Shown here one piece after another: positions 1-64,000 of a stretch of DNA of 64,000 nt. The number at the start of each line of letters is the position of its first letter. Positions within the stretch are counted from its first letter, which is position 1. The notes below the pieces were generated by a model. It was not told the DNA's origin and did no database searches. It saw only the letters and a program-made list of their open reading frames with translations. The position numbers were made by a program, and so were the translations under genes. The stretch lies in the NCBI RefSeq assembly GCF_000219535.2, contig NZ_CP007806.1, forward strand, positions 1,300,501 through 1,364,500, read 5' to 3'. The DNA is from Brevibacillus laterosporus LMG 15441 (lineage in GTDB: Bacteria > Bacillota > Bacilli > Brevibacillales > Brevibacillaceae).

Positions 1-2045
1 CTGTTGCTGGCATGCAGTACCAACCTGAGCATATCGCTAAATCTCTATATCAAGCTTCGTATCAGCCGCCTAATCCTAATGAATATGTGAGGGAGTCAGT
101 GGAAGATCAGGAGGCAATGACTGATGGAGTGTATGTAGAACCAGTCTCCTATCATGAGCAGGTTGAAACAGAAGTAGATATAGAGGAGAAGGAGAGTAAA
201 TCTTTTTACGAAGAAGTTACTTTTAAGGAGGAGTCACCTCACCTTGAGCAATCTGCATCATTTGAATTAATTGCAGAGCATCAGGAAACATCGAGAGAGC
301 CAAAGGAAGCTGTTGCAAAGCACCAAGAAACCGTTCCAGAGCTAAAAGAAGCCGTTGCAAAATCCCAAGAGACAGTTGCCGAACCAAAAGAGGTTGCTGA
401 AAAACGCCAAGAAACCGTTCCAGAGCCAAAAGAAGCTATTGCAAAATCGCAAGAAATAGCTCCAGAGCTAAAGGAAGCCGTTGCAAAATCCCAAGAGACG
501 GTTGCCGAACTAAAAGAAGTTGCTGAAAACCGTCAAGAAACCGTTCCAGAGCCAAAAGAAGCTATTGCAAAATCGCAAGAAATAGCTCCAGAGCCAAAGG
601 AAGCCGTTGCAAAAACCCAAGAGACGGTTGCCGAACTAAAAGAAGTTGCAGAAAAACGCCAAGAAACCGTTCCGGAGCCAAAAGAAGCCGTTGCAAAACC
701 GCAAGAAATAGCTCCAGAGCTAAAGGAAGCCGTTGCAAAACCGCAAGAGACAGTTGCCGAACCAAAAGAGGTTGCTAAAAAACGCCAAGAAACCGTTCCG
801 GAGCCAAAAGAGGCCGTTGCAAAACCGCAAGAAATAGCTCCAGAGCCAAAAGAAGCCGTTGCAAAATCTCAAGAGACAGTTGCCGAACCAAAAGAGGTTG
901 CTGAAAAGCGCCAAGAAACCGTTCCGGAGCCAAAAGAAGCCGTTGCAAAACCGCAAGAAATAGCTCCAGAGCCAAAGGAAGCCGTTGTAAAAACCCAAGA
1001 GACAGTTGCTGAACCAAAAGAAGTTGCTGAAAAACGCCAAGAAACCGTTCCGGAGCCAAAAAAGGCCGTTGCAAAAACCCAAGAGACAGTTGCCGAACCA
1101 AAAGAAGTTGCTGAAAAACGCCAAGAAACTGTTCCGGAGCCAAAAGAAGCCGTTGCAAAACCGCAAGAAATAGCTCCAGAGCCAAAGGAAGCCGTTGCAA
1201 AAACCCAAGAGACGGTTGCCAAACACCAAGAAGTAGCTCCAAAACCAAAAGAAGCTGCAACGAAACGCCCGGAGGTAACTCCAGAACCAAAAGAAGTTGT
1301 TACGAAACAACATGAAGAGCGGATAGAGAATCATCACTCTCAATCAACAGTGCAATTAGTTGAGGGGAGTGAAGGAGATCAGGTAGATATAACCACAACA
1401 GCAAAAAAAGAAGCAATAACAGAAAGAATAACAGAAAGAATAACAGAAACAGCAACAGAAACTGCCAAAGTACATGTCGAACTAGATGAAAATAAGGTAA
1501 AAGTTCATACAGCAGATTATGATCAGGAGCAACAAGAGCCTACTATCAGGACGGAATTAAGCACAGAAGAAGAGGCAACTGTGCTCATGGCTCAATTGGA
1601 GAAGGAAGAAGCAAAATCGGCAGAGGAAAATACAGCATCCCAAGTTGAACAGGAAAAAGAAATGAAGGTTGCAATTGGCTCAAAAAACAATCATAAAGAG
1701 CAAAATGAAATGATGAACTTCTCCAATATTTTCTCACACTTACATGGAAATGAGAAAAATAAAAATCTGCGTGAGGAGAGTAAACAAGAGGAGGAGCTTT
1801 CAGAGCAAACGAAAGCAAAACGTGATACCAGTAGTTCACGTAAAGATGCATTAGGGAATCTAACTTCATTTGTTCAAGATCGCACAGAAAAATTCAGTAA
1901 ATTGAAAATGTGCATTATCCAAAAAAATGATACCTTAGATTCCATTGCACAGCGGTATGAAATGTCCGTAAGCAAAATTAAAGAAGCAAATCGAATGTCA
2001 ACAGATCGGGTAGAAGAGGGGCAAATTCTTTACATTCCGCAATAA
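1..2045 (+). CDS. spoVID: SpoVID-like spore coat/encasement protein, 5' end outside window
   Basis: The reading frame is open to the left edge (codons before the first ATG at 12 have no stop), so the N-terminal domain is missing. Visible parts are an acidic linker, about 24 tandem 14-residue Glu/Lys/Pro-rich units (residues 89 to about 435 counted from the ATG at 12), a second acidic/Gln-rich stretch, and a C-terminal LysM domain of about 45 residues beginning MCIIQKNDTLDSIAQRYEMS. A C-terminal LysM in a gene directly upstream of ysxE and valS is the layout of SpoVID, which drives spore encasement by coat proteins in the mother cell. Family assignment rests on LysM position plus synteny. The repeat array is much larger than I expect for SpoVID. 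SafA, the other LysM coat protein, lies separately at 37367. Confidence 0.82.
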   Translation, partial: VAGMQYQPEHIAKSLYQASYQPPNPNEYVRESVEDQEAMTDGVYVEPVSYHEQVETEVDIEEKESKSFYEEVTFKEESPHLEQSASFELIAEHQETSREPKEAVAKHQETVPELKEAVAKSQETVAEPKEVAEKRQETVPEPKEAIAKSQEIAPELKEAVAKSQETVAELKEVAENRQETVPEPKEAIAKSQEIAPEPKEAVAKTQETVAELKEVAEKRQETVPEPKEAVAKPQEIAPELKEAVAKPQETVAEPKEVAKKRQETVPEPKEAVAKPQEIAPEPKEAVAKSQETVAEPKEVAEKRQETVPEPKEAVAKPQEIAPEPKEAVVKTQETVAEPKEVAEKRQETVPEPKKAVAKTQETVAEPKEVAEKRQETVPEPKEAVAKPQEIAPEPKEAVAKTQETVAKHQEVAPKPKEAATKRPEVTPEPKEVVTKQHEERIENHHSQSTVQLVEGSEGDQVDITTTAKKEAITERITERITETATETAKVHVELDENKVKVHTADYDQEQQEPTIRTELSTEEEATVLMAQLEKEEAKSAEENTASQVEQEKEMKVAIGSKNNHKEQNEMMNFSNIFSHLHGNEKNKNLREESKQEEELSEQTKAKRDTSSSRKDALGNLTSFVQDRTEKFSKLKMCIIQKNDTLDSIAQRYEMSVSKIKEANRMSTDRVEEGQILYIPQ
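276..1316 (+). repeat. Coding tandem repeats, 42-bp unit in 126-bp higher-order period
   Basis: The unit is 14 residues with consensus xQE(T/I)(V/A)xE(P/L)KE(A/V)xAx. Three unit types alternate: A (KRQETVPEPKEAVA), B (KPQEIAPEPKEAVA) and C (KTQETVAEPKEVAE), giving a 42-residue, 126-bp super-period. About 22 units are clean and two or three degenerate ones close the array. Once, near 1060-1110, an A unit is followed directly by C with no B. The array lies inside the spoVID frame and keeps frame throughout. Confidence 0.93.
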
Positions 2046-2059
2046 GGGGAGAGAAGGGC

Positions 2060-3043
2060 ATGGCAAAGGAACAATTAGATATTTCCCCCATCTGCAAACG
2101 ATATAAACTGAAAACGACCAAAATAACACCAAAAGTGGATTACTATTTAATAGAAACAAACAGGGGAACCAAAGAGGTAAGGGTATGGCCTCGTATAGAA
2201 TATATGCGTTGGTCTTACGGATGGCGTGAGCAAATGGCGCGTCAGGGGGTTAAAAACGTAGAACGATTTATTCGTACCAAAGATTCGAAGCCTTATATAG
2301 TATCAAATAAAAAGGGTTATAGCATGATGGATCACCATCGCGTAGAAGAACCTATCGCCTACACCACTGATAACATGCTGGAATGTGGTCGTATAACAGC
2401 GCAAATGCATTTAGCCCAACAAGCGCAATCCCTCCAAATTGGTGGAGAATTGTTGAAACGAGAACAATTACATGCACAGCAAGGGCTGGATCGGACAAAA
2501 AAATTTTTAAAGCAGTGGGAACGAGATCGTAATGCCAAGAAGCGCAATAAATGGGGAAGCTTGTTTCCGTCAATCTTAGAACGGATGGAGCGCAGTGCTA
2601 CCTTGATTCAGAGCGTATCCTTACCAGATGAAGTGCTTGCAGCTTCTCATAAGGACTTATCACGGAAGAATTGGGTAATGGTTGACGATCAAGTGTTTTT
2701 GCGAGGCTTTTATAAAACCTCTCTCACTGTTCAGCATAAGGATACAGCAAGCTTTTTACAGGAAATTGCGTTGGATGGTGGAGATCCGGCATTGGTTGAC
2801 GCCTTTCTAGATGGTTATGAAGAGGTAAAACCATTGAATTATGAAGAGTTTCGTTTACTACTCTCCTTTATGGCCTATCCGCATGAATTATGGAAAACGT
2901 TGGAAAAGGTTCTTCAAGCTAGCACAAAAGAGGATAAACAAGCTGCAGAGGATGTCAAACAATCAGTCATGCGACAGCGAGAATTGGATTATCATCTGCA
3001 ACGCTTGGCGAAGCGAGCAGAGCGAGGACGGCAACCGTCATGA
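2060..3043 (+). CDS. ysxE: YsxE/CotS-family spore coat kinase-like protein (first of tandem pair)
   Basis: This 327-residue protein has the aminoglycoside-phosphotransferase-like fold signature of CotS/YsxE spore coat proteins. It starts at ATG 2060 behind GGGGAGAGAAGG. The catalytic-loop motif is kept (SHKDLSRKNW, near residue 197), but the place where the family has a metal-binding Asp (IDFD-type) reads VFLRGFYKTSL. It may therefore bind a substrate or partner without phosphotransfer, which is my inference. The spoVID-ysxE pairing is conserved in Bacillus, where YsxE is a coat protein made in the mother cell. Its stop codon overlaps the next ATG (ATGA at 3040), so the two kinase-like genes are co-translated. 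Confidence 0.85.
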   Translation: MAKEQLDISPICKRYKLKTTKITPKVDYYLIETNRGTKEVRVWPRIEYMRWSYGWREQMARQGVKNVERFIRTKDSKPYIVSNKKGYSMMDHHRVEEPIAYTTDNMLECGRITAQMHLAQQAQSLQIGGELLKREQLHAQQGLDRTKKFLKQWERDRNAKKRNKWGSLFPSILERMERSATLIQSVSLPDEVLAASHKDLSRKNWVMVDDQVFLRGFYKTSLTVQHKDTASFLQEIALDGGDPALVDAFLDGYEEVKPLNYEEFRLLLSFMAYPHELWKTLEKVLQASTKEDKQAAEDVKQSVMRQRELDYHLQRLAKRAERGRQPS

Positions 3044-4035
3044 GTCAGTACGATCAACTCTTTCCCTTGTTTAACGAGTACGATATGTATGTACAATCAA
3101 TTGAGTTGGTTAAAGCTCCACGTGTATTCAAAGGGATTACTCCAAATGGGTGTTATTCCTGCAAAAAAACAGCCACACCGGCCACTCGCCTACTTTATGT
3201 GGGTGGCGTATTGAGGCATTTGGAGCAAAGAGGCTGGGATGGTGCTATCCCTCTTTTATATACCAAAATTGATGAGCCATATGTAAAGCAAGGGGGAGAG
3301 GTTTATTATTTAACCCAATGGGAGGATAGTGTTTCAATTTCCAAAGCGAATCTGTCTAGCTGGGCTTCGGGCACAGTTGTTCGATTGGCGGAGTTTCATC
3401 AGCTAACGCAAAATTACCGAATTGAAGATCCAAAGCAGGTGGAGCCGCTCGTTGATGCCCTAATTAATAGATGGCAAAGCTGGATTCGTCAATTGGCTAT
3501 GTTCCGTGATCTCGCTAATGAACGTGATTATGCATCTCCGTTTGATGTGGCGTTTTTAGCAAATCATACTTTTATTGCTGACAATGCTAATCAAGCCTTG
3601 GAAAATTTACGCATTTGGCGAAGACGACACGAAACAAGCAATCAATTTCGCCTCTCGCTCATTCATGGTTATCCAGATCCAAGTCATACGGTTATGAATG
3701 AGAGCGGCAAAGTGCGTTTACTAAATTTTGACCGAACGGTGTTCGATACCCCCATTCGTGATGTAGCGGTAATGCTACGTAATTATTTTCAGCTTGGGGG
3801 CGAAAGTAAAACAGCAACTGATCTTTTTGAACAGTACAGTGAAGTGTTTCCCCTTCGACCAGAAGAGATTTCGCTACTACGATACTTTTTGCAATATCCT
3901 GAGAGGATCATGCGTAATCTGGAGTCCTACTATAATCGACGGTACGAATGGACGGAGCTATATGCAGTTAAACGATTGGAAAAGGATTTGGATCGGCTGG
4001 TGAGCTTAAATAGATGGACCAATCAAGCATTTTGA
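3040..4035 (+). CDS. CotS-family spore coat kinase-like protein, probable pseudokinase
   Basis: This 331-residue second copy of the kinase-like family overlaps the previous gene by ATGA. The catalytic loop that normally reads HGDxxxxN is LIHGYPDPSHTVMN here, with Tyr in place of the catalytic Asp, and the metal motif is RLLNFDRT with Asn in place of the first Asp. The later TPIRDVAVML helix typical of the fold is present. It looks like a degenerate (pseudo)kinase kept for structural or binding roles in the coat. The protein is as long as its neighbour and shows no frameshift, so this is not a decaying gene. A terminator follows at 4041, ending the spoVID-ysxE transcript. Confidence 0.8.
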   Translation: MSQYDQLFPLFNEYDMYVQSIELVKAPRVFKGITPNGCYSCKKTATPATRLLYVGGVLRHLEQRGWDGAIPLLYTKIDEPYVKQGGEVYYLTQWEDSVSISKANLSSWASGTVVRLAEFHQLTQNYRIEDPKQVEPLVDALINRWQSWIRQLAMFRDLANERDYASPFDVAFLANHTFIADNANQALENLRIWRRRHETSNQFRLSLIHGYPDPSHTVMNESGKVRLLNFDRTVFDTPIRDVAVMLRNYFQLGGESKTATDLFEQYSEVFPLRPEEISLLRYFLQYPERIMRNLESYYNRRYEWTELYAVKRLEKDLDRLVSLNRWTNQAF

Positions 4036-4040
4036 TTTAG

Positions 4041-4070
4041 ACGCCTTCTTGGGAAAAGGAGGCGTTTTTT
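4041..4070 (+). terminator. Intrinsic terminator of the spoVID-ysxE operon
   Basis: The arms ACGCCTTCTT and AAAAGGAGGCGT pair (one G-U) and are followed by TTTTTTT. The hairpin starts five bases after the stop codon. Confidence 0.88.
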
Positions 4071-4102
4071 TGCATGATGGGTGGGTAAACATAATGACGT
4101 GA

Positions 4103-4288
4103 CTACAGCCAATCCATCGAGAATGCGGCATAAGAAATGGCGAGGAAGCCGAGGATTAATACATCGAGAGAGGTGGGCAATAGTAAGGTTCTAATAAACT
4201 GAAAGGCTGTAAAAGGCAATAGAAACTGCTTATAGGAAGCTTTTACATTGTGTAGAAAAGAACTGTATTTAAAGCGTCGCCAATTCAT
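4103..4288 (-). CDS. Small membrane protein of unknown function (61 aa)
   Basis: The reading frame on the - strand begins at ATG 4288, with AAGGGGTG six bases upstream. A GTG three codons earlier lies inside that Shine-Dalgarno sequence and is less likely. The protein starts MNWRRFKYSSFLHNVKAS, basic and amphipathic, then has two hydrophobic stretches (around QFLLPFTAFQFIRTLLL and DVLILGFLAISYAAF). It is the only minus-strand gene between two plus-strand units. I do not recognise a family. The strong ribosome-binding site and clean membrane-protein composition argue that it is real. Confidence 0.55.
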   Translation of the reverse strand: MNWRRFKYSSFLHNVKASYKQFLLPFTAFQFIRTLLLPTSLDVLILGFLAISYAAFSMDWL

Positions 4289-4425
4289 AATGATCACCCC
4301 TTACTGCACAGTGTATGCAGTATGCGGATAGAGGGTGAAGCCCAGCAGCACTTTATGAATCGTTTCTTTACATGAATTGCAGTAAAATATAAAAAAACAA
4401 ATAAAGAAGAGAGGATGTGGTTCTT

Positions 4426-5289
4426 TTGATTGAACATAGAAGGGTTAACACCGTTCAACTATTCAAGAGAGCTTTTTTTATCATTCTAGGGTCCATGATT
4501 TTTTCATTTGGACTAGAAGAATTTTTGATTCCCAATCAAGTCATTGATGGAGGAATTACGGGTGTTTCTATTATTTTTAGTCATTTGACAGGCTGGCCAA
4601 TTGGTCTTTTCTTATTTTTATTAAATATTCCCTTCCTCATTATTGGTTATAAGCACATAGGTAGAACGTTTGCCCTATCTACATTGTTTGGAGTTACGAC
4701 CATGTCAATTGCTACAAGTTTATTGCACCCAGTCAGCGCTGTTACGAGGGAACCGTTTCTCGCTGCGGTTTATGGTGGCGTATTTTTGGGGATAGGAGTA
4801 GGCTTGGTCATTCGTTATGGTGGGTCGCTGGATGGGACAGAGGTTGTAGCCATTTTGTTTAACAGGAAAACAGCCTTTTCTGTTGGAGAGGTAATCATGT
4901 TTTTCAACATATTTATTTTAGGCAGTGCGGGATTTGTATTTGGCTGGAATCAAGCGATGTATTCCTTACTTGCTTACTACATCGCCTACAAAATGATTGA
5001 ATTAACACTTGAGGGCTTTAACGAATCTAGGTCAGTCTGGATCATTAGTGACAAGCATCGAGAAATTGGTGAAGCTCTGCTAGCAAGGCTAGGACGTGGT
5101 GTTACTTATTTGAACGGGGAAGGTGGATATTCTAGAGATAATAAGACAATTATCTTTACCGTTATCACCCGATTGGAAGAGGCCAAATTAAAATCAATTG
5201 TAGAAGAATGGGATCAGTCTGCATTTTTAGCCATTGGAAACATTCGTGATGTAAAAGGCGGTCGTTTTAAGAAGGAAGCGATTCATTAA
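4426..5289 (+). CDS. YitT-family membrane protein (DUF161 + DUF2179)
   Basis: About five hydrophobic segments in the first 190 residues, with motifs LIPNQVIDGGITGVSII and RYGGSLDGTEVVAIL, are typical of the YitT/DUF161 family. A soluble C-terminal DUF2179 domain (VTYLNGEGGYSRDNKTIIFTV) ends the protein. I chose TTG at 4426, which sits ten bases after AGAGAGGA; the upstream GTG at 4417 is too close to that site. The transport substrate of this family is not established. The gene has its own terminator and no operon partner. Confidence 0.85.
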   Translation: MIEHRRVNTVQLFKRAFFIILGSMIFSFGLEEFLIPNQVIDGGITGVSIIFSHLTGWPIGLFLFLLNIPFLIIGYKHIGRTFALSTLFGVTTMSIATSLLHPVSAVTREPFLAAVYGGVFLGIGVGLVIRYGGSLDGTEVVAILFNRKTAFSVGEVIMFFNIFILGSAGFVFGWNQAMYSLLAYYIAYKMIELTLEGFNESRSVWIISDKHREIGEALLARLGRGVTYLNGEGGYSRDNKTIIFTVITRLEEAKLKSIVEEWDQSAFLAIGNIRDVKGGRFKKEAIH

Positions 5290-5293
5290 AAGG

Positions 5294-5350
5294 AACGAAG
5301 GCTGTCTGATTTAGAAGGGAAGGTAAATCAAACAGCTTTCGTTTCTGTCT
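5294..5350 (+). terminator. Terminator after the yitT-like gene
   Basis: A long imperfect hairpin pairs AACGAAGGCTGTCTGATTTA (5294-5313) with TAAATCAAACAGCTTTCGTT (5324-5343), followed by a weak T run (TTCTGTCT). Confidence 0.7.
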
Positions 5351-5374
5351 GTAAGCATTCACATTTTTCTCTAT

Positions 5375-5403
5375 TTGACGTACCATTAGGGGTTCGCTAT
5401 AAT
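5375..5403 (+). promoter_or_regulatory. SigA promoter of valS
   Basis: TTGACG, a 17-bp spacer and TATAAT (5398-5403). The predicted start near 5410 is just upstream of T-box Stem I. Confidence 0.85.
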
Positions 5404-5435
5404 ATGCTGTATATGATTATATATGCAATGCTATG

Positions 5436-5720
5436 ATTGGAAAGAGTACATATACCCACCTTATCAGAGAGGGAGAATCATTAGCTGCGAGATTCTCTAA
5501 GGAGTAGGGATATGGAAAGTCATCCATGAGCAATTCCAATGAAATGAGAAGTAATAAAGTAGTTGGAATCGGCGTCAAACCGTTATCTTGTTAGAGTGAA
5601 CGCGTGAGTTCCGTACTTTCACATAGTGGGAAATGTATTTGAATGATGATAACGCGCGTTAACAAAGGTGGTACCGCGAAACAAACTCCTTTTCGTCCTT
5701 TGATGATGAGGAGTTTTTTT
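5436..5720 (+). promoter_or_regulatory. T-box riboswitch (valine) controlling valS
   Basis: Stem I is closed by ATTGGAA (5436-5442) with TTCCAAT (5534-5540). An upper helix CATAT/ATATG leaves an internal loop with AGAGTA on the 5' side and GTC at 5519-5521 on the 3' side. GUC is a valine codon followed by a purine, as expected for a specifier. The conserved T-box AAAGGTGGTACCGCG is at 5664-5678. Its bulge TGGT (5669-5672) ends in U, which pairs with an A discriminator base. The terminator pairs AAACTCCT (5683-5690) with AGGAGTTT (5709-5716) before a T run. Uncharged tRNA-Val would favour the antiterminator and so valS expression. The 475 bases between yitT and valS are explained by this element and its promoter. 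Confidence 0.93.
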
Positions 5721-5764
5721 ATTTGCCCATGTAATGATGTGCAATTATAAGGAGGAATAGGTTT

Positions 5765-8431
5765 ATGGCAAACGAACAAGCATCTCTTGATTCACAACTA
5801 CCAAAAAACTATGATCCAAAGGCAGCGGAGGCCAAATGGTATCCCTACTGGATGGAACAAGAATTTTTTAAAGCGGAGCGCGATCCAAAGAAAGCTCCTT
5901 ATACGATTGTAATCCCACCTCCAAATGTAACGGGTAAGCTACATTTGGGTCATGCATTGGATACAACGCTACAAGATATTATTACACGTGCTAAGCGTAT
6001 GCAGGGATACAGTACGCTGTTTCTACCAGGAATGGATCATGCGGGTATCGCAACTCAAACGAAGGTAGAAGCAAACCTGCGTGAAGAGGGCTTAAGCCGT
6101 CATGATTTGGGCCGTGAAAAATTTATAGAAAAAGTTTGGGAATGGAAGCATGTCTATGCTAATCATATTCGTGAACAATGGGAAAAACTTGGACTTGCTC
6201 TAGATTACTCACGCGAGCGTTTTACGATGGACGAGGGCTTATCACGTGCCGTTCGTGAAGTATTTGTTCGCCTCTATGACAAAGGTTTGATCTACCGCGG
6301 TAAGCGCATCATTAACTGGGACCCAGCCGCTCGTACAGCCTTGTCTGATATCGAGGTTATTTATAAAGAAGTAAAAGGCGCGCTGCACCACATGCGTTAT
6401 CCATTAGCTGATGGAAGCGGCTTTATTGAAGTGGCTACAACTCGTCCTGAAACGATGCTAGGCGATACCGCAGTAGCCGTTCACCCAGAGGATGAACGTT
6501 ATAAAGATTTAGTTGGCAAAATGGTTGTTCTGCCGATTACAGGTCGCGAAATTCCGATTGTTGCGGACGATTATGTAGACCCTGAATTTGGTTCTGGTGC
6601 GGTTAAAATCACGCCTGCACACGATCCAAATGACTTTGAGCTGGGTCAACGTCATAATTTGGAACAAATCATTGTCATGGATGAATCAGGGGTAATGAAT
6701 GAAAATGCTGCTTCCTATAAAGGGCTTGATCGTTTCGCTTGTCGCAAGCAAATTATTAAAGACTTACAAGATCAAGGCGTTATGTTTAAAATCGAGGAGC
6801 ATATTCATCAGGTTGGACATAGTGAACGAAGTGACGCGGTAGTAGAGCCATACCTATCGACACAATGGTTTGTTAACATGCAGCCTCTTGCAGACGAAGC
6901 GCTAAAAAATGCTGCTTCCGAAGACAGTGTTACATTTGTTCCTGAACGTTTTAAAAACACGTACCTGCGCTGGATCGAAAATATTCGTGATTGGTGCATT
7001 TCCCGACAATTATGGTGGGGCCACCGTATTCCTGCTTGGTATTGCCAGGATTGTGGCGAGTTGCATGTATCCCGAGTTGATGTCACAGAATGCTGCAAAT
7101 GTAACTCCAGCAACCTTTCTCAGGATAATGACGTCTTAGATACGTGGTTCAGCTCTGCGTTGTGGCCATTCTCCACATTAGGTTGGCCAGATGAAACAGA
7201 AGACATGAAATACTTCTATCCAACTAACGTACTTGTAACAGGCTACGACATCATTTTCTTCTGGGTAGCACGTATGATTTTCAGCGGTTTGGAATTCACT
7301 GGTGAGAAGCCATTTGAGCACGTGTTAATCCACGGAATTATCCGCGATTCTGAAGGGCGTAAGATGTCTAAGTCGCTTGGTAACGGGGTTGACCCGATGG
7401 AAGTAATCGAGAAGTACGGTGCGGATGCTTTGCGTTTCACATTGGCAACGGGTAATTCCCCGGGTAATGACCAACGTTTTTATTGGGAAAAAGTAGAAGC
7501 GAACCGCAATTTTGCAAACAAGATCTGGAATGCTTCACGTTTTGCTTTGATGAATCTACAAGACTTTACGTATGAAGATATCGATTTAACCAAAGAATTA
7601 TCTGCACCTGATAAATGGATTTTAACCCGTCTTCAAGGAACCATCGCAGATGTTACTCGTTTGATGGATGCGTTTGATTTTGGAGAAGCAGGCCGTCTGC
7701 TATACAATTTCATCTGGGATGATTTGTGCGACTGGTACATTGAGATGGCTAAATTGCCATTGTACGGTACAGATGAACAAGCGAAAAAAGCAACTCAATC
7801 AGTGCTTGTATATGTGCTAGATCAGACGTTGCGTTTGCTACACCCATTCATGCCTTTCATCACGGAAGAAATATGGCAAGCCCTACCGCATCAGGGTGAA
7901 AGCATCACAATTGCTGCTTGGCCGCAGGCAAAAGGCGAGTTAACTTTTAACGATGCTGAAGCTGAAATGAGCTTGCTTATGGATATTATCCGCAGCGTGC
8001 GTAACATCCGTGCAGAAGTAAACGTGCCAATGTCTAAAAAAATTGAACTAGTAATCAAGGCTAACGATCAACAATCTCTTCAAAGTCTACAACGTGGAGA
8101 AGAGTTCTTGGTACGTTTCTGCAACCCTGAAAAACTAGTAATTGGTACTGATTTGGAAGCGCCAGAAAAAGCAATGTCCGCTGTTGTTACTGGTGCAGAG
8201 TTATTTTTACCGCTTGCAGGGTTACTTGACTTGGAACAGGAGCGCAAGCGTTTGGAGAAGGAAATTGATACACTAAATAAAGAAGTAGAACGCATCGAGA
8301 AAAAGCTGAACAACCCAGGCTTTATGGCAAAAGCTCCCGCAAATGTTATTGAGGAAGAAAAAGCTAAAATGGCAGACTACGCGAACAAGCGTGAAAAGGT
8401 CATCGCTCGTTTAGCTGATCTAGAATCCTAA
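5765..8431 (+). CDS. valS: Valyl-tRNA synthetase
   Basis: This class I aminoacyl-tRNA synthetase charges tRNA-Val in the cytoplasm. At 888 residues it is of usual length. The HIGH motif is HLGH at residues 60-63 after PPPNVTGK, and the KMSKS motif is at 533-537. The editing domain includes [17 protein letters not shown]-terminal coiled coil ([22 protein letters not shown]), typical of ValRS, ends the protein. The start ATG 5765 follows AAGGAGGAATAGGTTT. Expression is controlled by the valine T-box upstream. folC follows after 51 bases without a terminator, so read-through is likely. Confidence 0.98.
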
Positions 8432-8482
8432 GCTTGTCTGCTTCATTCTTGTCATAATTAAACGATTGGGGTCATACGGTAA

Positions 8483-9853
8483 ATGAAGGCAGATCATATT
8501 CTTACTTATGATGAAGCATTGGATTGGCTTCACAGCCCGTTACGTTTTGGACTTAAACCTGGTTTAGAGCGCATGAATTGGATGCTAGAGGAGTTAGGGC
8601 ATCCTGAACGAAATTTGTTATTTGTTCATGTGGCAGGTACCAATGGAAAAGGCTCTACGTGCACTTTTTTGACACACGTAATGCTGGAAGCGGGAATTAG
8701 TGTTGGAACCTTTACTTCCCCATATATCACTGATTTTCGCGAACGTATTCGATTTAATAACCAACTCATTCCACAGGACGACCTTGTTCGTCTTGTGGAT
8801 GAAATAAAGCCGTTGGTGGGGCGCTGTGAACGTGAAACGGAGTATGGCTGTCCTACTGAGTTTGAGGTTATTACTTTACTGGCGATCTGTTATTTTGGCA
8901 GAGTGGTCAGACCTGCGATTGTGATTTGGGAAACGGGGCTTGGTGGACGTTTGGATTCAACGAATGTTGTCCATCCCATCATAAGTGTCATTACCAATGT
9001 TGGTCTTGATCATACCAATGTTCTAGGCTCAACGATTGGTGAGATTGCTTTGGAAAAAGCCGGCATAATCAAATCAGGAGTGCCTGTTGTAGTAGGACAT
9101 CTGCACGAAGAGGCACTTGAGGTTATTTCTCGGATTACCAAACAAAAAAACAGCAGGCTTTATAGGCTAGGTAACGAATTTTATTCCAAGCCTCTCTTTA
9201 CAGAAGCTTCAAGAGGAGCCCAGCATATCGAATATGGTAGTTTATTTCGTCTCAACTCTTCCACATATCAATTGGGGTTACTAGGCAAACATCAGGTACA
9301 AAACGCGGGCGTGGCCTTGATGGTTCTAGATCTCATGAGAGAATTCTATGCTTTTTTTGTGGAGGAAGAAGATAGGAAGAAGGGTTTGGCGCAAGCTACA
9401 TGGCCAGGGCGCTTGGAGATTGTCTCACGAAAACCGTTATGTATGATAGATGGAGCACATAACACGGAAGGTATCACGATGCTAGTCGACAGTTTAACTG
9501 AGCTGGCAAGCGATACAAAGCGAGTTCATTTAATGTTCTCTGCTCTTGAGGATAAACCGTTGCCTCAAATGGCTCGGGTTCTTAAAGAGGCGCCGCTCGA
9601 ATTTGCCAACGTGTATCTCACGAGCTTTGATTTTCCAAGAGCCGCCTCTGTAGATACCTTAGAGGATGCTTTTTTGATGGGTGGCTTTAATCAAGAACAA
9701 CTGGAACGTGTTGATAATTGGGAAATCACGTTGCGTGAATGGCTGAGCGACGAGACGAAGAGCGATGAGACGTTGCTGATTTGCGGATCACTTTACTTCA
9801 TCTCTTTGGTACGCTCAATCTTTTTAATCCCCGTAGAACAGGTAGGTGAATAA
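8483..9853 (+). CDS. folC: Folylpolyglutamate synthase / dihydrofolate synthase
   Basis: This Mur-ligase-family enzyme adds glutamate to folates. The ATP-binding loop GTNGKGS lies at residues 52-58, followed by [11 protein letters not shown], the [13 protein letters not shown] segment and the ligase motif [10 protein letters not shown]. Its 456 residues fit the family. It follows valS as in Bacillus. The Shine-Dalgarno sequence is weak (TTGGGGTC, about ten bases upstream of ATG 8483). Its stop is one base upstream of the likely murC start, so the two related ligases are translationally linked. Confidence 0.95.
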
Positions 9854-9854
9854 A

Positions 9855-11261
9855 GTGGAACCATTGCAACATGTCCACTTCGTCGGAATCGGCGGTTATG
9901 GTATGAGTGGAATTGCACGCGTATTAGTTGATTTAGGATATAAAGTAACAGGATCGGATGTAGCGATGAACGATCTTGCCCGAAAGCTACAGGAAAAAGG
10001 AGCACAAGTGATTATCGGTCATGATGCTTCTCATATTGATGGGGCAGATATCGTCGTTTATTCCACTAGTATATCGAAAGAAAATCCTGAAGTTGCAGCG
10101 GCCCTGGAAAAGGGGATTCCGCTGCTGCATCGTTCACAGATGCTTGCCAAGATTCTAAATGAAAGAACAGGTGTAGCTGTAGCTGGTGCTCATGGTAAAA
10201 CCACTACAACTTCGATGACAGCTCACATTTTAGAAGCATGTGGCGAGGATCCTACTTTTATTATCGGTGGTGAACTAGTCAACGCTGGTACGAATGCAAA
10301 AGCTGGTAAAAGCGACTATGTAGTGGCAGAGGCAGATGAAAGTGACGGCTCCTTTAAGGAATACCATCCAGCATATGCGATTGTAACTAATATTGAGCCA
10401 GATCATTTAGAGCATTTTGATGGAGATTTTGCCAACCTAAAAAGGGCTTATGTTCATTTTCTAGGTAACATCAAACCAAATGGTACAGCTATTGTGTGTC
10501 TGGATGATCATCATGTACGTGAATTAATGCCTTCAGTTAATCGAAAGGTAATTACCTATTCTATTGACCCTGTATATAGTGGGTCAGCGGATTTTTATGC
10601 TACGGAGATTGTATGCGGTGATCTGACTACAACCTATCAGGCATGGCATAAGGATGTTCATTTAGGCGAAGTAATTCTTCACTTCCCAGGCAAGCATAAT
10701 GTAGCTAACTCCTTAGCAGCCATGATTGTAGCGTTAGAAGCAGGAGTTCCCTTTGAAAAGATCTCACAGGCCTTGAGTACGTTCCGTGGTGCAAAACGTC
10801 GTTTCCAAATTATTGGGGATGCACAAGATATTTTAGTGGTTGATGATTATGCTCATCATCCAACAGAAATCATGGCAACATTAAATGGAGCGAAGGCTTG
10901 TGGGCGTCGGGTGATCGCAATATTTCAGCCACAGCGCTATACTCGCACGTTTTTCTTGATGGAGGAATTTAGCCGAGCTTTTTCAGAAGCGGACGAAGTG
11001 ATTATTACGGATATTTTTTCTCCTGCAGGGGAAAAGAAAATCGAAGGGGTATCCTCTGAGATTTTAGTTGATAAAATTAAAGTGAATAGTCATCCGCGTG
11101 CACAGTACATCCCTACTAAGGAAGAAGTGCAGCAACAACTGGTGAAGCAATTGCAGCCAGGTGATCTCGTCTTAACAATGGGAGCGGGAGACATTTGGAA
11201 ATCTGCATATTGGTTCGCTGAGCAATTGCAACAAAAAGTTAAAGAAGCACAGGAAAACTGA
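9855..11261 (+). CDS. murC: UDP-N-acetylmuramate--L-alanine ligase
   Basis: The first amino-acid ligase of peptidoglycan precursor synthesis, cytoplasmic and ATP-dependent. The N-terminal nucleotide-sugar motif [14 protein letters not shown] is followed by the P-loop [10 protein letters not shown] near residues 111-120, ADESDGSF, and the C-terminal [10 protein letters not shown] chose GTG 9855, six bases after AGGTAGGTG; the GTG at 9846 lies within that site and overlaps folC. Mpl was considered, but the length (468 residues) and motifs fit MurC. In B. subtilis murC lies elsewhere, so its place beside folC is lineage-specific. A terminator follows at 11311. Confidence 0.93.
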
Positions 11262-11310
11262 GCATAAAAGCATTTATTGTCATACTAAACTAGATAGTGG
11301 TAACAAAGGA

Positions 11311-11339
11311 AACTGCCGGATTTGTCTGGCAGTTTTTTT
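11311..11339 (+). terminator. Intrinsic terminator after murC
   Basis: AACTGCC pairs with GGCAGTT around a short loop, followed by TTTTTTT. Confidence 0.9.
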
Positions 11340-11399
11340 GTCTCTATCTAATGAGCTAGGATACAAATTGAACGTAGTAACAAGCTGAGGCAGGTGTTT

Positions 11400-11918
11400 A
11401 TGATGCTACAGTGGGGATGGCCCATTATATTAGGGGAAGAAGCTGGAATCGAACGACTAATTTGCTGGATCTGCGGGGGGTTACTAGGAGTGATTTGCTT
11501 TTTGGATATAAGGAAACGCCTGATCCCTAATTCTATTGTTTTGCCCGCTACTTTTACATTTTTATGTGTACGTGTGATTCATCCATTAGAAAAAGAGACA
11601 TTTACAACGCATATGTTAGCTATGTTATTGGCTTTTGTGCTTTTATATGTAACAGCAATTGTTACGAAAGGAGGACTGGGAGGAGGAGATATTAAGTTAG
11701 CAGCCTTATTAGGGTTAATTGTAGGGAGGACCTATATAATTTCTCTGTTGCTCGTAGCCGGGATTAGCACAATCGCACTTGCGATTCTATTAGCTCGACA
11801 GCCGCGAATAAGAAAGGAAGGAATACCATTTGCCTGTTGTTTGACAATTGGCTGGTTGTTTACGTATGTAGGCAGGATGGATGTGCTGCATGTCTATGCT
11901 ATATTTTTTCTTCCCTGA
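11400..11918 (+). CDS. comC: Prepilin peptidase (A24 family), short form
   Basis: This integral membrane aspartic protease cleaves type IV prepilin-like leaders, including competence pseudopilins in Bacillus. The two catalytic aspartates sit in FLDIRKRLIPN and GGGDIKLAALLG. At 172 residues it lacks the N-terminal cytoplasmic Cys-rich methylation domain found in full-length PilD/ComC enzymes, and keeps about five membrane segments. The start is ATG 11400 or 11403 behind GAGGCAGGTG. The position between folC and spoIIB matches comC in B. subtilis, but no pilin genes are in the window, so the substrate is inferred. Confidence 0.85.
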   Translation: MMLQWGWPIILGEEAGIERLICWICGGLLGVICFLDIRKRLIPNSIVLPATFTFLCVRVIHPLEKETFTTHMLAMLLAFVLLYVTAIVTKGGLGGGDIKLAALLGLIVGRTYIISLLLVAGISTIALAILLARQPRIRKEGIPFACCLTIGWLFTYVGRMDVLHVYAIFFLP

Positions 11919-11988
11919 GCAGTCATAACTTGTTAGGTCTGTTCGTAAACTAGTAGTACTAGAGTTAAGAGAACGAGGAGGACCTACT

Positions 11989-13509
11989 ATGAGCGGACAA
12001 CCTTCCAATCGAATATCTATAAAACTATCACCTGTCATCCCGCCCCAAAATAAGATGGGGGCAAATACACCTGTACAAAATATGCAGGTAAAAGAACAGA
12101 AGAATGATAAAAAAACACAGCCAGAAAAGGCCGCAGATAATAAGGGAGTACGTGGAGGAATACGGGAGCTAGTAGGCGATGACAATAAAGAAACAAGGCA
12201 AGAATATGGCGAGCAGCAAGCGAAGGAGGCAGAGCTGGAATTAGCTGAGGCAATGAGTAGATTGGGGAAGCTGGAGGAACAAAACCTACCCACTCATACG
12301 AGTAAGGAACAGTTCCTAGCTGAATTGTCTAAAGCTGAGCGCTTATTGGAAAAAGAAGAGCAGGATAAATCGTTTGTAGAAGGTCGGCTGGGTGAAGAGG
12401 GATATCAGAGCCCATATTACGAGGGGGTTTATCCCTCTGATTGGGAGCAAGAATCAAGGAAGCCGGCATGGTGGGAAAAACTAATAAAAAATCAAAGCCA
12501 TATATCAAAGCGACCTATTTTACGAGTATTTCTTACGACAATAAGTGCCGTTATCCTTGGAGTGTTATTTGGCTTTATTGTTTTAAATATCTTCGTACAA
12601 GAACAGCTAGTGCATCCCTCACAGGCGGGTGCTACACTGCCGAAATCAACCGAAGCCACACAGAATTCTGCTGCTACTTCTGAAGGGACGAGTACATTCA
12701 ATGAAAAAGCTATTCCCGTAAATGGTGAGCGTCAACCTAATGAATCAAATGATGCACGAGAAGCGGGCTTGTCTAAAGAAGGAGCGTCACAGCAGGCGAG
12801 ATCGCCACTTGGCTCTACTAGTCAGAAATCAGATGCCGTGCTTGCAACCGTCCAATTTCCAGAACAAAACTATTACATGGTTCAAATGGGGGTGTTTACT
12901 GACCCAAAAGCAGCCGAGCCCGCTATTGCCTCTCTCGACGAAAAGGGATTACCTCATTTTCTTTATCCAATCGAAGGAAGACTTCATTTATTTACGGGAG
13001 TATCGCCAAGTCGTGATGCCATTTTGGGATTGGCAGATAATTTCAGACAAAAGCAAATGGAAGTCTATGTAAAAGAAGTGAAGCTACCAGCTACAGAGAA
13101 ACAAGTTCAGATTGTCCCTACCTCCCCTTTAGAAGTAGGTGCTTCCTCTGATAAAGGGGTTGTTAATGCATTTATCAAATCGGGAATAGATATCATTCAA
13201 CAGCTTTCTACTTTATCCAGTCAAGTGGTTAATACAGATAAGCAAAAAGTACAGCCGCTTACAGCAGAGCAAGAAGCTAAGCTCAAAAGGATGCATGTCG
13301 CCTTTTTAGATAATAGTAGAGCAACACAGCAGGCCTTGTCACAAAAGGAGCAAGTCTATATAGCGGGGATGGTCCAGGGGATGAATCAGGCAATGAGTAC
13401 GATGACCCAACTAAAAACGGGCAATGCTGAGCCATATGCTTGGCAGGTACAAAAAGGAATTATGCAATATTTACATTATTATGCTACATGGATGAAGGAG
13501 ACGAATTAG
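11989..13509 (+). CDS. spoIIB: SpoIIB-like SPOR-domain protein
   Basis: This 506-residue bitopic membrane protein has a long, charged cytoplasmic N-terminus with Glu/Lys/Gln-rich helices, one transmembrane helix around residues 178-200 (VFLTTISAVILGVLFGFIVL), a low-complexity Ser/Thr linker, then a SPOR domain around 294-365 (YYMVQMGVFTDPKAAEPAIA). SPOR domains bind denuded septal peptidoglycan. SpoIIB helps septal wall dissolution at engulfment in Bacillus, and its place between comC and maf matches. It is longer than the roughly 330-residue B. subtilis protein, mainly through the N-terminal region and a C-terminal helical tail. The start ATG 11989 follows GAGGAGG. Confidence 0.85.
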   Translation: MSGQPSNRISIKLSPVIPPQNKMGANTPVQNMQVKEQKNDKKTQPEKAADNKGVRGGIRELVGDDNKETRQEYGEQQAKEAELELAEAMSRLGKLEEQNLPTHTSKEQFLAELSKAERLLEKEEQDKSFVEGRLGEEGYQSPYYEGVYPSDWEQESRKPAWWEKLIKNQSHISKRPILRVFLTTISAVILGVLFGFIVLNIFVQEQLVHPSQAGATLPKSTEATQNSAATSEGTSTFNEKAIPVNGERQPNESNDAREAGLSKEGASQQARSPLGSTSQKSDAVLATVQFPEQNYYMVQMGVFTDPKAAEPAIASLDEKGLPHFLYPIEGRLHLFTGVSPSRDAILGLADNFRQKQMEVYVKEVKLPATEKQVQIVPTSPLEVGASSDKGVVNAFIKSGIDIIQQLSTLSSQVVNTDKQKVQPLTAEQEAKLKRMHVAFLDNSRATQQALSQKEQVYIAGMVQGMNQAMSTMTQLKTGNAEPYAWQVQKGIMQYLHYYATWMKETN

Positions 13510-13519
13510 GAAAATGGCT

Positions 13520-13547
13520 TTGTTTGCAAAAGGTTTCTTGCAAACAA
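13520..13547 (+). terminator. Hairpin after spoIIB, possible terminator
   Basis: A perfect ten-base stem TTGTTTGCAA / TTGCAAACAA is followed by GGTCTTTCTTTC, a poor U tract. A second small hairpin with a cUUCGg loop lies at 13589-13606. Termination may be partial. Confidence 0.5.
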
Positions 13548-13694
13548 GGTCTTTCTTTCGTTATGATCATAAAAATAAATCTGAAAATCAACTGCTTCGG
13601 TAGTTGTCTCTTGATGTCAAGTTTTGCTACACTTAGGTGTGATTATAACGACTTTCTTCCAAAAAACAACGATGAAAAAACGAGGGTAGAGAGA

Positions 13695-13937
13695 ATGACG
13701 GGGAAAGAATTTGTAATTTTATTGATTGTCCTGTTATCAGGTCTCTTGTTTGGTAGTCTATTAGGGCAAATATTAGGTCCTTGGATTCCTTTTCTTCGAG
13801 AGAGTAAGATGTTAACATGGAGTCCTGCGGCAGATTTGGACATTTTGAAGTACAATCTTCATTTTGAGGTAAAACTAAACCTAGCCAGTATCGGAGGGCT
13901 TGTTCTCGCTTTTTGGATATATAAGAAAATTCGATAG
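13695..13937 (+). CDS. DUF4321 family small membrane protein
   Basis: This 80-residue protein has an N-terminal transmembrane helix (FVILLIVLLSGLLFGSLLG), a short extracytoplasmic segment and a second hydrophobic C-terminal helix (ASIGGLVLAFWIYKKIR). This architecture and the position directly upstream of maf match DUF4321 proteins. The open frame extends back into spoIIB, but ATG 13695 with GAGGGTAGAGAG just upstream is the credible start. The function is unknown. Eleven bases separate it from maf, so the two are co-transcribed. Confidence 0.75.
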   Translation: MTGKEFVILLIVLLSGLLFGSLLGQILGPWIPFLRESKMLTWSPAADLDILKYNLHFEVKLNLASIGGLVLAFWIYKKIR

Positions 13938-13948
13938 GGGGAGATAAA

Positions 13949-14539
13949 ATGAATCCAGAACAGCCAATCGTATTAGCTTCTTCTTCCCCGCGACGTCAAG
14001 AATTGCTGGCATGCTTGGGCTTGCCTTTTCGCGTTCAGGTGAGCAATGTAGATGAGACGATATCTGAAGAGATTGCGCCAGAAGAAATCGTAAAAATCTT
14101 ATCTCATAGAAAAGCAGATGCTGTTGCCAAAAATTTGTCATTTGGTCTAGTTATTGGCTCTGATACAATTGTTGTGCTAGACGGACAGGTATTGGGAAAA
14201 CCGCATGATGAAGAGGATGCATTTCGGATGCTCACTTCATTACAAGGGCGCGAGCATGAAGTATTCAGCGGCCTAGCTATTATTGATGTTTCGACTGGGA
14301 AAACAGCACTTGATTATTCATCTACAAGGGTTAAAATGCGTACAATGACAGATCAGGAGATACGTGGATATATCGCTAGTAAAGAACCAATGGATAAAGC
14401 AGGTTCCTATGCTATACAGGGCCTTGGATCGACGATTGTAGAACGAATTGAGGGCGATTATTTTACGGTAGTGGGACTACCGCTCAATCGCTTGGCCCAG
14501 ATGTTTACTCAATTTGGAATTTCCCTGTTAAACAAGTAG
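13949..14539 (+). CDS. maf: Maf nucleotide pyrophosphatase (dTTP/UTP type)
   Basis: This cytoplasmic house-cleaning pyrophosphatase hydrolyses non-canonical or excess pyrimidine triphosphates. Diagnostic motifs are LASSSPRRQELL at the N-terminus, VIGSDTIVVLDGQVLGKP, and the Lys/Asp region MDKAGSYAIQGLG. At 196 residues it has normal family length. The start ATG 13949 follows AGGGGGAGAT. In B. subtilis Maf has been linked to septum arrest, in keeping with its place among division genes. Confidence 0.95.
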   Translation: MNPEQPIVLASSSPRRQELLACLGLPFRVQVSNVDETISEEIAPEEIVKILSHRKADAVAKNLSFGLVIGSDTIVVLDGQVLGKPHDEEDAFRMLTSLQGREHEVFSGLAIIDVSTGKTALDYSSTRVKMRTMTDQEIRGYIASKEPMDKAGSYAIQGLGSTIVERIEGDYFTVVGLPLNRLAQMFTQFGISLLNK

Positions 14540-14610
14540 GTGTTCCTCTTAGATTGCTTCTCCATGATAACAGCCGCTTGGCAGGAATGAAGGAAGGGGC
14601 AAAATAAGAG

Positions 14611-15300
14611 ATGAACTGTAACAATTTTAAGTTAAAAAACGTCCCTACATATGAGCGTCCGCGCGAACGTTTGTTAAGGCAAGGGTCTGGTGCTTTATCT
14701 GATGTCGAACTCTTAGCGATTTTACTTCGGACTGGCACAGAAAAAGATCCAGTCCATAGGGTAGCGCAGCGCTTATTAGCTGTGTTTGGTGATTTGCAAC
14801 AACTTGCAACAGCTACTAATGAAGAGCTGACAGATATCAACGGGATTGGTCCCGTTAAGGCTGTGGAAATACAGGCAGCGCTGGAGTTAGGACGAAGATC
14901 TGCCATTAAAGCTCGAGATATTCGTATCAGTATCCGTTTGCCAAAAGATGTAGCAGATTTTATGATGCCGGAAATGGCTGGTCTCGTACAAGAACATTTT
15001 GTATGCCTTTTTTTAAATACGAAAAATCAGGTGATAGGGAAGAAAACAGTTTTTGTGGGAAGCTTAGATTCTTCTATTGTTCATCCACGGGATATTTACC
15101 GCGAAGCAATTAAGCGTTCTTGTGCCTCTATAATCTGTTTGCATAATCATCCAAGCGGAGATCCTGCTCCAAGCAAAGAGGATATTAATGTGACTAAAAT
15201 TCTGCTCCAAGCAGGAGATTTAGTAGGAATCCCTCTTTTGGATCATCTTATTATTGGAGATGGTCATTACGTTAGTTTAAAAGAACAGGGATATATGTAA
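14611..15300 (+). CDS. radC: RadC family protein with MPN/JAMM domain
   Basis: N-terminal helix-hairpin-helix segments (around [18 protein letters not shown]) are followed by a C-terminal MPN domain with the JAMM metal-binding motif [14 protein letters not shown] starting at His178. The motif residues needed for zinc binding are intact. Its 229 residues are typical. Despite the name, a direct repair role is not established for this family. It sits between maf and mreB as in Bacillus. A purine-rich site GGAAGGGGC lies about 13 bases before ATG 14611, a longer spacing than usual. Confidence 0.93.
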
Positions 15301-15394
15301 CACGTACCCTTTCACAAAACAAATAATACCTGTCTGTCAGCGGAAGCATCCTAGGAAAATGACCGTTTTGACAAAATGGAAGGAGATTTTCAAT

Positions 15395-16435
15395 ATGTTT
15401 GGTAGTTTCACACGCGATATGGGGATTGACTTGGGAACAGCTAATACCCTCGTATACGTTAAAGGAAAAGGAATTGTGGTGAGCGAGCCTTCTGTTGTAG
15501 CGATCCGCACTGATACAAATACAATTGAGGCTGTAGGTAATGCAGCCAAAAACATGATTGGTCGTACACCAGGAAATATCGTGGCTGTTCGTCCGATGAA
15601 AGACGGAGTTATTGCTGATTTTGAAACCACTGCAACCATGATGCGTTATTTTATTCGTCAAGCTCAGAAAAATCAAGGCTTCTTTAGCCGTCGTCCTAGT
15701 GTAATGGTTTGCGTGCCATCTGGGATTACAGCGGTTGAAAAACGTGCGGTAGAGGATGCAACGAAGCAAGCAGGAGCAAAAGAAGCATATACAATTGAAG
15801 AGCCATTTGCGGCTGCAATTGGTGCTGATTTGCCTGTTTGGGAACCAACAGGTAGCATGGTAGTGGACATTGGGGGCGGTACGACGGAAGTAGCTATCAT
15901 CTCATTGGGTGGAATTGTTACTAGTCGTTCCATTCGTGTAGCTGGTGATGAAATGGATGAGGCCATCATTCAGTATATTAAACGTCGTTACAATCTAATG
16001 ATTGGTGAGCGTACTGCTGAGACGTTGAAAATGGAGATTGGTTCCGCTATCGCCCCGGATGAACAAGAAACAGTAGAAATTCGTGGTCGAGATCTTGTGA
16101 CAGGTTTGCCAAAAACGATCTCTGTTACAAGTACAGAAATTGCCGAAGCATTGGCTGAAACGATTATGTCAATTGTTGAAGCTGTGAAAATTACATTGGA
16201 GAAAAGTCCTCCAGAGTTAGCTGCAGATATCATGGATCGTGGAATTGTACTAACTGGAGGCGGGGCATTACTACGTCACATTGAGCGTTTATTAACACGT
16301 GAAACAGGTATGCCTGTTCATGTGGCGGAGAATGCACTTGACTGTGTAGCCATTGGAACAGGGCGAGCGCTTGAGAATTTGCATCTCTTTAAATCTAAAC
16401 ATGGAATAACATCTTCTCGTGCAAAAAGACGATAA
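15395..16435 (+). CDS. mreB: Rod-shape determining protein MreB (actin-like)
   Basis: This actin-like ATPase forms membrane-bound filaments that guide lateral wall synthesis. The phosphate-1 motif [15 protein letters not shown], phosphate-2 [13 protein letters not shown] and adenosine motif [14 protein letters not shown] are present. An upstream in-frame ATG at 15359 exists, but the start ATG 15395 with GGAAGGAGATTTTCAAT in front gives the conserved N-terminus [17 protein letters not shown] (346 residues). It heads the mreBCD-pbp-minCD cluster. I see no convincing promoter in the 94 bases after radC. Confidence 0.97.
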
Positions 16436-16450
16436 GCGGGTGACGTGTCT

Positions 16451-17509
16451 ATGTCATTCTTCGGTAATCGAAAACTTATAATTGTATTAATTGGCTTAGT
16501 TGTTCTGTTGGTAGTGATGGGTTATACCGCCAAGGACAGAATGAACCTGACATGGCCAGAAAAATTCATGAAAGATACAACCAGCGTGGTGCAGGGCCTA
16601 TTTTATCGCCCTGCCCAGGCTGTTTCGCAGTTTGTTCATAATGTTCAAGATGCTTATCATGTGTACGAAGAAAATCGTGTATTAAAAGCAAGCTTGGATC
16701 AATACGCGCAGATGTCTGCTGAGTTAAAAGCTGTAAAGTATGAGAATGGACAACTGAGAGAGAGTCTTGGCACAAAACAAAAATTAAATGATTACAATGT
16801 CATTTATTCAGAAGTAGCTGCAAGGAATTCGAGTCAATGGAATGATGTGTTGGTTATCGGTAGCGGTAGTAAACAAGGTGTTAAGAAAGACATGGCTGTT
16901 ATGACCTCTAAAGGTTTGATAGGGAGAGTGAAGGATGTTTCCAATTTCTCTGCGACAGTTGAATTGCTTACAAGCAGAGAGAGCTCTAACCGCAACCATG
17001 TTTCTGGATACATTTTGGCCACTCAGCCAATCCAAACTCCGCCTTCAACTACTGGTAATGGCCAACAGACGAATGGCACAAGCAATACAGCAAATGCGGC
17101 CAATTCGAATAAATCAAATACAGCTACCACGCAGGCGAATAACCAACAGAAGCCAGCAACTACTACGAAGTATGTAAGCGGAATTTTAGAGGATTACGAC
17201 TCGGTTGAAAAATTATTGATTATGCGCAAGATTCCTTTAGATCAAAAGATCAGTGTGAATGATGCGGTAATTACGTCTGGGTTAGGCGGTATGATTCCTA
17301 GTAAACTACCAATTGGTATAGTGGTCAAAACAGAGCCAGGAGACTATGGATTAACCCAAACAGCCTATATAAAACCGTATGCTGATTTCACATTAATTTC
17401 TGATGTCTTGGTTATTGACCGTAAGTCTGTGGAGACTCCAACTGGCGATTCGAGTTCTTCCAGTCAAAAAGGAACCACTCAGCAATCGAAGGGAAAAGGG
17501 GGTAAATAG
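16451..17509 (+). CDS. mreC: Rod-shape determining protein MreC
   Basis: This bitopic protein links the MreB cytoskeleton to wall synthases. One N-terminal transmembrane helix (LIIVLIGLVVLLVVMGYT) is followed by a coiled coil (about residues 65-105) and the extracytoplasmic beta domain (SQWNDVLVIGSGSKQGVKKD). An Asn/Thr/Gln-rich low-complexity insert encoded at about 17035-17165 splits the beta domain, and a Ser/Lys/Gly-rich tail ends the protein. I chose ATG 16451, seven bases after GGGTGA; GTG 16445 is too close. It lies 15 bases after mreB. Confidence 0.93.
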   Translation: MSFFGNRKLIIVLIGLVVLLVVMGYTAKDRMNLTWPEKFMKDTTSVVQGLFYRPAQAVSQFVHNVQDAYHVYEENRVLKASLDQYAQMSAELKAVKYENGQLRESLGTKQKLNDYNVIYSEVAARNSSQWNDVLVIGSGSKQGVKKDMAVMTSKGLIGRVKDVSNFSATVELLTSRESSNRNHVSGYILATQPIQTPPSTTGNGQQTNGTSNTANAANSNKSNTATTQANNQQKPATTTKYVSGILEDYDSVEKLLIMRKIPLDQKISVNDAVITSGLGGMIPSKLPIGIVVKTEPGDYGLTQTAYIKPYADFTLISDVLVIDRKSVETPTGDSSSSSQKGTTQQSKGKGGK

Positions 17510-17510
17510 T

Positions 17511-18038
17511 ATGTTATCTCGAACGAAATTGACCCTCTTTTTGCTATTGCTGTTTATATTGGAAGGATCGGTAGTACAAGTTTTTGTGCCGAGTGCATGG
17601 GGGATGTCTTACGAGACGATTCCCCGCTTTGCTTTGGTGGGAACTATCCTGATTTCCTTGTTTATCGGGAGACGGGAAGGATTGCTATATGGATTGGTCT
17701 TTGGACTGTTACAAGATGTTGTTTTCGGTCATATAATCGGCGTGTATACGTTATCTATGATGGTGGCAGGGTACTTTGCTGGACTAGTCTTGATGCTATT
17801 TCATCGTAGCTTTGCCGTCGTGTTTACTACGCTGCTTCTCGTTTTGTTTGGGCATGAGTGGCTTACTTATACGCTGTTTCGCTTATTTATGACCAATCCT
17901 GTAGATGTTCGTTGGACACTTACTCACGAAATTTTTCCGACAGTTCTTCTAAATATGCTGTTTGCGGCTTTTGTTTATTTGCCGATGAAAAAGCTTTGCT
18001 TGCAAGTGAAAGAAAACAAAGAGCGCTCTCATGAGTAG
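17511..18038 (+). CDS. mreD: Rod-shape determining protein MreD
   Basis: This 175-residue polytopic membrane protein has about five hydrophobic segments. Motifs RREGLLYGLVFGLLQDVVFG and LYTLFRLFM fit MreD, the membrane partner of MreC. The true start is ATG 17511, directly behind the mreC stop and its AAAAGGGGGT site. The frame stays open upstream into mreC, but that extension lacks a ribosome-binding site. Confidence 0.92.
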   Translation: MLSRTKLTLFLLLLFILEGSVVQVFVPSAWGMSYETIPRFALVGTILISLFIGRREGLLYGLVFGLLQDVVFGHIIGVYTLSMMVAGYFAGLVLMLFHRSFAVVFTTLLLVLFGHEWLTYTLFRLFMTNPVDVRWTLTHEIFPTVLLNMLFAAFVYLPMKKLCLQVKENKERSHE

Positions 18039-18065
18039 GATCTGACAGAAGGAGGAGTAGCTCGC

Positions 18066-20468
18066 ATGGGAGAGAACCAACAACCACCTAAATCCCATAT
18101 TGCCACTAGATTAAACGTTTTATTTTTTTTCGTGTTTATATTTTTTGCGGCTGTTATTTTGCGACTTGCCTATGTGCAAATCGTAGAAGGAGAACAATAT
18201 CAACACGATTTGGAAAAGTATAGTATTAGACAATTACCAATACCTGCACCGCGTGGACGTATCTTAGACGTGAACCACAATGTTTTGGTTTCGAATAAGC
18301 CCGTTTTTACGGTTACTTATACATCCGAGCAAAAAAAGGAAATTAATGAGGAAGCAGTAGCCGAAAAACTGACGAGCTTGCTGCAAATGGATGAAAAGAT
18401 TGGGACTGATAAAGAGCTTATAAAAAAAGCGACTGAATTGCAGACCACATTACCGATCACTTTTAAGCCAGAGCAATCTCAAAAGCTCATCCAGCAGCTA
18501 ACTCCCAAAATTAATGCTCTTCCAAATTCGGCTCAATTAAAAGGGATAAAGGACTATGATTTAGTAAAAACAGCCTTTGCCTTGGGACTCTCAGTAAGAT
18601 CCCCTTTCGATGAAAATGATCGTGAAGCTTTACAAAAAAAATTGCCAGCAACGATTCAGGTAGACGGCAAGAACGTGGATACGAAGACAGCCTATGACAG
18701 TCAATTGTTAAAATATGTCATCTCAGCTAATGTACCGTATCCAATTGCTCTTGAAGACAAGGTAAAGGAATCTTTGCAAAAGGATGTAAAATCACTTTTA
18801 AGCAAGATGCCTTCTGCTGGGGAGCTAAGCAGTAAAACAGATGCAGAATTACTCCAATATGCTGCTAGATTTGATTTGGATGTTGCATTGCCATTAACTC
18901 CGGAGCAACGTCAGTATCAGTGGCATCGTATTAGCATTTTAAATAGCATGCGAGATTATAGTATGCCTAAATTCATTCCTCGTCGAATTAAGGAAAACGC
19001 TACTGAAATTGAAGTAGCCAAAATCAATGAAAATTTAAGTGAATTACCTGGAATTAATGTAATTGTTGAACCCGTACGGCAAATTAGACAAGATGAGGAT
19101 GGCGCTTTTGCCACACATATTCTTGGCTACATCAGCCCAATCAGTGCAAGTCAGGTTAATGAGTATCTTGCGATGGGATATTCCAAGACAGATCGTATTG
19201 GAGTCGAGGGGTTAGAAAGATATTACGAGAAAGATTTACGTGGAAAAGATGGCATTATGGACGTGCAGGTAAACAAGGATGCAGAGACGGTCGTGAAAGG
19301 AAGAACTCGCGAAGCAATACCTGGTAATGATCTAGTTCTTTCCTTAGATTATCGCTTCCAAAGTAAATTGGAGGAAATTCTTAAACGAAATGTCAATGAG
19401 ATGAGACGCTCTGCGAAAGGAACAGTGAACGCTGCCTCTGCGGTCGTAATGAATCCTAATACAGGTGAAGTTTTGGCTATGGCTAACTACCCTGATTACG
19501 ATTTAAACCTCCACTATAATCGAAAGCTATTCAATGAGAATTATGAGAAGGTAGTTGCTCCAGCACAGCTTAATAATGTCACTAGGGGTGTTTATCCACC
19601 GGCTTCTACAGTGAAACCTATTTCGGTTATGATGGCCTTACAAGAAAAGTTGACTACACCCAATGAGTCAATTTTTGACCCTGGTTATTTCCAATTTGGG
19701 GATGTAAAGAAACGAAACTGGAAACTAGGTGGACATGGTCAAGTTGATGCAAGACGAGCAATAGCTGTATCCAATAACACATACATGTACACAATGGGCT
19801 GGAGATTAAAGGAGCGCGAGATAGGAAAAGGAAATAGTTATCGTGAATCCTTTAAGATCATTAATTTTTACAATCAGCAATTCGGTCTAGGAGTTAAGAC
19901 TGGTATTGATTTACCAAGTGAAAAGGCAGGCTGGCCAGCTCCAACATTTGAAATGGGACGTATTGCCGATGCTCTTATTGGGCAGTATGATAGCTTTACT
20001 CCTATCCAATTGGCTCAATACGTTTCTACAATCGCAAATGGCGGATATCGAATTCGACCGCATATGGTTAAAGAAATTCGAAAAGGCTCTATTGATCCTA
20101 AGAAGCCAGGAGATGTCATTACAACCATAGAGCCGCAAGTTTTGAACAAAATTAATATCAATCCAAGCTACCTCAAGGTAGTTCAAGAGGGGATGCGCCG
20201 TGTTACTCAGCCTGGAGGTACTGCTGCGACAGCAATGGCAGGCTTGCCGTTTAGTGTAGCTGCTAAAACAGGTACCGCTCAAACAGGCGGAACTTCTTCT
20301 GATAACTCCTTGATCCTTGGATATGCACCTTACGAAAATCCTAAAATTTCCTTTGTAGTAGTCGTTCCGCATTCTGGAGGACATGGTTCAGATAGGATCG
20401 CGCGTGAATTGCTGGAGGCTTATCATGCCTTGTATCCACTTAACAGTACGGTAACGCCGACAGAGTAG
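18066..20468 (+). CDS. Class B penicillin-binding protein (PBP2/MrdA-like transpeptidase)
   Basis: This 800-residue membrane-anchored D,D-transpeptidase has an N-terminal transmembrane helix (residues about 18-38), a pedestal beginning PAPRGRILDVNHNVLV, and a transpeptidase domain with S514-x-x-K517 (PASTVKP), S569-N-N571 and K734-T-G736. The catalytic set is complete. A long, Lys/Gln-rich, poorly conserved insertion (about residues 100-290) enlarges the pedestal; there are no PASTA domains. Downstream of mreBCD and with rodA at 22255, it is the likely lateral-wall partner of the RodA SEDS glycosyltransferase. The start ATG 18066 follows GAAGGAGGAG. Confidence 0.93.
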   Translation: MGENQQPPKSHIATRLNVLFFFVFIFFAAVILRLAYVQIVEGEQYQHDLEKYSIRQLPIPAPRGRILDVNHNVLVSNKPVFTVTYTSEQKKEINEEAVAEKLTSLLQMDEKIGTDKELIKKATELQTTLPITFKPEQSQKLIQQLTPKINALPNSAQLKGIKDYDLVKTAFALGLSVRSPFDENDREALQKKLPATIQVDGKNVDTKTAYDSQLLKYVISANVPYPIALEDKVKESLQKDVKSLLSKMPSAGELSSKTDAELLQYAARFDLDVALPLTPEQRQYQWHRISILNSMRDYSMPKFIPRRIKENATEIEVAKINENLSELPGINVIVEPVRQIRQDEDGAFATHILGYISPISASQVNEYLAMGYSKTDRIGVEGLERYYEKDLRGKDGIMDVQVNKDAETVVKGRTREAIPGNDLVLSLDYRFQSKLEEILKRNVNEMRRSAKGTVNAASAVVMNPNTGEVLAMANYPDYDLNLHYNRKLFNENYEKVVAPAQLNNVTRGVYPPASTVKPISVMMALQEKLTTPNESIFDPGYFQFGDVKKRNWKLGGHGQVDARRAIAVSNNTYMYTMGWRLKEREIGKGNSYRESFKIINFYNQQFGLGVKTGIDLPSEKAGWPAPTFEMGRIADALIGQYDSFTPIQLAQYVSTIANGGYRIRPHMVKEIRKGSIDPKKPGDVITTIEPQVLNKININPSYLKVVQEGMRRVTQPGGTAATAMAGLPFSVAAKTGTAQTGGTSSDNSLILGYAPYENPKISFVVVVPHSGGHGSDRIARELLEAYHALYPLNSTVTPTE

Positions 20469-20561
20469 GCTTTCTAAGATTAATTCGCTGAGTTTTTTGT
20501 TAGCGAGGCAGGAGTTTGTTGTATAAATGGCGAATGGTAACGGTCGAGGTGAAACATCTCC

Positions 20562-21233
20562 ATGAATACGGCCAAAAGTAAAGTAGTCATTAAAGGAACC
20601 AAAGATGGACTTGTCTTTTTTATGGACGATACCTGTTCATTTTCGGAGCTTTTAGATGATTTACGTGAAAAAATTGAGCACAGCCATCCACAATTTTTTA
20701 GTGGTCCTCTCATCAGGATTACATTAAAACTTGGGAAGCGTTACTGCACTCCAGAGCAACAGGAAGAGTTAACGCAGATTATTCGCATGAAGGGTAATCT
20801 GGTTATTCATATGATCGACTCGGATGTGATTCTTAAAGAAGAAGTATATAAAGAAGACAAAGCTCCCGGATTGATTGTACAAACAAACACGGTTCGTTCC
20901 GGTCAGGTATTAGAATACGACGGAGATATTTTGCTACTGGGTGATGTTAATCCTGGTGGTACGATAAGAAGTACGGGGAGTATCTTCGTGTTAGGTAATC
21001 TTCGTGGTGTAGCGCAAGCGGGAACGAATGGCGACAAAGATGCTGTAATCGCCTCCGCTTGCTTACATCCAACCCAACTGAGAATTGCTGAAGTAATCAG
21101 CCGTCCGGGAGATGAATGGTCGGACTATAGCGGTACTACTGAGTTTGCTTATTTGGAAGAGGATCGGATGGTAGTCGCTAAAATGAACTTTTTGCATCGC
21201 TTACGCTCAGATTTGGGTAAGAAGAAAGCATAA
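20562..21233 (+). CDS. minC: Septum site-determining protein MinC
   Basis: This FtsZ-assembly inhibitor blocks polar division together with MinD. The N-terminal domain (VVIKGTKDGLVFFMDDTCSF) is followed by the C-terminal right-handed beta-helix repeats (GDILLLGDVNPGGTIRSTGS, VLGNLRGVAQAGTNGDKDA). At 223 residues it has usual length. minD starts 29 bases downstream. The start is ATG 20562; the upstream Shine-Dalgarno is modest (CGAGGTGAAAC). Confidence 0.95.
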   Translation: MNTAKSKVVIKGTKDGLVFFMDDTCSFSELLDDLREKIEHSHPQFFSGPLIRITLKLGKRYCTPEQQEELTQIIRMKGNLVIHMIDSDVILKEEVYKEDKAPGLIVQTNTVRSGQVLEYDGDILLLGDVNPGGTIRSTGSIFVLGNLRGVAQAGTNGDKDAVIASACLHPTQLRIAEVISRPGDEWSDYSGTTEFAYLEEDRMVVAKMNFLHRLRSDLGKKKA

Positions 21234-21262
21234 CGGTACGGAATGAAGGAGAGGGAGCATAC

Positions 21263-22057
21263 GTGGGTATTGCAATAGTTGTGACTTCAGGGAAAGGCGG
21301 AGTGGGGAAAACCACCTCATCTGCTAATATAGGAACCGCATTGGCTCTTAATGGCCAGAAGGTGTGTATGGTAGATACAGATATCGGCTTACGCAATCTG
21401 GATGTGGTCATGGGACTAGAAAATCGGATCATTTATGACCTGGTTGACGTAGCAGAAGGCAGTTGTCGTTTGCAACAGGCTTTAATTAAAGATAAGCGTT
21501 TTGAGACGTTGTCATTATTACCAGCAGCGCAGACCAAGGATAAATCAGCGCTTACAACAGATCAAATGGAAGATATCGTCACCCAATTGAAGCGTGATTT
21601 TGACTACGTCATTATCGATTGTCCAGCAGGTATTGAACAAGGATTCCGCAACGCTGTAGCAGGGGCTGATCAGGCTATTGTTGTGACGACTCCGGAAAAG
21701 GCGGCAGTACGTGACGCAGATCGTATCATTGGCCTGCTTGAACGTGAAAATGTAGGAATGCCTAAATTAGTAATTAATCGAGTGCGGTCCCATATGGTTA
21801 AGAATGGTGACATGTTAGATGTAGAGGATATTCTGGATTTACTTGCCATTGATTTACTGGGTGTGATTCCTGATGATGAATATATCATCAAATCAGCAAA
21901 TGCAGGCGAGCCGGCAGTGATGAATCATGAATCCCGTGCGTCCTTAGCATATCGAAATGTAGCAAGACGTTTGTTAGGGGAATCAGTGCCTTTACTGCCA
22001 CTTCAGGAAAAACCAGGAGTTTTTCATAAGTTCCGTAAGTTTTTTGGCTTAAAATAA
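21263..22057 (+). CDS. minD: Septum site-determining ATPase MinD
   Basis: This ParA-family ATPase binds the membrane and recruits MinC. The deviant Walker A motif GKGGVGKTTS is at residues 10-19, with switch/Walker B motifs DTDIGLRNLD and VIIDCPAGIEQG. The C-terminal amphipathic membrane-targeting helix (FHKFRKFFGLK) is present. At 264 residues it has normal length. It starts with GTG 21263 behind GAAGGAGAGGG. A terminator follows at 22082. Confidence 0.97.
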   Translation: MGIAIVVTSGKGGVGKTTSSANIGTALALNGQKVCMVDTDIGLRNLDVVMGLENRIIYDLVDVAEGSCRLQQALIKDKRFETLSLLPAAQTKDKSALTTDQMEDIVTQLKRDFDYVIIDCPAGIEQGFRNAVAGADQAIVVTTPEKAAVRDADRIIGLLERENVGMPKLVINRVRSHMVKNGDMLDVEDILDLLAIDLLGVIPDDEYIIKSANAGEPAVMNHESRASLAYRNVARRLLGESVPLLPLQEKPGVFHKFRKFFGLK

Positions 22058-22081
22058 GGAATGCTAGTCGAGAAACAAGAG

Positions 22082-22109
22082 AACAGGGGTATACTCCTGT
22101 TTCTTTTTT
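22082..22109 (+). terminator. Terminator of the mre-min operon
   Basis: AACAGG pairs with CCTGTT around GGTATACT, then TTCTTTTTT. The rest of the 197-base gap to rodA shows no further structure or convincing promoter to me. Confidence 0.82.
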
Positions 22110-22254
22110 ACTGATCCGAACTTATGGAATTTTTATCTTACAAAGTGCAACGAAGGTTCTTAGTGCCAAAGGTTTGGTTTTCAAGTTTTTCTTTGCATTT
22201 CCGAATAATATAAGACTTACAGATACTAGACCTTAACATGCACGGGGGAAAAAA

Positions 22255-23388
22255 ATGGATTTTGAAAAGCGATATATAAAGCAGTTGGATTGGTTGATTC
22301 TGTTGATCCTTCTAGGTCTTGGCTTGTTTAGTTATCTCGGTATAAGCGGATCTGCCCCAGGAGTGGCGACAGCGAACCGACAGCTTATGTGGTATGCTAT
22401 TGGTTTTGGTGTATTGTTTTGTACACTGATTATTGATTATCGGGTGTTCCGGCAGCTATCATATGTAGTTTACGCTATAGGACTAGTTTTGCTTTTCGGC
22501 GTATTTTTTACGAAGGCCATTAACAACGCCACTAGTTGGTATAATCTGGGTGTCGTTCTGTTTCAACCATCCGAACCTATGAAAATTTTTACGATAATAG
22601 CTGCTGCACACTATATGTCCAAACGTGAAGAAAAATTAGGTAAGCCTTATTATCTTTATGAATGGTGGCCTGTATTTCTGATCGTTGGGGTACCGCTTCT
22701 CATGATTTTTAAACAACCAGACTTGGGTACAGCTTTAGTCTTTTGTGCTATATTAGCAACCATGCTGATTGTTGGTGGAATTCGAGTACGGCATATGATT
22801 ACGTTTAGCGGGATTGCTGCTATTGGAGTAGGGTTAGTTTCCTATGTTTATATGTACCATAAAGATGATATCTTTTTTAAATTGATCAAACCTTATCAAT
22901 GGGCTCGGATTGAATCTTGGTTAAACCCTTATCTTGATCCAGTAGGGCAAGGATTTCAGCTTTTACAATCGCTTATTGCAATTGGATCGGGGCAGTTAAC
23001 AGGTAAAGGCTTGCACACAGCCACACAGGCTAGCTTGCTATGGGTTCCGGTTGGTGAGAGTGATTTCATTTTTACGGTCATTGGAGAGCGTTTAGGGTTT
23101 ATTGGAGCAGGAATTATGATGATCCTGTTTTTCGTGTTAGTATATCGAATGATTCGGATTGCGATGGAGTGTAATGATCCATTCGGTGCCTATGTGGTAT
23201 CAGGTGTAGTTGGAATGCTTACGTTTCAAATTTTTGAAAATATTGGAATGACCATTCAACTAATGCCAATTACTGGTTTGCCTTTACCATTTATTAGTTA
23301 TGGTGGAAGCTCGCTTTTAACCAATTTCTTAACAATAGGTGTAGTATTGAATATTGGGATGAGGAAGCAGAAACTTAGTTTCGATTAA
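22255..23388 (+). CDS. rodA: SEDS-family peptidoglycan glycosyltransferase RodA
   Basis: This 377-residue polytopic membrane protein (about ten helices) polymerises glycan strands for cell elongation. Family signatures are NATSWYNLGVVLFQPSEPMK, GQGFQLLQSLIAIGSGQLTG, VPVGESDFIFTVIGERLGF and the C-terminal LPLPFISYGGSS. FtsW and SpoVE are paralogues; proximity to mreBCD and pbp and the N-terminus favour RodA. The start ATG 22255 has GGGGGAAAAA upstream. Confidence 0.9.
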   Translation: MDFEKRYIKQLDWLILLILLGLGLFSYLGISGSAPGVATANRQLMWYAIGFGVLFCTLIIDYRVFRQLSYVVYAIGLVLLFGVFFTKAINNATSWYNLGVVLFQPSEPMKIFTIIAAAHYMSKREEKLGKPYYLYEWWPVFLIVGVPLLMIFKQPDLGTALVFCAILATMLIVGGIRVRHMITFSGIAAIGVGLVSYVYMYHKDDIFFKLIKPYQWARIESWLNPYLDPVGQGFQLLQSLIAIGSGQLTGKGLHTATQASLLWVPVGESDFIFTVIGERLGFIGAGIMMILFFVLVYRMIRIAMECNDPFGAYVVSGVVGMLTFQIFENIGMTIQLMPITGLPLPFISYGGSSLLTNFLTIGVVLNIGMRKQKLSFD

Positions 23389-23398
23389 GTTAAAAATC

Positions 23399-23427
23399 GT
23401 GACAAACCAATAAATGTGTGATATATT
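23399..23427 (+). promoter_or_regulatory. Candidate SigA promoter between rodA and csp
   Basis: GTGACA, 17 bp, TATATT. It would start RNA near 23434, some 50 bases before the strong hairpin at 23481. Confidence 0.5.
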
Positions 23428-23480
23428 CAAGGTAAGTTAACCATTTTACTTACCTAGTGATTTGATGGATTGGATGATAT

Positions 23481-23541
23481 GCCGTGCTTTTCAGAGATAG
23501 CGTCACCATGTGATCAAGTCTCTGTTGGGCACGGCTTTTTT
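23481..23541 (+). terminator. Strong two-part hairpin with U tract upstream of csp
   Basis: The outer stem GCCGTGC/GCACGGC and inner stem CAGAGA/TCTCTG are followed by TTTTTTCC. It can end rodA transcription, and also ends a putative short RNA from the promoter at 23399. Confidence 0.8.
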
Positions 23542-23620
23542 CCTTGAAACAAGCTTTAAGTGATGGTTAACAGATATTTTAATCGTCTGAAAAGGCGAAC
23601 ATTTCTAGGAGGTTTTTTCC

Positions 23621-23821
23621 ATGCAACAAGGTACTGTAAAATGGTTTAACGCAGAAAAAGGTTTTGGCTTCATTCAAGTTGAAGGCGGAGAAGATGTATT
23701 CGTACACTACAGCGCTATCCAAACTGAAGGTTTCAAAACTCTTGAAGAAGGTCAAAAAGTTGAGTTTGAAATCGTTCAAGGTAGCCGTGGACCACAAGCT
23801 GCTAACGTTAATCGTCTGTAA
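23621..23821 (+). CDS. Cold-shock protein (CspA/CspB family)
   Basis: This 66-residue single OB-fold RNA chaperone has RNP1 (KGFGFI) and RNP2 (VFVHY) intact. The start ATG 23621 follows TAGGAGGTTTTTTCC, an optimal Shine-Dalgarno. Codons are strongly biased towards those of highly expressed genes. Family members bind single-stranded nucleic acid and act as transcription antiterminators and translation aids. It is monocistronic between hairpins at 23481 and 23843. Which csp paralogue it is cannot be told from the sequence. Confidence 0.96.
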
Positions 23822-23842
23822 GATCAAATACGTATAAAAAGA

Positions 23843-23874
23843 AGCAGTCTCTCTTTTGAGGGGCTGTTTTTTTT
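23843..23874 (+). terminator. Terminator of csp
   Basis: CAGTCTCTC pairs with GAGGGGCTG (with G-U pairs) around TTTT, followed by eight T residues. Confidence 0.88.
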
Positions 23875-23909
23875 CATTTATGCTAATGATTACAGCTCTG
23901 TTTTACAGT

Positions 23910-23939
23910 GTCATATCCCACCTAGACAAGTCATATAAT
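23910..23939 (+). promoter_or_regulatory. SigE-type promoter candidate for spoIVFA/spoIVFB
   Basis: GTCATATC, a 14-base spacer and CATATAAT closely resemble the mother-cell SigE consensus (-35 GTCATATT-like, -10 CATACAAT-like). It lies 36 bases before the spoIVFA start, and the B. subtilis spoIVF operon is SigE-dependent. Confidence 0.65.
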
Positions 23940-23974
23940 CCAAGTAAAGATTGGCCTGAAAAGGGGTGGGATGC

Positions 23975-24778
23975 ATGTTTCATGAAAGAGAACGGGTAAA
24001 GGAGAGAAGACAGGAAAGAAAAGAACAGCTTCTCTTACAATCGCGCGACAGTATGCCGCCACACATTGATGAACTACACGATCCGATAAAAAGAGTGCTT
24101 ATTCCTGATCAATATGTAAAAAACACTGATTTCAGCAACGAGACTCCCCCGAGCAAACCGGTGGGATTCCAGCTTAAAAGGCAGATCTATCTTTCTCTAG
24201 CGGTTATTGGTGTGGCCTATGTCCTATTAAAAAGCCCGTTTGGTGTTCCGAATACATGGCGAGATTTATCAAGAGAAGTGATGACTCGCGATTTTAATTT
24301 TGAAGGCGTGGCGGTTTGGTACGAACAAGTCACAGGTCACTCGTCAAGCGCGCTACCGGTTCTTTTTAACAAAAAGGAGAAGGAGAGTGTGCCAGCCAAC
24401 GCGTATCAGCTAAGTAAGTGGAGTTTGCCGAAGGAGTGGAAAATAGCGAAGGAATATGATACGAAAAGCGCCAAAATAGTTGTTGACTTAGGAGAAAAAG
24501 GAGAGGTCGTCAACATGGATACCGGCTGGGTAACTTTTGTTGGGGAAAAATCTGGTTATGGAACCACTGTGGTCATGCAGTATACCAATGATCGAGAGAT
24601 TTGGTATGGAAACCTTGAAAAAGTCAATGTATCTGTAAATGACTGGGTGAATAAAAAGGACACTGTTGGGGTTGCTAAGCCTTTTGTCGATCAAGTGGTT
24701 AACACGCGTTACCTTTTTATGGCGATGAAACAAAACGGAAGATTTACTAATCCATTGGACGTGATCTCATTTGAGTGA
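23975..24778 (+). CDS. spoIVFA: SpoIVFA, inhibitor/scaffold of the SpoIVFB protease
   Basis: This 267-residue protein has a charged N-terminus rich in Arg/Glu, one transmembrane segment (QIYLSLAVIGVAYVLL, about residue 72-88), and a C-terminal M23/LytM-like domain (GWVTFVGEKSGYGTTVVMQY) lacking the catalytic metal ligands, as is usual for SpoIVFA. It anchors and inhibits SpoIVFB in the outer forespore membrane until SpoIVB signalling. ATG 23975 is chosen, six bases after AAGGGGTG; the GTG at 23966 lies within that site. It overlaps spoIVFB by eight bases. Confidence 0.85.
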   Translation: MFHERERVKERRQERKEQLLLQSRDSMPPHIDELHDPIKRVLIPDQYVKNTDFSNETPPSKPVGFQLKRQIYLSLAVIGVAYVLLKSPFGVPNTWRDLSREVMTRDFNFEGVAVWYEQVTGHSSSALPVLFNKKEKESVPANAYQLSKWSLPKEWKIAKEYDTKSAKIVVDLGEKGEVVNMDTGWVTFVGEKSGYGTTVVMQYTNDREIWYGNLEKVNVSVNDWVNKKDTVGVAKPFVDQVVNTRYLFMAMKQNGRFTNPLDVISFE

Positions 24779-25613
24779 CTTTTGGCCAGGCGGTATTCGT
24801 ATCCGCATCCACCTTTTATTTTGGCTGGTCATAGGCCTAGCTGTAATGGCTGGTTATTTTATTGAAACGATTGCGTTGTTTATCATTGTACTTATCCATG
24901 AGCTTGGTCACATAGCGGCCGCCCGTGAACTTGGCTGGGAAGTAAAAGAAATTCAATTGTTACCCTTCGGTGGAGTCGCGGTTATGGAGGAATCTCCAAC
25001 ATCTGATGCCATAGACGAGATTGTCGTAGCATTAGCAGGCCCTTTTATGAATATCGTTATGATTTTTTTTTCTCTTTTATTTTGGTGGGTAGGTATATGG
25101 TCGGAGCATTGGGCTCATTTTTTTATGAAAAGCAATATGATGATTGCTTTGTTTAATTTATTACCGATGTGGCCCTTAGATGGTGGCCGCATTGTGCAGG
25201 CAGTCTTAACATCGTTCATTTCTTATCGGAAAGCGGCGATTTTATCATTTAGCAGTAGCTGTGGATTAGCTATTTTACTTCTAGGAGCCGGAATTTGGTT
25301 GCTTCATGCCAATCTAACTGCTATTGCCATCTATTTGGCTCTTACCAATGGGCAAGCATACAAACGCTTTCCTTATCAGTTTATTCGCTTTTTACATAAA
25401 AGATATCAGAGAGCGCCCAGACTAGAGCCGATAGAGCCTGTACGCGTACCTTCGTCTCTCTCTGTTTGGGAAGCCACCCATAAGCTACAAAAAGGGAAAT
25501 ATCATTTGTTTTATATTACAGGGAAACAAGGTGGCGTACTGCCTGAGGAGAATGTACTTTATGCTTGTCTAGTGGAGCGGCGTCAGCGAGATTGGATCAG
25601 CAGCCTACTGTAG
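24771..25613 (+). CDS. spoIVFB: SpoIVFB, intramembrane site-2 protease for pro-SigK
   Basis: This M50-family metalloprotease has the zinc motif H43-E-L-G-H47 (LIHELGHIAA) and the second motif with D137 (MWPLDGGR) within transmembrane segments. At 280 residues it has family length, with a shortened C-terminal cytoplasmic region. It cleaves pro-SigmaK in the mother cell. The start is TTG 24771 overlapping the spoIVFA stop, so translation is probably coupled; no good Shine-Dalgarno is seen. Confidence 0.9.
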   Translation: MSDFWPGGIRIRIHLLFWLVIGLAVMAGYFIETIALFIIVLIHELGHIAAARELGWEVKEIQLLPFGGVAVMEESPTSDAIDEIVVALAGPFMNIVMIFFSLLFWWVGIWSEHWAHFFMKSNMMIALFNLLPMWPLDGGRIVQAVLTSFISYRKAAILSFSSSCGLAILLLGAGIWLLHANLTAIAIYLALTNGQAYKRFPYQFIRFLHKRYQRAPRLEPIEPVRVPSSLSVWEATHKLQKGKYHLFYITGKQGGVLPEENVLYACLVERRQRDWISSLL

Positions 25614-25660
25614 CGTGTGATGCTTCTTGACTTGATCATTGAAAAGTTACTTCTGTTATT

Positions 25661-25689
25661 TTTCAAATCGAATAGAAATGCGCTACAAT
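25661..25689 (+). promoter_or_regulatory. Candidate SigA promoter of rng
   Basis: TTTCAA, 17 bp, TACAAT, about 35 bases upstream of the start codon. Confidence 0.55.
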
Positions 25690-25724
25690 GAGAGGATAGG
25701 ACAGACCTCCAGGAGGAAGATTAG

Positions 25725-27236
25725 TTGAACAAAAAACAACAACGTGCTCTCCAACAAATTATCGTGAGCCGTGACATAGAAGAAACACGTATTGCTGTCA
25801 TGGAAGCAGGGCGACTTGCAGAATTGACAATGGAACAGAACAAACCAATGGCGGCGGTGGGAAATATTTATAGAGGGCGAGTAAAAAAAGTCTTACCAGC
25901 CATGCAAGCTGCCTTTATAGATATTGGAGAAGAGCAGGAAGCGTTTTTATATATTGACGAGGCATTGCCCCCAGGCTGGAAAGTACAGAACCGAGGGGCG
26001 GCCAAGCCTAATATTCGGACATTGGTACAAGTAGGCGAGGAAAAAATCGTCCAAATTAGCAAGGAAGCGATAGGAAGCAAATCTCCAAGACTTACCTCTG
26101 AAATCAGTCTGCCGGGACGCATGCTGGTTTATTTGCCATTTGCAGGGCTAATCTCGTTGTCACGTAAAATTGTAGACGTAGACAAACGGGAACGACTAAG
26201 AACATGGGCAACAGATAGCTTAGCTGAGGGAGAAGGGATTATTGTAAGAACGATGGCCGAGGAAGCTTCTGTGGAGCAGTTGCAGACAGAGCTTAATTTC
26301 CTGCGTACAAAATGGAAGGCGGCCTATCAGGAAACGGGAAAGAAAAAAACGCCGTCCCTTCTATTGTCAGCAGATGATGCAGTAAGCCGCATTTTATTAG
26401 ATCGCTCGGAAGATCAGATGCTGGAAATCGTAGTGGATGACGCAGAGCTGTATCATGAGCTTAGGGGACAAGCAAAGGCTATTTATCCAGCCATGTTTAC
26501 TAAAATTCAATTCTATCAAGGAAAAACCTCTGTGTTAGATGCCTATGGTGTCGACAAAGAAATTGAAAAAGCTCTGTACAGGCAAGTGTGGCTCAAAAGT
26601 GGCGGCTTCTTGGTAATTGATCAAACAGAGGCTATGACTGTGATCGATGTTAATACAGGGAAATTCACGGGGAAGAGCGGTCAGCAGCTAGAGGATACCG
26701 TGACGGCAACCAATGTGGAGGCAGCCCAAGAGATTGCTAGACAACTAAGGCTTCGCGATATTGGCGGTATTATCATAATTGATTTCATTGATATGAAGCA
26801 GGCCAAAAACCAGCAGATTGTACAGGAAGCCTTGCAGAGGGAATTAGACAAAGACGTGACCAATAGTTATGTCATGGGCTTTACACAATTAGGCCTTTTG
26901 GAAATGACAAGGAAAAAGGTAAGAAACAACCTTGCATCTGTTCTAACCAAGCCATGCATTACTTGCAGTGGTAAGGGGAGGATTTTAACGGAGCAGGAGG
27001 TAGCAGGGCGTTTTATTCGAGAGGCTAAAGCATTGATCCGGGGACAGGATGCAGAAGCTATTGTAGCCGCTTTTCATCCTCATGTGTATGAGTATGTTCA
27101 AGCTGAGGGAAGACGTGAGCAATTAGCGAAGGATTGGGACGTTTTGGTTCAATTTATTTCACGTGAAACCATGCACCCAAGTGAATATCAGATTTTGCAT
27201 GTTGGGAAAAAGGCTGACTCTAAACGTTTTTCTTGA
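25725..27236 (+). CDS. rng: Ribonuclease E/G family endoribonuclease
   Basis: This 503-residue enzyme has an N-terminal S1 RNA-binding segment (AAVGNIYRGRVKKVLPAMQA), the 5'-sensor region, a DNase I-like catalytic core (AMTVIDVNTGKFTGK; IIIIDFIDMK) carrying the Mg-binding aspartates, and the zinc-link CITCSGKGR. The length fits RNase G rather than RNase E with its long scaffold tail. It cleaves single-stranded A/U-rich RNA. It starts with TTG 25725 behind CCAGGAGGAAGA. B. subtilis lacks an RNase E/G and has rplU directly after spoIVFB, so the gene is an insertion relative to that order. Confidence 0.93.
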   Translation: MNKKQQRALQQIIVSRDIEETRIAVMEAGRLAELTMEQNKPMAAVGNIYRGRVKKVLPAMQAAFIDIGEEQEAFLYIDEALPPGWKVQNRGAAKPNIRTLVQVGEEKIVQISKEAIGSKSPRLTSEISLPGRMLVYLPFAGLISLSRKIVDVDKRERLRTWATDSLAEGEGIIVRTMAEEASVEQLQTELNFLRTKWKAAYQETGKKKTPSLLLSADDAVSRILLDRSEDQMLEIVVDDAELYHELRGQAKAIYPAMFTKIQFYQGKTSVLDAYGVDKEIEKALYRQVWLKSGGFLVIDQTEAMTVIDVNTGKFTGKSGQQLEDTVTATNVEAAQEIARQLRLRDIGGIIIIDFIDMKQAKNQQIVQEALQRELDKDVTNSYVMGFTQLGLLEMTRKKVRNNLASVLTKPCITCSGKGRILTEQEVAGRFIREAKALIRGQDAEAIVAAFHPHVYEYVQAEGRREQLAKDWDVLVQFISRETMHPSEYQILHVGKKADSKRFS

Positions 27237-27261
27237 CCTTTTCTACTAGGTATGATATTCT
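27233..27261 (+). promoter_or_regulatory. SigA promoter of the rplU operon
   Basis: TTGACC, 17 bp, TATTCT. The -35 box overlaps the rng stop codon. Confidence 0.8.
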
Positions 27262-27267
27262 CTGATT

Positions 27268-27384
27268 GTTATGCAGCTATGCTTGTACCTTGAGCATACT
27301 GTAACCGCGCGAATCAGGTTTTAGTAAGATGGTTTGTAAAGCCACACCTGCATAAGGCGAGTCTGAGTATAGGAGGTGCAATAG
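27268..27384 (+). promoter_or_regulatory. L21-type ribosomal protein leader
   Basis: A structured 5' UTR of about 117 bases separates the promoter from rplU. It contains several short inverted segments (for example GCTATGCTTGTACCTTGAGCATA) and ends in the TAGGAGGTGCAAT ribosome-binding site. Firmicute rplU operons carry an autoregulatory L21 leader here. I infer this one from position and structure, not from a model match. Confidence 0.6.
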
Positions 27385-27385
27385 A

Positions 27386-27697
27386 ATGTACGCAATTATC
27401 GTAACAGGTGGTAAACAATACAAAGTTGAAGAGGGTGCTACTCTTTTCATCGAAAAACTAGCTGCTTCCGAAGGTGAAACAGTTACTTTTGATCAAGTAT
27501 TGTTCGTAAGCAAAGACGGTAAAGTAACTGCGGGTACTCCAACTGTAGCTGGTGCAACTGTAACAGCTAAAGTTGAAAAGCACGGTAAAGGTGAGAAAGT
27601 TATCGTGTATAAGTACAAAGCAAAGAAAAACTACCGTCGTAAGCAAGGTCACCGTCAACCATTCTCTAAAGTTGTTATCGAAAAGATCAACGCGTAA
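27386..27697 (+). CDS. rplU: 50S ribosomal protein L21
   Basis: This 103-residue large-subunit protein has the standard N-terminus [17 protein letters not shown] and C-terminal [20 protein letters not shown]. The start ATG 27386 follows TAGGAGGTGC. Its stop overlaps the prp start by one base (TAATG), so translation is coupled. Codon usage is that of highly expressed genes. Confidence 0.99.
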
Positions 27698-28053
27698 TGG
27701 TTAAGGTCGAGGTAATTCGATCTCAGACGGGCATTGCAGAGATTGCTATGACAGGTCATGCCAATGCTGGCAAATACGGAGAGGACATTGTTTGTTCGGC
27801 TGTATCGGCTATTATTTTAGGCAACCTGAATGCGGTACATCTTTTGCTCGGTTTGAAGCCGGATGTGGAAATGAACACAGAAGAGGGCGGATTTTTAAAG
27901 TGGCGGCTTTCATCTTTGCATGATCCGGCTCTTGAAGAGAAGCAACAACTACTAGCGGAAAGCACAGTGGTTGCTCTACTGGCTATTTCCCAAAACTACG
28001 GAACATATATTTCTGTACAAGATTCAAAATGGCAAGGGGGTGCTCACTCATGA
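27697..28053 (+). CDS. prp: Prp, cysteine protease processing ribosomal protein L27
   Basis: This 118-residue protein of the YsxB family has the conserved His in [20 protein letters not shown] (His22) and the catalytic Cys34 twelve residues later. Prp removes the N-terminal extension of L27 in Firmicutes. The partner gene rpmA, encoding an L27 with that extension, is immediately downstream and overlaps by four bases (ATGA at 28050). The gene lies between rplU and rpmA as in Bacillus and Staphylococcus. Confidence 0.94.
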
Positions 28054-28352
28054 TGAACATGCTATTCACTATGGACCTGCAATTCTTCGCATCCAAAAAA
28101 GGGGTAGGTTCTACAAAGAACGGTCGTGACTCCATCGCTAAGCGCCTTGGTACAAAGCGTGGCGACGGCCAATTCGTAAAAGCTGGTAACATTCTTGTTC
28201 GCCAACGCGGAACAAAAATTTATCCAGGTGCTAACGTAGGCATCGGCGGCGACGATACTTTGTTCGCGAAAGCTGACGGAATCGTTCGTTTCAAACGTCT
28301 GGGACGCGATCGCAAGCAAGTTGTGATCGAACCAGTTGTTGCTGAAGCGTAA
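28050..28352 (+). CDS. rpmA: 50S ribosomal protein L27 with cleavable N-terminal extension
   Basis: This 100-residue L27 begins [18 protein letters not shown]. The LQFFA/SKKG junction is the Prp cleavage motif, and mature L27 starts after Ala. The mature N-terminus reaches the peptidyl transferase centre. I chose ATG 28050 (or 28053), with AAGGGGGTG seven bases upstream. The longer frame from 28029 overlaps prp further and has no such site. A terminator follows at 28370. Confidence 0.97.
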
Positions 28353-28369
28353 TAACGACAAGAAGCTAA

Positions 28370-28395
28370 AACCCAGCCAATCGCTGGGTTTTTCT
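28370..28395 (+). terminator. Terminator of the rplU-prp-rpmA operon
   Basis: AACCCAGC pairs with GCTGGGTT around CAATC, followed by TTTCTTTTT. Confidence 0.92.
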
Positions 28396-28410
28396 TTTTA
28401 CTCACTATCC

Positions 28411-28438
28411 TTTACTCTACTCGTACTTATGTTAAAAT
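28411..28438 (+). promoter_or_regulatory. Candidate promoter of spo0B-obg
   Basis: TTTACT, 16 bp, TAAAAT; moderate match to SigA. Confidence 0.45.
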
Positions 28439-28474
28439 AAAAGATGGAATCCATATAGTGACAGGTGGGAAAAC

Positions 28475-29059
28475 ATGAAGGACGAACAAAAGTTTATTAC
28501 GGATCATGCGGACACGTTATTGAGAATTGTAAACCAGGATCGTCATGATTGGCTCAATCATCTTCAGGTTCTCCATGCTTATTTGAAGCTGGGACGCTAC
28601 CAAGATGGAGAGGATTACCTGCAAAAAGTGACCGAGGAAGCTCACCGTGAAAGTATGATTGCTCGCATAAACTGTTCGCGTTTGTCTGCTTTCTTTTTGA
28701 CGTTTAATGCGTTAAATCGAGACATAATAGTAGAAGTAGAGGTTAAAACACAGGTAGATGTGACCAAGCTAGAGATGCAAAGCGATAGCTTTTTTTATTT
28801 GATTTCAACTTGCATCGGTCTATTACAACATCACTTGCATAAAGAACAAGTGGAGCATCCTCACTTAGCGGTGACGTTGTTTCACTCGGATAATGAAGTA
28901 TTTGCCAACTTTGACTTGGAAGGTCAGGTCTCTGCATTAGTTGCAGGGGAAGTGGAAAAGCTTATTCATGATCACAAGGGTATGGCCAAGCTCGTAAGTG
29001 AACAAATACATACCGATACAGGCTGGATTGCTGAAATGAGCTTTCCTTGCAAAATGTAG
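28475..29059 (+). CDS. spo0B: Sporulation phosphotransferase Spo0B
   Basis: This phosphorelay protein moves phosphate from Spo0F to Spo0A. The active-site helix NQDRHDWLNHLQ carries the phosphorylated histidine (His24), followed by a second helix of the four-helix bundle and a degenerate ATPase-like C-terminal domain. At 194 residues it matches the family. Its place between rpmA and obg is the classical one. The start ATG 28475 follows CAGGTGGGAAAAC. Confidence 0.93.
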   Translation: MKDEQKFITDHADTLLRIVNQDRHDWLNHLQVLHAYLKLGRYQDGEDYLQKVTEEAHRESMIARINCSRLSAFFLTFNALNRDIIVEVEVKTQVDVTKLEMQSDSFFYLISTCIGLLQHHLHKEQVEHPHLAVTLFHSDNEVFANFDLEGQVSALVAGEVEKLIHDHKGMAKLVSEQIHTDTGWIAEMSFPCKM

Positions 29060-29074
29060 AGAGGTGGCAATTTC

Positions 29075-30352
29075 GTGTTTGTTGATCAAGTAAAAGTATA
29101 TGTAAAAGGTGGAGACGGCGGTAATGGAGCAGTTTCATTCCGTCGTGAAAAGTATGTAGCACTCGGAGGTCCTGCGGGTGGAGATGGTGGTAAGGGAGCG
29201 AACGTTGTTTTCGTCGTGGACGAAGGATTGCGTACGCTTATTGATTTCCGTTACCAACGACATTTTAAAGCAAAACGTGGTGAACACGGAAGAACGAAAG
29301 GAATGCACGGTGCTGGAGCAGAGGATATGATCGTTCGTGTTCCTCCAGGTACTACCGTGTACGATGATGATACGCAAGAAGTGATTGCTGATCTTATTGA
29401 ACATGGTCAGCGTGCAATTATTGCTAAAGGTGGCCGCGGCGGACGAGGTAATATTCGTTTTGCCACGTCTTCTAATCCGGCTCCAGAGATTGCGGAGAAC
29501 GGTGAACCAGGTCAAGAACGCTATATTCGTATGGAATTAAAGCTGATTGCGGACGTAGGCTTAGTTGGTTATCCAAGTGTAGGAAAATCAACGCTTCTAT
29601 CTTCCGTTACAGCAGCAAAGCCTAAGATTGCTGCGTATCATTTCACAACAATCGCTCCAAATCTAGGTGTAGTAGACCTAGGTGAAAAAAGCTTTGTAAT
29701 GGCTGATTTGCCAGGCCTTATTGAAGGTGCTCATGAAGGCGTTGGGCTTGGTCATCAGTTTTTACGTCATGTTGAGCGCACAAGGGTGATTGTACATGTG
29801 ATTGATATGGCTGCGACTGAGGGCCGTGATCCATACGAGGACTATCTTCAAATTAACGAAGAACTTAAACATTACAATGCCCGCATGGAAGACAGACCAC
29901 AAATTATTGTGGCTAATAAAATGGATTTGCCGGATGCAGAAGTGCATTTACAGGCTTTCCGTGAAAAATGTCCAGATGCGAAAATATATTCGATTTCTGG
30001 CGCCACTCGTCAGGGTGTACAAGAACTCATGTATGCTATTAGTGATTTACTTGAGACGATCCCAGAGCGTTTCGAAGTAGAGGAAGTAGTGGAAGTAGAA
30101 GAAAGAGTTGTATTTAAAGCAGAGCCAGAAGAAATACCATTTGTCATTACAAGAGAGAATGACGTATTTGTGGTGAGTGGTGAGAAGCTTGAAAAATTAA
30201 CGAAGATGACTAACTTGAACAGCTATGACTCCATACAACGTTTTGCACGTTTGATGCGCACTATGGGAATTGATCAGGCTCTTCGTGAACGTGGTGCGAA
30301 AGACGGGGATACCGTTCAGATTGGTAAATTTGAATTTGAGTTCCAAGAGTAA
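29075..30352 (+). CDS. obg: GTPase Obg/CgtA
   Basis: This essential ribosome-associated GTPase has three domains. The glycine-rich Obg fold spans residues about 1-158 ([19 protein letters not shown]). The G domain has [21 protein letters not shown] and NKMDLPD. The C-terminal OCT domain is around residues 350-425. It takes part in 50S maturation and stress or sporulation signalling. It starts with GTG 29075, seven bases after GAGAGGTGG and 15 bases after spo0B. Confidence 0.98.
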
Positions 30353-30379
30353 ACTTTCGTTAAAAGTGAGTGTGGTGAG

Positions 30380-31144
30380 ATGGGGACTATGGGGGAAGAC
30401 AGACAGCTTGTACGCGGAACCATTGTACATGTATCACGTGAAAATGAATCCGTTGCTCTAAAGGATGCTATGATAGAGTATCAGAAGGGAGATTATTTAC
30501 TACTCTCTTGTATTTTAGATCAGGCGAATCCTTCTTTTTTGGGTTGTATTCTTCATGTGCGTTTCAATGAAGGTCAGGAGTATCAAGCCTACGAGGTATA
30601 TACAGAGAAGATCGCATGGCCGGTTGTGATTATGGGGCTACTCCCTGTACGCACAGAATCAGTAGCTGAGGGATCGAAGCAGCAGAAAGGACAAACCTCT
30701 TCCTCTGTTGAAAGCTCTCATGATGCTACTCGCCAAGCTATCCTAGCAAAATTAAAGGGAAGCAAGCAAGATGCATCCGCTCTCACGAATAACCAGTCTG
30801 GTAATCGAGAAAATCAGGCTCAACAATTGGTGAATCCTGACTTTATTATTAATGTTCCTTACAAGCGAATGGGAGCTAAACCGAATGAAGAGCTGGGAGA
30901 GGGAGTACTCCTTAGCTTTTCGGAAAAGGAGCTTCATGTAGGAACAGATGGTTATTTGGCAAAGGGGGATTTTGTTAATCTCTCGTTTGTAATTCCACGT
31001 ACGAAAACGGAAGTAGTAGCTATGACGAAAGTAATTGAAAAGCGGTTTGATAATAATATCACAATTGTTACGCTCTCGATCACAGATGTTGATCCTGCTC
31101 AGCATGCTGAGCTAATCGCCTACCACAAGACGATGTTATCATAA
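30380..31144 (+). CDS. Uncharacterised protein, possible degenerate PilZ-like C-terminal domain
   Basis: This 254-residue soluble protein has no signal peptide. The N-terminal part (about 1-95) is a compact beta-rich region. A Ser/Gln-rich linker (about 96-150) joins it to a C-terminal domain (about 155-250) whose strand pattern, with GDFVNLSFVIPRTKTEVVAM, recalls PilZ or YcgR-type domains. The c-di-GMP-binding RxxxR and D/NxSxxG motifs are not visible, so I do not claim ligand binding. It sits 27 bases after obg and is probably co-transcribed, ending at the terminator at 31153. The start ATG 30380 follows GTGTGGTGAG. I recognise no named family. Confidence 0.75.
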   Translation: MGTMGEDRQLVRGTIVHVSRENESVALKDAMIEYQKGDYLLLSCILDQANPSFLGCILHVRFNEGQEYQAYEVYTEKIAWPVVIMGLLPVRTESVAEGSKQQKGQTSSSVESSHDATRQAILAKLKGSKQDASALTNNQSGNRENQAQQLVNPDFIINVPYKRMGAKPNEELGEGVLLSFSEKELHVGTDGYLAKGDFVNLSFVIPRTKTEVVAMTKVIEKRFDNNITIVTLSITDVDPAQHAELIAYHKTMLS

Positions 31145-31152
31145 ACCTTAAT

Positions 31153-31187
31153 AAAGGCACCTCGTTTACCATAACGAGGTGCCTTTT
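31153..31187. terminator. Bidirectional terminator between obg unit and small - strand gene
   Basis: AAAGGCACCTCGTT pairs with AACGAGGTGCCTTT around TACCAT. T-rich sequence follows on the + strand and A-rich sequence precedes it, so it can serve both converging genes. Confidence 0.92.
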
Positions 31188-31209
31188 TATTTTGCTTTGT
31201 GAGCGTCAA

Positions 31210-31362
31210 TCAGCCTCCGCGCTCATTGTCTATCTGATAATTTGGAGAAACAGCCATGCGCTTCTCATCTAATTTTTTCCCGAATTGATCCAGCGATCCC
31301 GGTTTTCCAACACCATTGTGGTTACGTCTTTGTGATTTATCAGATTTTCCACGTCCACCCAT
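31210..31362 (-). CDS. Small basic protein of unknown function (50 aa)
   Basis: The - strand frame runs from ATG 31362 to TGA 31210, with a strong ribosome-binding site (AAAGGAGGTG) upstream. The protein begins MGGRGKSDKSQRRNHNG and continues with KPGSLDQFGKKLDEKRMAV. It is hydrophilic, rich in Lys/Arg/Gly/Asn, and has no Cys and no membrane segment. Composition and size recall minor small acid-soluble spore proteins, but I cannot match a family. It is transcribed convergently towards the obg unit and shares its bidirectional terminator. Confidence 0.72.
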   Translation of the reverse strand: MGGRGKSDKSQRRNHNGVGKPGSLDQFGKKLDEKRMAVSPNYQIDNERGG

Positions 31363-31502
31363 TTGTTACACCTCCTTTATTAGAGTAAGATGGTACATTT
31401 TTTGATTGGGAAAACATGGACAGTATAGGGTTTTTGCCTGTTTTACTGTCACAGCCTAGTGTGTACGTCGATAGTCGCTTTCATGTAATCCGCTTTTTGG
31501 GG

Positions 31503-31531
31503 TTGTCATAGTATCAGAGTCAGCGTATAAT
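31503..31531 (+). promoter_or_regulatory. SigA promoter of the pheB-hom-thrCB-pheA operon
   Basis: TTGTCA, 17 bp, TATAAT. The predicted leader to pheB is only about 35 bases, leaving no room for an attenuator or riboswitch. Confidence 0.85.
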
Positions 31532-31571
31532 GTCCTTTATAAGAAAACACTTGTATTTTTCAGGAGGACAC

Positions 31572-32018
31572 ATGAGTAAACGAGATGAAAAATTCTATTT
31601 AATTCGAGCGGACATCCTCCCAGAATCGATCGCGAAGACGATTGAAGTAAAAAAACTGTTAGAATCAGGCGAAATTGACACGGTGAATGAAGCGGTCGAG
31701 CGGGTTGGACTGAGTCGTAGTGCTTTCTATAAATACAAAGATGCGATTTTCCCTTTCAATGCCATGATGAGTGAAAAGATTATGACCGTGAGTCTTACGT
31801 TGGAGCATCGTTCAGGTATTTTATCAAGGGTATTGCAATTTGTAGCAGAAAAAGGCGGGAATGTCCTAACAATCAATCAAACCATTCCGTTGCAAGGGAT
31901 TGCCAATGTAGCAATGTCTGTAGATATGGCACAGCTACATATGCCAACGACGGAGTTTTTAGATTTGCTTGAAAAGCTACAAGGTGTACGCAAGGCATTA
32001 ATCGTGGGCAGAGGCTAA
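31572..32018 (+). CDS. pheB: ACT-domain protein PheB
   Basis: This 148-residue protein has an N-terminal helical segment (VNEAVERVGLSRSAFYKYKD, helix-turn-helix-like) and a C-terminal ACT domain (TLEHRSGILSRVLQFVAEKG), a fold that binds amino acids. It follows obg in Bacillus too. A regulatory role in aromatic or threonine metabolism is suggested by its neighbours hom and pheA. The start ATG 31572 follows CAGGAGGACAC; the frame from 31530 lies partly in the promoter. Confidence 0.88.
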   Translation: MSKRDEKFYLIRADILPESIAKTIEVKKLLESGEIDTVNEAVERVGLSRSAFYKYKDAIFPFNAMMSEKIMTVSLTLEHRSGILSRVLQFVAEKGGNVLTINQTIPLQGIANVAMSVDMAQLHMPTTEFLDLLEKLQGVRKALIVGRG

Positions 32019-32046
32019 TAACGAGGACAACCAAGGAGGCGTAAGC

Positions 32047-33372
32047 ATGGAGAAAAAGCAGGTAAAAGTAGGCTTGATGGGACTTGGAACGGTAGGAACA
32101 GGTGTAGTTCGGATTGTGGACGCTCATCAGGAGGACCTGTTTAACCAAACGGGCCTGAGCATTGAGATTCATAAGATTCTGGTACAGGACAAAGAAAAAG
32201 CCCGGAGTATCGTAATTGATCAGGAGAAAATCACCACGAACGCGGATGATTTAATAGAAGACCCGGATATTGATGTTATTGTTGAGGTAATTGGTGGCAT
32301 ACACCCTACAAAAGATTATCTGCTAAAGGCTCTTGCAAAAGGGAAAAATGTAGTCACTGCAAATAAGGATTTAATGGCGTTGCATGGTGCAGAGCTATTG
32401 CATAAAGCCCAAGAAAAAAAATGCGATGTTTTTTATGAAGCGAGTGTTGCTGGGGGAATTCCGATACTTCGCGCTTTGGTAGAAGGCTTTTCCTCGGATA
32501 GAATCACTAAAATGATGGGGATTGTAAATGGTACGACTAACTATATTATGACGAAAATGAGCAAGGAAGGGGCTGAATATCGGGAAGTACTGGCTGAAGC
32601 TCAAGCCCTTGGATATGCAGAGTCTGATCCGACTGCCGATGTGGAAGGTTTCGATGCCGCTAGAAAGATGGCAATCCTCTCTACACTGGGCTTCCGTGTC
32701 CCGATGAATTTGGAAGATGTACAGGTAAGAGGTATTAGCAAGGTTAATAAAGAGGATATTGCTTACGGGAAAAAATTAGGCTACGAAGTTAAGCTGCTTG
32801 GAATTGCACGTCGCGATAACGATGAGATTGAAGTAAGCGTACAGCCTACAATGGTTCATAAGTCTCACCCGTTAGCTTCTGTGAATGGCGTGTTTAACGC
32901 GGTGTATGTTCATGGGGAAGCGGTGGGAGAAACGATGTTTTATGGACCTGGAGCTGGTGAGATGCCAACGGCTACAGCAGTGGTTTCTGATTTGATTAGC
33001 GTAGTAAAAAATATGAAATTAGGTGTAAATGGACGTGGAACAGTGGCCCCATACAAAGAGAAAAAGCTAAAAACTGATGATAAAAAATTCTCGAAATACT
33101 TCATACGACTGATCGTTGCAGATAAGCGTGGCGTACTTGCTCAAATTACAAACCTGTTAGCAGAAAAGGATGTTAGTTTGGACCAGGTTATCCAACAGCC
33201 GTATCAGGATAGCGGTCAATCCGAGATTGTAATGGTTACACATACTTCCTCCAAATATAATGTGGCATCCGTACTAAAAACGCTAGAGGGCATGGATGTG
33301 ATTAGCGAAATTAAGAGCTACTATCAGGTGGAGGGTACAGATAAGGAAGCAGGTGCTGTTCATAATGAGTAA
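32047..33372 (+). CDS. hom: Homoserine dehydrogenase with C-terminal ACT domain
   Basis: Makes homoserine from aspartate semialdehyde with NAD(P)H, the branch step to threonine and methionine. The Rossmann motif [13 protein letters not shown] is at residues 8-20, then NKDLMALHG, the catalytic region [14 protein letters not shown], and [18 protein letters not shown]. The ACT domain near residues 355-430 suggests feedback control by threonine. At 441 residues it fits the ACT-bearing form. The start ATG 32047 follows CCAAGGAGGCG. It overlaps thrC by eight bases. Confidence 0.97.
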
Positions 33373-34423
33373 GGATAGACTAGGGATTATCGCACAGTAT
33401 AAAGAATTTTTGCCCGTATCAGAAAATACGCCTCTTTTGACCCTGCATGAGGGAAATACTCCATTGGTCCATGCAGCTCGCTTATCTGAAGAGTGGGGAG
33501 TAGAGCTTCACTTTAAATATGAGGGGTTAAATCCGACAGGCTCCTTTAAGGACCGAGGCATGGTGATGGCAGTTGCCAAGGCAGTGGAAGAGGGAAGCAA
33601 TACCATTATGTGTGCTTCAACAGGTAATACATCTGCTGCCGCTGCCGCTTATGCAGCTCGTGCAGGACTGCGTTGTATCGTATTAATTCCAGATGGAAAC
33701 ATTGCCCTGGGTAAATTGGCCCAAGCAATTGCTTATGGAGCAGAAGTCATTTCAATCAATGGCAATTTTGATGAAGCCTTGCGCATTGTCCAACAAATTA
33801 CACAAGAAGAGCCCATTACTTTAGTTAATTCGGTAAATCCATATAGAATTGAAGGGCAAAAAACAGCATCCTTTGAGATATGTGATCGTTTAGGAGAAGC
33901 TCCTGATATTTTAGCAATTCCAGTTGGAAATGCAGGTAATATCACAGCTTATTGGAAGGGCTTTACAGAATATCATCGAGCAGGTAAGATTACCGCCCTA
34001 CCAAAAATGTATGGATTTCAAGCAGCAGGAGCAGCCCCACTTGTCTTAGGGCATCCTGTAGAACAGCCTGAAACAATTGCAACAGCGATTCGTATCGGGA
34101 ATCCTGCTAGCAAAGCTGGAGCTTTACAGGCATTGAAGCAGTCAAATGGTCGCATAGAAAGTGTCACAGACGAGGAGATTTTAGAAGCGTACCAGCTTTT
34201 GGCTAAAAAAGAGGGCATCTTCTGTGAGCCTGCCTCTGCAGCTTCCTTTGCGGGTATCATTAAATTACACCGGATGGGACAGTTGACACAAGGAGCTCGC
34301 ATCGTATGCGTCTTGACTGGGCACGGCTTAAAAGATCCGAGCATCGCAATTAAGACCATTGCCAATGAACCCGTGAAAGTGCCTGCAACAAGAGAAGATG
34401 TCATGGGACTGATCAAAAAGTAA
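33365..34423 (+). CDS. thrC: Threonine synthase
   Basis: This PLP enzyme converts phosphohomoserine to threonine. The PLP-binding lysine is K62 in TGSFKDRGM. The phosphate-binding loop ([12 protein letters not shown]) and [11 protein letters not shown] near the C-terminus are present. ATG 33365 inside the end of hom is chosen; the frame from 33353 only adds MLFI and lacks a ribosome-binding site. It is followed by thrB after 13 bases. Confidence 0.96.
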
Positions 34424-34436
34424 AGTAGGTGTCAGC

Positions 34437-35375
34437 ATGTCTATACAGAAAGTAACAGTGAGAGTACCAGCTAGCACAGCCAATCTGGGTGCTGGTTTTG
34501 ATACAATCGGTCTTGCTTTCCAGCTTTATACAACCATAACCATGAGCATTGCCCGGCAAACTACGATTCGATTAGTGGGACCAGAGCTTGCTAGCTTGCC
34601 TCAAGATAAAACCAATCTACTTTACGAAGTGGCGGCCTTCTTATTTGAGAAGGCCTCGCTTCCTATACCTGAATTATTTATTGAGGTAGAGACTGAGGTT
34701 CCCTTGACTCGAGGGCTTGGCAGTAGTGCAGCGGCAGTTGTAGGTGCTTTAATTGCAGCGAATGTCCTTGCAGGTAAGCCGTTTACAGACGGACAGCTCT
34801 TTACGTTTGCCAGCCGTTGGGAGGGACATCCAGATAATGTAGGAGCTTCACAATTTGGGGGTCTAATTATTTCAGCGTTACCAGATAATGAAGCTGAGCA
34901 AGTTCCTTATGCTAAATTTTCGGTTCCTGAGCGATTGAAGACACTGGTAGTCATTCCTGATTTTGAATTGTCTACTCATCAAGCGAGGAAAGCATTGCCT
35001 GATCAATATTCCCGTGAAGATGCGGTTTATAATATTTCACGTGCAAGCCTATTGGTTGCTGCGTTTGCTCAAGACCGTTTAGATTTATTGGCTACTGCTA
35101 TGCAGGATCGTCTACACCAGCCTTATCGTACAGCATTAGTTCCAGGCCTATCTGAAATTGTGGAAAAAGCACAGGATTACGGCGCCTTAGGAGCAGCCTT
35201 GTCAGGAGCAGGGCCAACCATTCTTTGCTTTTTCGAACATGATCAAGCAGAGCAAAGACTGTTACAATTTATTGAACAAGTAATGCAGAAAAATCAATTA
35301 AGCTATTCTACTATGGTTCTCTTTCCTGATGATAATGGGGCAATTATTGACACAAGCCCTGTATATACAGCATAA
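34437..35375 (+). CDS. thrB: Homoserine kinase
   Basis: This GHMP-family kinase phosphorylates homoserine for ThrC. The substrate motif VPASTANLGAGFDTIG is at the N-terminus, the ATP loop is PLTRGLGSSAAAVVGA, and GAALSGAGPTILCF is the third GHMP motif. At 312 residues it is normal. The start ATG 34437 follows TAAAGTAGGTGTCAGC. Confidence 0.96.
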   Translation: MSIQKVTVRVPASTANLGAGFDTIGLAFQLYTTITMSIARQTTIRLVGPELASLPQDKTNLLYEVAAFLFEKASLPIPELFIEVETEVPLTRGLGSSAAAVVGALIAANVLAGKPFTDGQLFTFASRWEGHPDNVGASQFGGLIISALPDNEAEQVPYAKFSVPERLKTLVVIPDFELSTHQARKALPDQYSREDAVYNISRASLLVAAFAQDRLDLLATAMQDRLHQPYRTALVPGLSEIVEKAQDYGALGAALSGAGPTILCFFEHDQAEQRLLQFIEQVMQKNQLSYSTMVLFPDDNGAIIDTSPVYTA

Positions 35376-35411
35376 TGCATAGAAAAACATCAGATGGGAG
35401 CATGAAGTATA

Positions 35412-36284
35412 ATGGGGAGAACACTAGCTTTTTTAGGACCTTCTGGCACATTTACAGAGGAGGCAGTACGTCATTTGCCTATTCAAGAGGAGCTTACAAC
35501 TCAGCCATATGTAAGCATCCTTGATGTGCTGGAAGCAGTTAATACGAATCAGGCCGATTTTGGTGTGGTACCCATTGAGAATTCAATTGAAGGAACAGTT
35601 AATTTAACGATGGATGGCTTAATACATGGGGAGAAACTGCCTATTTTAGCAGAATTGGCTCTACCAATCACACAGCACCTATTAATGGCAGTTAGGCCAA
35701 AGCCTCTTTTATTCCAGCAGATTACAAAGGTCTTCTCTCATTCGCATGCGATTGCCCAATGTCGCTTGTTCCTACAAAAATACTTGCCACATGTAGAGAT
35801 TGAATATACCAACAGTACGGCGTCAGCAGCTAAACTTGTAAGTGAAGAACCAGATCAACCATGGGCGGCTATTGGAACGAGATTAAATACAGAAATATAC
35901 CCGCTTTTTCTCGCTCAGGAAAGCATCCAGGACTATGCTAACAATTTTACGAGATTTGTGCTGGTGGGAAAAAGTCAGTTAGATTTACCGGTATCTGATA
36001 AGTATAAAACAACCATATTGGTCACATTACCCGAAGATTATTCAGGGGCACTGTATCAGGTATTGGCAGCATTCGCTTGGCGCAAATTGAATTTGTCCCG
36101 CATCGAATCACGACCTACGAAAAAAGGTCTGGGTAGCTATTATTTTGTATTGGATATCGTACAGGGCATGGACACAGTGTTAATGCCAGGCGCTTTTGCG
36201 GAGATAGAGGCATTGGGCTGTCAGGTTCGTTTACTGGGTAGCTATCCAGTGTTCGCCTATAGGGGTATAGGTGAAAAGAATTGA
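35412..36284 (+). CDS. pheA: Prephenate dehydratase
   Basis: Converts prephenate to phenylpyruvate in phenylalanine synthesis. The catalytic domain (residues about 1-180) shows FLGPSGTFTEEAV, PIENSIEGTVNLTMD and NFTRFVLVG (TRF motif). The C-terminal ACT domain carries ESRPTKKGLGSYYFVLDI, the phenylalanine-binding ESRP segment, implying feedback inhibition. At 290 residues it is the monofunctional form without a chorismate mutase domain. It ends the operon; its stop overlaps the -35 box of the ilvE promoter. Confidence 0.97.
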   Translation: MGRTLAFLGPSGTFTEEAVRHLPIQEELTTQPYVSILDVLEAVNTNQADFGVVPIENSIEGTVNLTMDGLIHGEKLPILAELALPITQHLLMAVRPKPLLFQQITKVFSHSHAIAQCRLFLQKYLPHVEIEYTNSTASAAKLVSEEPDQPWAAIGTRLNTEIYPLFLAQESIQDYANNFTRFVLVGKSQLDLPVSDKYKTTILVTLPEDYSGALYQVLAAFAWRKLNLSRIESRPTKKGLGSYYFVLDIVQGMDTVLMPGAFAEIEALGCQVRLLGSYPVFAYRGIGEKN

Positions 36285-36310
36285 CGCTATGTTGTATATA
36301 GATTTATACT
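36281..36310 (+). promoter_or_regulatory. SigA promoter of ilvE
   Basis: TTGACG, 18 bp, TATACT, beginning within the pheA stop codon. It gives ilvE independent transcription. Confidence 0.75.
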
Positions 36311-36343
36311 ATTCAAAAACGTTAGAAAAAAGGGTGAAGTAGC

Positions 36344-37225
36344 ATGACGCAGCAGTTGATCTACTTAAACGGTGAATTTGTAGAAAAAGAAAATGCAAAA
36401 ATTTCTGTCTATGATCATGGCTTCTTGTATGGCGATGGAATTTTTGAAGGAATTCGTGTTTATAATGGTAATATATTCCGCCTGCAAGAGCATATCGAAC
36501 GTTTATATGAATCCGCACTATCCATCATGCTCGTTATTCCAATGAAAATAGAAGAAATGATGGATGCAGTAGTCGAAACCGTTAGAAAAAATGAACTGCG
36601 TGATGCCTATATACGACTTGTAATCTCGCGTGGCGATGGGGATTTAGGTCTTGATCCTCGTAGCTGTAAACGGGCGAATATTGTTATTATTGTTGAACAG
36701 CTTCGACTATTTCCGCAAGAACTATATGAGACAGGATTAAAAATTGTGACAGTTCCAACACGTCGCAACAAACCAGATGCATTGAATCCAAAGATCAAAT
36801 CTCTAAATTATTTAAACAACGTTATGGTGCGTATGGAAGCTAGCATGGCTGGTGTTAGTGAAGCGTTAATGCTAAATAGCGAGGGCTATGTAACTGAAGG
36901 ATCAGGCGATAATATTTTCCTTGTAAAAAAAGGTGTCATTTATACGCCTCCTACATACTTAGGTGCGCTGGATGGCATTACACGTCAAGCAATTATGGAT
37001 ATCGCTAGAGAACTAGGTTATGTGGTTAAAGAGGAACCTTTCACTCGTCATGATGTCTATATTGCTGATGAAGTATTCCTGACCGGGACAGCAGCAGAGG
37101 TAATCTCAGTATCAGAAGTAGATGCACGAGTAATTCGTGACGGAAAACCAGGTCCTGTGACAAAACAATTGCTTGAAGAATTCCGCCGTTATGTCCAAGT
37201 AGATGGTGTAAAAGTATACAAATAA
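36344..37225 (+). CDS. ilvE: Branched-chain amino acid aminotransferase (class IV)
   Basis: This 293-residue fold-type IV PLP enzyme has YDHGFLYGDGIFEGIRVYNG at the N-terminus, the PLP lysine region NPKIKSLNYLNN, and TEGSGDNIFLVKKG and DEVFLTGTAAEVISV at the cofactor phosphate site. It transaminates Leu, Ile and Val. A D-amino-acid aminotransferase was considered, but these motifs and the length are those of the short IlvE group. The start ATG 36344 follows AAAAAAGGGTGAAGTAGC. Confidence 0.93.
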   Translation: MTQQLIYLNGEFVEKENAKISVYDHGFLYGDGIFEGIRVYNGNIFRLQEHIERLYESALSIMLVIPMKIEEMMDAVVETVRKNELRDAYIRLVISRGDGDLGLDPRSCKRANIVIIVEQLRLFPQELYETGLKIVTVPTRRNKPDALNPKIKSLNYLNNVMVRMEASMAGVSEALMLNSEGYVTEGSGDNIFLVKKGVIYTPPTYLGALDGITRQAIMDIARELGYVVKEEPFTRHDVYIADEVFLTGTAAEVISVSEVDARVIRDGKPGPVTKQLLEEFRRYVQVDGVKVYK

Positions 37226-37251
37226 AGGAAATAAATCTAAAAGTAACGGAG

Positions 37252-37287
37252 AACAGAGCCGGTAAATATTTATGGCTCTGTTTTTTT
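37252..37287 (+). terminator. Terminator of ilvE
   Basis: AACAGAGCC pairs with GGCTCTGTT around an AT-rich loop, followed by TTTTTTT. Confidence 0.9.
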
Positions 37288-37366
37288 ATGCGATAAATTG
37301 AACAGGAGCAAAACGCCTAGAGGCGCATAACATGGTAGGGACTCAAGTATGAGAGGAGAGGCAGTA

Positions 37367-38707
37367 GTGAAAATCCATATCGTACAAAAAGGGGACACCA
37401 TGTGGAAGATTGCTAAGAAATATGGTGTCGACTTTCAAGAACTATTGAATCTAAACAAATCAACAATAAAAAATCCGGATAAAATTATGCCTGGAATGAG
37501 AGTAAAAATACCAACAGGTAAACCTAGAAGACCGGGAATGGAACACCGACCGCACATGGAAAGACCGATGAAAGAAAGACCTGTGCCTCAGATGCCGAGC
37601 AAGGAGATGCCAATACCTCCAGCATATGAATCACCGGAGATGATGGAGTCACCGGAAATGATGCCGCCACCTGTTGCGCCTGTACCGCCTGTACCATCTC
37701 CACCACCAGTCATGCCAGCACCGCCTAAGGAAATGCCAAAAAGGGAGATTCCACCTTTGAAAGAAATGCCCAAACGACGTGTTCCAATCCCAATACCTAT
37801 ACCAGTACCTGTACCAAGACCAGCACCAAGACCGGTACCGCAACCGCAACCTAAACCATTGCCGCCCAAGAAAGAAATGCCTATACCAGCACCAAGACCA
37901 GTACCACAACCTAAACCACTGCCACCCAAGAAAGAAATGCCCAAACCGGTGCCATGTCCACCATGCCCAACATGTCCACCATGTCCACCAAGTCGAACAT
38001 GTCCGCCATGTCCGCCATGTCCAACATGTTCGCCATGTCCGCCATGTCCACCATGTCCACCAATGCGGCCACAGCCACCAATGATAAGACCGTTTCCAGT
38101 ACCCATGCCATATCCACTTATGTGTCCGCCGCCACCATGTCCACCATGTCCACCGCCGATATGTCCACCGCCAATAGTCATTCCAATGTATCCGCCAGCC
38201 GTAGCACCTCGCCCGCCTGATTGTAAACCAGAATGTTCGGAGTATTCATCTACTACTTCTAGTTCATGTACTCCAGATCACACAACATGTATGAGTCCTT
38301 CTAGCACAAGCAGTTGCATGGAGCAGAGTCCACAGCCACATCATCGACCTAGAGAAGTAGATAGTTCATGTCAGGAAAGTAGTATTTCCAATACTCATAA
38401 ATGGGTGGAGGATGATTGTACTCCAGAACATAAAACCGCTTATCCTTACTCAGAGTCAGGGTTCCATCAACCGATCAATCCTTATCCACCTGTTTGCCCG
38501 GCACCTTCAATGCCACAGCCCTATCCGCATATGAAGCAGTATCCGCAGTCCAAACATTGCCCGCATGTCCAACCCTACCCACATTCATCTTCAGATATGT
38601 ATGGACATCACGTACAACACATGCCTACCAATCCTAATGTACCTCGTCCAGAGATGTGGCCAAAATGGGATAAAGGTCATGAAGAATCCTCGTTTACACC
38701 TTTCTGA
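37367..38707 (+). CDS. safA: SafA-like spore coat protein: LysM plus Pro/Cys-rich region
   Basis: The N-terminal LysM domain (residues 1-50, KIHIVQKGDTMWKIAKKYGV and MPGMRVKIP) closely matches SafA, which sits at the cortex-coat interface and recruits inner coat proteins. After it come Met/Pro/Lys-rich repeats, a proline-rich stretch with PKPLPPKKEMPIPAP-type units, then about 16 Cys in C-P-P-C and C-P-T-C repeats (around 37950-38050), a Ser/Thr/Cys-rich zone and a His/Pro-rich tail. GTG 37367, six bases after GAGAGGAGAG, gives the conserved N-terminus; ATG 37349 lies before that site. It is followed by a CotS-type kinase gene after 15 bases. Confidence 0.85.
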   Translation: MKIHIVQKGDTMWKIAKKYGVDFQELLNLNKSTIKNPDKIMPGMRVKIPTGKPRRPGMEHRPHMERPMKERPVPQMPSKEMPIPPAYESPEMMESPEMMPPPVAPVPPVPSPPPVMPAPPKEMPKREIPPLKEMPKRRVPIPIPIPVPVPRPAPRPVPQPQPKPLPPKKEMPIPAPRPVPQPKPLPPKKEMPKPVPCPPCPTCPPCPPSRTCPPCPPCPTCSPCPPCPPCPPMRPQPPMIRPFPVPMPYPLMCPPPPCPPCPPPICPPPIVIPMYPPAVAPRPPDCKPECSEYSSTTSSSCTPDHTTCMSPSSTSSCMEQSPQPHHRPREVDSSCQESSISNTHKWVEDDCTPEHKTAYPYSESGFHQPINPYPPVCPAPSMPQPYPHMKQYPQSKHCPHVQPYPHSSSDMYGHHVQHMPTNPNVPRPEMWPKWDKGHEESSFTPF

Positions 38708-38722
38708 AGGTAAACAGTCTAA

Positions 38723-39715
38723 ATGGATGCCAACTTTATAAAAGCGTTAGAAAAAGCGTTTAGCTGTAAGATAGTAGGGATGAAACCCCAACGAAGCGTT
38801 TTTTCTGTTCGCACCGATCGAGGGGCATGGATTGTCAAAGGGTATGCGGAAGAAGAGAAGGCCTTATGGGTTACGCATTTAGCTGACGTACTACGAGAAC
38901 AAGGTTTTTATCATACCGTGAAATACGTAGCGAACTCCTATGGTCATAAAGTGCAACCGATTGGAGACCGATTCTACACTGTCATGAAAGAAATAAATGG
39001 TAGAGATGCTACTTATACAAATGTAGGGGACATTAAAAAATCAGTGACTGCATTGGCTAGATTTCACCTAGCTGCAGAGGGTTTTCCCACTTACCCTTTT
39101 TTGTCAGAAATGGAATTCAGCAAACCGCCTATTTTAGAAAAATGGGAGAGGAGACTGGAACAATTTCAGCGAATCTCCAAAAGAATTGCTACGCGCGGTC
39201 CGCAAAATCGATTTGAGTTAATGATTCAAGGCATGGCGAAAGAGATTAAAAGAGATGGGCAGGAAGTCTTACAGGTTGTTAATCAAATGCCAATTAATCA
39301 GCAAATGGAGCAGGCTCATTATTACGGCACCTTAGCTCATCGAGATGTAGCTAGTCACAATTTTTTAATTAAGGAATCGGGTAGTTGTTATTTAATTGAT
39401 TTAGATACTGTAGCTCCTGATATGCAAATTGTAGATCTGGTTCAGATAGCAAGTCGTATGCTATTTTTGCATAATTACGATAAGCGTATTTATCATCAGG
39501 CAATCGAATCTTATCACAAGATTAAGCATTTATCTGATGATGAAATTCAAATGATTTATCATTTACTCCGTTACCCAGATAATCCCTTACGTGAAATTAC
39601 AGGTATCTATAATAAGCTACCAGGCTACCGAATAAAAAGTGTCACACATTTATTGCAACTGGAACGCAAATTAAAACGTGAACGTAGAAGGTTCTTTAAA
39701 GAAGGCTATTATTAA
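38723..39715 (+). CDS. CotS/YutH-family spore coat kinase-like protein, catalytic residues intact
   Basis: This 330-residue protein of the same fold as the two genes at 2060 and 3040 keeps the key motifs: AHRDVASHNFL (HxDxxxxN catalytic loop) and YLIDLDTV (metal-binding Asp). A nucleotide-binding lysine is plausible in AWIVKGY. A true phosphotransferase activity on coat material is possible; this is inference. It is 15 bases after safA and co-transcribed. It starts with ATG 38723; the ribosome-binding site is weak (CTGAAGGTAA). A terminator follows directly. Confidence 0.85.
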   Translation: MDANFIKALEKAFSCKIVGMKPQRSVFSVRTDRGAWIVKGYAEEEKALWVTHLADVLREQGFYHTVKYVANSYGHKVQPIGDRFYTVMKEINGRDATYTNVGDIKKSVTALARFHLAAEGFPTYPFLSEMEFSKPPILEKWERRLEQFQRISKRIATRGPQNRFELMIQGMAKEIKRDGQEVLQVVNQMPINQQMEQAHYYGTLAHRDVASHNFLIKESGSCYLIDLDTVAPDMQIVDLVQIASRMLFLHNYDKRIYHQAIESYHKIKHLSDDEIQMIYHLLRYPDNPLREITGIYNKLPGYRIKSVTHLLQLERKLKRERRRFFKEGYY

Positions 39716-39720
39716 TAAAG

Positions 39721-39746
39721 GAGCGACAACAGGTCGCTCTTTTTTG
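39721..39746 (+). terminator. Terminator of safA-cotS-like operon
   Basis: GAGCGAC pairs with GTCGCTC around AACAG, then TTTTTT. Confidence 0.92.
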
Positions 39747-39801
39747 TTCAAAAAAACCCATCGCTACATTTATGAAAACAAGCTCTATATGTGTGCAGAC
39801 A

Positions 39802-39840
39802 GCTTTCACAGGAAGAAAATCGTGTAGTTTTCATGAAAGC
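39802..39840. other. Inverted repeat upstream of the GDPD gene promoter
   Basis: GCTTTCA/TGAAAGC and inner GAAAA/TTTTC form an imperfect palindrome 22 bases before the -35 box at 39862. It may be an operator; function unknown. Confidence 0.35.
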
Positions 39841-39861
39841 AGTTGTGATTTCTAGTAAAAC

Positions 39862-39891
39862 TTTACTTAGAAATAAATGTTATCCTATAAT
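39862..39891 (+). promoter_or_regulatory. Candidate SigA promoter of the GDPD gene
   Basis: TTTACT, 18 bp, TATAAT. Confidence 0.65.
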
Positions 39892-39976
39892 TATAAACAT
39901 GATTTCATAACGAATCGACTAATCAACAGGGTTTATCATAAAAGATAAAGATGGTGAGTTATAAGGAGAAAACGGG

Positions 39977-41791
39977 ATGAATTTATTCAAATATGTGTGG
40001 AAAACGTTAAAGTATTCTTTCTGGAATATCTTATTATTTGAGATTATGTATCGTCTATTTACGATCATAATTGTGATTCCATTCTTATCAGTAGTGTTGA
40101 AAAACTTAATCCAACAGAGTGGCTATACCTATGCAGCAAATAAGGATCTCTTATACTTTTTTCTCACGGAGTATGGAATTCTAGCCAGTGTGTTGCTGAT
40201 GATATTTTCTGTTCTGATTATATTTTATGAGTTTGCCGTGTTAATCCTATTGATCTATTACGCAGGTAAGGAACAGAAAGTGCATTTACGCTTTGTGCTA
40301 CGTAAAGCGTTATCACCATTACAGGCCCTGTTTACTTTTTCGTTGCCCGTTTTTGCCCTCTATCTATTGTTACTGCGACCTCTGATGAAGCTGGGGGTCA
40401 GTAGCACCTTACTTCCGACATTAGCTATCCCTAATTTTATTACAGGCGAATTATTTAAAATGGAATATGGCGTTTATTTGTACATCGGTGTACTTTTCGT
40501 AGTATTTTGTATTAACATTCGTTGGATGTTTGCTTTACCAATTATAGTTCTTGAGGAGAAAAGCTTTTGGAGAGCGGCTAAAAAAAGTGGGGAAATTGTA
40601 AAAAAAAATCTAGGGCGTATTGTGGTTGTAGCTCTTTTTACCATTGCAGGGCTGTTCTTATTGTTTTTATCTGTAGATGGGGTTTCTGAACTATTGTACC
40701 GACTTTCTACATCAACAGGCAACGGCTATCTGGCTGCTTTAGGGGCGATAGTATATACGCATCTTATTTATATTTTTGCCATCTTTTTAACACCATTAAT
40801 GCTGTCTATTATGACTTGGTTTTATATTCGTAAAGCTGGTGAGGAAGAGATCCACGTAATGGATGATCCTCATGTCTGTCCAGATAAACATCCTACATTT
40901 GTAAAAAGACATAAGTACAAATTACTTATTAGCTACATGGCTATCATTAGTGTGATTATTATAGCTGTTGTTAACTTTTTGTATGTGTTTCCAGCTTTCG
41001 AACATAAACCAATAACGATGGCACATCGGGGAGCAACGGAAAAAGGGGTAGAAAATACTCTGGAAGCCATACAAGGAGCTATTGATGCACATGCTGACTA
41101 TGCTGAGATTGATATTCTACAGACGAAAGACAAGCAGCTTGTCGTTATACATGATATTAATTTAGCTCGGCTTGCAGGTGTAGATAAACATGTTTATGAC
41201 ATGACGTTAGCGGAGTTAAGAGAGGTCACACTGCGTCAAGGAAGAGATACTGGAAAGATTAGTACATTAGATGAAGTCATCAAATATGCGAAAAACAAAA
41301 TCAAATTAAATATTGAGGTAAAACTACATGGACACGAGCAGGAACAGGAGGTTATCACGGACCTGCTGCGTATCATAAAAGAAAATAGCTTTGAAACGGA
41401 ATGCGTTATCCAGTCCTTGCATGATACAGTAGTGTACAACGTCAAGAAAGCAAATCCAAATTTACAGGTAGGGTTTGTATTATTTGCTAATCGAACAGGC
41501 TTAAAAGACTTGCCAGGTGATTTTTTCGTAATGGAGGAATACATGCTGAACAAGTCTGTATTGAAGGAAGCAAAATCGTTAAATAAAGCTGTTTATGTCT
41601 GGACTGCCAATAGCTATGATGCCATTTATACCTTCTTAAAAATGGGGGTAGATGGGGTAATTACAGATTATCCCGAATATGTTCATGAAGCAATTTGGCA
41701 GATTACTCAGGAGCATAAACAATACGGGCCATTCCGAGTGGCAACTGAGGCGATGGAGTCTATGTTTGATAAAATTATTCGTATAGAGTAG
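39977..41791 (+). CDS. Membrane-anchored glycerophosphodiester phosphodiesterase
   Basis: The 604-residue protein has an N-terminal polytopic membrane domain (about residues 1-335, seven or so helices, YtpA/GdpP-unrelated glycerophosphoryl diester phosphodiesterase membrane region) and a C-terminal GDPD TIM barrel. Catalytic motifs are MAHRGATEKGVENT (His350), AEIDILQTKDKQLVVIHD and IKLNIEVKLHGHE, plus NKAVYVWTANSYDA near the end. It hydrolyses glycerophosphodiesters to glycerol-3-phosphate and alcohol, outside or at the membrane, serving lipid, teichoic-acid or phosphate recycling. The start ATG 39977 follows TAAGGAGAAAACGGG. It converges with the nucleotidase gene. Confidence 0.92.
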   Translation: MNLFKYVWKTLKYSFWNILLFEIMYRLFTIIIVIPFLSVVLKNLIQQSGYTYAANKDLLYFFLTEYGILASVLLMIFSVLIIFYEFAVLILLIYYAGKEQKVHLRFVLRKALSPLQALFTFSLPVFALYLLLLRPLMKLGVSSTLLPTLAIPNFITGELFKMEYGVYLYIGVLFVVFCINIRWMFALPIIVLEEKSFWRAAKKSGEIVKKNLGRIVVVALFTIAGLFLLFLSVDGVSELLYRLSTSTGNGYLAALGAIVYTHLIYIFAIFLTPLMLSIMTWFYIRKAGEEEIHVMDDPHVCPDKHPTFVKRHKYKLLISYMAIISVIIIAVVNFLYVFPAFEHKPITMAHRGATEKGVENTLEAIQGAIDAHADYAEIDILQTKDKQLVVIHDINLARLAGVDKHVYDMTLAELREVTLRQGRDTGKISTLDEVIKYAKNKIKLNIEVKLHGHEQEQEVITDLLRIIKENSFETECVIQSLHDTVVYNVKKANPNLQVGFVLFANRTGLKDLPGDFFVMEEYMLNKSVLKEAKSLNKAVYVWTANSYDAIYTFLKMGVDGVITDYPEYVHEAIWQITQEHKQYGPFRVATEAMESMFDKIIRIE

Positions 41792-41810
41792 GGGACGGTT
41801 TTGGTTTAGT

Positions 41811-41846
41811 AAAAAAAGAGAAAGGAATTTCCTTTCTCTTTTTTTC
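41811..41846. terminator. Bidirectional terminator between GDPD gene and nucleotidase gene
   Basis: AAAAAAAGAGAAAGGAA and TTCCTTTCTCTTTTTTT form a near-perfect palindrome with A and T runs on both sides. Confidence 0.92.
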
Positions 41847-41857
41847 ATTGCATGGAA

Positions 41858-44353
41858 TTATTTAATTGTTACTCCGAATGTTTCCTCCAAAAGACCAACC
41901 GGTAGGAATAGACGGTTTTTCACAATGTCGGAATTTGTTTCTAAGGTTTTACCATTAGCGATTACTTCAGAAGCCCCAAGGACATAAACAAGTTTTGCAT
42001 CTCCTTTAGTCAAAGTAACGCTTCTTGTTTTATTGTCGTAGGCTACTTGAATACCTAAGCCCTCAGCCGTTGTACGAACAGCAACTAGTTTATTCAAGTC
42101 TTTCTTAGGTTCCTCTTTTTTCACGTCTTCTTTAGAAGCGTCGTCTTTCTTAGGTTCCTCTTTTTTCACGTCTTCTTTAGAAGCGTCGTCTTTCTTAGGT
42201 TCCTCTTTTTTCACGTCTTCTTTAGAAGCGTCGTCTTTCTTAGGTTCCTCTTTTTTCACGTCTTCTTTAGAAGCGTCGTCTTTCTTAGGTTCTTCTTTTT
42301 TCACGTCTTCTTTAGAAGCGTCGTCTTTCTTAGGTTCTTCTTTTTTCACGTCTTCTTTAGAAGCGTCAGCAGATTCAGCTACTTTTTGAGTTGTAGTAGA
42401 AAGGTCAATGCTATATTTAGCAAAACCGTTTTCTCCCTCACCAATATACTTGATGTATCCGAGCTTTTCAGCAACCTCTTTTGCTTTAGGAGAAGAGGTT
42501 AGTGTTACTTTCATGTCACCTTTGATTGGTGCAAAACCCCAGTTTCCATCAGCGGTTGGATTGAAGGATTTTTGCTCTTTAATGTAGTTAATTAACACTT
42601 CGCGGTTTTCGTCTGGAGAATCGATGATGACATTAGAACCATCAATACCAGGGAAGTTACCGCCACCGAAAGCACGATAGTTATTTGTTACCACGATGAA
42701 TTTTTGCTTAGGATCGACAGGTTTACCGTTATATTGCAGGTTAATTACACGATTTGCTTTTTCATTAACCAAAGTACCCTTGATATCATAACGAGAAGGC
42801 TGAGTCAGATCGAATTGATACTCTACACCATCCAATGTATCAAAGTTATAAGTTGGGAAGGCATCATTAACTAATGCTTGCTCTTCTTTTTTGGTTGGAT
42901 CGATTTGGTTAAACTGTCCAGCGGAACGCTCTAACCATTCTTTTACTTGGCTACCGTCGATTAATACAGCTTTAATTGTATTTGGGTAGATATATAGATC
43001 TGAAACGTTTTTAACAGCAATTGTTCCAGCCTTAATGTCTGTATAGTATTCAGCACCGTTACGTCCACCTGCTTTAAATGGTGCGGCTGCAGACAAGATT
43101 GGAGTACCTTCATATTCTGTTCCTTGTGTTGCTTTTTCTGCCCACCATCTTTGTGCGTTTGAAACGATTTGAACAGATGGATCGTCATTAACTAATGCAA
43201 AGAAACTGTTGATTGGGGCTTTTGTTTCGCCAACTGGTCCACGAACATAGCCTAAAGTGTTTTCATGGTCTTCTTTTACAGCATTAAGAATATCCTTATC
43301 AGCTTCTACAAGAGCTTTTTTGGTAGCAGCATCATAAACTGGACGAGCTTCCGTTGTGGAATCAACCACTTGCCATTTTCCATCTACTTGTTTAAGAGTT
43401 AGGTCGATAACACCTAGATGATCGCCCCAGAAGCCTGGCATAACAGATGGAATACCATTGATCGTACCTTTTGCTGTGTCAACGCCTTCAATTCCATCAA
43501 AATCTTTGCTTGGGAATAGCTTGTGCGCATGACCAAACAGGATAGCATCAATGCCTTCTACTTTACTTAGATAGTAAACGGCATTTTCGTCATTTCCTTT
43601 TGCTGGAGCTTTTTCAAATCCAGAATGAGGAATTGCTACGATGATGTCTGCCCCTTCTTTTTTCATTTGAGGAACGAATTTATTCGCCGTTTCAATGATA
43701 TCCTTAGAGATTACTTTCCCTTCTAAGTGACCTTTGTCCCAAGCAGTTACTTGTGGAGGAGCAAATCCGATTGCACCGATTTTAATTGTTACTTCTTTTC
43801 CGGTTTCATCTTTTACTTTCTTTTCAAAGATGTGGTAAGGTGTGAAGTAGTTTTTATCGTTGTCAGGATTGTTATCCTTGTCGTCGATATAGATGTTAGC
43901 GTTTACGTATGGAAATTTTGCACCTTTAAGAGAAGCTTGAAGATAATCAAGGCCAAAGTTGAATTCATGGTTACCGATGTTGCCTACTTCATAGTCAAGT
44001 AGATTCATCGCTTTGTAAATTGGATGAACATCTCCATCTTTCAATCCTTTTTCATGAATGAAATCACCAAGCGGATTTCCTTGAATCAAGTCACCATTGT
44101 CAAACAAAACGCTGTTTGTAACCTCTGCACGTGCTTTCTTGATCAAGGTAGCTGTTTTAGCTAGACCAAATTGGTCAGTCGGAGCATCCTTATAGTAGTC
44201 ATAGTTCACTACGTTTGTATGGATATCAGTTGTTTCCATTAAACGTAATTTAATAATGCTTTCTCCCTCTGCACCTACATGAGCTGTAGGAAGAGCAAAC
44301 ATACTTAGCACCATGGAGGTAGCTAGCACACTGTGTAGATGTGTCTTCTTCAA
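41858..44353 (-). CDS. Secreted 2',3'-cyclic-nucleotide phosphodiesterase/3'-nucleotidase with stalk domain
   Basis: This 831-residue protein has a signal peptide (MKKTHLHSVLATSMVLSMFA, cleavage near HVGA). A calcineurin-like metallophosphatase domain shows METTDIHTNV, NIGNHEFNFGLDY and FGHAHKLF, followed by a 5'-nucleotidase C-terminal domain (VVTNNYRAFGGGNFPG). Then come six 15-residue Lys/Glu/Asp repeats and a copper-amine-oxidase-N-like stalk domain (about 75 residues; RLFLPVGLLEETFGV). It releases phosphate and nucleosides from extracellular nucleotides, like CpdB/YfkN. It starts with TTG 44353 behind AAGGGGGC on the - strand. Confidence 0.9.
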   Translation of the reverse strand: MKKTHLHSVLATSMVLSMFALPTAHVGAEGESIIKLRLMETTDIHTNVVNYDYYKDAPTDQFGLAKTATLIKKARAEVTNSVLFDNGDLIQGNPLGDFIHEKGLKDGDVHPIYKAMNLLDYEVGNIGNHEFNFGLDYLQASLKGAKFPYVNANIYIDDKDNNPDNDKNYFTPYHIFEKKVKDETGKEVTIKIGAIGFAPPQVTAWDKGHLEGKVISKDIIETANKFVPQMKKEGADIIVAIPHSGFEKAPAKGNDENAVYYLSKVEGIDAILFGHAHKLFPSKDFDGIEGVDTAKGTINGIPSVMPGFWGDHLGVIDLTLKQVDGKWQVVDSTTEARPVYDAATKKALVEADKDILNAVKEDHENTLGYVRGPVGETKAPINSFFALVNDDPSVQIVSNAQRWWAEKATQGTEYEGTPILSAAAPFKAGGRNGAEYYTDIKAGTIAVKNVSDLYIYPNTIKAVLIDGSQVKEWLERSAGQFNQIDPTKKEEQALVNDAFPTYNFDTLDGVEYQFDLTQPSRYDIKGTLVNEKANRVINLQYNGKPVDPKQKFIVVTNNYRAFGGGNFPGIDGSNVIIDSPDENREVLINYIKEQKSFNPTADGNWGFAPIKGDMKVTLTSSPKAKEVAEKLGYIKYIGEGENGFAKYSIDLSTTTQKVAESADASKEDVKKEEPKKDDASKEDVKKEEPKKDDASKEDVKKEEPKKDDASKEDVKKEEPKKDDASKEDVKKEEPKKDDASKEDVKKEEPKKDLNKLVAVRTTAEGLGIQVAYDNKTRSVTLTKGDAKLVYVLGASEVIANGKTLETNSDIVKNRLFLPVGLLEETFGVTIK
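42100..42368 (-). repeat. 45-bp tandem coding repeat, six units
   Basis: Each unit encodes SKEDVKKEEPKKDDA (the last is truncated before the stalk domain). Units are almost identical at DNA level, varying only at a GGTTCC/GGTTCT position, so the array expanded recently. It links the enzyme to the C-terminal stalk domain. Confidence 0.92.
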
Positions 44354-44404
44354 GTGAAAAGCCCCCTTAAAATATTATAAAATGATGAGAATTGGACAAG
44401 TTCG

Positions 44405-44434
44405 ATCATATCACAAGTTTTTCATTTTCGACAG
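44405..44434 (-). promoter_or_regulatory. Candidate promoter of the nucleotidase gene
   Basis: On the - strand: CTGTCG, 18 bp, TATGAT, with TG one base before the -10 box (extended -10). Confidence 0.45.
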
Positions 44435-44459
44435 ATAAATCAGGAGGAGCAACACAAAA

Positions 44460-44477
44460 TTTACGAAGATTTTACGA
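44460..44477. promoter_or_regulatory. Direct repeats TTTACGA at 11-bp spacing, PhoP-box-like
   Basis: Two copies of TTTACGA start at 44460 and 44471. Spacing of 11 bp and the TTTAC core resemble PhoP half-sites (TTAACA-type). They lie between the divergent promoters of the nucleotidase and bofC genes. Assignment is tentative. Confidence 0.3.
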
Positions 44478-44509
44478 GTAAAACGGGAAATGACTGACAT
44501 GAAAAACGC

Positions 44510-44538
44510 TTACACTAACAATAATAACGAAATATAAT
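44510..44538 (+). promoter_or_regulatory. Candidate SigA-like promoter upstream of bofC
   Basis: TTACAC, 17 bp, TATAAT, about 110 bases before the start codon. B. subtilis bofC uses forespore sigma factors; I see no clear SigF/SigG site, so this promoter's role is uncertain. Confidence 0.5.
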
Positions 44539-44650
44539 ATAACTCATATTAAAAACGTTCGTGATTTATCCGGTGATCTACTATTGTATAAAACTCGTTG
44601 CAGATGGAGAATAATAGGAGAAAAACGCCATCTAAAGGGGTTTTTCTGCT

Positions 44651-45256
44651 ATGCTCAAATCATTGCGCCCAGCAAAACTGAAGTGGAAATGGCTAATGTT
44701 GTTTCTTGTGTTAACAATAGGCTTAGTATTGGGATTCTGGGTTTCTCGTCTTGAAATGAAGCTGACGAATCAAGTAGATAAAAATAGGATGTTATCGCAA
44801 ATGGAAGGGAATGAGAGTGTCCCTGTATTCTCCATGCCAAGACAGGTCGTCTTAACCCGTACATACGTATGCGGTGTAACGGATGAGGAGAAAAAAGAAG
44901 TAAGAGAACAAACCTTAGAGCAAATATTGAAACCGTATGCTGGCTGGGAGCTGGTTTCGGTTCATCCAGATTATATTGTGCTACATAAAGAAGAGAATGA
45001 CCTTGCTCCTATTTGTAAAGAGAAGGGTTACTTTGGTTTATCACCTGATGGTTTTTTAACCTTCTTTGAAGGGTTGCCAGATTATCAGAAAGTGATTCAA
45101 ACCTTTTATCGAATTAACACGGATAGTATGAAAGCGAGCCTTTCTAAAGAAGAGCTTGGACATTTGTATAAAGGTATCCGTGTACATGATCTCGCTGAAT
45201 ATAACAGTATTTTATCTACTTTTAGCGAATTTCAACGACAGATTGAATCTCAGTAA
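44651..45256 (+). CDS. bofC: BofC, forespore regulator of the SigK checkpoint
   Basis: This 201-residue exported protein has an N-terminal membrane anchor or signal (WLMLFLVLTIGLVLGFWVS), then the BofC signature VVLTRTYVCGVTDEEKKEV and a second domain (YFGLSPDGFLTFFEGLPD, TFYRINTDSMKASL). BofC acts in the intermembrane space to restrain SpoIVB, which triggers SpoIVFB (gene at 24771). The start ATG 44651 follows AAAGGGGTTTTTCTGCT. The position near ruv genes matches Bacillus. A terminator follows. Confidence 0.88.
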   Translation: MLKSLRPAKLKWKWLMLFLVLTIGLVLGFWVSRLEMKLTNQVDKNRMLSQMEGNESVPVFSMPRQVVLTRTYVCGVTDEEKKEVREQTLEQILKPYAGWELVSVHPDYIVLHKEENDLAPICKEKGYFGLSPDGFLTFFEGLPDYQKVIQTFYRINTDSMKASLSKEELGHLYKGIRVHDLAEYNSILSTFSEFQRQIESQ

Positions 45257-45290
45257 TCAAAAGTCCACTCATTTATTGAGTAATAAAAAA

Positions 45291-45344
45291 ACAATTAGCT
45301 TCTCTATTGCATTTCGATTGATGAGAAAAGCTGGTTGTTTTTTG
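45291..45344 (+). terminator. Terminator of bofC
   Basis: ACAATTAGCTTCTC pairs with GAGAAAAGCTGGTTGT (imperfect), followed by TTTTTT. Confidence 0.8.
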
Positions 45345-45462
45345 TTGGACGGATTTGTTTGAATCTTAGGAGAAGAAAGGGTAGATCAAATATTCTCTAC
45401 TATGTAATCGCTTCCTATTTATAATGGGAAAATATTGTTTGGGAGCGGGATGTGTTTCCTTC

Positions 45463-45491
45463 TTGTCGAAAAATAGTGGGTATGTTACAGT
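45463..45491 (+). promoter_or_regulatory. SigA promoter of the xpt-pbuX leader
   Basis: TTGTCG, 17 bp, TACAGT. Predicted start near 45498, about 15 bases before the first aptamer. Confidence 0.65.
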
Positions 45492-45512
45492 GTACCTATT
45501 CAATTTCAAATG

Positions 45513-45584
45513 ACTCGTATAATTCTTGGGGATATGGCCCATAAGTTTCTACCAGATGACCGATCATCTTATCTGACTACGAGT
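45513..45584 (+). promoter_or_regulatory. Purine (guanine-class) riboswitch aptamer
   Basis: P1 is ACTCGTA (45513-45519) with TACGAGT (45578-45584). The core reads TATAATTCTTGGGGATATGG, then ATAAGTTTCTACC, then GATGACCGATCATCTTATC, matching the conserved purine aptamer. The specificity base in the J3/1 segment is C at 45577, as in guanine-binding members (U would mean adenine). It lies upstream of xpt-pbuX, the classical target. Confidence 0.96.
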
Positions 45585-45589
45585 GAAAG

Positions 45590-45700
45590 TGCATCTAGGG
45601 TTCCGCTTTTGTCATCCGTTTGTTGACAAGAGGGCTGGTCCAAGCGATGCAAGCTTTGTTATATACAAAGTACACCTAAGGGATAAAAACCCAGAAGGAC
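45590..45700 (+). promoter_or_regulatory. ykkC-family aptamer in tandem, probably PRPP-sensing
   Basis: P1 pairs TGCAT (45590-45594) with ATGCA (45647-45651). Conserved ykkC-class elements follow in order: CTAGGGTTCCGC (45595-45606), a variable hairpin, CTGGTCC (45635-45641), a short hairpin around 45654-45670, then ACACCTAAGGGATAAAAACC and CAGAAGGA. ykkC subtypes sense guanidine, ppGpp or PRPP. PRPP aptamers are known to occur in tandem with guanine aptamers, and Xpt uses PRPP, so PRPP is the best guess. I cannot verify the subtype by eye. Confidence 0.82.
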
Positions 45701-45752
45701 AGGTTTCACTTGAACATTGTTATTCAAGTGCCTTGTCCTTTTGGGTTTTTTT
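45687..45752 (+). terminator. Riboswitch-controlled terminator of xpt-pbuX
   Basis: A long hairpin pairs AACCCAGAAGGACA and CACTTGAA with TTCAAGTG and TGTCCTTTTGGGTT, ending in TTTTTTT. Its 5' arm overlaps the 3' end of the second aptamer, so the folded aptamer and terminator exclude each other. Confidence 0.92.
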
Positions 45753-45803
45753 GTTTTTTTAAAATACTTTGTTGCAAATGTGGAAAGGGGCTTTTGGCTA
45801 CTC

Positions 45804-46400
45804 ATGAAGGTATTACAGGAAAGAATTTGTCAGGACGGAAACGTATTGTCCGATACGGTTTTAAAGGTAGATGCTTTTTTAAATCATCAGGTGGACTCCA
45901 AGCTAGCCATGCTGATCGGGGAAGAATTTGCGAAGCGATTTGCTAAAGAAAACATTACGAAGGTTTTAACAATCGAGGCGAGTGGAATTCAATTTGCAAT
46001 GGCAACAGGCTTTGCGCTACAAGTCCCTTTTGTTTATGCAAAAAAGAAAAAAGCAATTACGCAATCGGATGATGTATATACGGCATCTGTGCATTCTTTC
46101 ACACGTAAAGAAACATACCAGATTAGTGTGGCTAAAGCCTATTTAAAGCCGGGTGAGCGCGTACTAATCGTAGATGATTTCCTAGCTACTGGAGCTGCAT
46201 TAGTAGGATTGTGCGACATTGTGAAAGAAGCTGGTGCCGAATTGGTTGGCGTAGGTGCTGTTATCGAAAAAAGCTTTCAGGAAGGCCGAGGCTTGCTTGA
46301 GGAAAGAGGGATTGCTATTCATTCGTTAGCTCGAATTAAATCGATGTCCCCAGAAACAGGTATTGAGTTTATCGAGGAAATCGGTGCCTGCAAATCGTAA
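45804..46400 (+). CDS. xpt: Xanthine phosphoribosyltransferase
   Basis: Salvages xanthine to XMP using PRPP. This 198-residue enzyme has LSDTVLKVDAFLNHQVDSK near the N-terminus, FAKRFAKENITKVLTIEASG, and the PRPP-binding motif VLIVDDFLATGAA. ATG 45804 matches the family N-terminus (MKVLQERICQDG); the longer frame starts inside the terminator hairpin and is rejected. The GAAAGGGG site is about 13 bases upstream, a rather long spacing. The operon with pbuX is under the two-aptamer leader. Confidence 0.95.
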   Translation: MKVLQERICQDGNVLSDTVLKVDAFLNHQVDSKLAMLIGEEFAKRFAKENITKVLTIEASGIQFAMATGFALQVPFVYAKKKKAITQSDDVYTASVHSFTRKETYQISVAKAYLKPGERVLIVDDFLATGAALVGLCDIVKEAGAELVGVGAVIEKSFQEGRGLLEERGIAIHSLARIKSMSPETGIEFIEEIGACKS

Positions 46401-46425
46401 GGCAAAAAGGGAGAGGTAGAGCGCA

Positions 46426-47739
46426 ATGTTAAGCAAGCAAAAGATATTTACCTTGGGCTTTCAACAGGTTCTAGCGATGTATGCAGGGGCTGTTATCGTT
46501 CCGCTTATTATCGGTAAAGAATTGGGATTAACACCACAACAGATGGCATATCTAATCGCGGCGGACCTCTTCACCAGCGGGCTTGCGACCTTGCTTCAAG
46601 TCTATGGCGGAAGGTACATTGGATCGGGACTTCCCGTAATGCTCGGATGTACTTTTACAGCAGTAGGGCCCATCATTGCCGTGTCCCTTTCAGCAGGAAA
46701 CAGCTTAACAACTGCATATGGTGCTATTATCGTATCTGGTATCTTTGTATTTTTATTTGCACCTTTGTTTGGTAAATTACTACGCTTTTTTCCAACAGTG
46801 GTTACAGGCTCAGTCGTTACCATCATTGGTTTATCCTTAATTCCTGTTGCGATGAAGAATGCGGCTGGTGGGGAAGGCAGTGCATCTTTTGGCTCTCCTA
46901 CTAATTTACTTCTAGCTTTTTTAACCTTGCTTTTAATCCTGTTGTTTAATCGTTTTTTTACTGGATTTATTCGATCGGTTGCTGTATTGATTGGACTTGT
47001 GACGGGTACCATGATCGCCTTTTTCTTAGGCATGGTTGACTTCTCACATGTATGGACTGCCTCCTGGATCAGCATTGTACAACCATTCTATTTCGGTACG
47101 CCGCGCTTTGATATAATGGCAATTCTAACGATGATAATCGTCAATATAATCAGTATGGTGGAATCTACCGGTGTTTATTTTGCTGTTGGAAAAGTAACGG
47201 ACACCAAGATTGATTCCAAAACAGTAGTAAAAGGCTTACGTGCAGAAGGCCTTGCTATTACAATGGGTGGTGTCTTTAACGCGTTCCCCTATACAGCTTT
47301 CTCACAAAATGTAGGGCTTCTTTCATTGACGGGGATCAAAGGTCGAGAAGCCATTATGGGAGCGGGCGTAATTCTTGTTACATTGGGAATGCTGCCAAAA
47401 TTGGCTGCACTTACAACCGTTATTCCCGATGCTGTACTAGGCGGGGCTATGATTGCTATGTTTGGGATGGTAGTTGCATCAGGTATTAATATTTTATCGA
47501 GTGTCGATTTATCCAAAAATGAAAATCTTTTAATTGCAGCTTGCAGTATTGCAGTAGGCTTGGGCTCCGCAGTGGTTCCACAAATGTTTGATCAGCTACC
47601 AGGTATGGCGAAGATGATTATGCAAAATGGGATCGTTACAGGCTCGTTAACCGCGATTGTATTAAATATTTGTTTGGCTCGAAAAGATAAGGCGGTTAAA
47701 AACGCTTCTCAGACGGCCTCAGAAACGGTCTCTGTATAA
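46426..47739 (+). CDS. pbuX: Xanthine permease
   Basis: This 437-residue transporter of the nucleobase:cation symporter-2 family has about 12-14 membrane helices. Family signatures include VLAMYAGAVIVPLIIG, SGLPVMLGCTFTAVGPII, NIISMVESTGVYFAVGK and NAFPYTAFSQNVGLLSLTG. It imports xanthine for Xpt. Start ATG 46426, with AAAGGGAGAGGTAG in front, 25 bases after xpt. Confidence 0.95.
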   Translation: MLSKQKIFTLGFQQVLAMYAGAVIVPLIIGKELGLTPQQMAYLIAADLFTSGLATLLQVYGGRYIGSGLPVMLGCTFTAVGPIIAVSLSAGNSLTTAYGAIIVSGIFVFLFAPLFGKLLRFFPTVVTGSVVTIIGLSLIPVAMKNAAGGEGSASFGSPTNLLLAFLTLLLILLFNRFFTGFIRSVAVLIGLVTGTMIAFFLGMVDFSHVWTASWISIVQPFYFGTPRFDIMAILTMIIVNIISMVESTGVYFAVGKVTDTKIDSKTVVKGLRAEGLAITMGGVFNAFPYTAFSQNVGLLSLTGIKGREAIMGAGVILVTLGMLPKLAALTTVIPDAVLGGAMIAMFGMVVASGINILSSVDLSKNENLLIAACSIAVGLGSAVVPQMFDQLPGMAKMIMQNGIVTGSLTAIVLNICLARKDKAVKNASQTASETVSV

Positions 47740-47765
47740 CGACAATTTCAGGTTAAAAGGTAAGA

Positions 47766-47809
47766 AAGGATGTTCCGAACAGCAAGATTGCTTAGGGAAC
47801 ATCCTTTTT
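47766..47809 (+). terminator. Terminator of xpt-pbuX
   Basis: AAAGGATGTTCC pairs with GGGAACATCCTTT, followed by TT; the A-rich 5' flank could also help the converging gene at 47826. Confidence 0.88.
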
Positions 47810-47825
47810 ACATCACCGTTTTTTG

Positions 47826-48989
47826 TTATTCACCAACAAGCTCCATTTCGGCGATTCGCCAACGATCCCATTGTGATCCTCTTACTAAGGTAAAATAACA
47901 GATTCTTTGATAGGTTTTCCCTTTCTTAGCATAGGAGAGTTTGACAGGGATGGTGACTGAAAACATATCGCTAGTTTCTTCCTCCGCTGTCATCTTATCT
48001 AAAAGCGGGTGCAACCGTTCACGAACATACACGGGATCATTCATGGATGTCAGAGAGCTTGGTGATCCCGCAACCAAAAAGGAAGCAAGAGGCTCTTCTT
48101 CCCGCAGACAGGTGAGATAATAATCAATAATTTGAAGCGGGCTAGCCTCCCGCAGAGCTGAATAGAGTGTTCCAGCCGCTTTTTGAATCATAAATTGGTG
48201 GCCAGCATCCGGCTCATGACGCTTATGAGTCGAGCTGCCTAAAAAGTGAATACAAAAATGCCCATTAAATTGATTTCCAGGAATTCCATCACCACCGTGA
48301 GGCATACCGTGCATGGAAGCCGCATAATGTTTTCCGTTTATGGTCAGTAATATGGCGCGCCTTTTCCAGCTCCATTTCCCCTGATATATCCTTTTCATAA
48401 TGAGAGTATCCTGCTTGGTTAAAGGTTGTACGTCAGCATGATCACTACCAGCTCGACGCTGTACACGGAATTGTTCACCTGATTCAATATCTGTGACAGT
48501 TCCGTAAGCCATACGTTTAAAGTTTTGTTGTACCTCGCTCCACGGCGATAATAAACCGTAATGCTTTTGTTCTGTTAAAGAAACCCATTTTTCAAGATGT
48601 GTACGCAATGAATTTGTTACGAGTACTTCCCGATAGGAGTCTTGTTCAAATAACCGCTGCTCATCACTATATAGATAACGATTTTTTTCCGTATAGATGA
48701 TAGCCCGAATAAATTCTGGTTCAGAGCTTGAAATACGTGGGCTAGCTTCAATTAGCTGTCCCCATTTTTCCTGACCTGATATTGTCAGCTTCGATTGAAA
48801 AGCAGCATGTACAGAGGTTTTTACAATGATGGTAATGCCCCCTTGAGGTAGAGAACCTGGGGAAAATGGCACGAGTTTATTTGTTTCGTTTACGTACACA
48901 TGATGTTTTCCGAAAACAGTGGTGGGGGAAAATAGTAAACAAAAGCAGATTAGCAGAAAATAGAGACTAGAAAAGGATTTCTTTTTCAT
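47826..48989 (-). CDS. Secreted protein with conserved-looking His/Cys centre, L,D-transpeptidase-like?
   Basis: This 387-residue protein starts at ATG 48989 (AAAGGGGGACATGTT upstream), with a signal peptide (FLLICFCLLFSPTTVFG). A middle segment around residue 235-290 reads AASMHGMPHGGDGIPGNQ, then NGHFCIHFLGSSTH and an Asp/His/Gln stretch. The order His ... GHFCIH resembles the catalytic His and Cys of YkuD L,D-transpeptidases (HG ... SHGCxR) but is not a canonical match. A C-terminal NTF2-like domain is possible (SVTIPVKLSYAKKGKTYQRI). I do not assign a function. It converges with pbuX. Confidence 0.72.
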   Translation of the reverse strand: MKKKSFSSLYFLLICFCLLFSPTTVFGKHHVYVNETNKLVPFSPGSLPQGGITIIVKTSVHAAFQSKLTISGQEKWGQLIEASPRISSSEPEFIRAIIYTEKNRYLYSDEQRLFEQDSYREVLVTNSLRTHLEKWVSLTEQKHYGLLSPWSEVQQNFKRMAYGTVTDIESGEQFRVQRRAGSDHADVQPLTKQDTLIMKRIYQGKWSWKRRAILLTINGKHYAASMHGMPHGGDGIPGNQFNGHFCIHFLGSSTHKRHEPDAGHQFMIQKAAGTLYSALREASPLQIIDYYLTCLREEEPLASFLVAGSPSSLTSMNDPVYVRERLHPLLDKMTAEEETSDMFSVTIPVKLSYAKKGKTYQRICYFTLVRGSQWDRWRIAEMELVGE

Positions 48990-49174
48990 AACATGTCCCC
49001 CTTTAAAATGACAAATGAAATCGACTTTAGTTATAGGATGCTTCCAGAAATCCATTTCATTCTAAGCTTGTTATCCATTACTGATCGAAAGCCAATAGGT
49101 AAAATCGGGATACATACCGCAATCATCAACATCGCATACTGTAGGGGACGGCCATGTGAAGGAGGAGTTCTTGT

Positions 49175-49366
49175 ATGTCTTCAATGCCTAGAGGAAGCTA
49201 CAAAGACCAGTTCCATCAACGCTTGTATGTTCAGCTCAACCAAGGTCATAACAAATTGGACTATCGAAAAATAAATAGTATCGAGAATCAGATGCAGCAC
49301 GAAGTAGACGATTACGCCCATATGCAGCATGACTTAGCTGATGAGCTTGGTATGAACAAACACTAA
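49175..49366 (+). CDS. Small hydrophilic protein of unknown function (63 aa)
   Basis: ATG 49175 follows GAAGGAGGAGTTCTTGT, a strong ribosome-binding site. The protein begins MSSMPRGSYKDQFHQRLYVQ and continues with a helical stretch containing ENQMQHEVDDYAHMQHDLAD. It is rich in Gln, His and Asp, with no Cys and no membrane segment. A terminator follows at 49404. I recognise no family. The bases GGGACGGCCA (49145) and TGGCCGTCCC (49368) flank it as an inverted repeat. Confidence 0.65.
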   Translation: MSSMPRGSYKDQFHQRLYVQLNQGHNKLDYRKINSIENQMQHEVDDYAHMQHDLADELGMNKH

Positions 49367-49403
49367 TTGGCCGTCCCACGTTATGATACGAGGCAGAAGG
49401 AGT

Positions 49404-49432
49404 CTGTTGAGAATATCTCAGCAGGCTTTTTC
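49404..49432 (+). terminator. Terminator after the 63-aa gene
   Basis: CTGTTGAGA pairs with TCTCAGCAG (one G-U), followed by GCTTTTT. Confidence 0.82.
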
Positions 49433-49603
49433 TGCGTGCTCTGTCATGAATCAATGAAATGGGCTTAGGGGTGGAACGATAGAAAAAGCTAGGGCTCGAT
49501 TGCTTATAATGGGGTTATCAAACTTTCAACGGAAATGCATGTTCGCAATCTGTCTGGTTTGTGTTACAGTTAAAGGAAGACAGGAAGAAGCGGAGAGAAT
49601 GGA

Positions 49604-50104
49604 ATGCGGATAGTCGGAATTGACCCGGGGATTGCAATTGTCGGGTTTGGTTTTATCGATAAAGAAGGAAGTTCCTTAAAGCCTGTACAGTATGGTAGCA
49701 TACAGACAGAAGCTCATACACCTGTGCCGTTACGACTGCGTCAAGTGTATGATGCTACCATTGAGCTTTTGGAAACATATAAGCCTGATGAAATGGGCAT
49801 AGAAAAATTGTTTTTTAACCGAAATGTGACCACGGCTTTTACTGTAGGACAGGCTCGGGGTGTTATTATTTTGGCTGCGGAGCAAAAAGGTATCCCGGTT
49901 TTTGAATACACACCAATGCAAATCAAGCAGGCAGTGACTGGTTACGGTGGAGCTGAGAAAAAGCAAATTCAAGAAATGGTACGGATGTTATTGAAGTTAA
50001 AAGAAGTGCCAAAACCAGACGACGTAGCAGACGCATTAGGTGTAGCGATTACACATGCTCAAAGCCGCACGTATTATGATAAATCGGAAGGTGCAAAGAA
50101 ATGA
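49604..50104 (+). CDS. ruvC: Holliday junction resolvase RuvC
   Basis: This 166-residue endonuclease nicks Holliday junctions held by RuvAB. The acidic active site is visible: Asp7 in VGIDPGIAIVG, Glu in MGIEKLFFNRN, and the aspartates of KPDDVADALGVAI. Most Bacillus species use RecU instead, so a full ruvCAB operon is a lineage marker. The start ATG 49604 follows GAAGCGGAGAG. Its stop overlaps the ruvA start (ATGA). Confidence 0.97.
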   Translation: MRIVGIDPGIAIVGFGFIDKEGSSLKPVQYGSIQTEAHTPVPLRLRQVYDATIELLETYKPDEMGIEKLFFNRNVTTAFTVGQARGVIILAAEQKGIPVFEYTPMQIKQAVTGYGGAEKKQIQEMVRMLLKLKEVPKPDDVADALGVAITHAQSRTYYDKSEGAKK

Positions 50105-50721
50105 TTGATTTTGTAGAAGGAATTGTCTCATATATAGATACGGAATACGTTGTGGTACAAGCAGGTGGGCTTGGTTACCGCATTTTTTGTCCTAATCCTT
50201 ATTATTTTGTGAAAGATGAAGGGAAGTCTTGCCGATTATTTACGCATCACCATGTACGTGAAGATGCGATTCATTTATATGGATTTGCAACCAGAGATGA
50301 ACGTGATTTATATCGCCGACTGCTTGATGTGAATGGCATCGGACCAAAAGGCGCATTAGCTATCTTGGCTGGGGCTACACCTGACCAAATTGTTTCTGCT
50401 GTTCAACAAGAGAATGTGACTTATTTAACAAAGTTTCCTGGGATTGGGAAGAAGACGGCCCAGCGCATGATCTTAGACTTGAAAGATAAGTTGAAGGGCT
50501 TTACACCGTCAATGCTGGTTACAACTGCACCAGAATCTTTATTGGTGAAGGGAAATTCCGATATGGCTGCTTTAGAGGAAGCTATGCAGGCGTTGATGGC
50601 TTTAGGCTATTCAGACAACGAAACACAAGGGATTCGTCCTACATTGCTGGAATCAGCTAAATCGGGGGCTAGTGTAGAACAATTGATTAAACAGGGGCTT
50701 GCGCTCTTTATGAGGGGATAA
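50101..50721 (+). CDS. ruvA: Holliday junction helicase subunit RuvA
   Basis: This junction-binding tetramer subunit has an N-terminal OB fold (VVVQAGGLGYRIFCPNP), helix-hairpin-helix motifs (LLDVNGIGPKGALAILAG, LTKFPGIGKKTAQRMILDL) and a C-terminal RuvB-binding domain (EEAMQALMALGYSD). At 206 residues it has usual length. It is translated in overlap with ruvC and sits six bases from ruvB. Confidence 0.97.
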   Translation: MIDFVEGIVSYIDTEYVVVQAGGLGYRIFCPNPYYFVKDEGKSCRLFTHHHVREDAIHLYGFATRDERDLYRRLLDVNGIGPKGALAILAGATPDQIVSAVQQENVTYLTKFPGIGKKTAQRMILDLKDKLKGFTPSMLVTTAPESLLVKGNSDMAALEEAMQALMALGYSDNETQGIRPTLLESAKSGASVEQLIKQGLALFMRG

Positions 50722-50727
50722 AAGAAG

Positions 50728-51735
50728 ATGGACGATAATCGGATTATTACCACCCATATGCAGTGGGAAGAAGATGCTAATGAATTTAGTTTGCGTCCTC
50801 GCTTCTTATCCGAATACATCGGGCAAAAGCAGGTAAAAGAGAATTTAAAGGTCTTTATCGAAGCTGCTAAAATGCGAAAAGAGGCGTTGGACCATGTATT
50901 ATTATATGGACCTCCAGGTTTAGGAAAGACAACTTTATCCCAGATTATAGCTAATGAACTAGGTGTGAACCTAAAAACAACCTCTGGACCCGCGATTGAA
51001 CGACCAGGTGATTTAGCTGCCATCCTTACGAATCTTCAAGAGGGGGATGTGCTGTTTATTGACGAGATACATAGACTAAATCGCAGTGTAGAAGAAGTCT
51101 TGTATCCAGCAATGGAGGATTTTGCTTTAGACATCATCATCGGAAAAGGGCCGAGTGCTCGCAATGTCCGACTTGACCTGCCGCCCTTTACCTTAATAGG
51201 GGCTACGACGCGTGCGGGCTTACTTTCGTCTCCGTTGCGTGATCGATTTGGGGTCGTTAATCGTTTGGAATTTTATACAATTGAAGAATTAGCTTTCATT
51301 GTGTCGCGTGCAGCAGACATCCTGCAAATTGGGATGCAAGAAGGTGGGGCTCTAGAAATTGCCAGGCGCTCCCGAGGGACACCGCGTATTGCCAATCGCT
51401 TATTAAAACGTGTCCGAGATTTCGCTCAGGTTCAGGGCGAAGGAATTATTACCCAAGAAATTGCCCATGAAGCTTTAGTCAGACTTCAGGTGGATGCTTG
51501 CGGACTTGATCATATTGATCATAAATTACTTCTTGCCATCATTGAAAAATTTGCAGGCGGACCAGTAGGACTAGATACGATTGCAGCTACCATTGGGGAA
51601 GAATCACAAACGATTGAAGATGTTTGTGAGCCTTATTTGCTACAAATTGGGTTCATTCAACGAACACCGCGTGGACGTATTGCGACACCAGCATGCTACA
51701 CGCATTTTCAACTCCCAATGCCTTCTGAGTCTTAG
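50728..51735 (+). CDS. ruvB: Holliday junction helicase motor RuvB
   Basis: This AAA+ ATPase drives branch migration. Walker A is [12 protein letters not shown], Walker [11 protein letters not shown], and sensor 1 [18 protein letters not shown]. The C-terminal winged helix ([13 protein letters not shown]) binds DNA. At 335 residues it has normal length. The start ATG 50728 follows AGGGGATAAAAGAAG. Confidence 0.98.
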
Positions 51736-51784
51736 AAGGATTTGTCCAACAGCAATGAATTGCAAAAAAGGAGATTAGAGAGAC

Positions 51785-52813
51785 GTGGATGTAACTTTAT
51801 TTGATTTTGACCTGCCTGAAGAGTTGATTGCCCAGCATCCACTTGAGGATCGCACAGGGTCTCGCTTGCTTGTTCTTGATAAACAAACAGGTGAAGTAAC
51901 TCATCAGCAGTTTACGGACTTACTTACGTATTTAGAAGCGGGGGACGTGCTGGTTGTTAATGACAGTCGCGTGTTGCCCGCCCGTTTGATTGGCTTAAAA
52001 AGCGAGACAGGGGCTAAAATTGAGATTCTGTTACTTAAGTCGCTTGGGGATGACCGTTGGGAAACCTTAGCACGTCCAGGGAAACGATTTAAAGTAGGAA
52101 CTGAGATAGAGTTTGGTGATGGTATGCTTCGCTGTGTTTGCGAAGAGATTACACCAACAGGAGGGCGAATTGTTCGATTCTCCTACGAGGGAATTTTCTA
52201 TGAGATTTTAGATCGATTAGGCTCAATGCCCCTACCGCCTTATATTCATGAACAACTAGATGATCGCGAACGCTATCAGACTGTTTACTCTAAGGAAGTA
52301 GGCTCTGCAGCGGCCCCGACAGCAGGTTTGCATTTTACACAAGAATATTTGGATAAGCTCCAGCAAAAAGGGATTAAACTAGCCTATGTTACTTTGCATG
52401 TGGGATTGGGAACCTTCCGTCCGGTGGAAGCAGATGTAATTGAAGAGCATGTTATGCATGCTGAGCATTATCAATTGACACAGGAAATGGCTGATCTGAT
52501 CAATGGTGCAAAAGAGGCAGGTAAGCGTGTCATTGCTGTCGGCACTACATCTTGTAGAACGCTGGAGACTATTGCAAAAGAACATGGGGGCAAGCTAGTT
52601 GCTCAATCTGGCTGGACGGATATTTTTATGTATCCTGGCTATGAATTTGCGATTATTGACGGGCTTTTAACAAACTTCCATTTACCTAAATCAACGCTGG
52701 TCATGCTAATTAGTGCTTTGGCTGGACGTGAAAATGTTCTTCGTGCTTATCAGGATGCGATTGCCCGCAAATATCGTTTCTTTAGTTTTGGAGATGCGAT
52801 GTTAATTAAATAA
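51785..52813 (+). CDS. queA: S-adenosylmethionine:tRNA ribosyltransferase-isomerase QueA
   Basis: Transfers and rearranges the ribosyl group of SAM onto preQ1 at position 34 of tRNAs, giving epoxyqueuosine. Family motifs are [17 protein letters not shown] at the N-terminus, [27 protein letters not shown] and [20 protein letters not shown]. At 342 residues it is typical. It starts with GTG 51785; GGAGATTAGAG lies upstream at slightly long spacing. The next gene, tgt, encodes the preceding pathway step. Confidence 0.97.
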
Positions 52814-52833
52814 AAGAATTTTTATGCGTTTTC

Positions 52834-52862
52834 TTGTGATTCGTGATCATACCTTTTATAAT
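52834..52862 (+). promoter_or_regulatory. SigA promoter upstream of tgt
   Basis: TTGTGA, 17 bp, TATAAT. A hairpin AACAGATG/CATCTGGTT lies at 52893-52916 just before the tgt ribosome-binding site. Confidence 0.7.
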
Positions 52863-52875
52863 AGATAAGACGTAG

Positions 52876-54066
<1,191 letters not shown>

Positions 54067-54085
54067 GAACTAAGGAGGATGAACC

Positions 54086-54412
54086 ATGCAAGGTTTAGGT
54101 GGATTGTTGCCGATTATTATTATGTTTGTGATCTTTTACTTTTTGTTGATTCGCCCTCAACAAAAACGTAATAAAGAACGCAATTCAATGTTGGCAGCTA
54201 TGAAAAAAGGGGATCGCGTTGTAACAATTGGAGGACTGCATGGCACTATCCAAGACATTACTGACGATACACTTATTTTAAAGGTTTCTCACAATGTACA
54301 CATGACGTTCGACCGCGGTGCAGTAAATGCTGTTTCAGTTTCTAGCCCTACTAAAGAAGTAGCGGAAACGAAAAAAGAGGAACTGGAAGCACCTGCTGAA
54401 GATACGAAATAA
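54086..54412 (+). CDS. yajC: Preprotein translocase accessory subunit YajC
   Basis: This 108-residue protein has one N-terminal transmembrane helix (LLPIIIMFVIFYFLLIRPQQ) and a small beta-rich cytoplasmic domain (MKKGDRVVTIGGLHGTIQDI), then an acidic tail. YajC associates with SecDF, encoded at 58902-61062. It follows tgt as in most bacteria. The start ATG 54086 follows CTAAGGAGGATGAACC. Confidence 0.96.
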   Translation: MQGLGGLLPIIIMFVIFYFLLIRPQQKRNKERNSMLAAMKKGDRVVTIGGLHGTIQDITDDTLILKVSHNVHMTFDRGAVNAVSVSSPTKEVAETKKEELEAPAEDTK

Positions 54413-54426
54413 ATCATAAACACAAG

Positions 54427-54457
54427 AAAGCTGTTAGCGATATGCTAACAGCTTTTT
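54427..54457. terminator. Terminator of tgt-yajC
   Basis: AAAGCTGTTAGC pairs with GCTAACAGCTTT, followed by TTT. The A-rich 5' side may also stop the opposing gene. Confidence 0.92.
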
Positions 54458-54493
54458 TCCTTGTCAACAGATCATGCCCTTTGATCTATAAGC

Positions 54494-54871
54494 CTAATAT
54501 TTTCGCCGATTGGTTGTATTTACACCGAAAACACCGCCAATCCCTGCGATAAGAAAGGCAAAGAGAGTGTACAATAGGGTTGAAAAATTAAGCGGAGCAT
54601 TAAAGCCTAGGAAACCGATCAGTAAGACGAGAAAGAAATAGCCTAAACCGGTTAAACCTCCATAATACCAGCCGCGTGCGCCGCATTTGCGCCCCGTTAC
54701 AAAGCCGCCAATCAACAAGCTGCAAATGTTAATGACATAGCTAAAGTAAGGTAGAGAGCTTTCCTTGACACTGGTAAAGGAAAGAAGTAATGCAGCAAAA
54801 ATAGAACCTAGCAAGACAAGTCCAAGCGTTAGAAATAATCCCGTCATCACCGAGGCGGAATGACTGCGCAT
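54494..54871 (-). CDS. TIGR04086/YrzE-family membrane protein
   Basis: This 125-residue protein has four hydrophobic helices (GLFLTLGLVLLGSIFAALLL; YVINICSLLIGGFVTG; GLTGLGYFFLVLLIGFL; LLYTLFAFLIAGIGGVFGV) and the GRKCGARGWYYGG loop typical of the family. Its location between yajC and spoVB matches yrzE in Bacillus. Function unknown. ATG 54871 has AGAGAGGATGGG upstream on the - strand. Confidence 0.82.
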   Translation of the reverse strand: MRSHSASVMTGLFLTLGLVLLGSIFAALLLSFTSVKESSLPYFSYVINICSLLIGGFVTGRKCGARGWYYGGLTGLGYFFLVLLIGFLGFNAPLNFSTLLYTLFAFLIAGIGGVFGVNTTNRRKY

Positions 54872-54953
54872 AACACGATCCCATCCTCTCTTTATGATTC
54901 ATTTTCTTATTACCATCTATATGAGAGGCTTGACAGGCTTATTCATCTCTTGA

Positions 54954-54982
54954 TTGAACATCGCCGCGAATTTTCGTATGAT
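54954..54982 (+). promoter_or_regulatory. Candidate SigA promoter of corA
   Basis: TTGAAC, 17 bp, TATGAT. Confidence 0.6.
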
Positions 54983-55015
54983 GGATAAGGGAAAAAAACG
55001 GGGGTGAGGATACCG

Positions 55016-55993
55016 ATGATAAAAACCTATTTTTATAATCATTCCGAACAGAAGATGATCCACGATGTAGATTTAACCACCAAGGATCAATGGCTGAAAT
55101 CTCCTGAGGATTTATTATGGATTGATCTGTATGATGTAGGTAATCAGGAACTGCATTACATTGCGAAAATTTTTGAGTTTCACCCATTGGCCATTGAGGA
55201 CTGTTTGCACGTCAGCCCGCGTGCAAAAGTGGATAAATATGATGACTACTATTTCTTCGTTTTTCACGCGCTGCGTTATAATGAGGAAAGCGATAACGAG
55301 ATTACTACAGTAGAGCTTAATGTTTTCCTTGGTCCGAACTACATTGTTACTATTCATAAATCACCAATGAATACGATTGGGCGCATTGCAGCTCAATGTC
55401 ATCGCAGTAATTCCTTCTTAAATCGTGGTCCGGATTATTTGTTGTATGCCATTGTTGACGGGATTACCGATGAGTACTTTCCAATTATGGATCGCTTAAG
55501 TGTCCGTATTGATGATTTAGAGGATGAGATCTACGAGCATCAAACTGAAGAAATTACAGAGGAATTCTTAGCGTTAAAGCGTACTTTGATTTTAATACGC
55601 CGCGTGATTTTGCCACAAAAGCGGATTTTTGCCAATGTGAACGGTCGCTATTCGTTTGATATCTCAGAGGAAAATGTTCCTTTCTATGTGGACTTAACGG
55701 ATCACTTGGAGCGAATCGTAGACTCAACAGAAACATTTCGGGATTTAGTAAACGGTGCACTAGATACTTATTACACGATTATTACGGGCAGAAGTAATGA
55801 AACAGTACGTATCCTGACTATTATCTCTACTGTTATTCTGCCACTAACCTTTATCACAGGGATCTTTGGAATGAACACCTTTGAATGGATGGGGGATAAA
55901 GCAGAGCCTGTCATGTTTGTCATCGCATTCGGTTCAATGATTTTATTGACATCGTGGATGCTCTATGTCTTTAAAAAGAAAAAATGGCTATAA
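55016..55993 (+). CDS. corA: CorA-family magnesium/cobalt transporter
   Basis: This 325-residue protein has a large cytoplasmic funnel domain and two C-terminal transmembrane helices. The pore signature GMN is present (FITGIFGMNTFEWMGD), and the basic C-terminus FKKKKWL follows the last helix. ATG 55016, five bases after GGGGTGAGG, is chosen over the GTG at 55004. It is not in the usual Bacillus order here and has no operon partners. Ion selectivity (Mg2+ or Co2+) is inferred from family. Confidence 0.93.
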   Translation: MIKTYFYNHSEQKMIHDVDLTTKDQWLKSPEDLLWIDLYDVGNQELHYIAKIFEFHPLAIEDCLHVSPRAKVDKYDDYYFFVFHALRYNEESDNEITTVELNVFLGPNYIVTIHKSPMNTIGRIAAQCHRSNSFLNRGPDYLLYAIVDGITDEYFPIMDRLSVRIDDLEDEIYEHQTEEITEEFLALKRTLILIRRVILPQKRIFANVNGRYSFDISEENVPFYVDLTDHLERIVDSTETFRDLVNGALDTYYTIITGRSNETVRILTIISTVILPLTFITGIFGMNTFEWMGDKAEPVMFVIAFGSMILLTSWMLYVFKKKKWL

Positions 55994-56082
55994 CAGAAAG
56001 GAAAAGAGAGGGACGCATAAGGTAGGATTGACCCGTGGACACTACTAAATAAGGTAGATGAACATGTGGGAGGTCTTATACC

Positions 56083-56799
56083 GTGGAGCTACTAACCATA
56101 CTTATGCGTACCCTCTTTAGTTATTTTTTCCTCCTACTCATCATGAGGCTGATGGGCAAAAGAGAACTGGGTCAAATGTCTTTGTTTGATGTAGTCATTT
56201 CGATCATGCTTGCAGAAATGGCGGTGCTTGCCATTGATCAGGTGGAGAAACCACTTCTGCACATGTTTTCGCCCATGATCCTTATCATGCTGTTGGAAAT
56301 AGGAATGGCCTATTTGTTTATGAAAAGTAAAAAGATCAGGAACTTCGTTAACGGAGAAGCAGATGTTTTGATTGCAAATGGTGAGATAAGGGAAGAAGCG
56401 TTGAAAAAAAATCGACTTAACCTAGATGACCTATTGATTCACCTACGACAAGAAAATGTAAAAAACCTAGCTGATGTTGAATTTGCTATATTGGAAACGA
56501 CAGGCAAAGTCAGCGTATTTACGAAACCGGAAAAATCACCTGTTACCCTGCAAGATTTAGGTTTACAAGAAAAGAAGCCTAAAAAATCCTTAACAGGTGT
56601 TACTGTGAGTTTTCCCATTCCCTTAATTATGGATGGGGAAGTACAGACGGATGCTGTAGAAAAAATCGGTAAAAATATATTTTGGCTTAAGCAGGAATTA
56701 AAAAAACAAGGTTATCGTCATACGAACGAGATTATGTTTTGTAGCATTGATGAGCAAGGGAAGCTGTTTGTAAATAAAACACAATACCCCCGCAAATAA
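56083..56799 (+). CDS. DUF421 (YetF-family) membrane protein
   Basis: This 238-residue protein has two or three N-terminal transmembrane helices with RLMGKRELGQMSLFDVVISI, then the soluble DUF421 domain (NGEADVLIANGEIREEALKK; LIHLRQENVKNLADVEFAIL). YetF-type proteins are common in sporulating Firmicutes; some respond to spore-germination or envelope cues, but no activity is established. GTG 56083 follows GGGAGGTCTTATACC. Its stop directly abuts the stop of spoVB on the other strand. Confidence 0.9.
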   Translation: MELLTILMRTLFSYFFLLLIMRLMGKRELGQMSLFDVVISIMLAEMAVLAIDQVEKPLLHMFSPMILIMLLEIGMAYLFMKSKKIRNFVNGEADVLIANGEIREEALKKNRLNLDDLLIHLRQENVKNLADVEFAILETTGKVSVFTKPEKSPVTLQDLGLQEKKPKKSLTGVTVSFPIPLIMDGEVQTDAVEKIGKNIFWLKQELKKQGYRHTNEIMFCSIDEQGKLFVNKTQYPRK

Positions 56800-56811
56800 T
56801 CATCTGCGGGG
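56787..56811. other. Hairpin spanning two adjacent stop codons
   Basis: CCCCCGCA and TGCGGGGG form an eight-base GC stem whose loop contains both stop codons (TAATCA, 56797-56802). No T run follows on the + strand, so it is not a standard terminator, though it may stabilise 3' ends or block collision of transcripts. Confidence 0.6.
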
Positions 56812-58383
56812 GAAAAACATGCTCAATTGCTGACCAATCCAAGGAATGCGGGCTACATCCTGTTTTCCCAGTACCTTCATACTAACAAGTAATACTAAGT
56901 AGAGAAGCATAGAAGCAGAAGAGCATATTGTTAGCATATGGAGTAAGCTAGTATCTTTGAACCAGTGTTCAGACATATACGTGCTACAATAGCCGATAGC
57001 CAGCATAGCAAAACCAATTTTTACAAATTCGCCAACCTGAATAGTAAACCCAATCCCTTTGACGAGGCTAGCAAAATGGAGCATTGTTACCAACGTAATG
57101 TTTAAATTCAGCGCAATGATCGCCCCGTTAATTCCAAATTCAGGGCGAGATGTCAGTATAAACATGGATGCGATCTTGACGATTGTGCCAATCAGGGTGT
57201 TACGGAATACAACATGTGCTTGATCCAAACCCTGTAGAGCAGCGGCTAATGGAGCCTGGAAAAACAAAAATACAGAGAATGGTGCCAATTGCTTTAATAA
57301 TAGGCCGACCTCAGCCTGCTTGTATAATAGTTGACAGAGAGGCTCTGCAAATACATATAATAAAACAGCACAGGGAGCCCCGATGACCAGCGTAATACGC
57401 ATGGCTTGATAAATGCGGCGATGAACCATCCTGCTGTTCTTCTCAAAAGCGGCTTCTGCAACAGCAGGAACCATTGAAATGGATAACGAATAGGTAAGAA
57501 AAGTAGGGAAAAGTAACAGAGGGACAGCCATTCCAGAAAATTGACCATATAAGGAGGTCGCCTGAATGGTTTTATATCCTGCTAATATAAGCGCATAGGG
57601 GACAAGCATTGGTTCCATTACATAAGCAATAGAACCTACTACGCGGCTCATCGTGACAGGCAGCGATACATGTAAGAGCTGCATGATAGCCGGGGAGCTT
57701 TTTTGAAACAATTCCCGACGTGAGCCGGGTCGTTTAAACAGATCGCCTAGTTCGCGTTTGTTCTTTTTATAATTCCATATCATGTATAATAGGCCGGCTA
57801 GCTCACCTAATAAAATGCTACAGACTGCACCAATGGTAGCAATGAAAATTCCGTAGGGGGCGAGTGTCAAGGTCATACCTATTACTATCAAAATACGGAC
57901 TATTTGCTCAATCAATTGAGAGAGGGCTGTAGGCACCATATTTTGTTTTCCCTGAAAATAACCGCGCAAGACAGCCGAGACACTAGCGATTGGTAGAATA
58001 GGTAAAGCTGTCAGCAATAACAGATGGGTGCGGGAGTCCGTAAAGAACAATTCCGTAAAAAAACGAGCACCAACAGCTAACAATAAGGAGACTAGGGTAC
58101 TCAGTCCAGTTGTAATAGCTAGGGCCAAATAGAGGAATCTTCTTGTTTGCTGGCGATCTTTGGCTGCTTCCGCTTCTGCAACCTGTTTAGCGATGGCAAC
58201 AGGCAAACCAAATGTAGTAATGGTAATCAGAAAGTAGAGAAGTGGGACGATCATTTGGTACAGTCCCATACCTTCTGAACCAATTAAGCGGGAAAGAATA
58301 ATACGATGGGCGAAACCAAAAACCTTAGTAATGGCGCCTGCTACAATGAGTACCATGGTACCGTAAAAAAAGGATTTTTTCAT
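56800..58383 (-). CDS. spoVB: SpoVB, MOP-superfamily polysaccharide/lipid flippase-like protein
   Basis: This 527-residue membrane protein has about 14 helices of the MOP/MurJ-like fold (SRLIGSEGMGLYQMIVPLLY near the N-terminus; VAIAKQVAEAEAA; PTALSQLIEQIVRILIV). SpoVB is needed for spore cortex synthesis, probably by moving a precursor across the membrane in the mother cell. The place between yrzE-like and comN/secDF fits spoVB. ATG 58383 follows AGAGAAGGGGCTAT. A paralogous YtgP/MurJ-like flippase is the alternative; synteny favours SpoVB. Confidence 0.88.
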   Translation of the reverse strand: MKKSFFYGTMVLIVAGAITKVFGFAHRIILSRLIGSEGMGLYQMIVPLLYFLITITTFGLPVAIAKQVAEAEAAKDRQQTRRFLYLALAITTGLSTLVSLLLAVGARFFTELFFTDSRTHLLLLTALPILPIASVSAVLRGYFQGKQNMVPTALSQLIEQIVRILIVIGMTLTLAPYGIFIATIGAVCSILLGELAGLLYMIWNYKKNKRELGDLFKRPGSRRELFQKSSPAIMQLLHVSLPVTMSRVVGSIAYVMEPMLVPYALILAGYKTIQATSLYGQFSGMAVPLLLFPTFLTYSLSISMVPAVAEAAFEKNSRMVHRRIYQAMRITLVIGAPCAVLLYVFAEPLCQLLYKQAEVGLLLKQLAPFSVFLFFQAPLAAALQGLDQAHVVFRNTLIGTIVKIASMFILTSRPEFGINGAIIALNLNITLVTMLHFASLVKGIGFTIQVGEFVKIGFAMLAIGYCSTYMSEHWFKDTSLLHMLTICSSASMLLYLVLLVSMKVLGKQDVARIPWIGQQLSMFFPRR

Positions 58384-58437
58384 AGGGATAGCCCCTTCTC
58401 TTTAACATTTACCTTAAGCTTTATTTACTACACTATT

Positions 58438-58467
58438 ACCATATGGACGTGCCACCTAGGGCATGAC
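58438..58467 (-). promoter_or_regulatory. SigE-like promoter candidate for spoVB
   Basis: On the - strand: GTCATGCC, 14 bp, CATATGGT. The -35 is good and the -10 moderate against the SigE consensus; spoVB is SigE-controlled in B. subtilis. Confidence 0.4.
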
Positions 58468-58529
58468 TAGATTTTATGTGTGGGAGAAACATTTTATAAC
58501 AACAAAGGTCACGTAAAGAGGTGTAGAAA

Positions 58530-58799
58530 ATGGAGAATAAAGAGAATATGATGAGCTTTATCGAGGTTGACAAATATCAGGAAATGTTAGTTTTATGCAA
58601 AAGTAAGGCAGAGGAATTTTTGATTTTAGGTTACGATAACATTACTCCTGAAGAGATATGGGAGTGTGTGATATCAGCCTATAAAGGAGAAGAACGCCCC
58701 ACTCTACATCGTCTTGTTAACGATATCCTCTCCTTAAAAATTAGCAAATATATGAACTATGTGATGATTAATATGTATAAAAATAACGGCGTAATTTGA
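58530..58799 (+). CDS. comN: ComN-family post-transcriptional regulator
   Basis: This 89-residue protein contains the signature LCKSKAEEFLILGYDNITPE and ISAYKGEERPTLHRLVNDIL of the ComN (YrzD) family. In B. subtilis ComN controls comE mRNA and localises with septum proteins. Its place upstream of secDF and divergent from spoVB matches. The start ATG 58530 follows AAAGAGGTGTAGAAA. Its stop overlaps the secD promoter -35 box. Confidence 0.82.
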   Translation: MENKENMMSFIEVDKYQEMLVLCKSKAEEFLILGYDNITPEEIWECVISAYKGEERPTLHRLVNDILSLKISKYMNYVMINMYKNNGVI

Positions 58800-58825
58800 C
58801 ATGCATTTTTCTACAAGTCTATAAT
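58796..58825 (+). promoter_or_regulatory. SigA promoter of secDF
   Basis: TTGACA, 18 bp, TATAAT; the -35 box overlaps the comN stop codon. Confidence 0.85.
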
Positions 58826-58901
58826 GGGCATATTGATTCTTTGAATTGGGATATTTGCGTATGAACGCTTGGTATCCATTGGGAAAGGGGCATTATGTTA
58901 G

Positions 58902-60137
58902 ATGATAAAGTGGAGTAGATTTGTTCTCTTCCTACTGGTGATCGGACTCTTAGGTACGCTCATGGCCACTACTACCACAAAAGTAGCGGGCAATATCGTA
59001 CTTGGTCTTGACTTAAGAGGCGGATTTGAGATTTTGTATGAAGTAGAACCACTTGATGCAAAGCACAAAACAAACACTGAACTACTTGCAGCAACAGCTC
59101 AGATGATTGAGAAACGTGTTAATATCGGGGGAGTTTCTGAGCCAGAGGTAACCATTGAAAATCCTAACCGCGTACGCGTTAAATTGGCAGGGGTTACTGA
59201 TCCTGAGAAGCTGCGTACGTTGATCGGGAAACCAGCCGTATTGACGTTCCGTGACATGACAGGTGAAGTCGTTATGCGTGGAACAGACCTAGCGCCTGGT
59301 GGAGCTGCTATTGGTTATGGTGAGCTAAATGAGCCACTTGTTACTCTGAAGTTTGCCGATGCAGAAAAGTTTGCAGAAGTAACACGTAAAAATTTAGGAA
59401 AACCAGTTGCTATCTTTTTAGATGAAAACTTGTTAACAAATCCTACGATTCAAAGTGTTATTACAGGTGGTAGCGCACAAATAACAGGTAAATACACAAA
59501 AGATGAGGCACGTGAATTAGCAGAAACGTTAAATGCAGGTTCATTGCCAGCTAAATTAATTGAAAAGCAAGTAACGGCAGTAGGAGCAAGCCTTGGTGAT
59601 CTTGCTTTGAAAAAGACTATTTATGCAGGGTATATCGGCGGAGCACTAATTTTCCTCTTTATGCTTTTTGTATACCGTGTTCCTGGTATAATTGCAAATA
59701 TCACGTTAACAGCGTTTATTTATGTATGTTTAGTAGTGTTGCAATGGATGCATGCTACGCTTACGCTACCGGGTATTGCCGGCTTTATTTTGGCTGTAGG
59801 TATGGCGGTAGATGCTAACATTATTACCTATGAACGTATTCGAGAAGAAATCATGACAGGTAAGACCATTCTGTCTTCTTTCCGTGCGGGTGAACGTCGC
59901 TCGTTGATTACAATCATTGATTCACATGTTACTACTTTGATTGCGTGCGTCGTGCTCTTCTACTTTGGGACGAGCTCCATTCAAGGTTTCGCGATTATCC
60001 TAGCAATGACTCTTATTGTCAGCTTGATTACCAACGTGTTTGGCTCTCGCTTTTTGCTATGGTTGCTTCTTCGTTCCAATGCGTTTAAGAAGCCGCGCTG
60101 GTTTGGTGTAAAGGAGAGTGAAATCGGTGAACTCTAA
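58902..60137 (+). CDS. secD: Protein translocase subunit SecD
   Basis: This 411-residue membrane protein uses the proton gradient to help export with SecYEG. One N-terminal helix, the DLRGGFEILYEVE motif, a shortened periplasmic-type domain, then five C-terminal helices with GFILAVGMAVDANIITYERIREE are present. ATG 58902 is in frame; GGAAAGGGG lies about 12 bases upstream, and a seven-codon frame (58895-58918) starts nearer to it. Unlike B. subtilis, where secD and secF are fused, the genes are separate but overlapping. Confidence 0.95.
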   Translation: MIKWSRFVLFLLVIGLLGTLMATTTTKVAGNIVLGLDLRGGFEILYEVEPLDAKHKTNTELLAATAQMIEKRVNIGGVSEPEVTIENPNRVRVKLAGVTDPEKLRTLIGKPAVLTFRDMTGEVVMRGTDLAPGGAAIGYGELNEPLVTLKFADAEKFAEVTRKNLGKPVAIFLDENLLTNPTIQSVITGGSAQITGKYTKDEARELAETLNAGSLPAKLIEKQVTAVGASLGDLALKKTIYAGYIGGALIFLFMLFVYRVPGIIANITLTAFIYVCLVVLQWMHATLTLPGIAGFILAVGMAVDANIITYERIREEIMTGKTILSSFRAGERRSLITIIDSHVTTLIACVVLFYFGTSSIQGFAIILAMTLIVSLITNVFGSRFLLWLLLRSNAFKKPRWFGVKESEIGEL

Positions 60138-61062
60138 AGAAAAAGATATTGTTAAATTTGATATTGTTAAAAACCGACACAAATTCTATTGGCTTTCAGG
60201 TATCCTACTAGTTCTAGGTTTAGCCTCGATGCTAATGTTTGGACTAAATAAAGGCGTTGACTTTACAGCAGGTACTCGTTTGGATTTATTTATTAACAAA
60301 CAGTTTAATGAAGCAGATGTTCAACAAATTATTGCAAAAGTAATGCCTGATGTTCACTTTAAAGATGTAACTAAATATGGTAATAATAAGGAATTCGCAA
60401 CAACAACGTTTACAGAAACGATCACTCCAGAAAAGCTGAAAGAGATTGAGGCTGCTGTTAAAGCAAAATATGGAGATCAGGTAACGAAACAGGAATCTAC
60501 GGTTGACCCCGTGATTGCTAATGAGCTAGTGAATAAAGCCATTATCGCTGTTTTAGTTGCTTCTGCAGGGATTGTTGTCTATATTGCGATTCGATTCCAA
60601 TTCTTATTCGGGATTGCTTGCGTAATCTCCATCTTACATGATGCTTTTATCCCGATTGCTTTGTTCTCCTTGTTCCGTTTGGAAGTTGACTTAACGTTTA
60701 TTGCAGCGATTTTAACGATCGTTGGTTATTCTATCAATGATACGATTGTTATCTTTGACCGTATCCGTGAGAATATGCGGACAATGAAAACAAAAACCAT
60801 TGAAGATTTAGAGCATATGGTCAACGTGAGCTTATGGCAAAGTATGCGCCGCTCTATCTTTACAGTTTTGACCGTGTTCATTACAGCTGCTGCGATTGCT
60901 ATTTTTGGTAGCGAAGGCATTCGTAACTTCTCCTTGGCTCTTATCTTTGGTCTGATCAGTGGTACGTATTCTTCCATCTTTATCGCTGCACAGATTTGGG
61001 TATCTATGAAAGAACGTGAAATGAAGAAAAAAGGATTAAAAGCTACTCCTAATGAGAACTAA
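60127..61062 (+). CDS. secF: Protein translocase subunit SecF
   Basis: The 311-residue partner of SecD has six membrane helices. Motifs GLNKGVDFTAGTRLDLF and TIVGYSINDTIVIFDRIREN are family hallmarks. I chose GTG 60127, ten bases after AAGGAG, over GTG 60118, which lies only a base or two from that site. It overlaps secD by 11 bases, so translation is coupled. A terminator follows. Confidence 0.95.
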   Translation: MNSKEKDIVKFDIVKNRHKFYWLSGILLVLGLASMLMFGLNKGVDFTAGTRLDLFINKQFNEADVQQIIAKVMPDVHFKDVTKYGNNKEFATTTFTETITPEKLKEIEAAVKAKYGDQVTKQESTVDPVIANELVNKAIIAVLVASAGIVVYIAIRFQFLFGIACVISILHDAFIPIALFSLFRLEVDLTFIAAILTIVGYSINDTIVIFDRIRENMRTMKTKTIEDLEHMVNVSLWQSMRRSIFTVLTVFITAAAIAIFGSEGIRNFSLALIFGLISGTYSSIFIAAQIWVSMKEREMKKKGLKATPNEN

Positions 61063-61076
61063 ATTGGATAGAATAA

Positions 61077-61107
61077 ACCGTGGGGGATATCCCCTACGGT
61101 TTTTTTA
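61077..61107 (+). terminator. Terminator of secDF
   Basis: AACCGTGGGG pairs with CCCCTACGGTT around GATAT (one mismatch), followed by TTTTT. Confidence 0.9.
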
Positions 61108-61188
61108 TGCTCAAGAAAATACAATAAGTAGTGGATGGGCAAATGATACAATAGGTTCATCCAACTGATACAAGGAGGAGGAAACTAG

Positions 61189-62118
61189 GTGGAAAATCGT
61201 TTGGCAAAGGCTCAGTTTGCTGCATGGGTCGGTATTGTTGGTAATCTGTTGCTTGCGCTTGTCAAATTACTTGTGGGCTGGGTAGCTGATTCGCGAGCGA
61301 TGGTAGCTGATGCTGTTCATTCTGCATCTGATGTAATCGGGTCAGTAGCTGTTTTGATAGGGCTTCGCGCAGCGGAGGCACCCCCAGATCAAGACCATCC
61401 GTATGGGCACGGAAAAGCAGAGTCAATTTCAGCTATTATCGTATCTATCCTACTTGCTATTGTGGGCTTTGAAATTGCGTATTCCTCGTATAAATCACTC
61501 TATGAGCCCCTTGAGCCTCCTGGCATGTTAGCTGTATGGGCGGCGTTAGGCTCCATGATTATAAAAGAATGGATGTTTCGATATAAGTATCATCTTGGGA
61601 AAAAATTAAATAGCCAATCATTAATTGCGAATGCCTGGGAGCATCGTTCTGATGTATATTCTTCCTTCGCCGCGTTAATTGGTGTTGGCGGGGCAATTCT
61701 TGGGGAGAAGCTAGGGGTAAGGTGGACCGTATATCTTGATCCCATTGCAGGGATTTTTGTATCCTTCCTTGTATTAAAAACAGCCTACCATATTTTAAAG
61801 GAATCCATTCATTCCACGATGGATCATGTATTGCACGAGGAAGATACCTTGTCTTTGCGTAAAACAGTTATGGAGGTAGAGGGAGTCTTGCGAATTGATG
61901 AGCTGTGGGCCAGGGAAACTGGTCACTATCAAATCGTGGATATTAAGGTTTCTGTTGATCCGAATATAACGGTAGAGGATGGACATCGAATCGGAAAACA
62001 GGTTAAACGCAATTTAATGGAGAAGCATCAGGATATTCGAAATGTGTTTGTTCACATTAATCCATATGATGAAAAAGGAAAGTCATGGGATGAGGAACCT
62101 GCTAAGACGCATGAATAA
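61189..62118 (+). CDS. Cation diffusion facilitator (CDF) family efflux transporter
   Basis: This 309-residue protein has six transmembrane helices with metal-site motifs DAVHSASD in helix 2 and EHRSDVYSS in helix 5, the loop PPDQDHPYGHGKAESI, and a C-terminal cytoplasmic ACT-like domain (YQIVDIKVSVDPNITVEDGH). It exports divalent cations such as Zn, Fe or Mn; the exact ion cannot be told. GTG 61189 follows AAGGAGGAGGAAACTAG. It sits alone between secDF and recJ. Confidence 0.9.
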   Translation: MENRLAKAQFAAWVGIVGNLLLALVKLLVGWVADSRAMVADAVHSASDVIGSVAVLIGLRAAEAPPDQDHPYGHGKAESISAIIVSILLAIVGFEIAYSSYKSLYEPLEPPGMLAVWAALGSMIIKEWMFRYKYHLGKKLNSQSLIANAWEHRSDVYSSFAALIGVGGAILGEKLGVRWTVYLDPIAGIFVSFLVLKTAYHILKESIHSTMDHVLHEEDTLSLRKTVMEVEGVLRIDELWARETGHYQIVDIKVSVDPNITVEDGHRIGKQVKRNLMEKHQDIRNVFVHINPYDEKGKSWDEEPAKTHE

Positions 62119-62207
62119 TGCAGTTATGATTGGACTTTTTCACAATTCAAGCTAATTTATGACATGATGTTCGTAAAACATACGCTTTTTGCGTTTAATA
62201 AGAAAGC

Positions 62208-62236
62208 TTGGCATGCCCTCTATTTCTTTATATAAT
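62208..62236 (+). promoter_or_regulatory. SigA promoter of recJ
   Basis: TTGGCA, 17 bp, TATAAT, ending 24 bases before the start codon. Confidence 0.8.
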
Positions 62237-62260
62237 GGATGAGGATTGGAGGGCTGCCTC

Positions 62261-64000
62261 ATGCTACAAGCGAAATCGCGATGGCAACTCACTCCATATG
62301 ACGAAGCAATAAGTGCAGAGATTGTCCAAGCGTGTGGGATATCGCCTTTGCTTGCACGTTTGCTCGTTCAAAGAGGGATGGATACGTCACAAAAGGCACG
62401 TGACTTTTTGCATGTGAGTCCAGAACAGCTACATGATCCATTTTTATTGGATGGAATGGACAAAAGCGTGCATCGAATCCAACAGGCGATTGAGCGCCAT
62501 GAACCGATTTGCATATATGGAGACTATGATGCGGATGGAGTTAGCTCCACTGCTTTAATGGTGCATTTGTTACGAAAATTGGGAGCCACATTTGATTATT
62601 ATATACCGAATCGTTTTAAAGAAGGATACGGGTTAAACCAAACAGCGTTGTCATACATTTATGACAGCGGTTTTCGGCTTGTCGTGACTGTGGATACTGG
62701 CATAAGCGCGGTAGAGCAGGTAGCGCATGGAAATCAGTTGGGGCTTGATATCATCGTGACGGATCACCATGAACCACCTGAGCTTCTACCTGATGCGTTT
62801 GCGGTAATGAATCCTAAAAAACCTGGCTGTTCCTATCCGTTTGACATGCTGGCCGGTGTAGGCGTTGCTTTTAAGCTGGCCCAAGCTCTGTTAAAGGAGC
62901 CTCCGATGGATTTCATCGATTTGGCCGCAATAGGAACGATTGCTGACCTTGTTCCTTTAGTGGATGAAAACAGGGTATTAGCTAGTTTAGGATTGCAACG
63001 ATTGAATCGAACACACAATGTAGGCATCCAAGCTTTACTTGATGTGTGCGGGCTTCAGGAGAAAGAAATTACTGCGGGACATGTGGGCTTTGCCATTGGA
63101 CCACGGATTAATGCGGGCGGTCGTTTAGAAACAGCGGAAGCAGCGGTTAAATTGCTCGTGTCAGAGGATGTACAGGAAGCGAAGGAACAAGCGGAAGTAC
63201 TTGATGAGTTGAACCGGGAGCGCCAAGAGTTAGTTCAAGCGATGGCGGAAGAAGCCATTGAAATGGTTGAACAGCTATATCCGGCTGATCAGAGTGGAGT
63301 AATTGTTGTAGCCAAAGAGGGATGGAACGTTGGCGTTGTTGGTATTGTTGCTTCACGTTTAGTGGAAAAATTCTATCGACCTGCTATTGTGCTTGGAATC
63401 GATCCTGAAAAAGGCGCAGCAAAAGGCTCGGCTCGAAGCATTGCTGGCTTCGACATGTATGAGGCATTGACGGCGTGCAAGGAGCTTCTACCACACTATG
63501 GTGGTCACACAATGGCAGCGGGTATGACATTGCCCATAGAGAATGTAGATCCGCTACGCAAGGCGTTGCATCGTATTTCACAGGAATGGTTGCAACCAGA
63601 AGACTTCATCCCCAAAACAAGAGTAGATCTTGAAGTGGCGTTTGATGAAATGAATCTAGATCTTGCTATAGAGTTGGAAGCTTTAGCTCCATTCGGCATG
63701 GGTAACCCTACTCCAATGCTTGTCTGTGAAAAAGTCGGTCATCAGGGTATGCGTAAAATTGGGAAGGATGAGACACATCTAAAATGTGTATTGTCACATG
63801 AGAAATCGCAACTTGATGCTATCGGATTTGGTTTTGCCCCCATTATGGAACAGGTAGCTCCAACATCAAAGCTTTCCGTGCTTGGTGAATTGCAGATTAA
63901 TGAATGGAATGGGTTGCGAAAGCCTCAATTCTTGCTTCGTGATGTAGCGGTCAAGCATAAGCAGATTTTCGACTGGCGAGGCACGCGCGATAAAGAGAAA
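62261..64000 (+). CDS. recJ: Single-stranded-DNA-specific exonuclease RecJ, 3' end outside window
   Basis: The first 580 codons are present without a stop up to the window edge. This 5'-3' exonuclease acts in recombination and repair. DHH-family motifs visible are ICIYGDYDADGVSS, VTVDTGISAVEQ, VTDHHEPPE and IGTIADLVPL. The DHHA1 domain shows GPRINAGGRLETA, KGSARSIAGFD and YGGHTMAAGM. The OB-fold begins near the edge. ATG 62261 follows GATTGGAGGGC. recJ follows secDF in Bacillus as well. Confidence 0.96.
   Translation, partial: MLQAKSRWQLTPYDEAISAEIVQACGISPLLARLLVQRGMDTSQKARDFLHVSPEQLHDPFLLDGMDKSVHRIQQAIERHEPICIYGDYDADGVSSTALMVHLLRKLGATFDYYIPNRFKEGYGLNQTALSYIYDSGFRLVVTVDTGISAVEQVAHGNQLGLDIIVTDHHEPPELLPDAFAVMNPKKPGCSYPFDMLAGVGVAFKLAQALLKEPPMDFIDLAAIGTIADLVPLVDENRVLASLGLQRLNRTHNVGIQALLDVCGLQEKEITAGHVGFAIGPRINAGGRLETAEAAVKLLVSEDVQEAKEQAEVLDELNRERQELVQAMAEEAIEMVEQLYPADQSGVIVVAKEGWNVGVVGIVASRLVEKFYRPAIVLGIDPEKGAAKGSARSIAGFDMYEALTACKELLPHYGGHTMAAGMTLPIENVDPLRKALHRISQEWLQPEDFIPKTRVDLEVAFDEMNLDLAIELEALAPFGMGNPTPMLVCEKVGHQGMRKIGKDETHLKCVLSHEKSQLDAIGFGFAPIMEQVAPTSKLSVLGELQINEWNGLRKPQFLLRDVAVKHKQIFDWRGTRDKEK

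Follow-up and report, generated by a model that had tools for sequence, protein, structure and literature searches.

Xanthine phosphoribosyltransferase, the product of xpt, consumes PRPP, and the pathway served by xpt-pbuX leads to XMP and then to GMP. In the 64,000-nucleotide stretch of the Brevibacillus laterosporus LMG 15441 genome analysed here (the window), this operon is preceded by two adjacent aptamers that share one terminator, which raises the question of which signals the leader reads and how it combines them. The leader is very probably a guanine-OFF/PRPP-ON tandem riboswitch that controls xpt-pbuX through its one terminator, with ligand binding, direction of control and truth table predicted. 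It is well supported as a new example of the known guanine-PRPP IMPLY gate, at a target unnamed in the available published text. To a broader proposal we give slightly better than even chances: the PRPP input to xpt would come by RNA instead of PurR, making a gate for GMP-directed salvage, and in many relatives the IMPLY gate would repeatedly have been lost as the PRPP pocket decayed, leaving a guanine-off switch in which P0 serves as a ligand-free antiterminator and, in some lineages, the hairpins are strengthened.

Two aptamers and one terminator before xpt-pbuX

The locus contains the following features.

45513-45584 (+), guanine aptamer (RF00167); P1 is formed by 45513-45519 with 45578-45584; specificity base C45577
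45580-45588 (+), shared strand CGAGUGAAA; 45580-45584 is the 3' strand of guanine P1 and the whole is the 5' strand of P0
45580-45712 (+), putative PRPP (ykkC subtype 2b) aptamer including P0, from the RF00442 match and the specificity letters C45645, G45694 and C45673
45645 (+), C45645, at the site where guanidine-I has A and subtypes 2a/2b have a pyrimidine
45680-45692 (+), P3 hairpin GGG-AUAAAAA-CCC, from the Rfam alignment and the fold; its 3' strand doubles as the start of the terminator 5' arm
45690-45752 (+), shared intrinsic terminator; stem 45690-45745, apical hairpin 45707-45730, then U's
45694 (+), G45694, equivalent of G96 (PRPP versus ppGpp), paired with C45673 by the Rfam model
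45704-45712 (+), 3' strand of P0, UUUCACUUG, mostly inside the upper terminator hairpin in the OFF state
45804-46400 (+), xpt, xanthine phosphoribosyltransferase (TIGR01744, 248.4 bits, cut-off 164.45; NF006671, 262.1 bits)
46426-47739 (+), pbuX, xanthine permease (TIGR03173, 524.1 bits, cut-off 414.15)

Over 7.7 kb, a B. laterosporus contig (L079) shares 95% identity with the window. The tandem pattern matches once in the 64-kb window and in none of 100 shuffles. The first-pass annotation, made from the letters of this DNA, had described a guanine-class aptamer at 45513-45584, and a covariance-model scan bears this out, RF00167 matching 45495-45599 at 64.4 bits (gathering score 37). The ligand-pairing base of GACTA is C45577, the letter typical of guanine-I riboswitches, which we take to specify guanine. 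A second aptamer had been placed at 45590-45700 by its ykkC landmarks, and RF00442 indeed matches 45584-45699 at 61.9 bits (E 9.8e-11 in a 451-base search). This is 1.1 bits below the gathering score of 63, and the match is therefore absent from the default whole-window scan. RF00442 is the guanidine-I model, and 26 of the 28 intact Brevibacillaceae members described below, that of the window included, also fall short of its 63 bits. No other ykkC match in the genome rises above noise, the next best reaching 19.4 bits.

Guanine P1 ends at 45584 and, in the Rfam alignment, ykkC P1 starts at 45590, leaving 5 nt between them, against a typical 5–7 nt. The adjacent aptamers are followed by a single terminator, as had been claimed (at 45687-45752): a stem at 45690-45745 is succeeded by U's, and the leader (45500-45765) folds at -85 kcal/mol with a z of -5.0, equalled by none of 200 shuffles.

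Other RNA elements of the window are a T-box leader (5424-5703, 122.5 bits), a match to the cspA thermoregulator model (23464-23872, 80 bits, narrowly above the cut-off of 78) and a ribosomal protein L21 leader (27293-27374, 53.4 bits). On the reverse strand, 41858-44353 encodes a 2',3'-cyclic-nucleotide phosphodiesterase-like protein in which near-identical DASKEDVKKEEPKKD repeats run near the C-terminal end. Elsewhere in the genome, a search in which 150 of 524 candidates were scored gave a second purine riboswitch (C1:4380582-4380683, 83.4 bits, guanine-type C), and the gene on its 3' side looks, from its translation, like adenine deaminase.

Predicted logic of the switch

AGTGAAA (45582-45588) pairs with TTTCACT (45704-45710), and the pairing extends to 45580-45588 with 45704-45712, including one G-U. 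The first-pass annotation had taken this duplex for an antiterminator closing around the second aptamer. The pairing stands, with up to nine pairs, but the duplex belongs to the second aptamer: the two ends of the PRPP aptamer form it as helix P0.

Guanine would lock P1 of the first aptamer, so that CGAGU is tied up and P0 remains incomplete; the freed UUUCACUUG would then enter the terminator hairpin and transcription would stop. PRPP would lock P0 and P3, by which the terminator segments would be held and CGAGU drawn out of guanine P1, permitting read-through. The only state expected to be off is the one with high guanine and low PRPP, as the first-pass annotation had predicted.

Folding was computed at growing transcript lengths. 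For an RNA that stops at 45712, the ensemble with P1 has -57.3 kcal/mol and that with P0 -58.0, a gap of less than 1 kcal/mol that either ligand could overcome at this early stage. At 45720, P1 has a probability of 0.60 and P0 of 0.34, the weakest P1 among the sampled lengths. At 45735, P1 is ahead by 4.8 kcal/mol and the upper terminator hairpin holds most of UUUCACUUG, and by 45750 the terminator has a probability of 1.0. In ligand-free equilibrium folding, guanine P1 and the terminator prevail at almost all lengths, and a ligand-free ON state would therefore have to be kinetic.

Targets of guanine-PRPP tandems

A strict RNA-only pattern, applied to one genome per species, gave 116 stretches, of which 68 are tandems of a guanine and a subtype-2 aptamer; the other 48 had no guanine core or no P3 and were excluded, and one tandem (L092) was retained by eye. 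In this set, which is rich in Paenibacillus, the first gene is xpt in 41 cases (two of them, L019 and L053, assigned by reading the sequence 3' of the leader) and pbuX in 8, together 49 of 68. The remainder begin with another NCS2 permease (10), purK/purE (2), purL (2), a phosphorylase-like gene (1), a Bmp-type binding protein (1) or a gene that is unclassified or cut off (3). Because the strict pattern limits one hairpin, it matched only 7 of 39 Brevibacillaceae genomes, against 28 of 38 by reading of the leaders, and the scan is thus a lower bound. Tandems in xpt context occur in Brevibacillus, Paenibacillus, Cohnella, Alicyclobacillus and Tumebacillus; those with pbuX first that carry an organism title are from Gottfriedia and related Bacillus sp. 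In two loci (L177, L113) the tandem stands before a phosphorylase-like gene, and the next gene encodes a Bmp-type substrate-binding protein; the context seems to be one of nucleoside salvage.

An even sample of the phylum (398 Bacillota genomes) gave 29 genomes with a loose tandem pattern, 27 of them with a guanine core (L173 and L196 were dropped). The loose pattern run backwards over the same 398 genomes gave 22 matches, so that it is the guanine-core check, and not the pattern, that carries the tandem call. The first gene of the 27 is an NCS2 permease in 14, purE in 5, xpt in 3 (the window included), phosphorylase-like in 1 and unclassified in 4 (L187-L190, in which it resembles none of nine reference proteins). 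On the 3 of 27, we dropped the notion of xpt as the chief target of these tandems everywhere; xpt is a lineage-specific target and does not characterise the class at large. The earlier suggestion that such tandems are less usual on a salvage operon holds against the available published text and across the phylum, but within Brevibacillaceae this placement is the norm, with an intact tandem of both Rfam aptamers in 28 of 38 xpt leaders.

Route of the PRPP signal to xpt

PurR senses PRPP. Loss of PurR was considered as the reason for a PRPP sensor in RNA and was dropped, since PurR scores above cut-off in all 39 Brevibacillaceae genomes. PurBox-like sites (a consensus pattern with at most 2 substitutions) were sought in unequal windows of 230 bases for xpt and 700 bases for purE. 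They occur upstream of purE in all 30 loci read, out of 39 found, against 7.0 in shuffles; upstream of xpt they occur in 2 of 38 leaders against 4.2 in shuffles, no more than chance. The 30 purE leaders contain a guanine aptamer in 14 cases and a ykkC core in none. The presence of PurBox-like sites at purE but not at xpt suggests that in Brevibacillaceae the PRPP signal reaches xpt via RNA.

The stated purpose of the known tandems is control of de novo purine genes, with steps toward IMP and then ATP supply, according to the available parts of PMC5912903, PMC9481103 and PMC7266159. A gate on xpt-pbuX leads to XMP and GMP and misfits this rationale, which suggests a wider role for the tandem, namely that salvage would be kept on while PRPP is available for joining to the base.

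Leaders without the PRPP core

The xpt gene was found in 38 of 39 Brevibacillaceae genomes, and all 38 leaders contain the guanine aptamer. CTAGGGTTCCG is exact in 28 leaders, which defines the intact group, and has 4–5 mismatches in 10; no leader has 1–3. The independent RF00442 model reproduces this split, with matches of 46–68 bits in the 28 and none at E 0.5 in the 10. The lack of intermediates points to selection where the core is kept. In the 10 core-less leaders the P0 duplex has a mean of -11.3 kcal/mol against -10.3 in the intact ones, and the terminator region folds with the same strength (-42.7 against -43.8). With the PRPP core missing and P0 and the terminator retained, a guanine-only off switch should remain, and core-less leaders of this kind would act as such in several related lineages. 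On an xpt tree with nine outgroup rows, the 10 core-less leaders require 4 changes, at least 3 of them forced.

The addition of 19 Paenibacillaceae leaders (from 59 genomes) and 2 from a class sample of 121 brought the leaders with this Xpt type to 59, of which 34 are intact and 25 lack the core. We consider it unlikely that these 25 never had the PRPP consensus, or bind a new ligand, rather than having decayed, although this is the alternative that survives best. P0 alone resembles the antiterminator of an ordinary guanine riboswitch, and 14 of the 25 leaders differ from the P3 signature at more than 4 positions. On the other side, a P3 relic (at most 4 mismatches, a threshold chosen after the scores were seen) is found in the other 11 of the 25, against none of 24 guanine-only leaders of a distant Xpt type (27 of the listed loci were taken, 24 having a guanine aptamer) and none of 250 shuffles. 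Only in those 11 leaders does the relic speak for loss rather than for a core that was never there. Lost and intact leaders also interleave on the xpt tree of the 59, with 7 undirected state changes, of which at least 5 are forced by well-supported branches.

The interiors speak on both sides. Their identity in lost against intact pairs is 0.54 (19 pairs) against 0.64 (191) at 70–75% xpt identity, 0.58 (17) against 0.74 (26) at 75–80%, 0.67 (6) against 0.67 (12) at 80–85%, 0.70 (1) against 0.67 (2) at 85–90% and 0.75 (1) against 0.92 (12) at 90–95%, and randomised interiors give 0.48–0.58. Lost interiors are thus less alike in three of five bins but not in the other two, so that drift is not uniform. 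The terminator arms at 70–75% xpt identity have an identity of 0.82 in lost and 0.93 in intact pairs.

The single-sequence significance of P0 is modest: it reaches p 0.05 against shuffles in 17 of 24 tested core-less leaders (L242 was left out) and in 21 of 34 intact ones. In L238 P0 is gone too, and in L235 it is no better than chance. In core-less L237, P0 is AGCGA/UCGCU instead of AGUGA/UCACU, a double change that preserves pairing (p 0.08 against shuffles). The neatest pair is core-less L258 and its intact sister L259, L258 having three bare hairpins inside a retained P0. The difference F(P0)-F(P1) at +5/+8/+12 is -0.2/-2.8/-5.0 kcal/mol in lost Brevibacillaceae leaders and +0.4/-1.2/-1.2 in intact ones; this apparent shift toward P0 is only suggestive, because the folding model omits the tertiary contacts of intact aptamers. 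A uniform gain in the stability of the third hairpin in lost Brevibacillaceae leaders was rejected, the means being -11.4 against -8.4 kcal/mol but the gain appearing in only two of four origins.

The repeated absence of one input with the frame retained is the more interesting part of the comparison. Relatives in which nothing but the PRPP core is missing offer natural one-input variants, by which the interaction of the aptamers is directly testable.

Covariation of the shared strand

The first-pass annotation had pointed out that the antiterminator strand is also the 3' arm of guanine P1; the predicted pairs do share 45580-45584, and the sharing can be followed over relatives. A total of 122 tandem leaders with the PRPP core (two collections, some species twice) were reduced to 31 types of shared strand. 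In a permutation test that, for this and all the following figures, keeps shared ancestry in, the own P0 duplex averages -7.98 kcal/mol against -6.61 (sd 0.32) for permuted partners, and none of 10,000 permutations reaches the own value. The five bases inside guanine P1 alone are reached by 16 of 10,000 permutations. In an earlier, smaller run of the test on the duplex the counts were 12 of 5000 for 18 types and 14 of 5000 for 56 pairs. Guanine P1 as positive control gave 1 of 10,000, its 5' strand being crudely cut in some rows, and a control region further downstream carries a weak signal too (315 of 10,000). Double changes are seen in single cases, UGAAG/CUUCA in L066 and CGAGA/UCUCG in L184. 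The mutual exclusion of P0 and P1 thus has comparative support over the 31 sequence types.

That the aptamers oppose each other by steric clash, and not via the common strand, is a possibility left by Sherlock et al. 2018 (PMC5912903) and by the available part of a 2022 review (PMC9481103). We regard it as improbable, as the shared strand covaries with the downstream strand and the core-less leaders mostly retain the P0 complement. Exclusion through the shared strand is preferred.

Ligand of the second aptamer

According to the available text of PMC6031431, a pyrimidine at position 49 separates PRPP aptamers from guanidine aptamers (A), and G at position 96 separates them from ppGpp aptamers (not G). 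The window has C45645 at position 49 and G45694 at position 96, paired with C45673 as the equivalent of C75. These letters make PRPP the expected ligand, in agreement with the subtype called probable at first pass. At position 49 every one of the 68 tandems has C or T, and 41 of the 48 excluded pattern matches have A; position 96 was parsed as A in one of the 68 (L081), whose strand reads G, and this was taken as a parsing slip.

It is still less probable that the second aptamer senses another ykkC ligand, namely guanidine, ppGpp or nucleoside diphosphates (subtype 2c). The fold is common to all, and the Rfam match is to the guanidine-I model, but C45645 stands where guanidine-I has A (its position 46, position 49 in PRPP aptamers) and G45694 where ppGpp (subtype 2a) has no G. 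The downstream genes, xpt and pbuX, are not those of the other subtypes as grouped in the available part of PMC7266159. Least probable of all is that the PRPP aptamer of the window's species is present but inert and xpt controlled by guanine only, which the related lineages without the core would fit but against which the absence of intermediate Brevibacillaceae leaders, in CTAGGGTTCCG and RF00442 alike, argues.

Comparison with known systems

The closest system is the tandem of Sherlock et al. 2018 (PMC5912903; 192 examples according to the available part of PMC9481103), which has the same guanine and PRPP aptamers a few bases apart, the same single shared terminator and the same expected IMPLY logic. 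In the accessible text of PMC5912903, IMPLY behaviour, including the ligand-free ON state, was measured for the Bacillus megaterium codA tandem. The genes there are those of de novo purine synthesis and codA, whereas here they are xpt-pbuX. The word xpt is absent from the main text of PMC5912903, and its supplementary lists may hold xpt examples. A literature search on PRPP riboswitches with xpt or xanthine phosphoribosyltransferase gave no paper on an xpt tandem, and the available part of a 2025 survey of contiguous riboswitches (PMC12452182) mentions neither PRPP nor xpt.

Helix P0 was assigned to the PRPP aptamer by Knappenberger et al. 2018 (PMC6031431, available part). The T. mathranii aptamer described there has the same P0 from the aptamer ends and the same overlap with guanine P1, and its C49 and G96 have equivalents here. 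The mutual exclusion of P0 and guanine P1 was proposed there from the predicted structure of one species, whereas here covariation extends over 31 sequence types.

Paenibacillus XPRTase genes have been described with guanine-I OFF switches (PMC9295807, available part). Paenibacillus sp. DMB5, which that paper mentions for a different RNA, carries a tandem before xpt (L019), which suggests that at least some of these leaders are tandems.

For the glycine riboswitch, decay of a tandem to one ligand-binding aptamer and a scaffold remnant has been proposed in the available part of PMC6944388. The core-less leaders resemble these ghost aptamers in the apparent decay of a tandem to a single aptamer plus remnant, but unlike them they derive from two aptamer classes, and the remnant, in the relatives and not in the window, keeps an antiterminator helix. 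Among the papers inspected, no report of one-aptamer decay in guanine-PRPP tandems was seen.

The xpt-pbuX operon of B. subtilis carries a guanine riboswitch. The operon is the same there as here, and so are the two signals. B. subtilis xpt is among the genes behind PurR-box promoters (PMC8789054, available part), and its PRPP input comes via PurR on DNA, whereas here no PurR-box-like site was found before xpt and a putative PRPP aptamer lies in the RNA.
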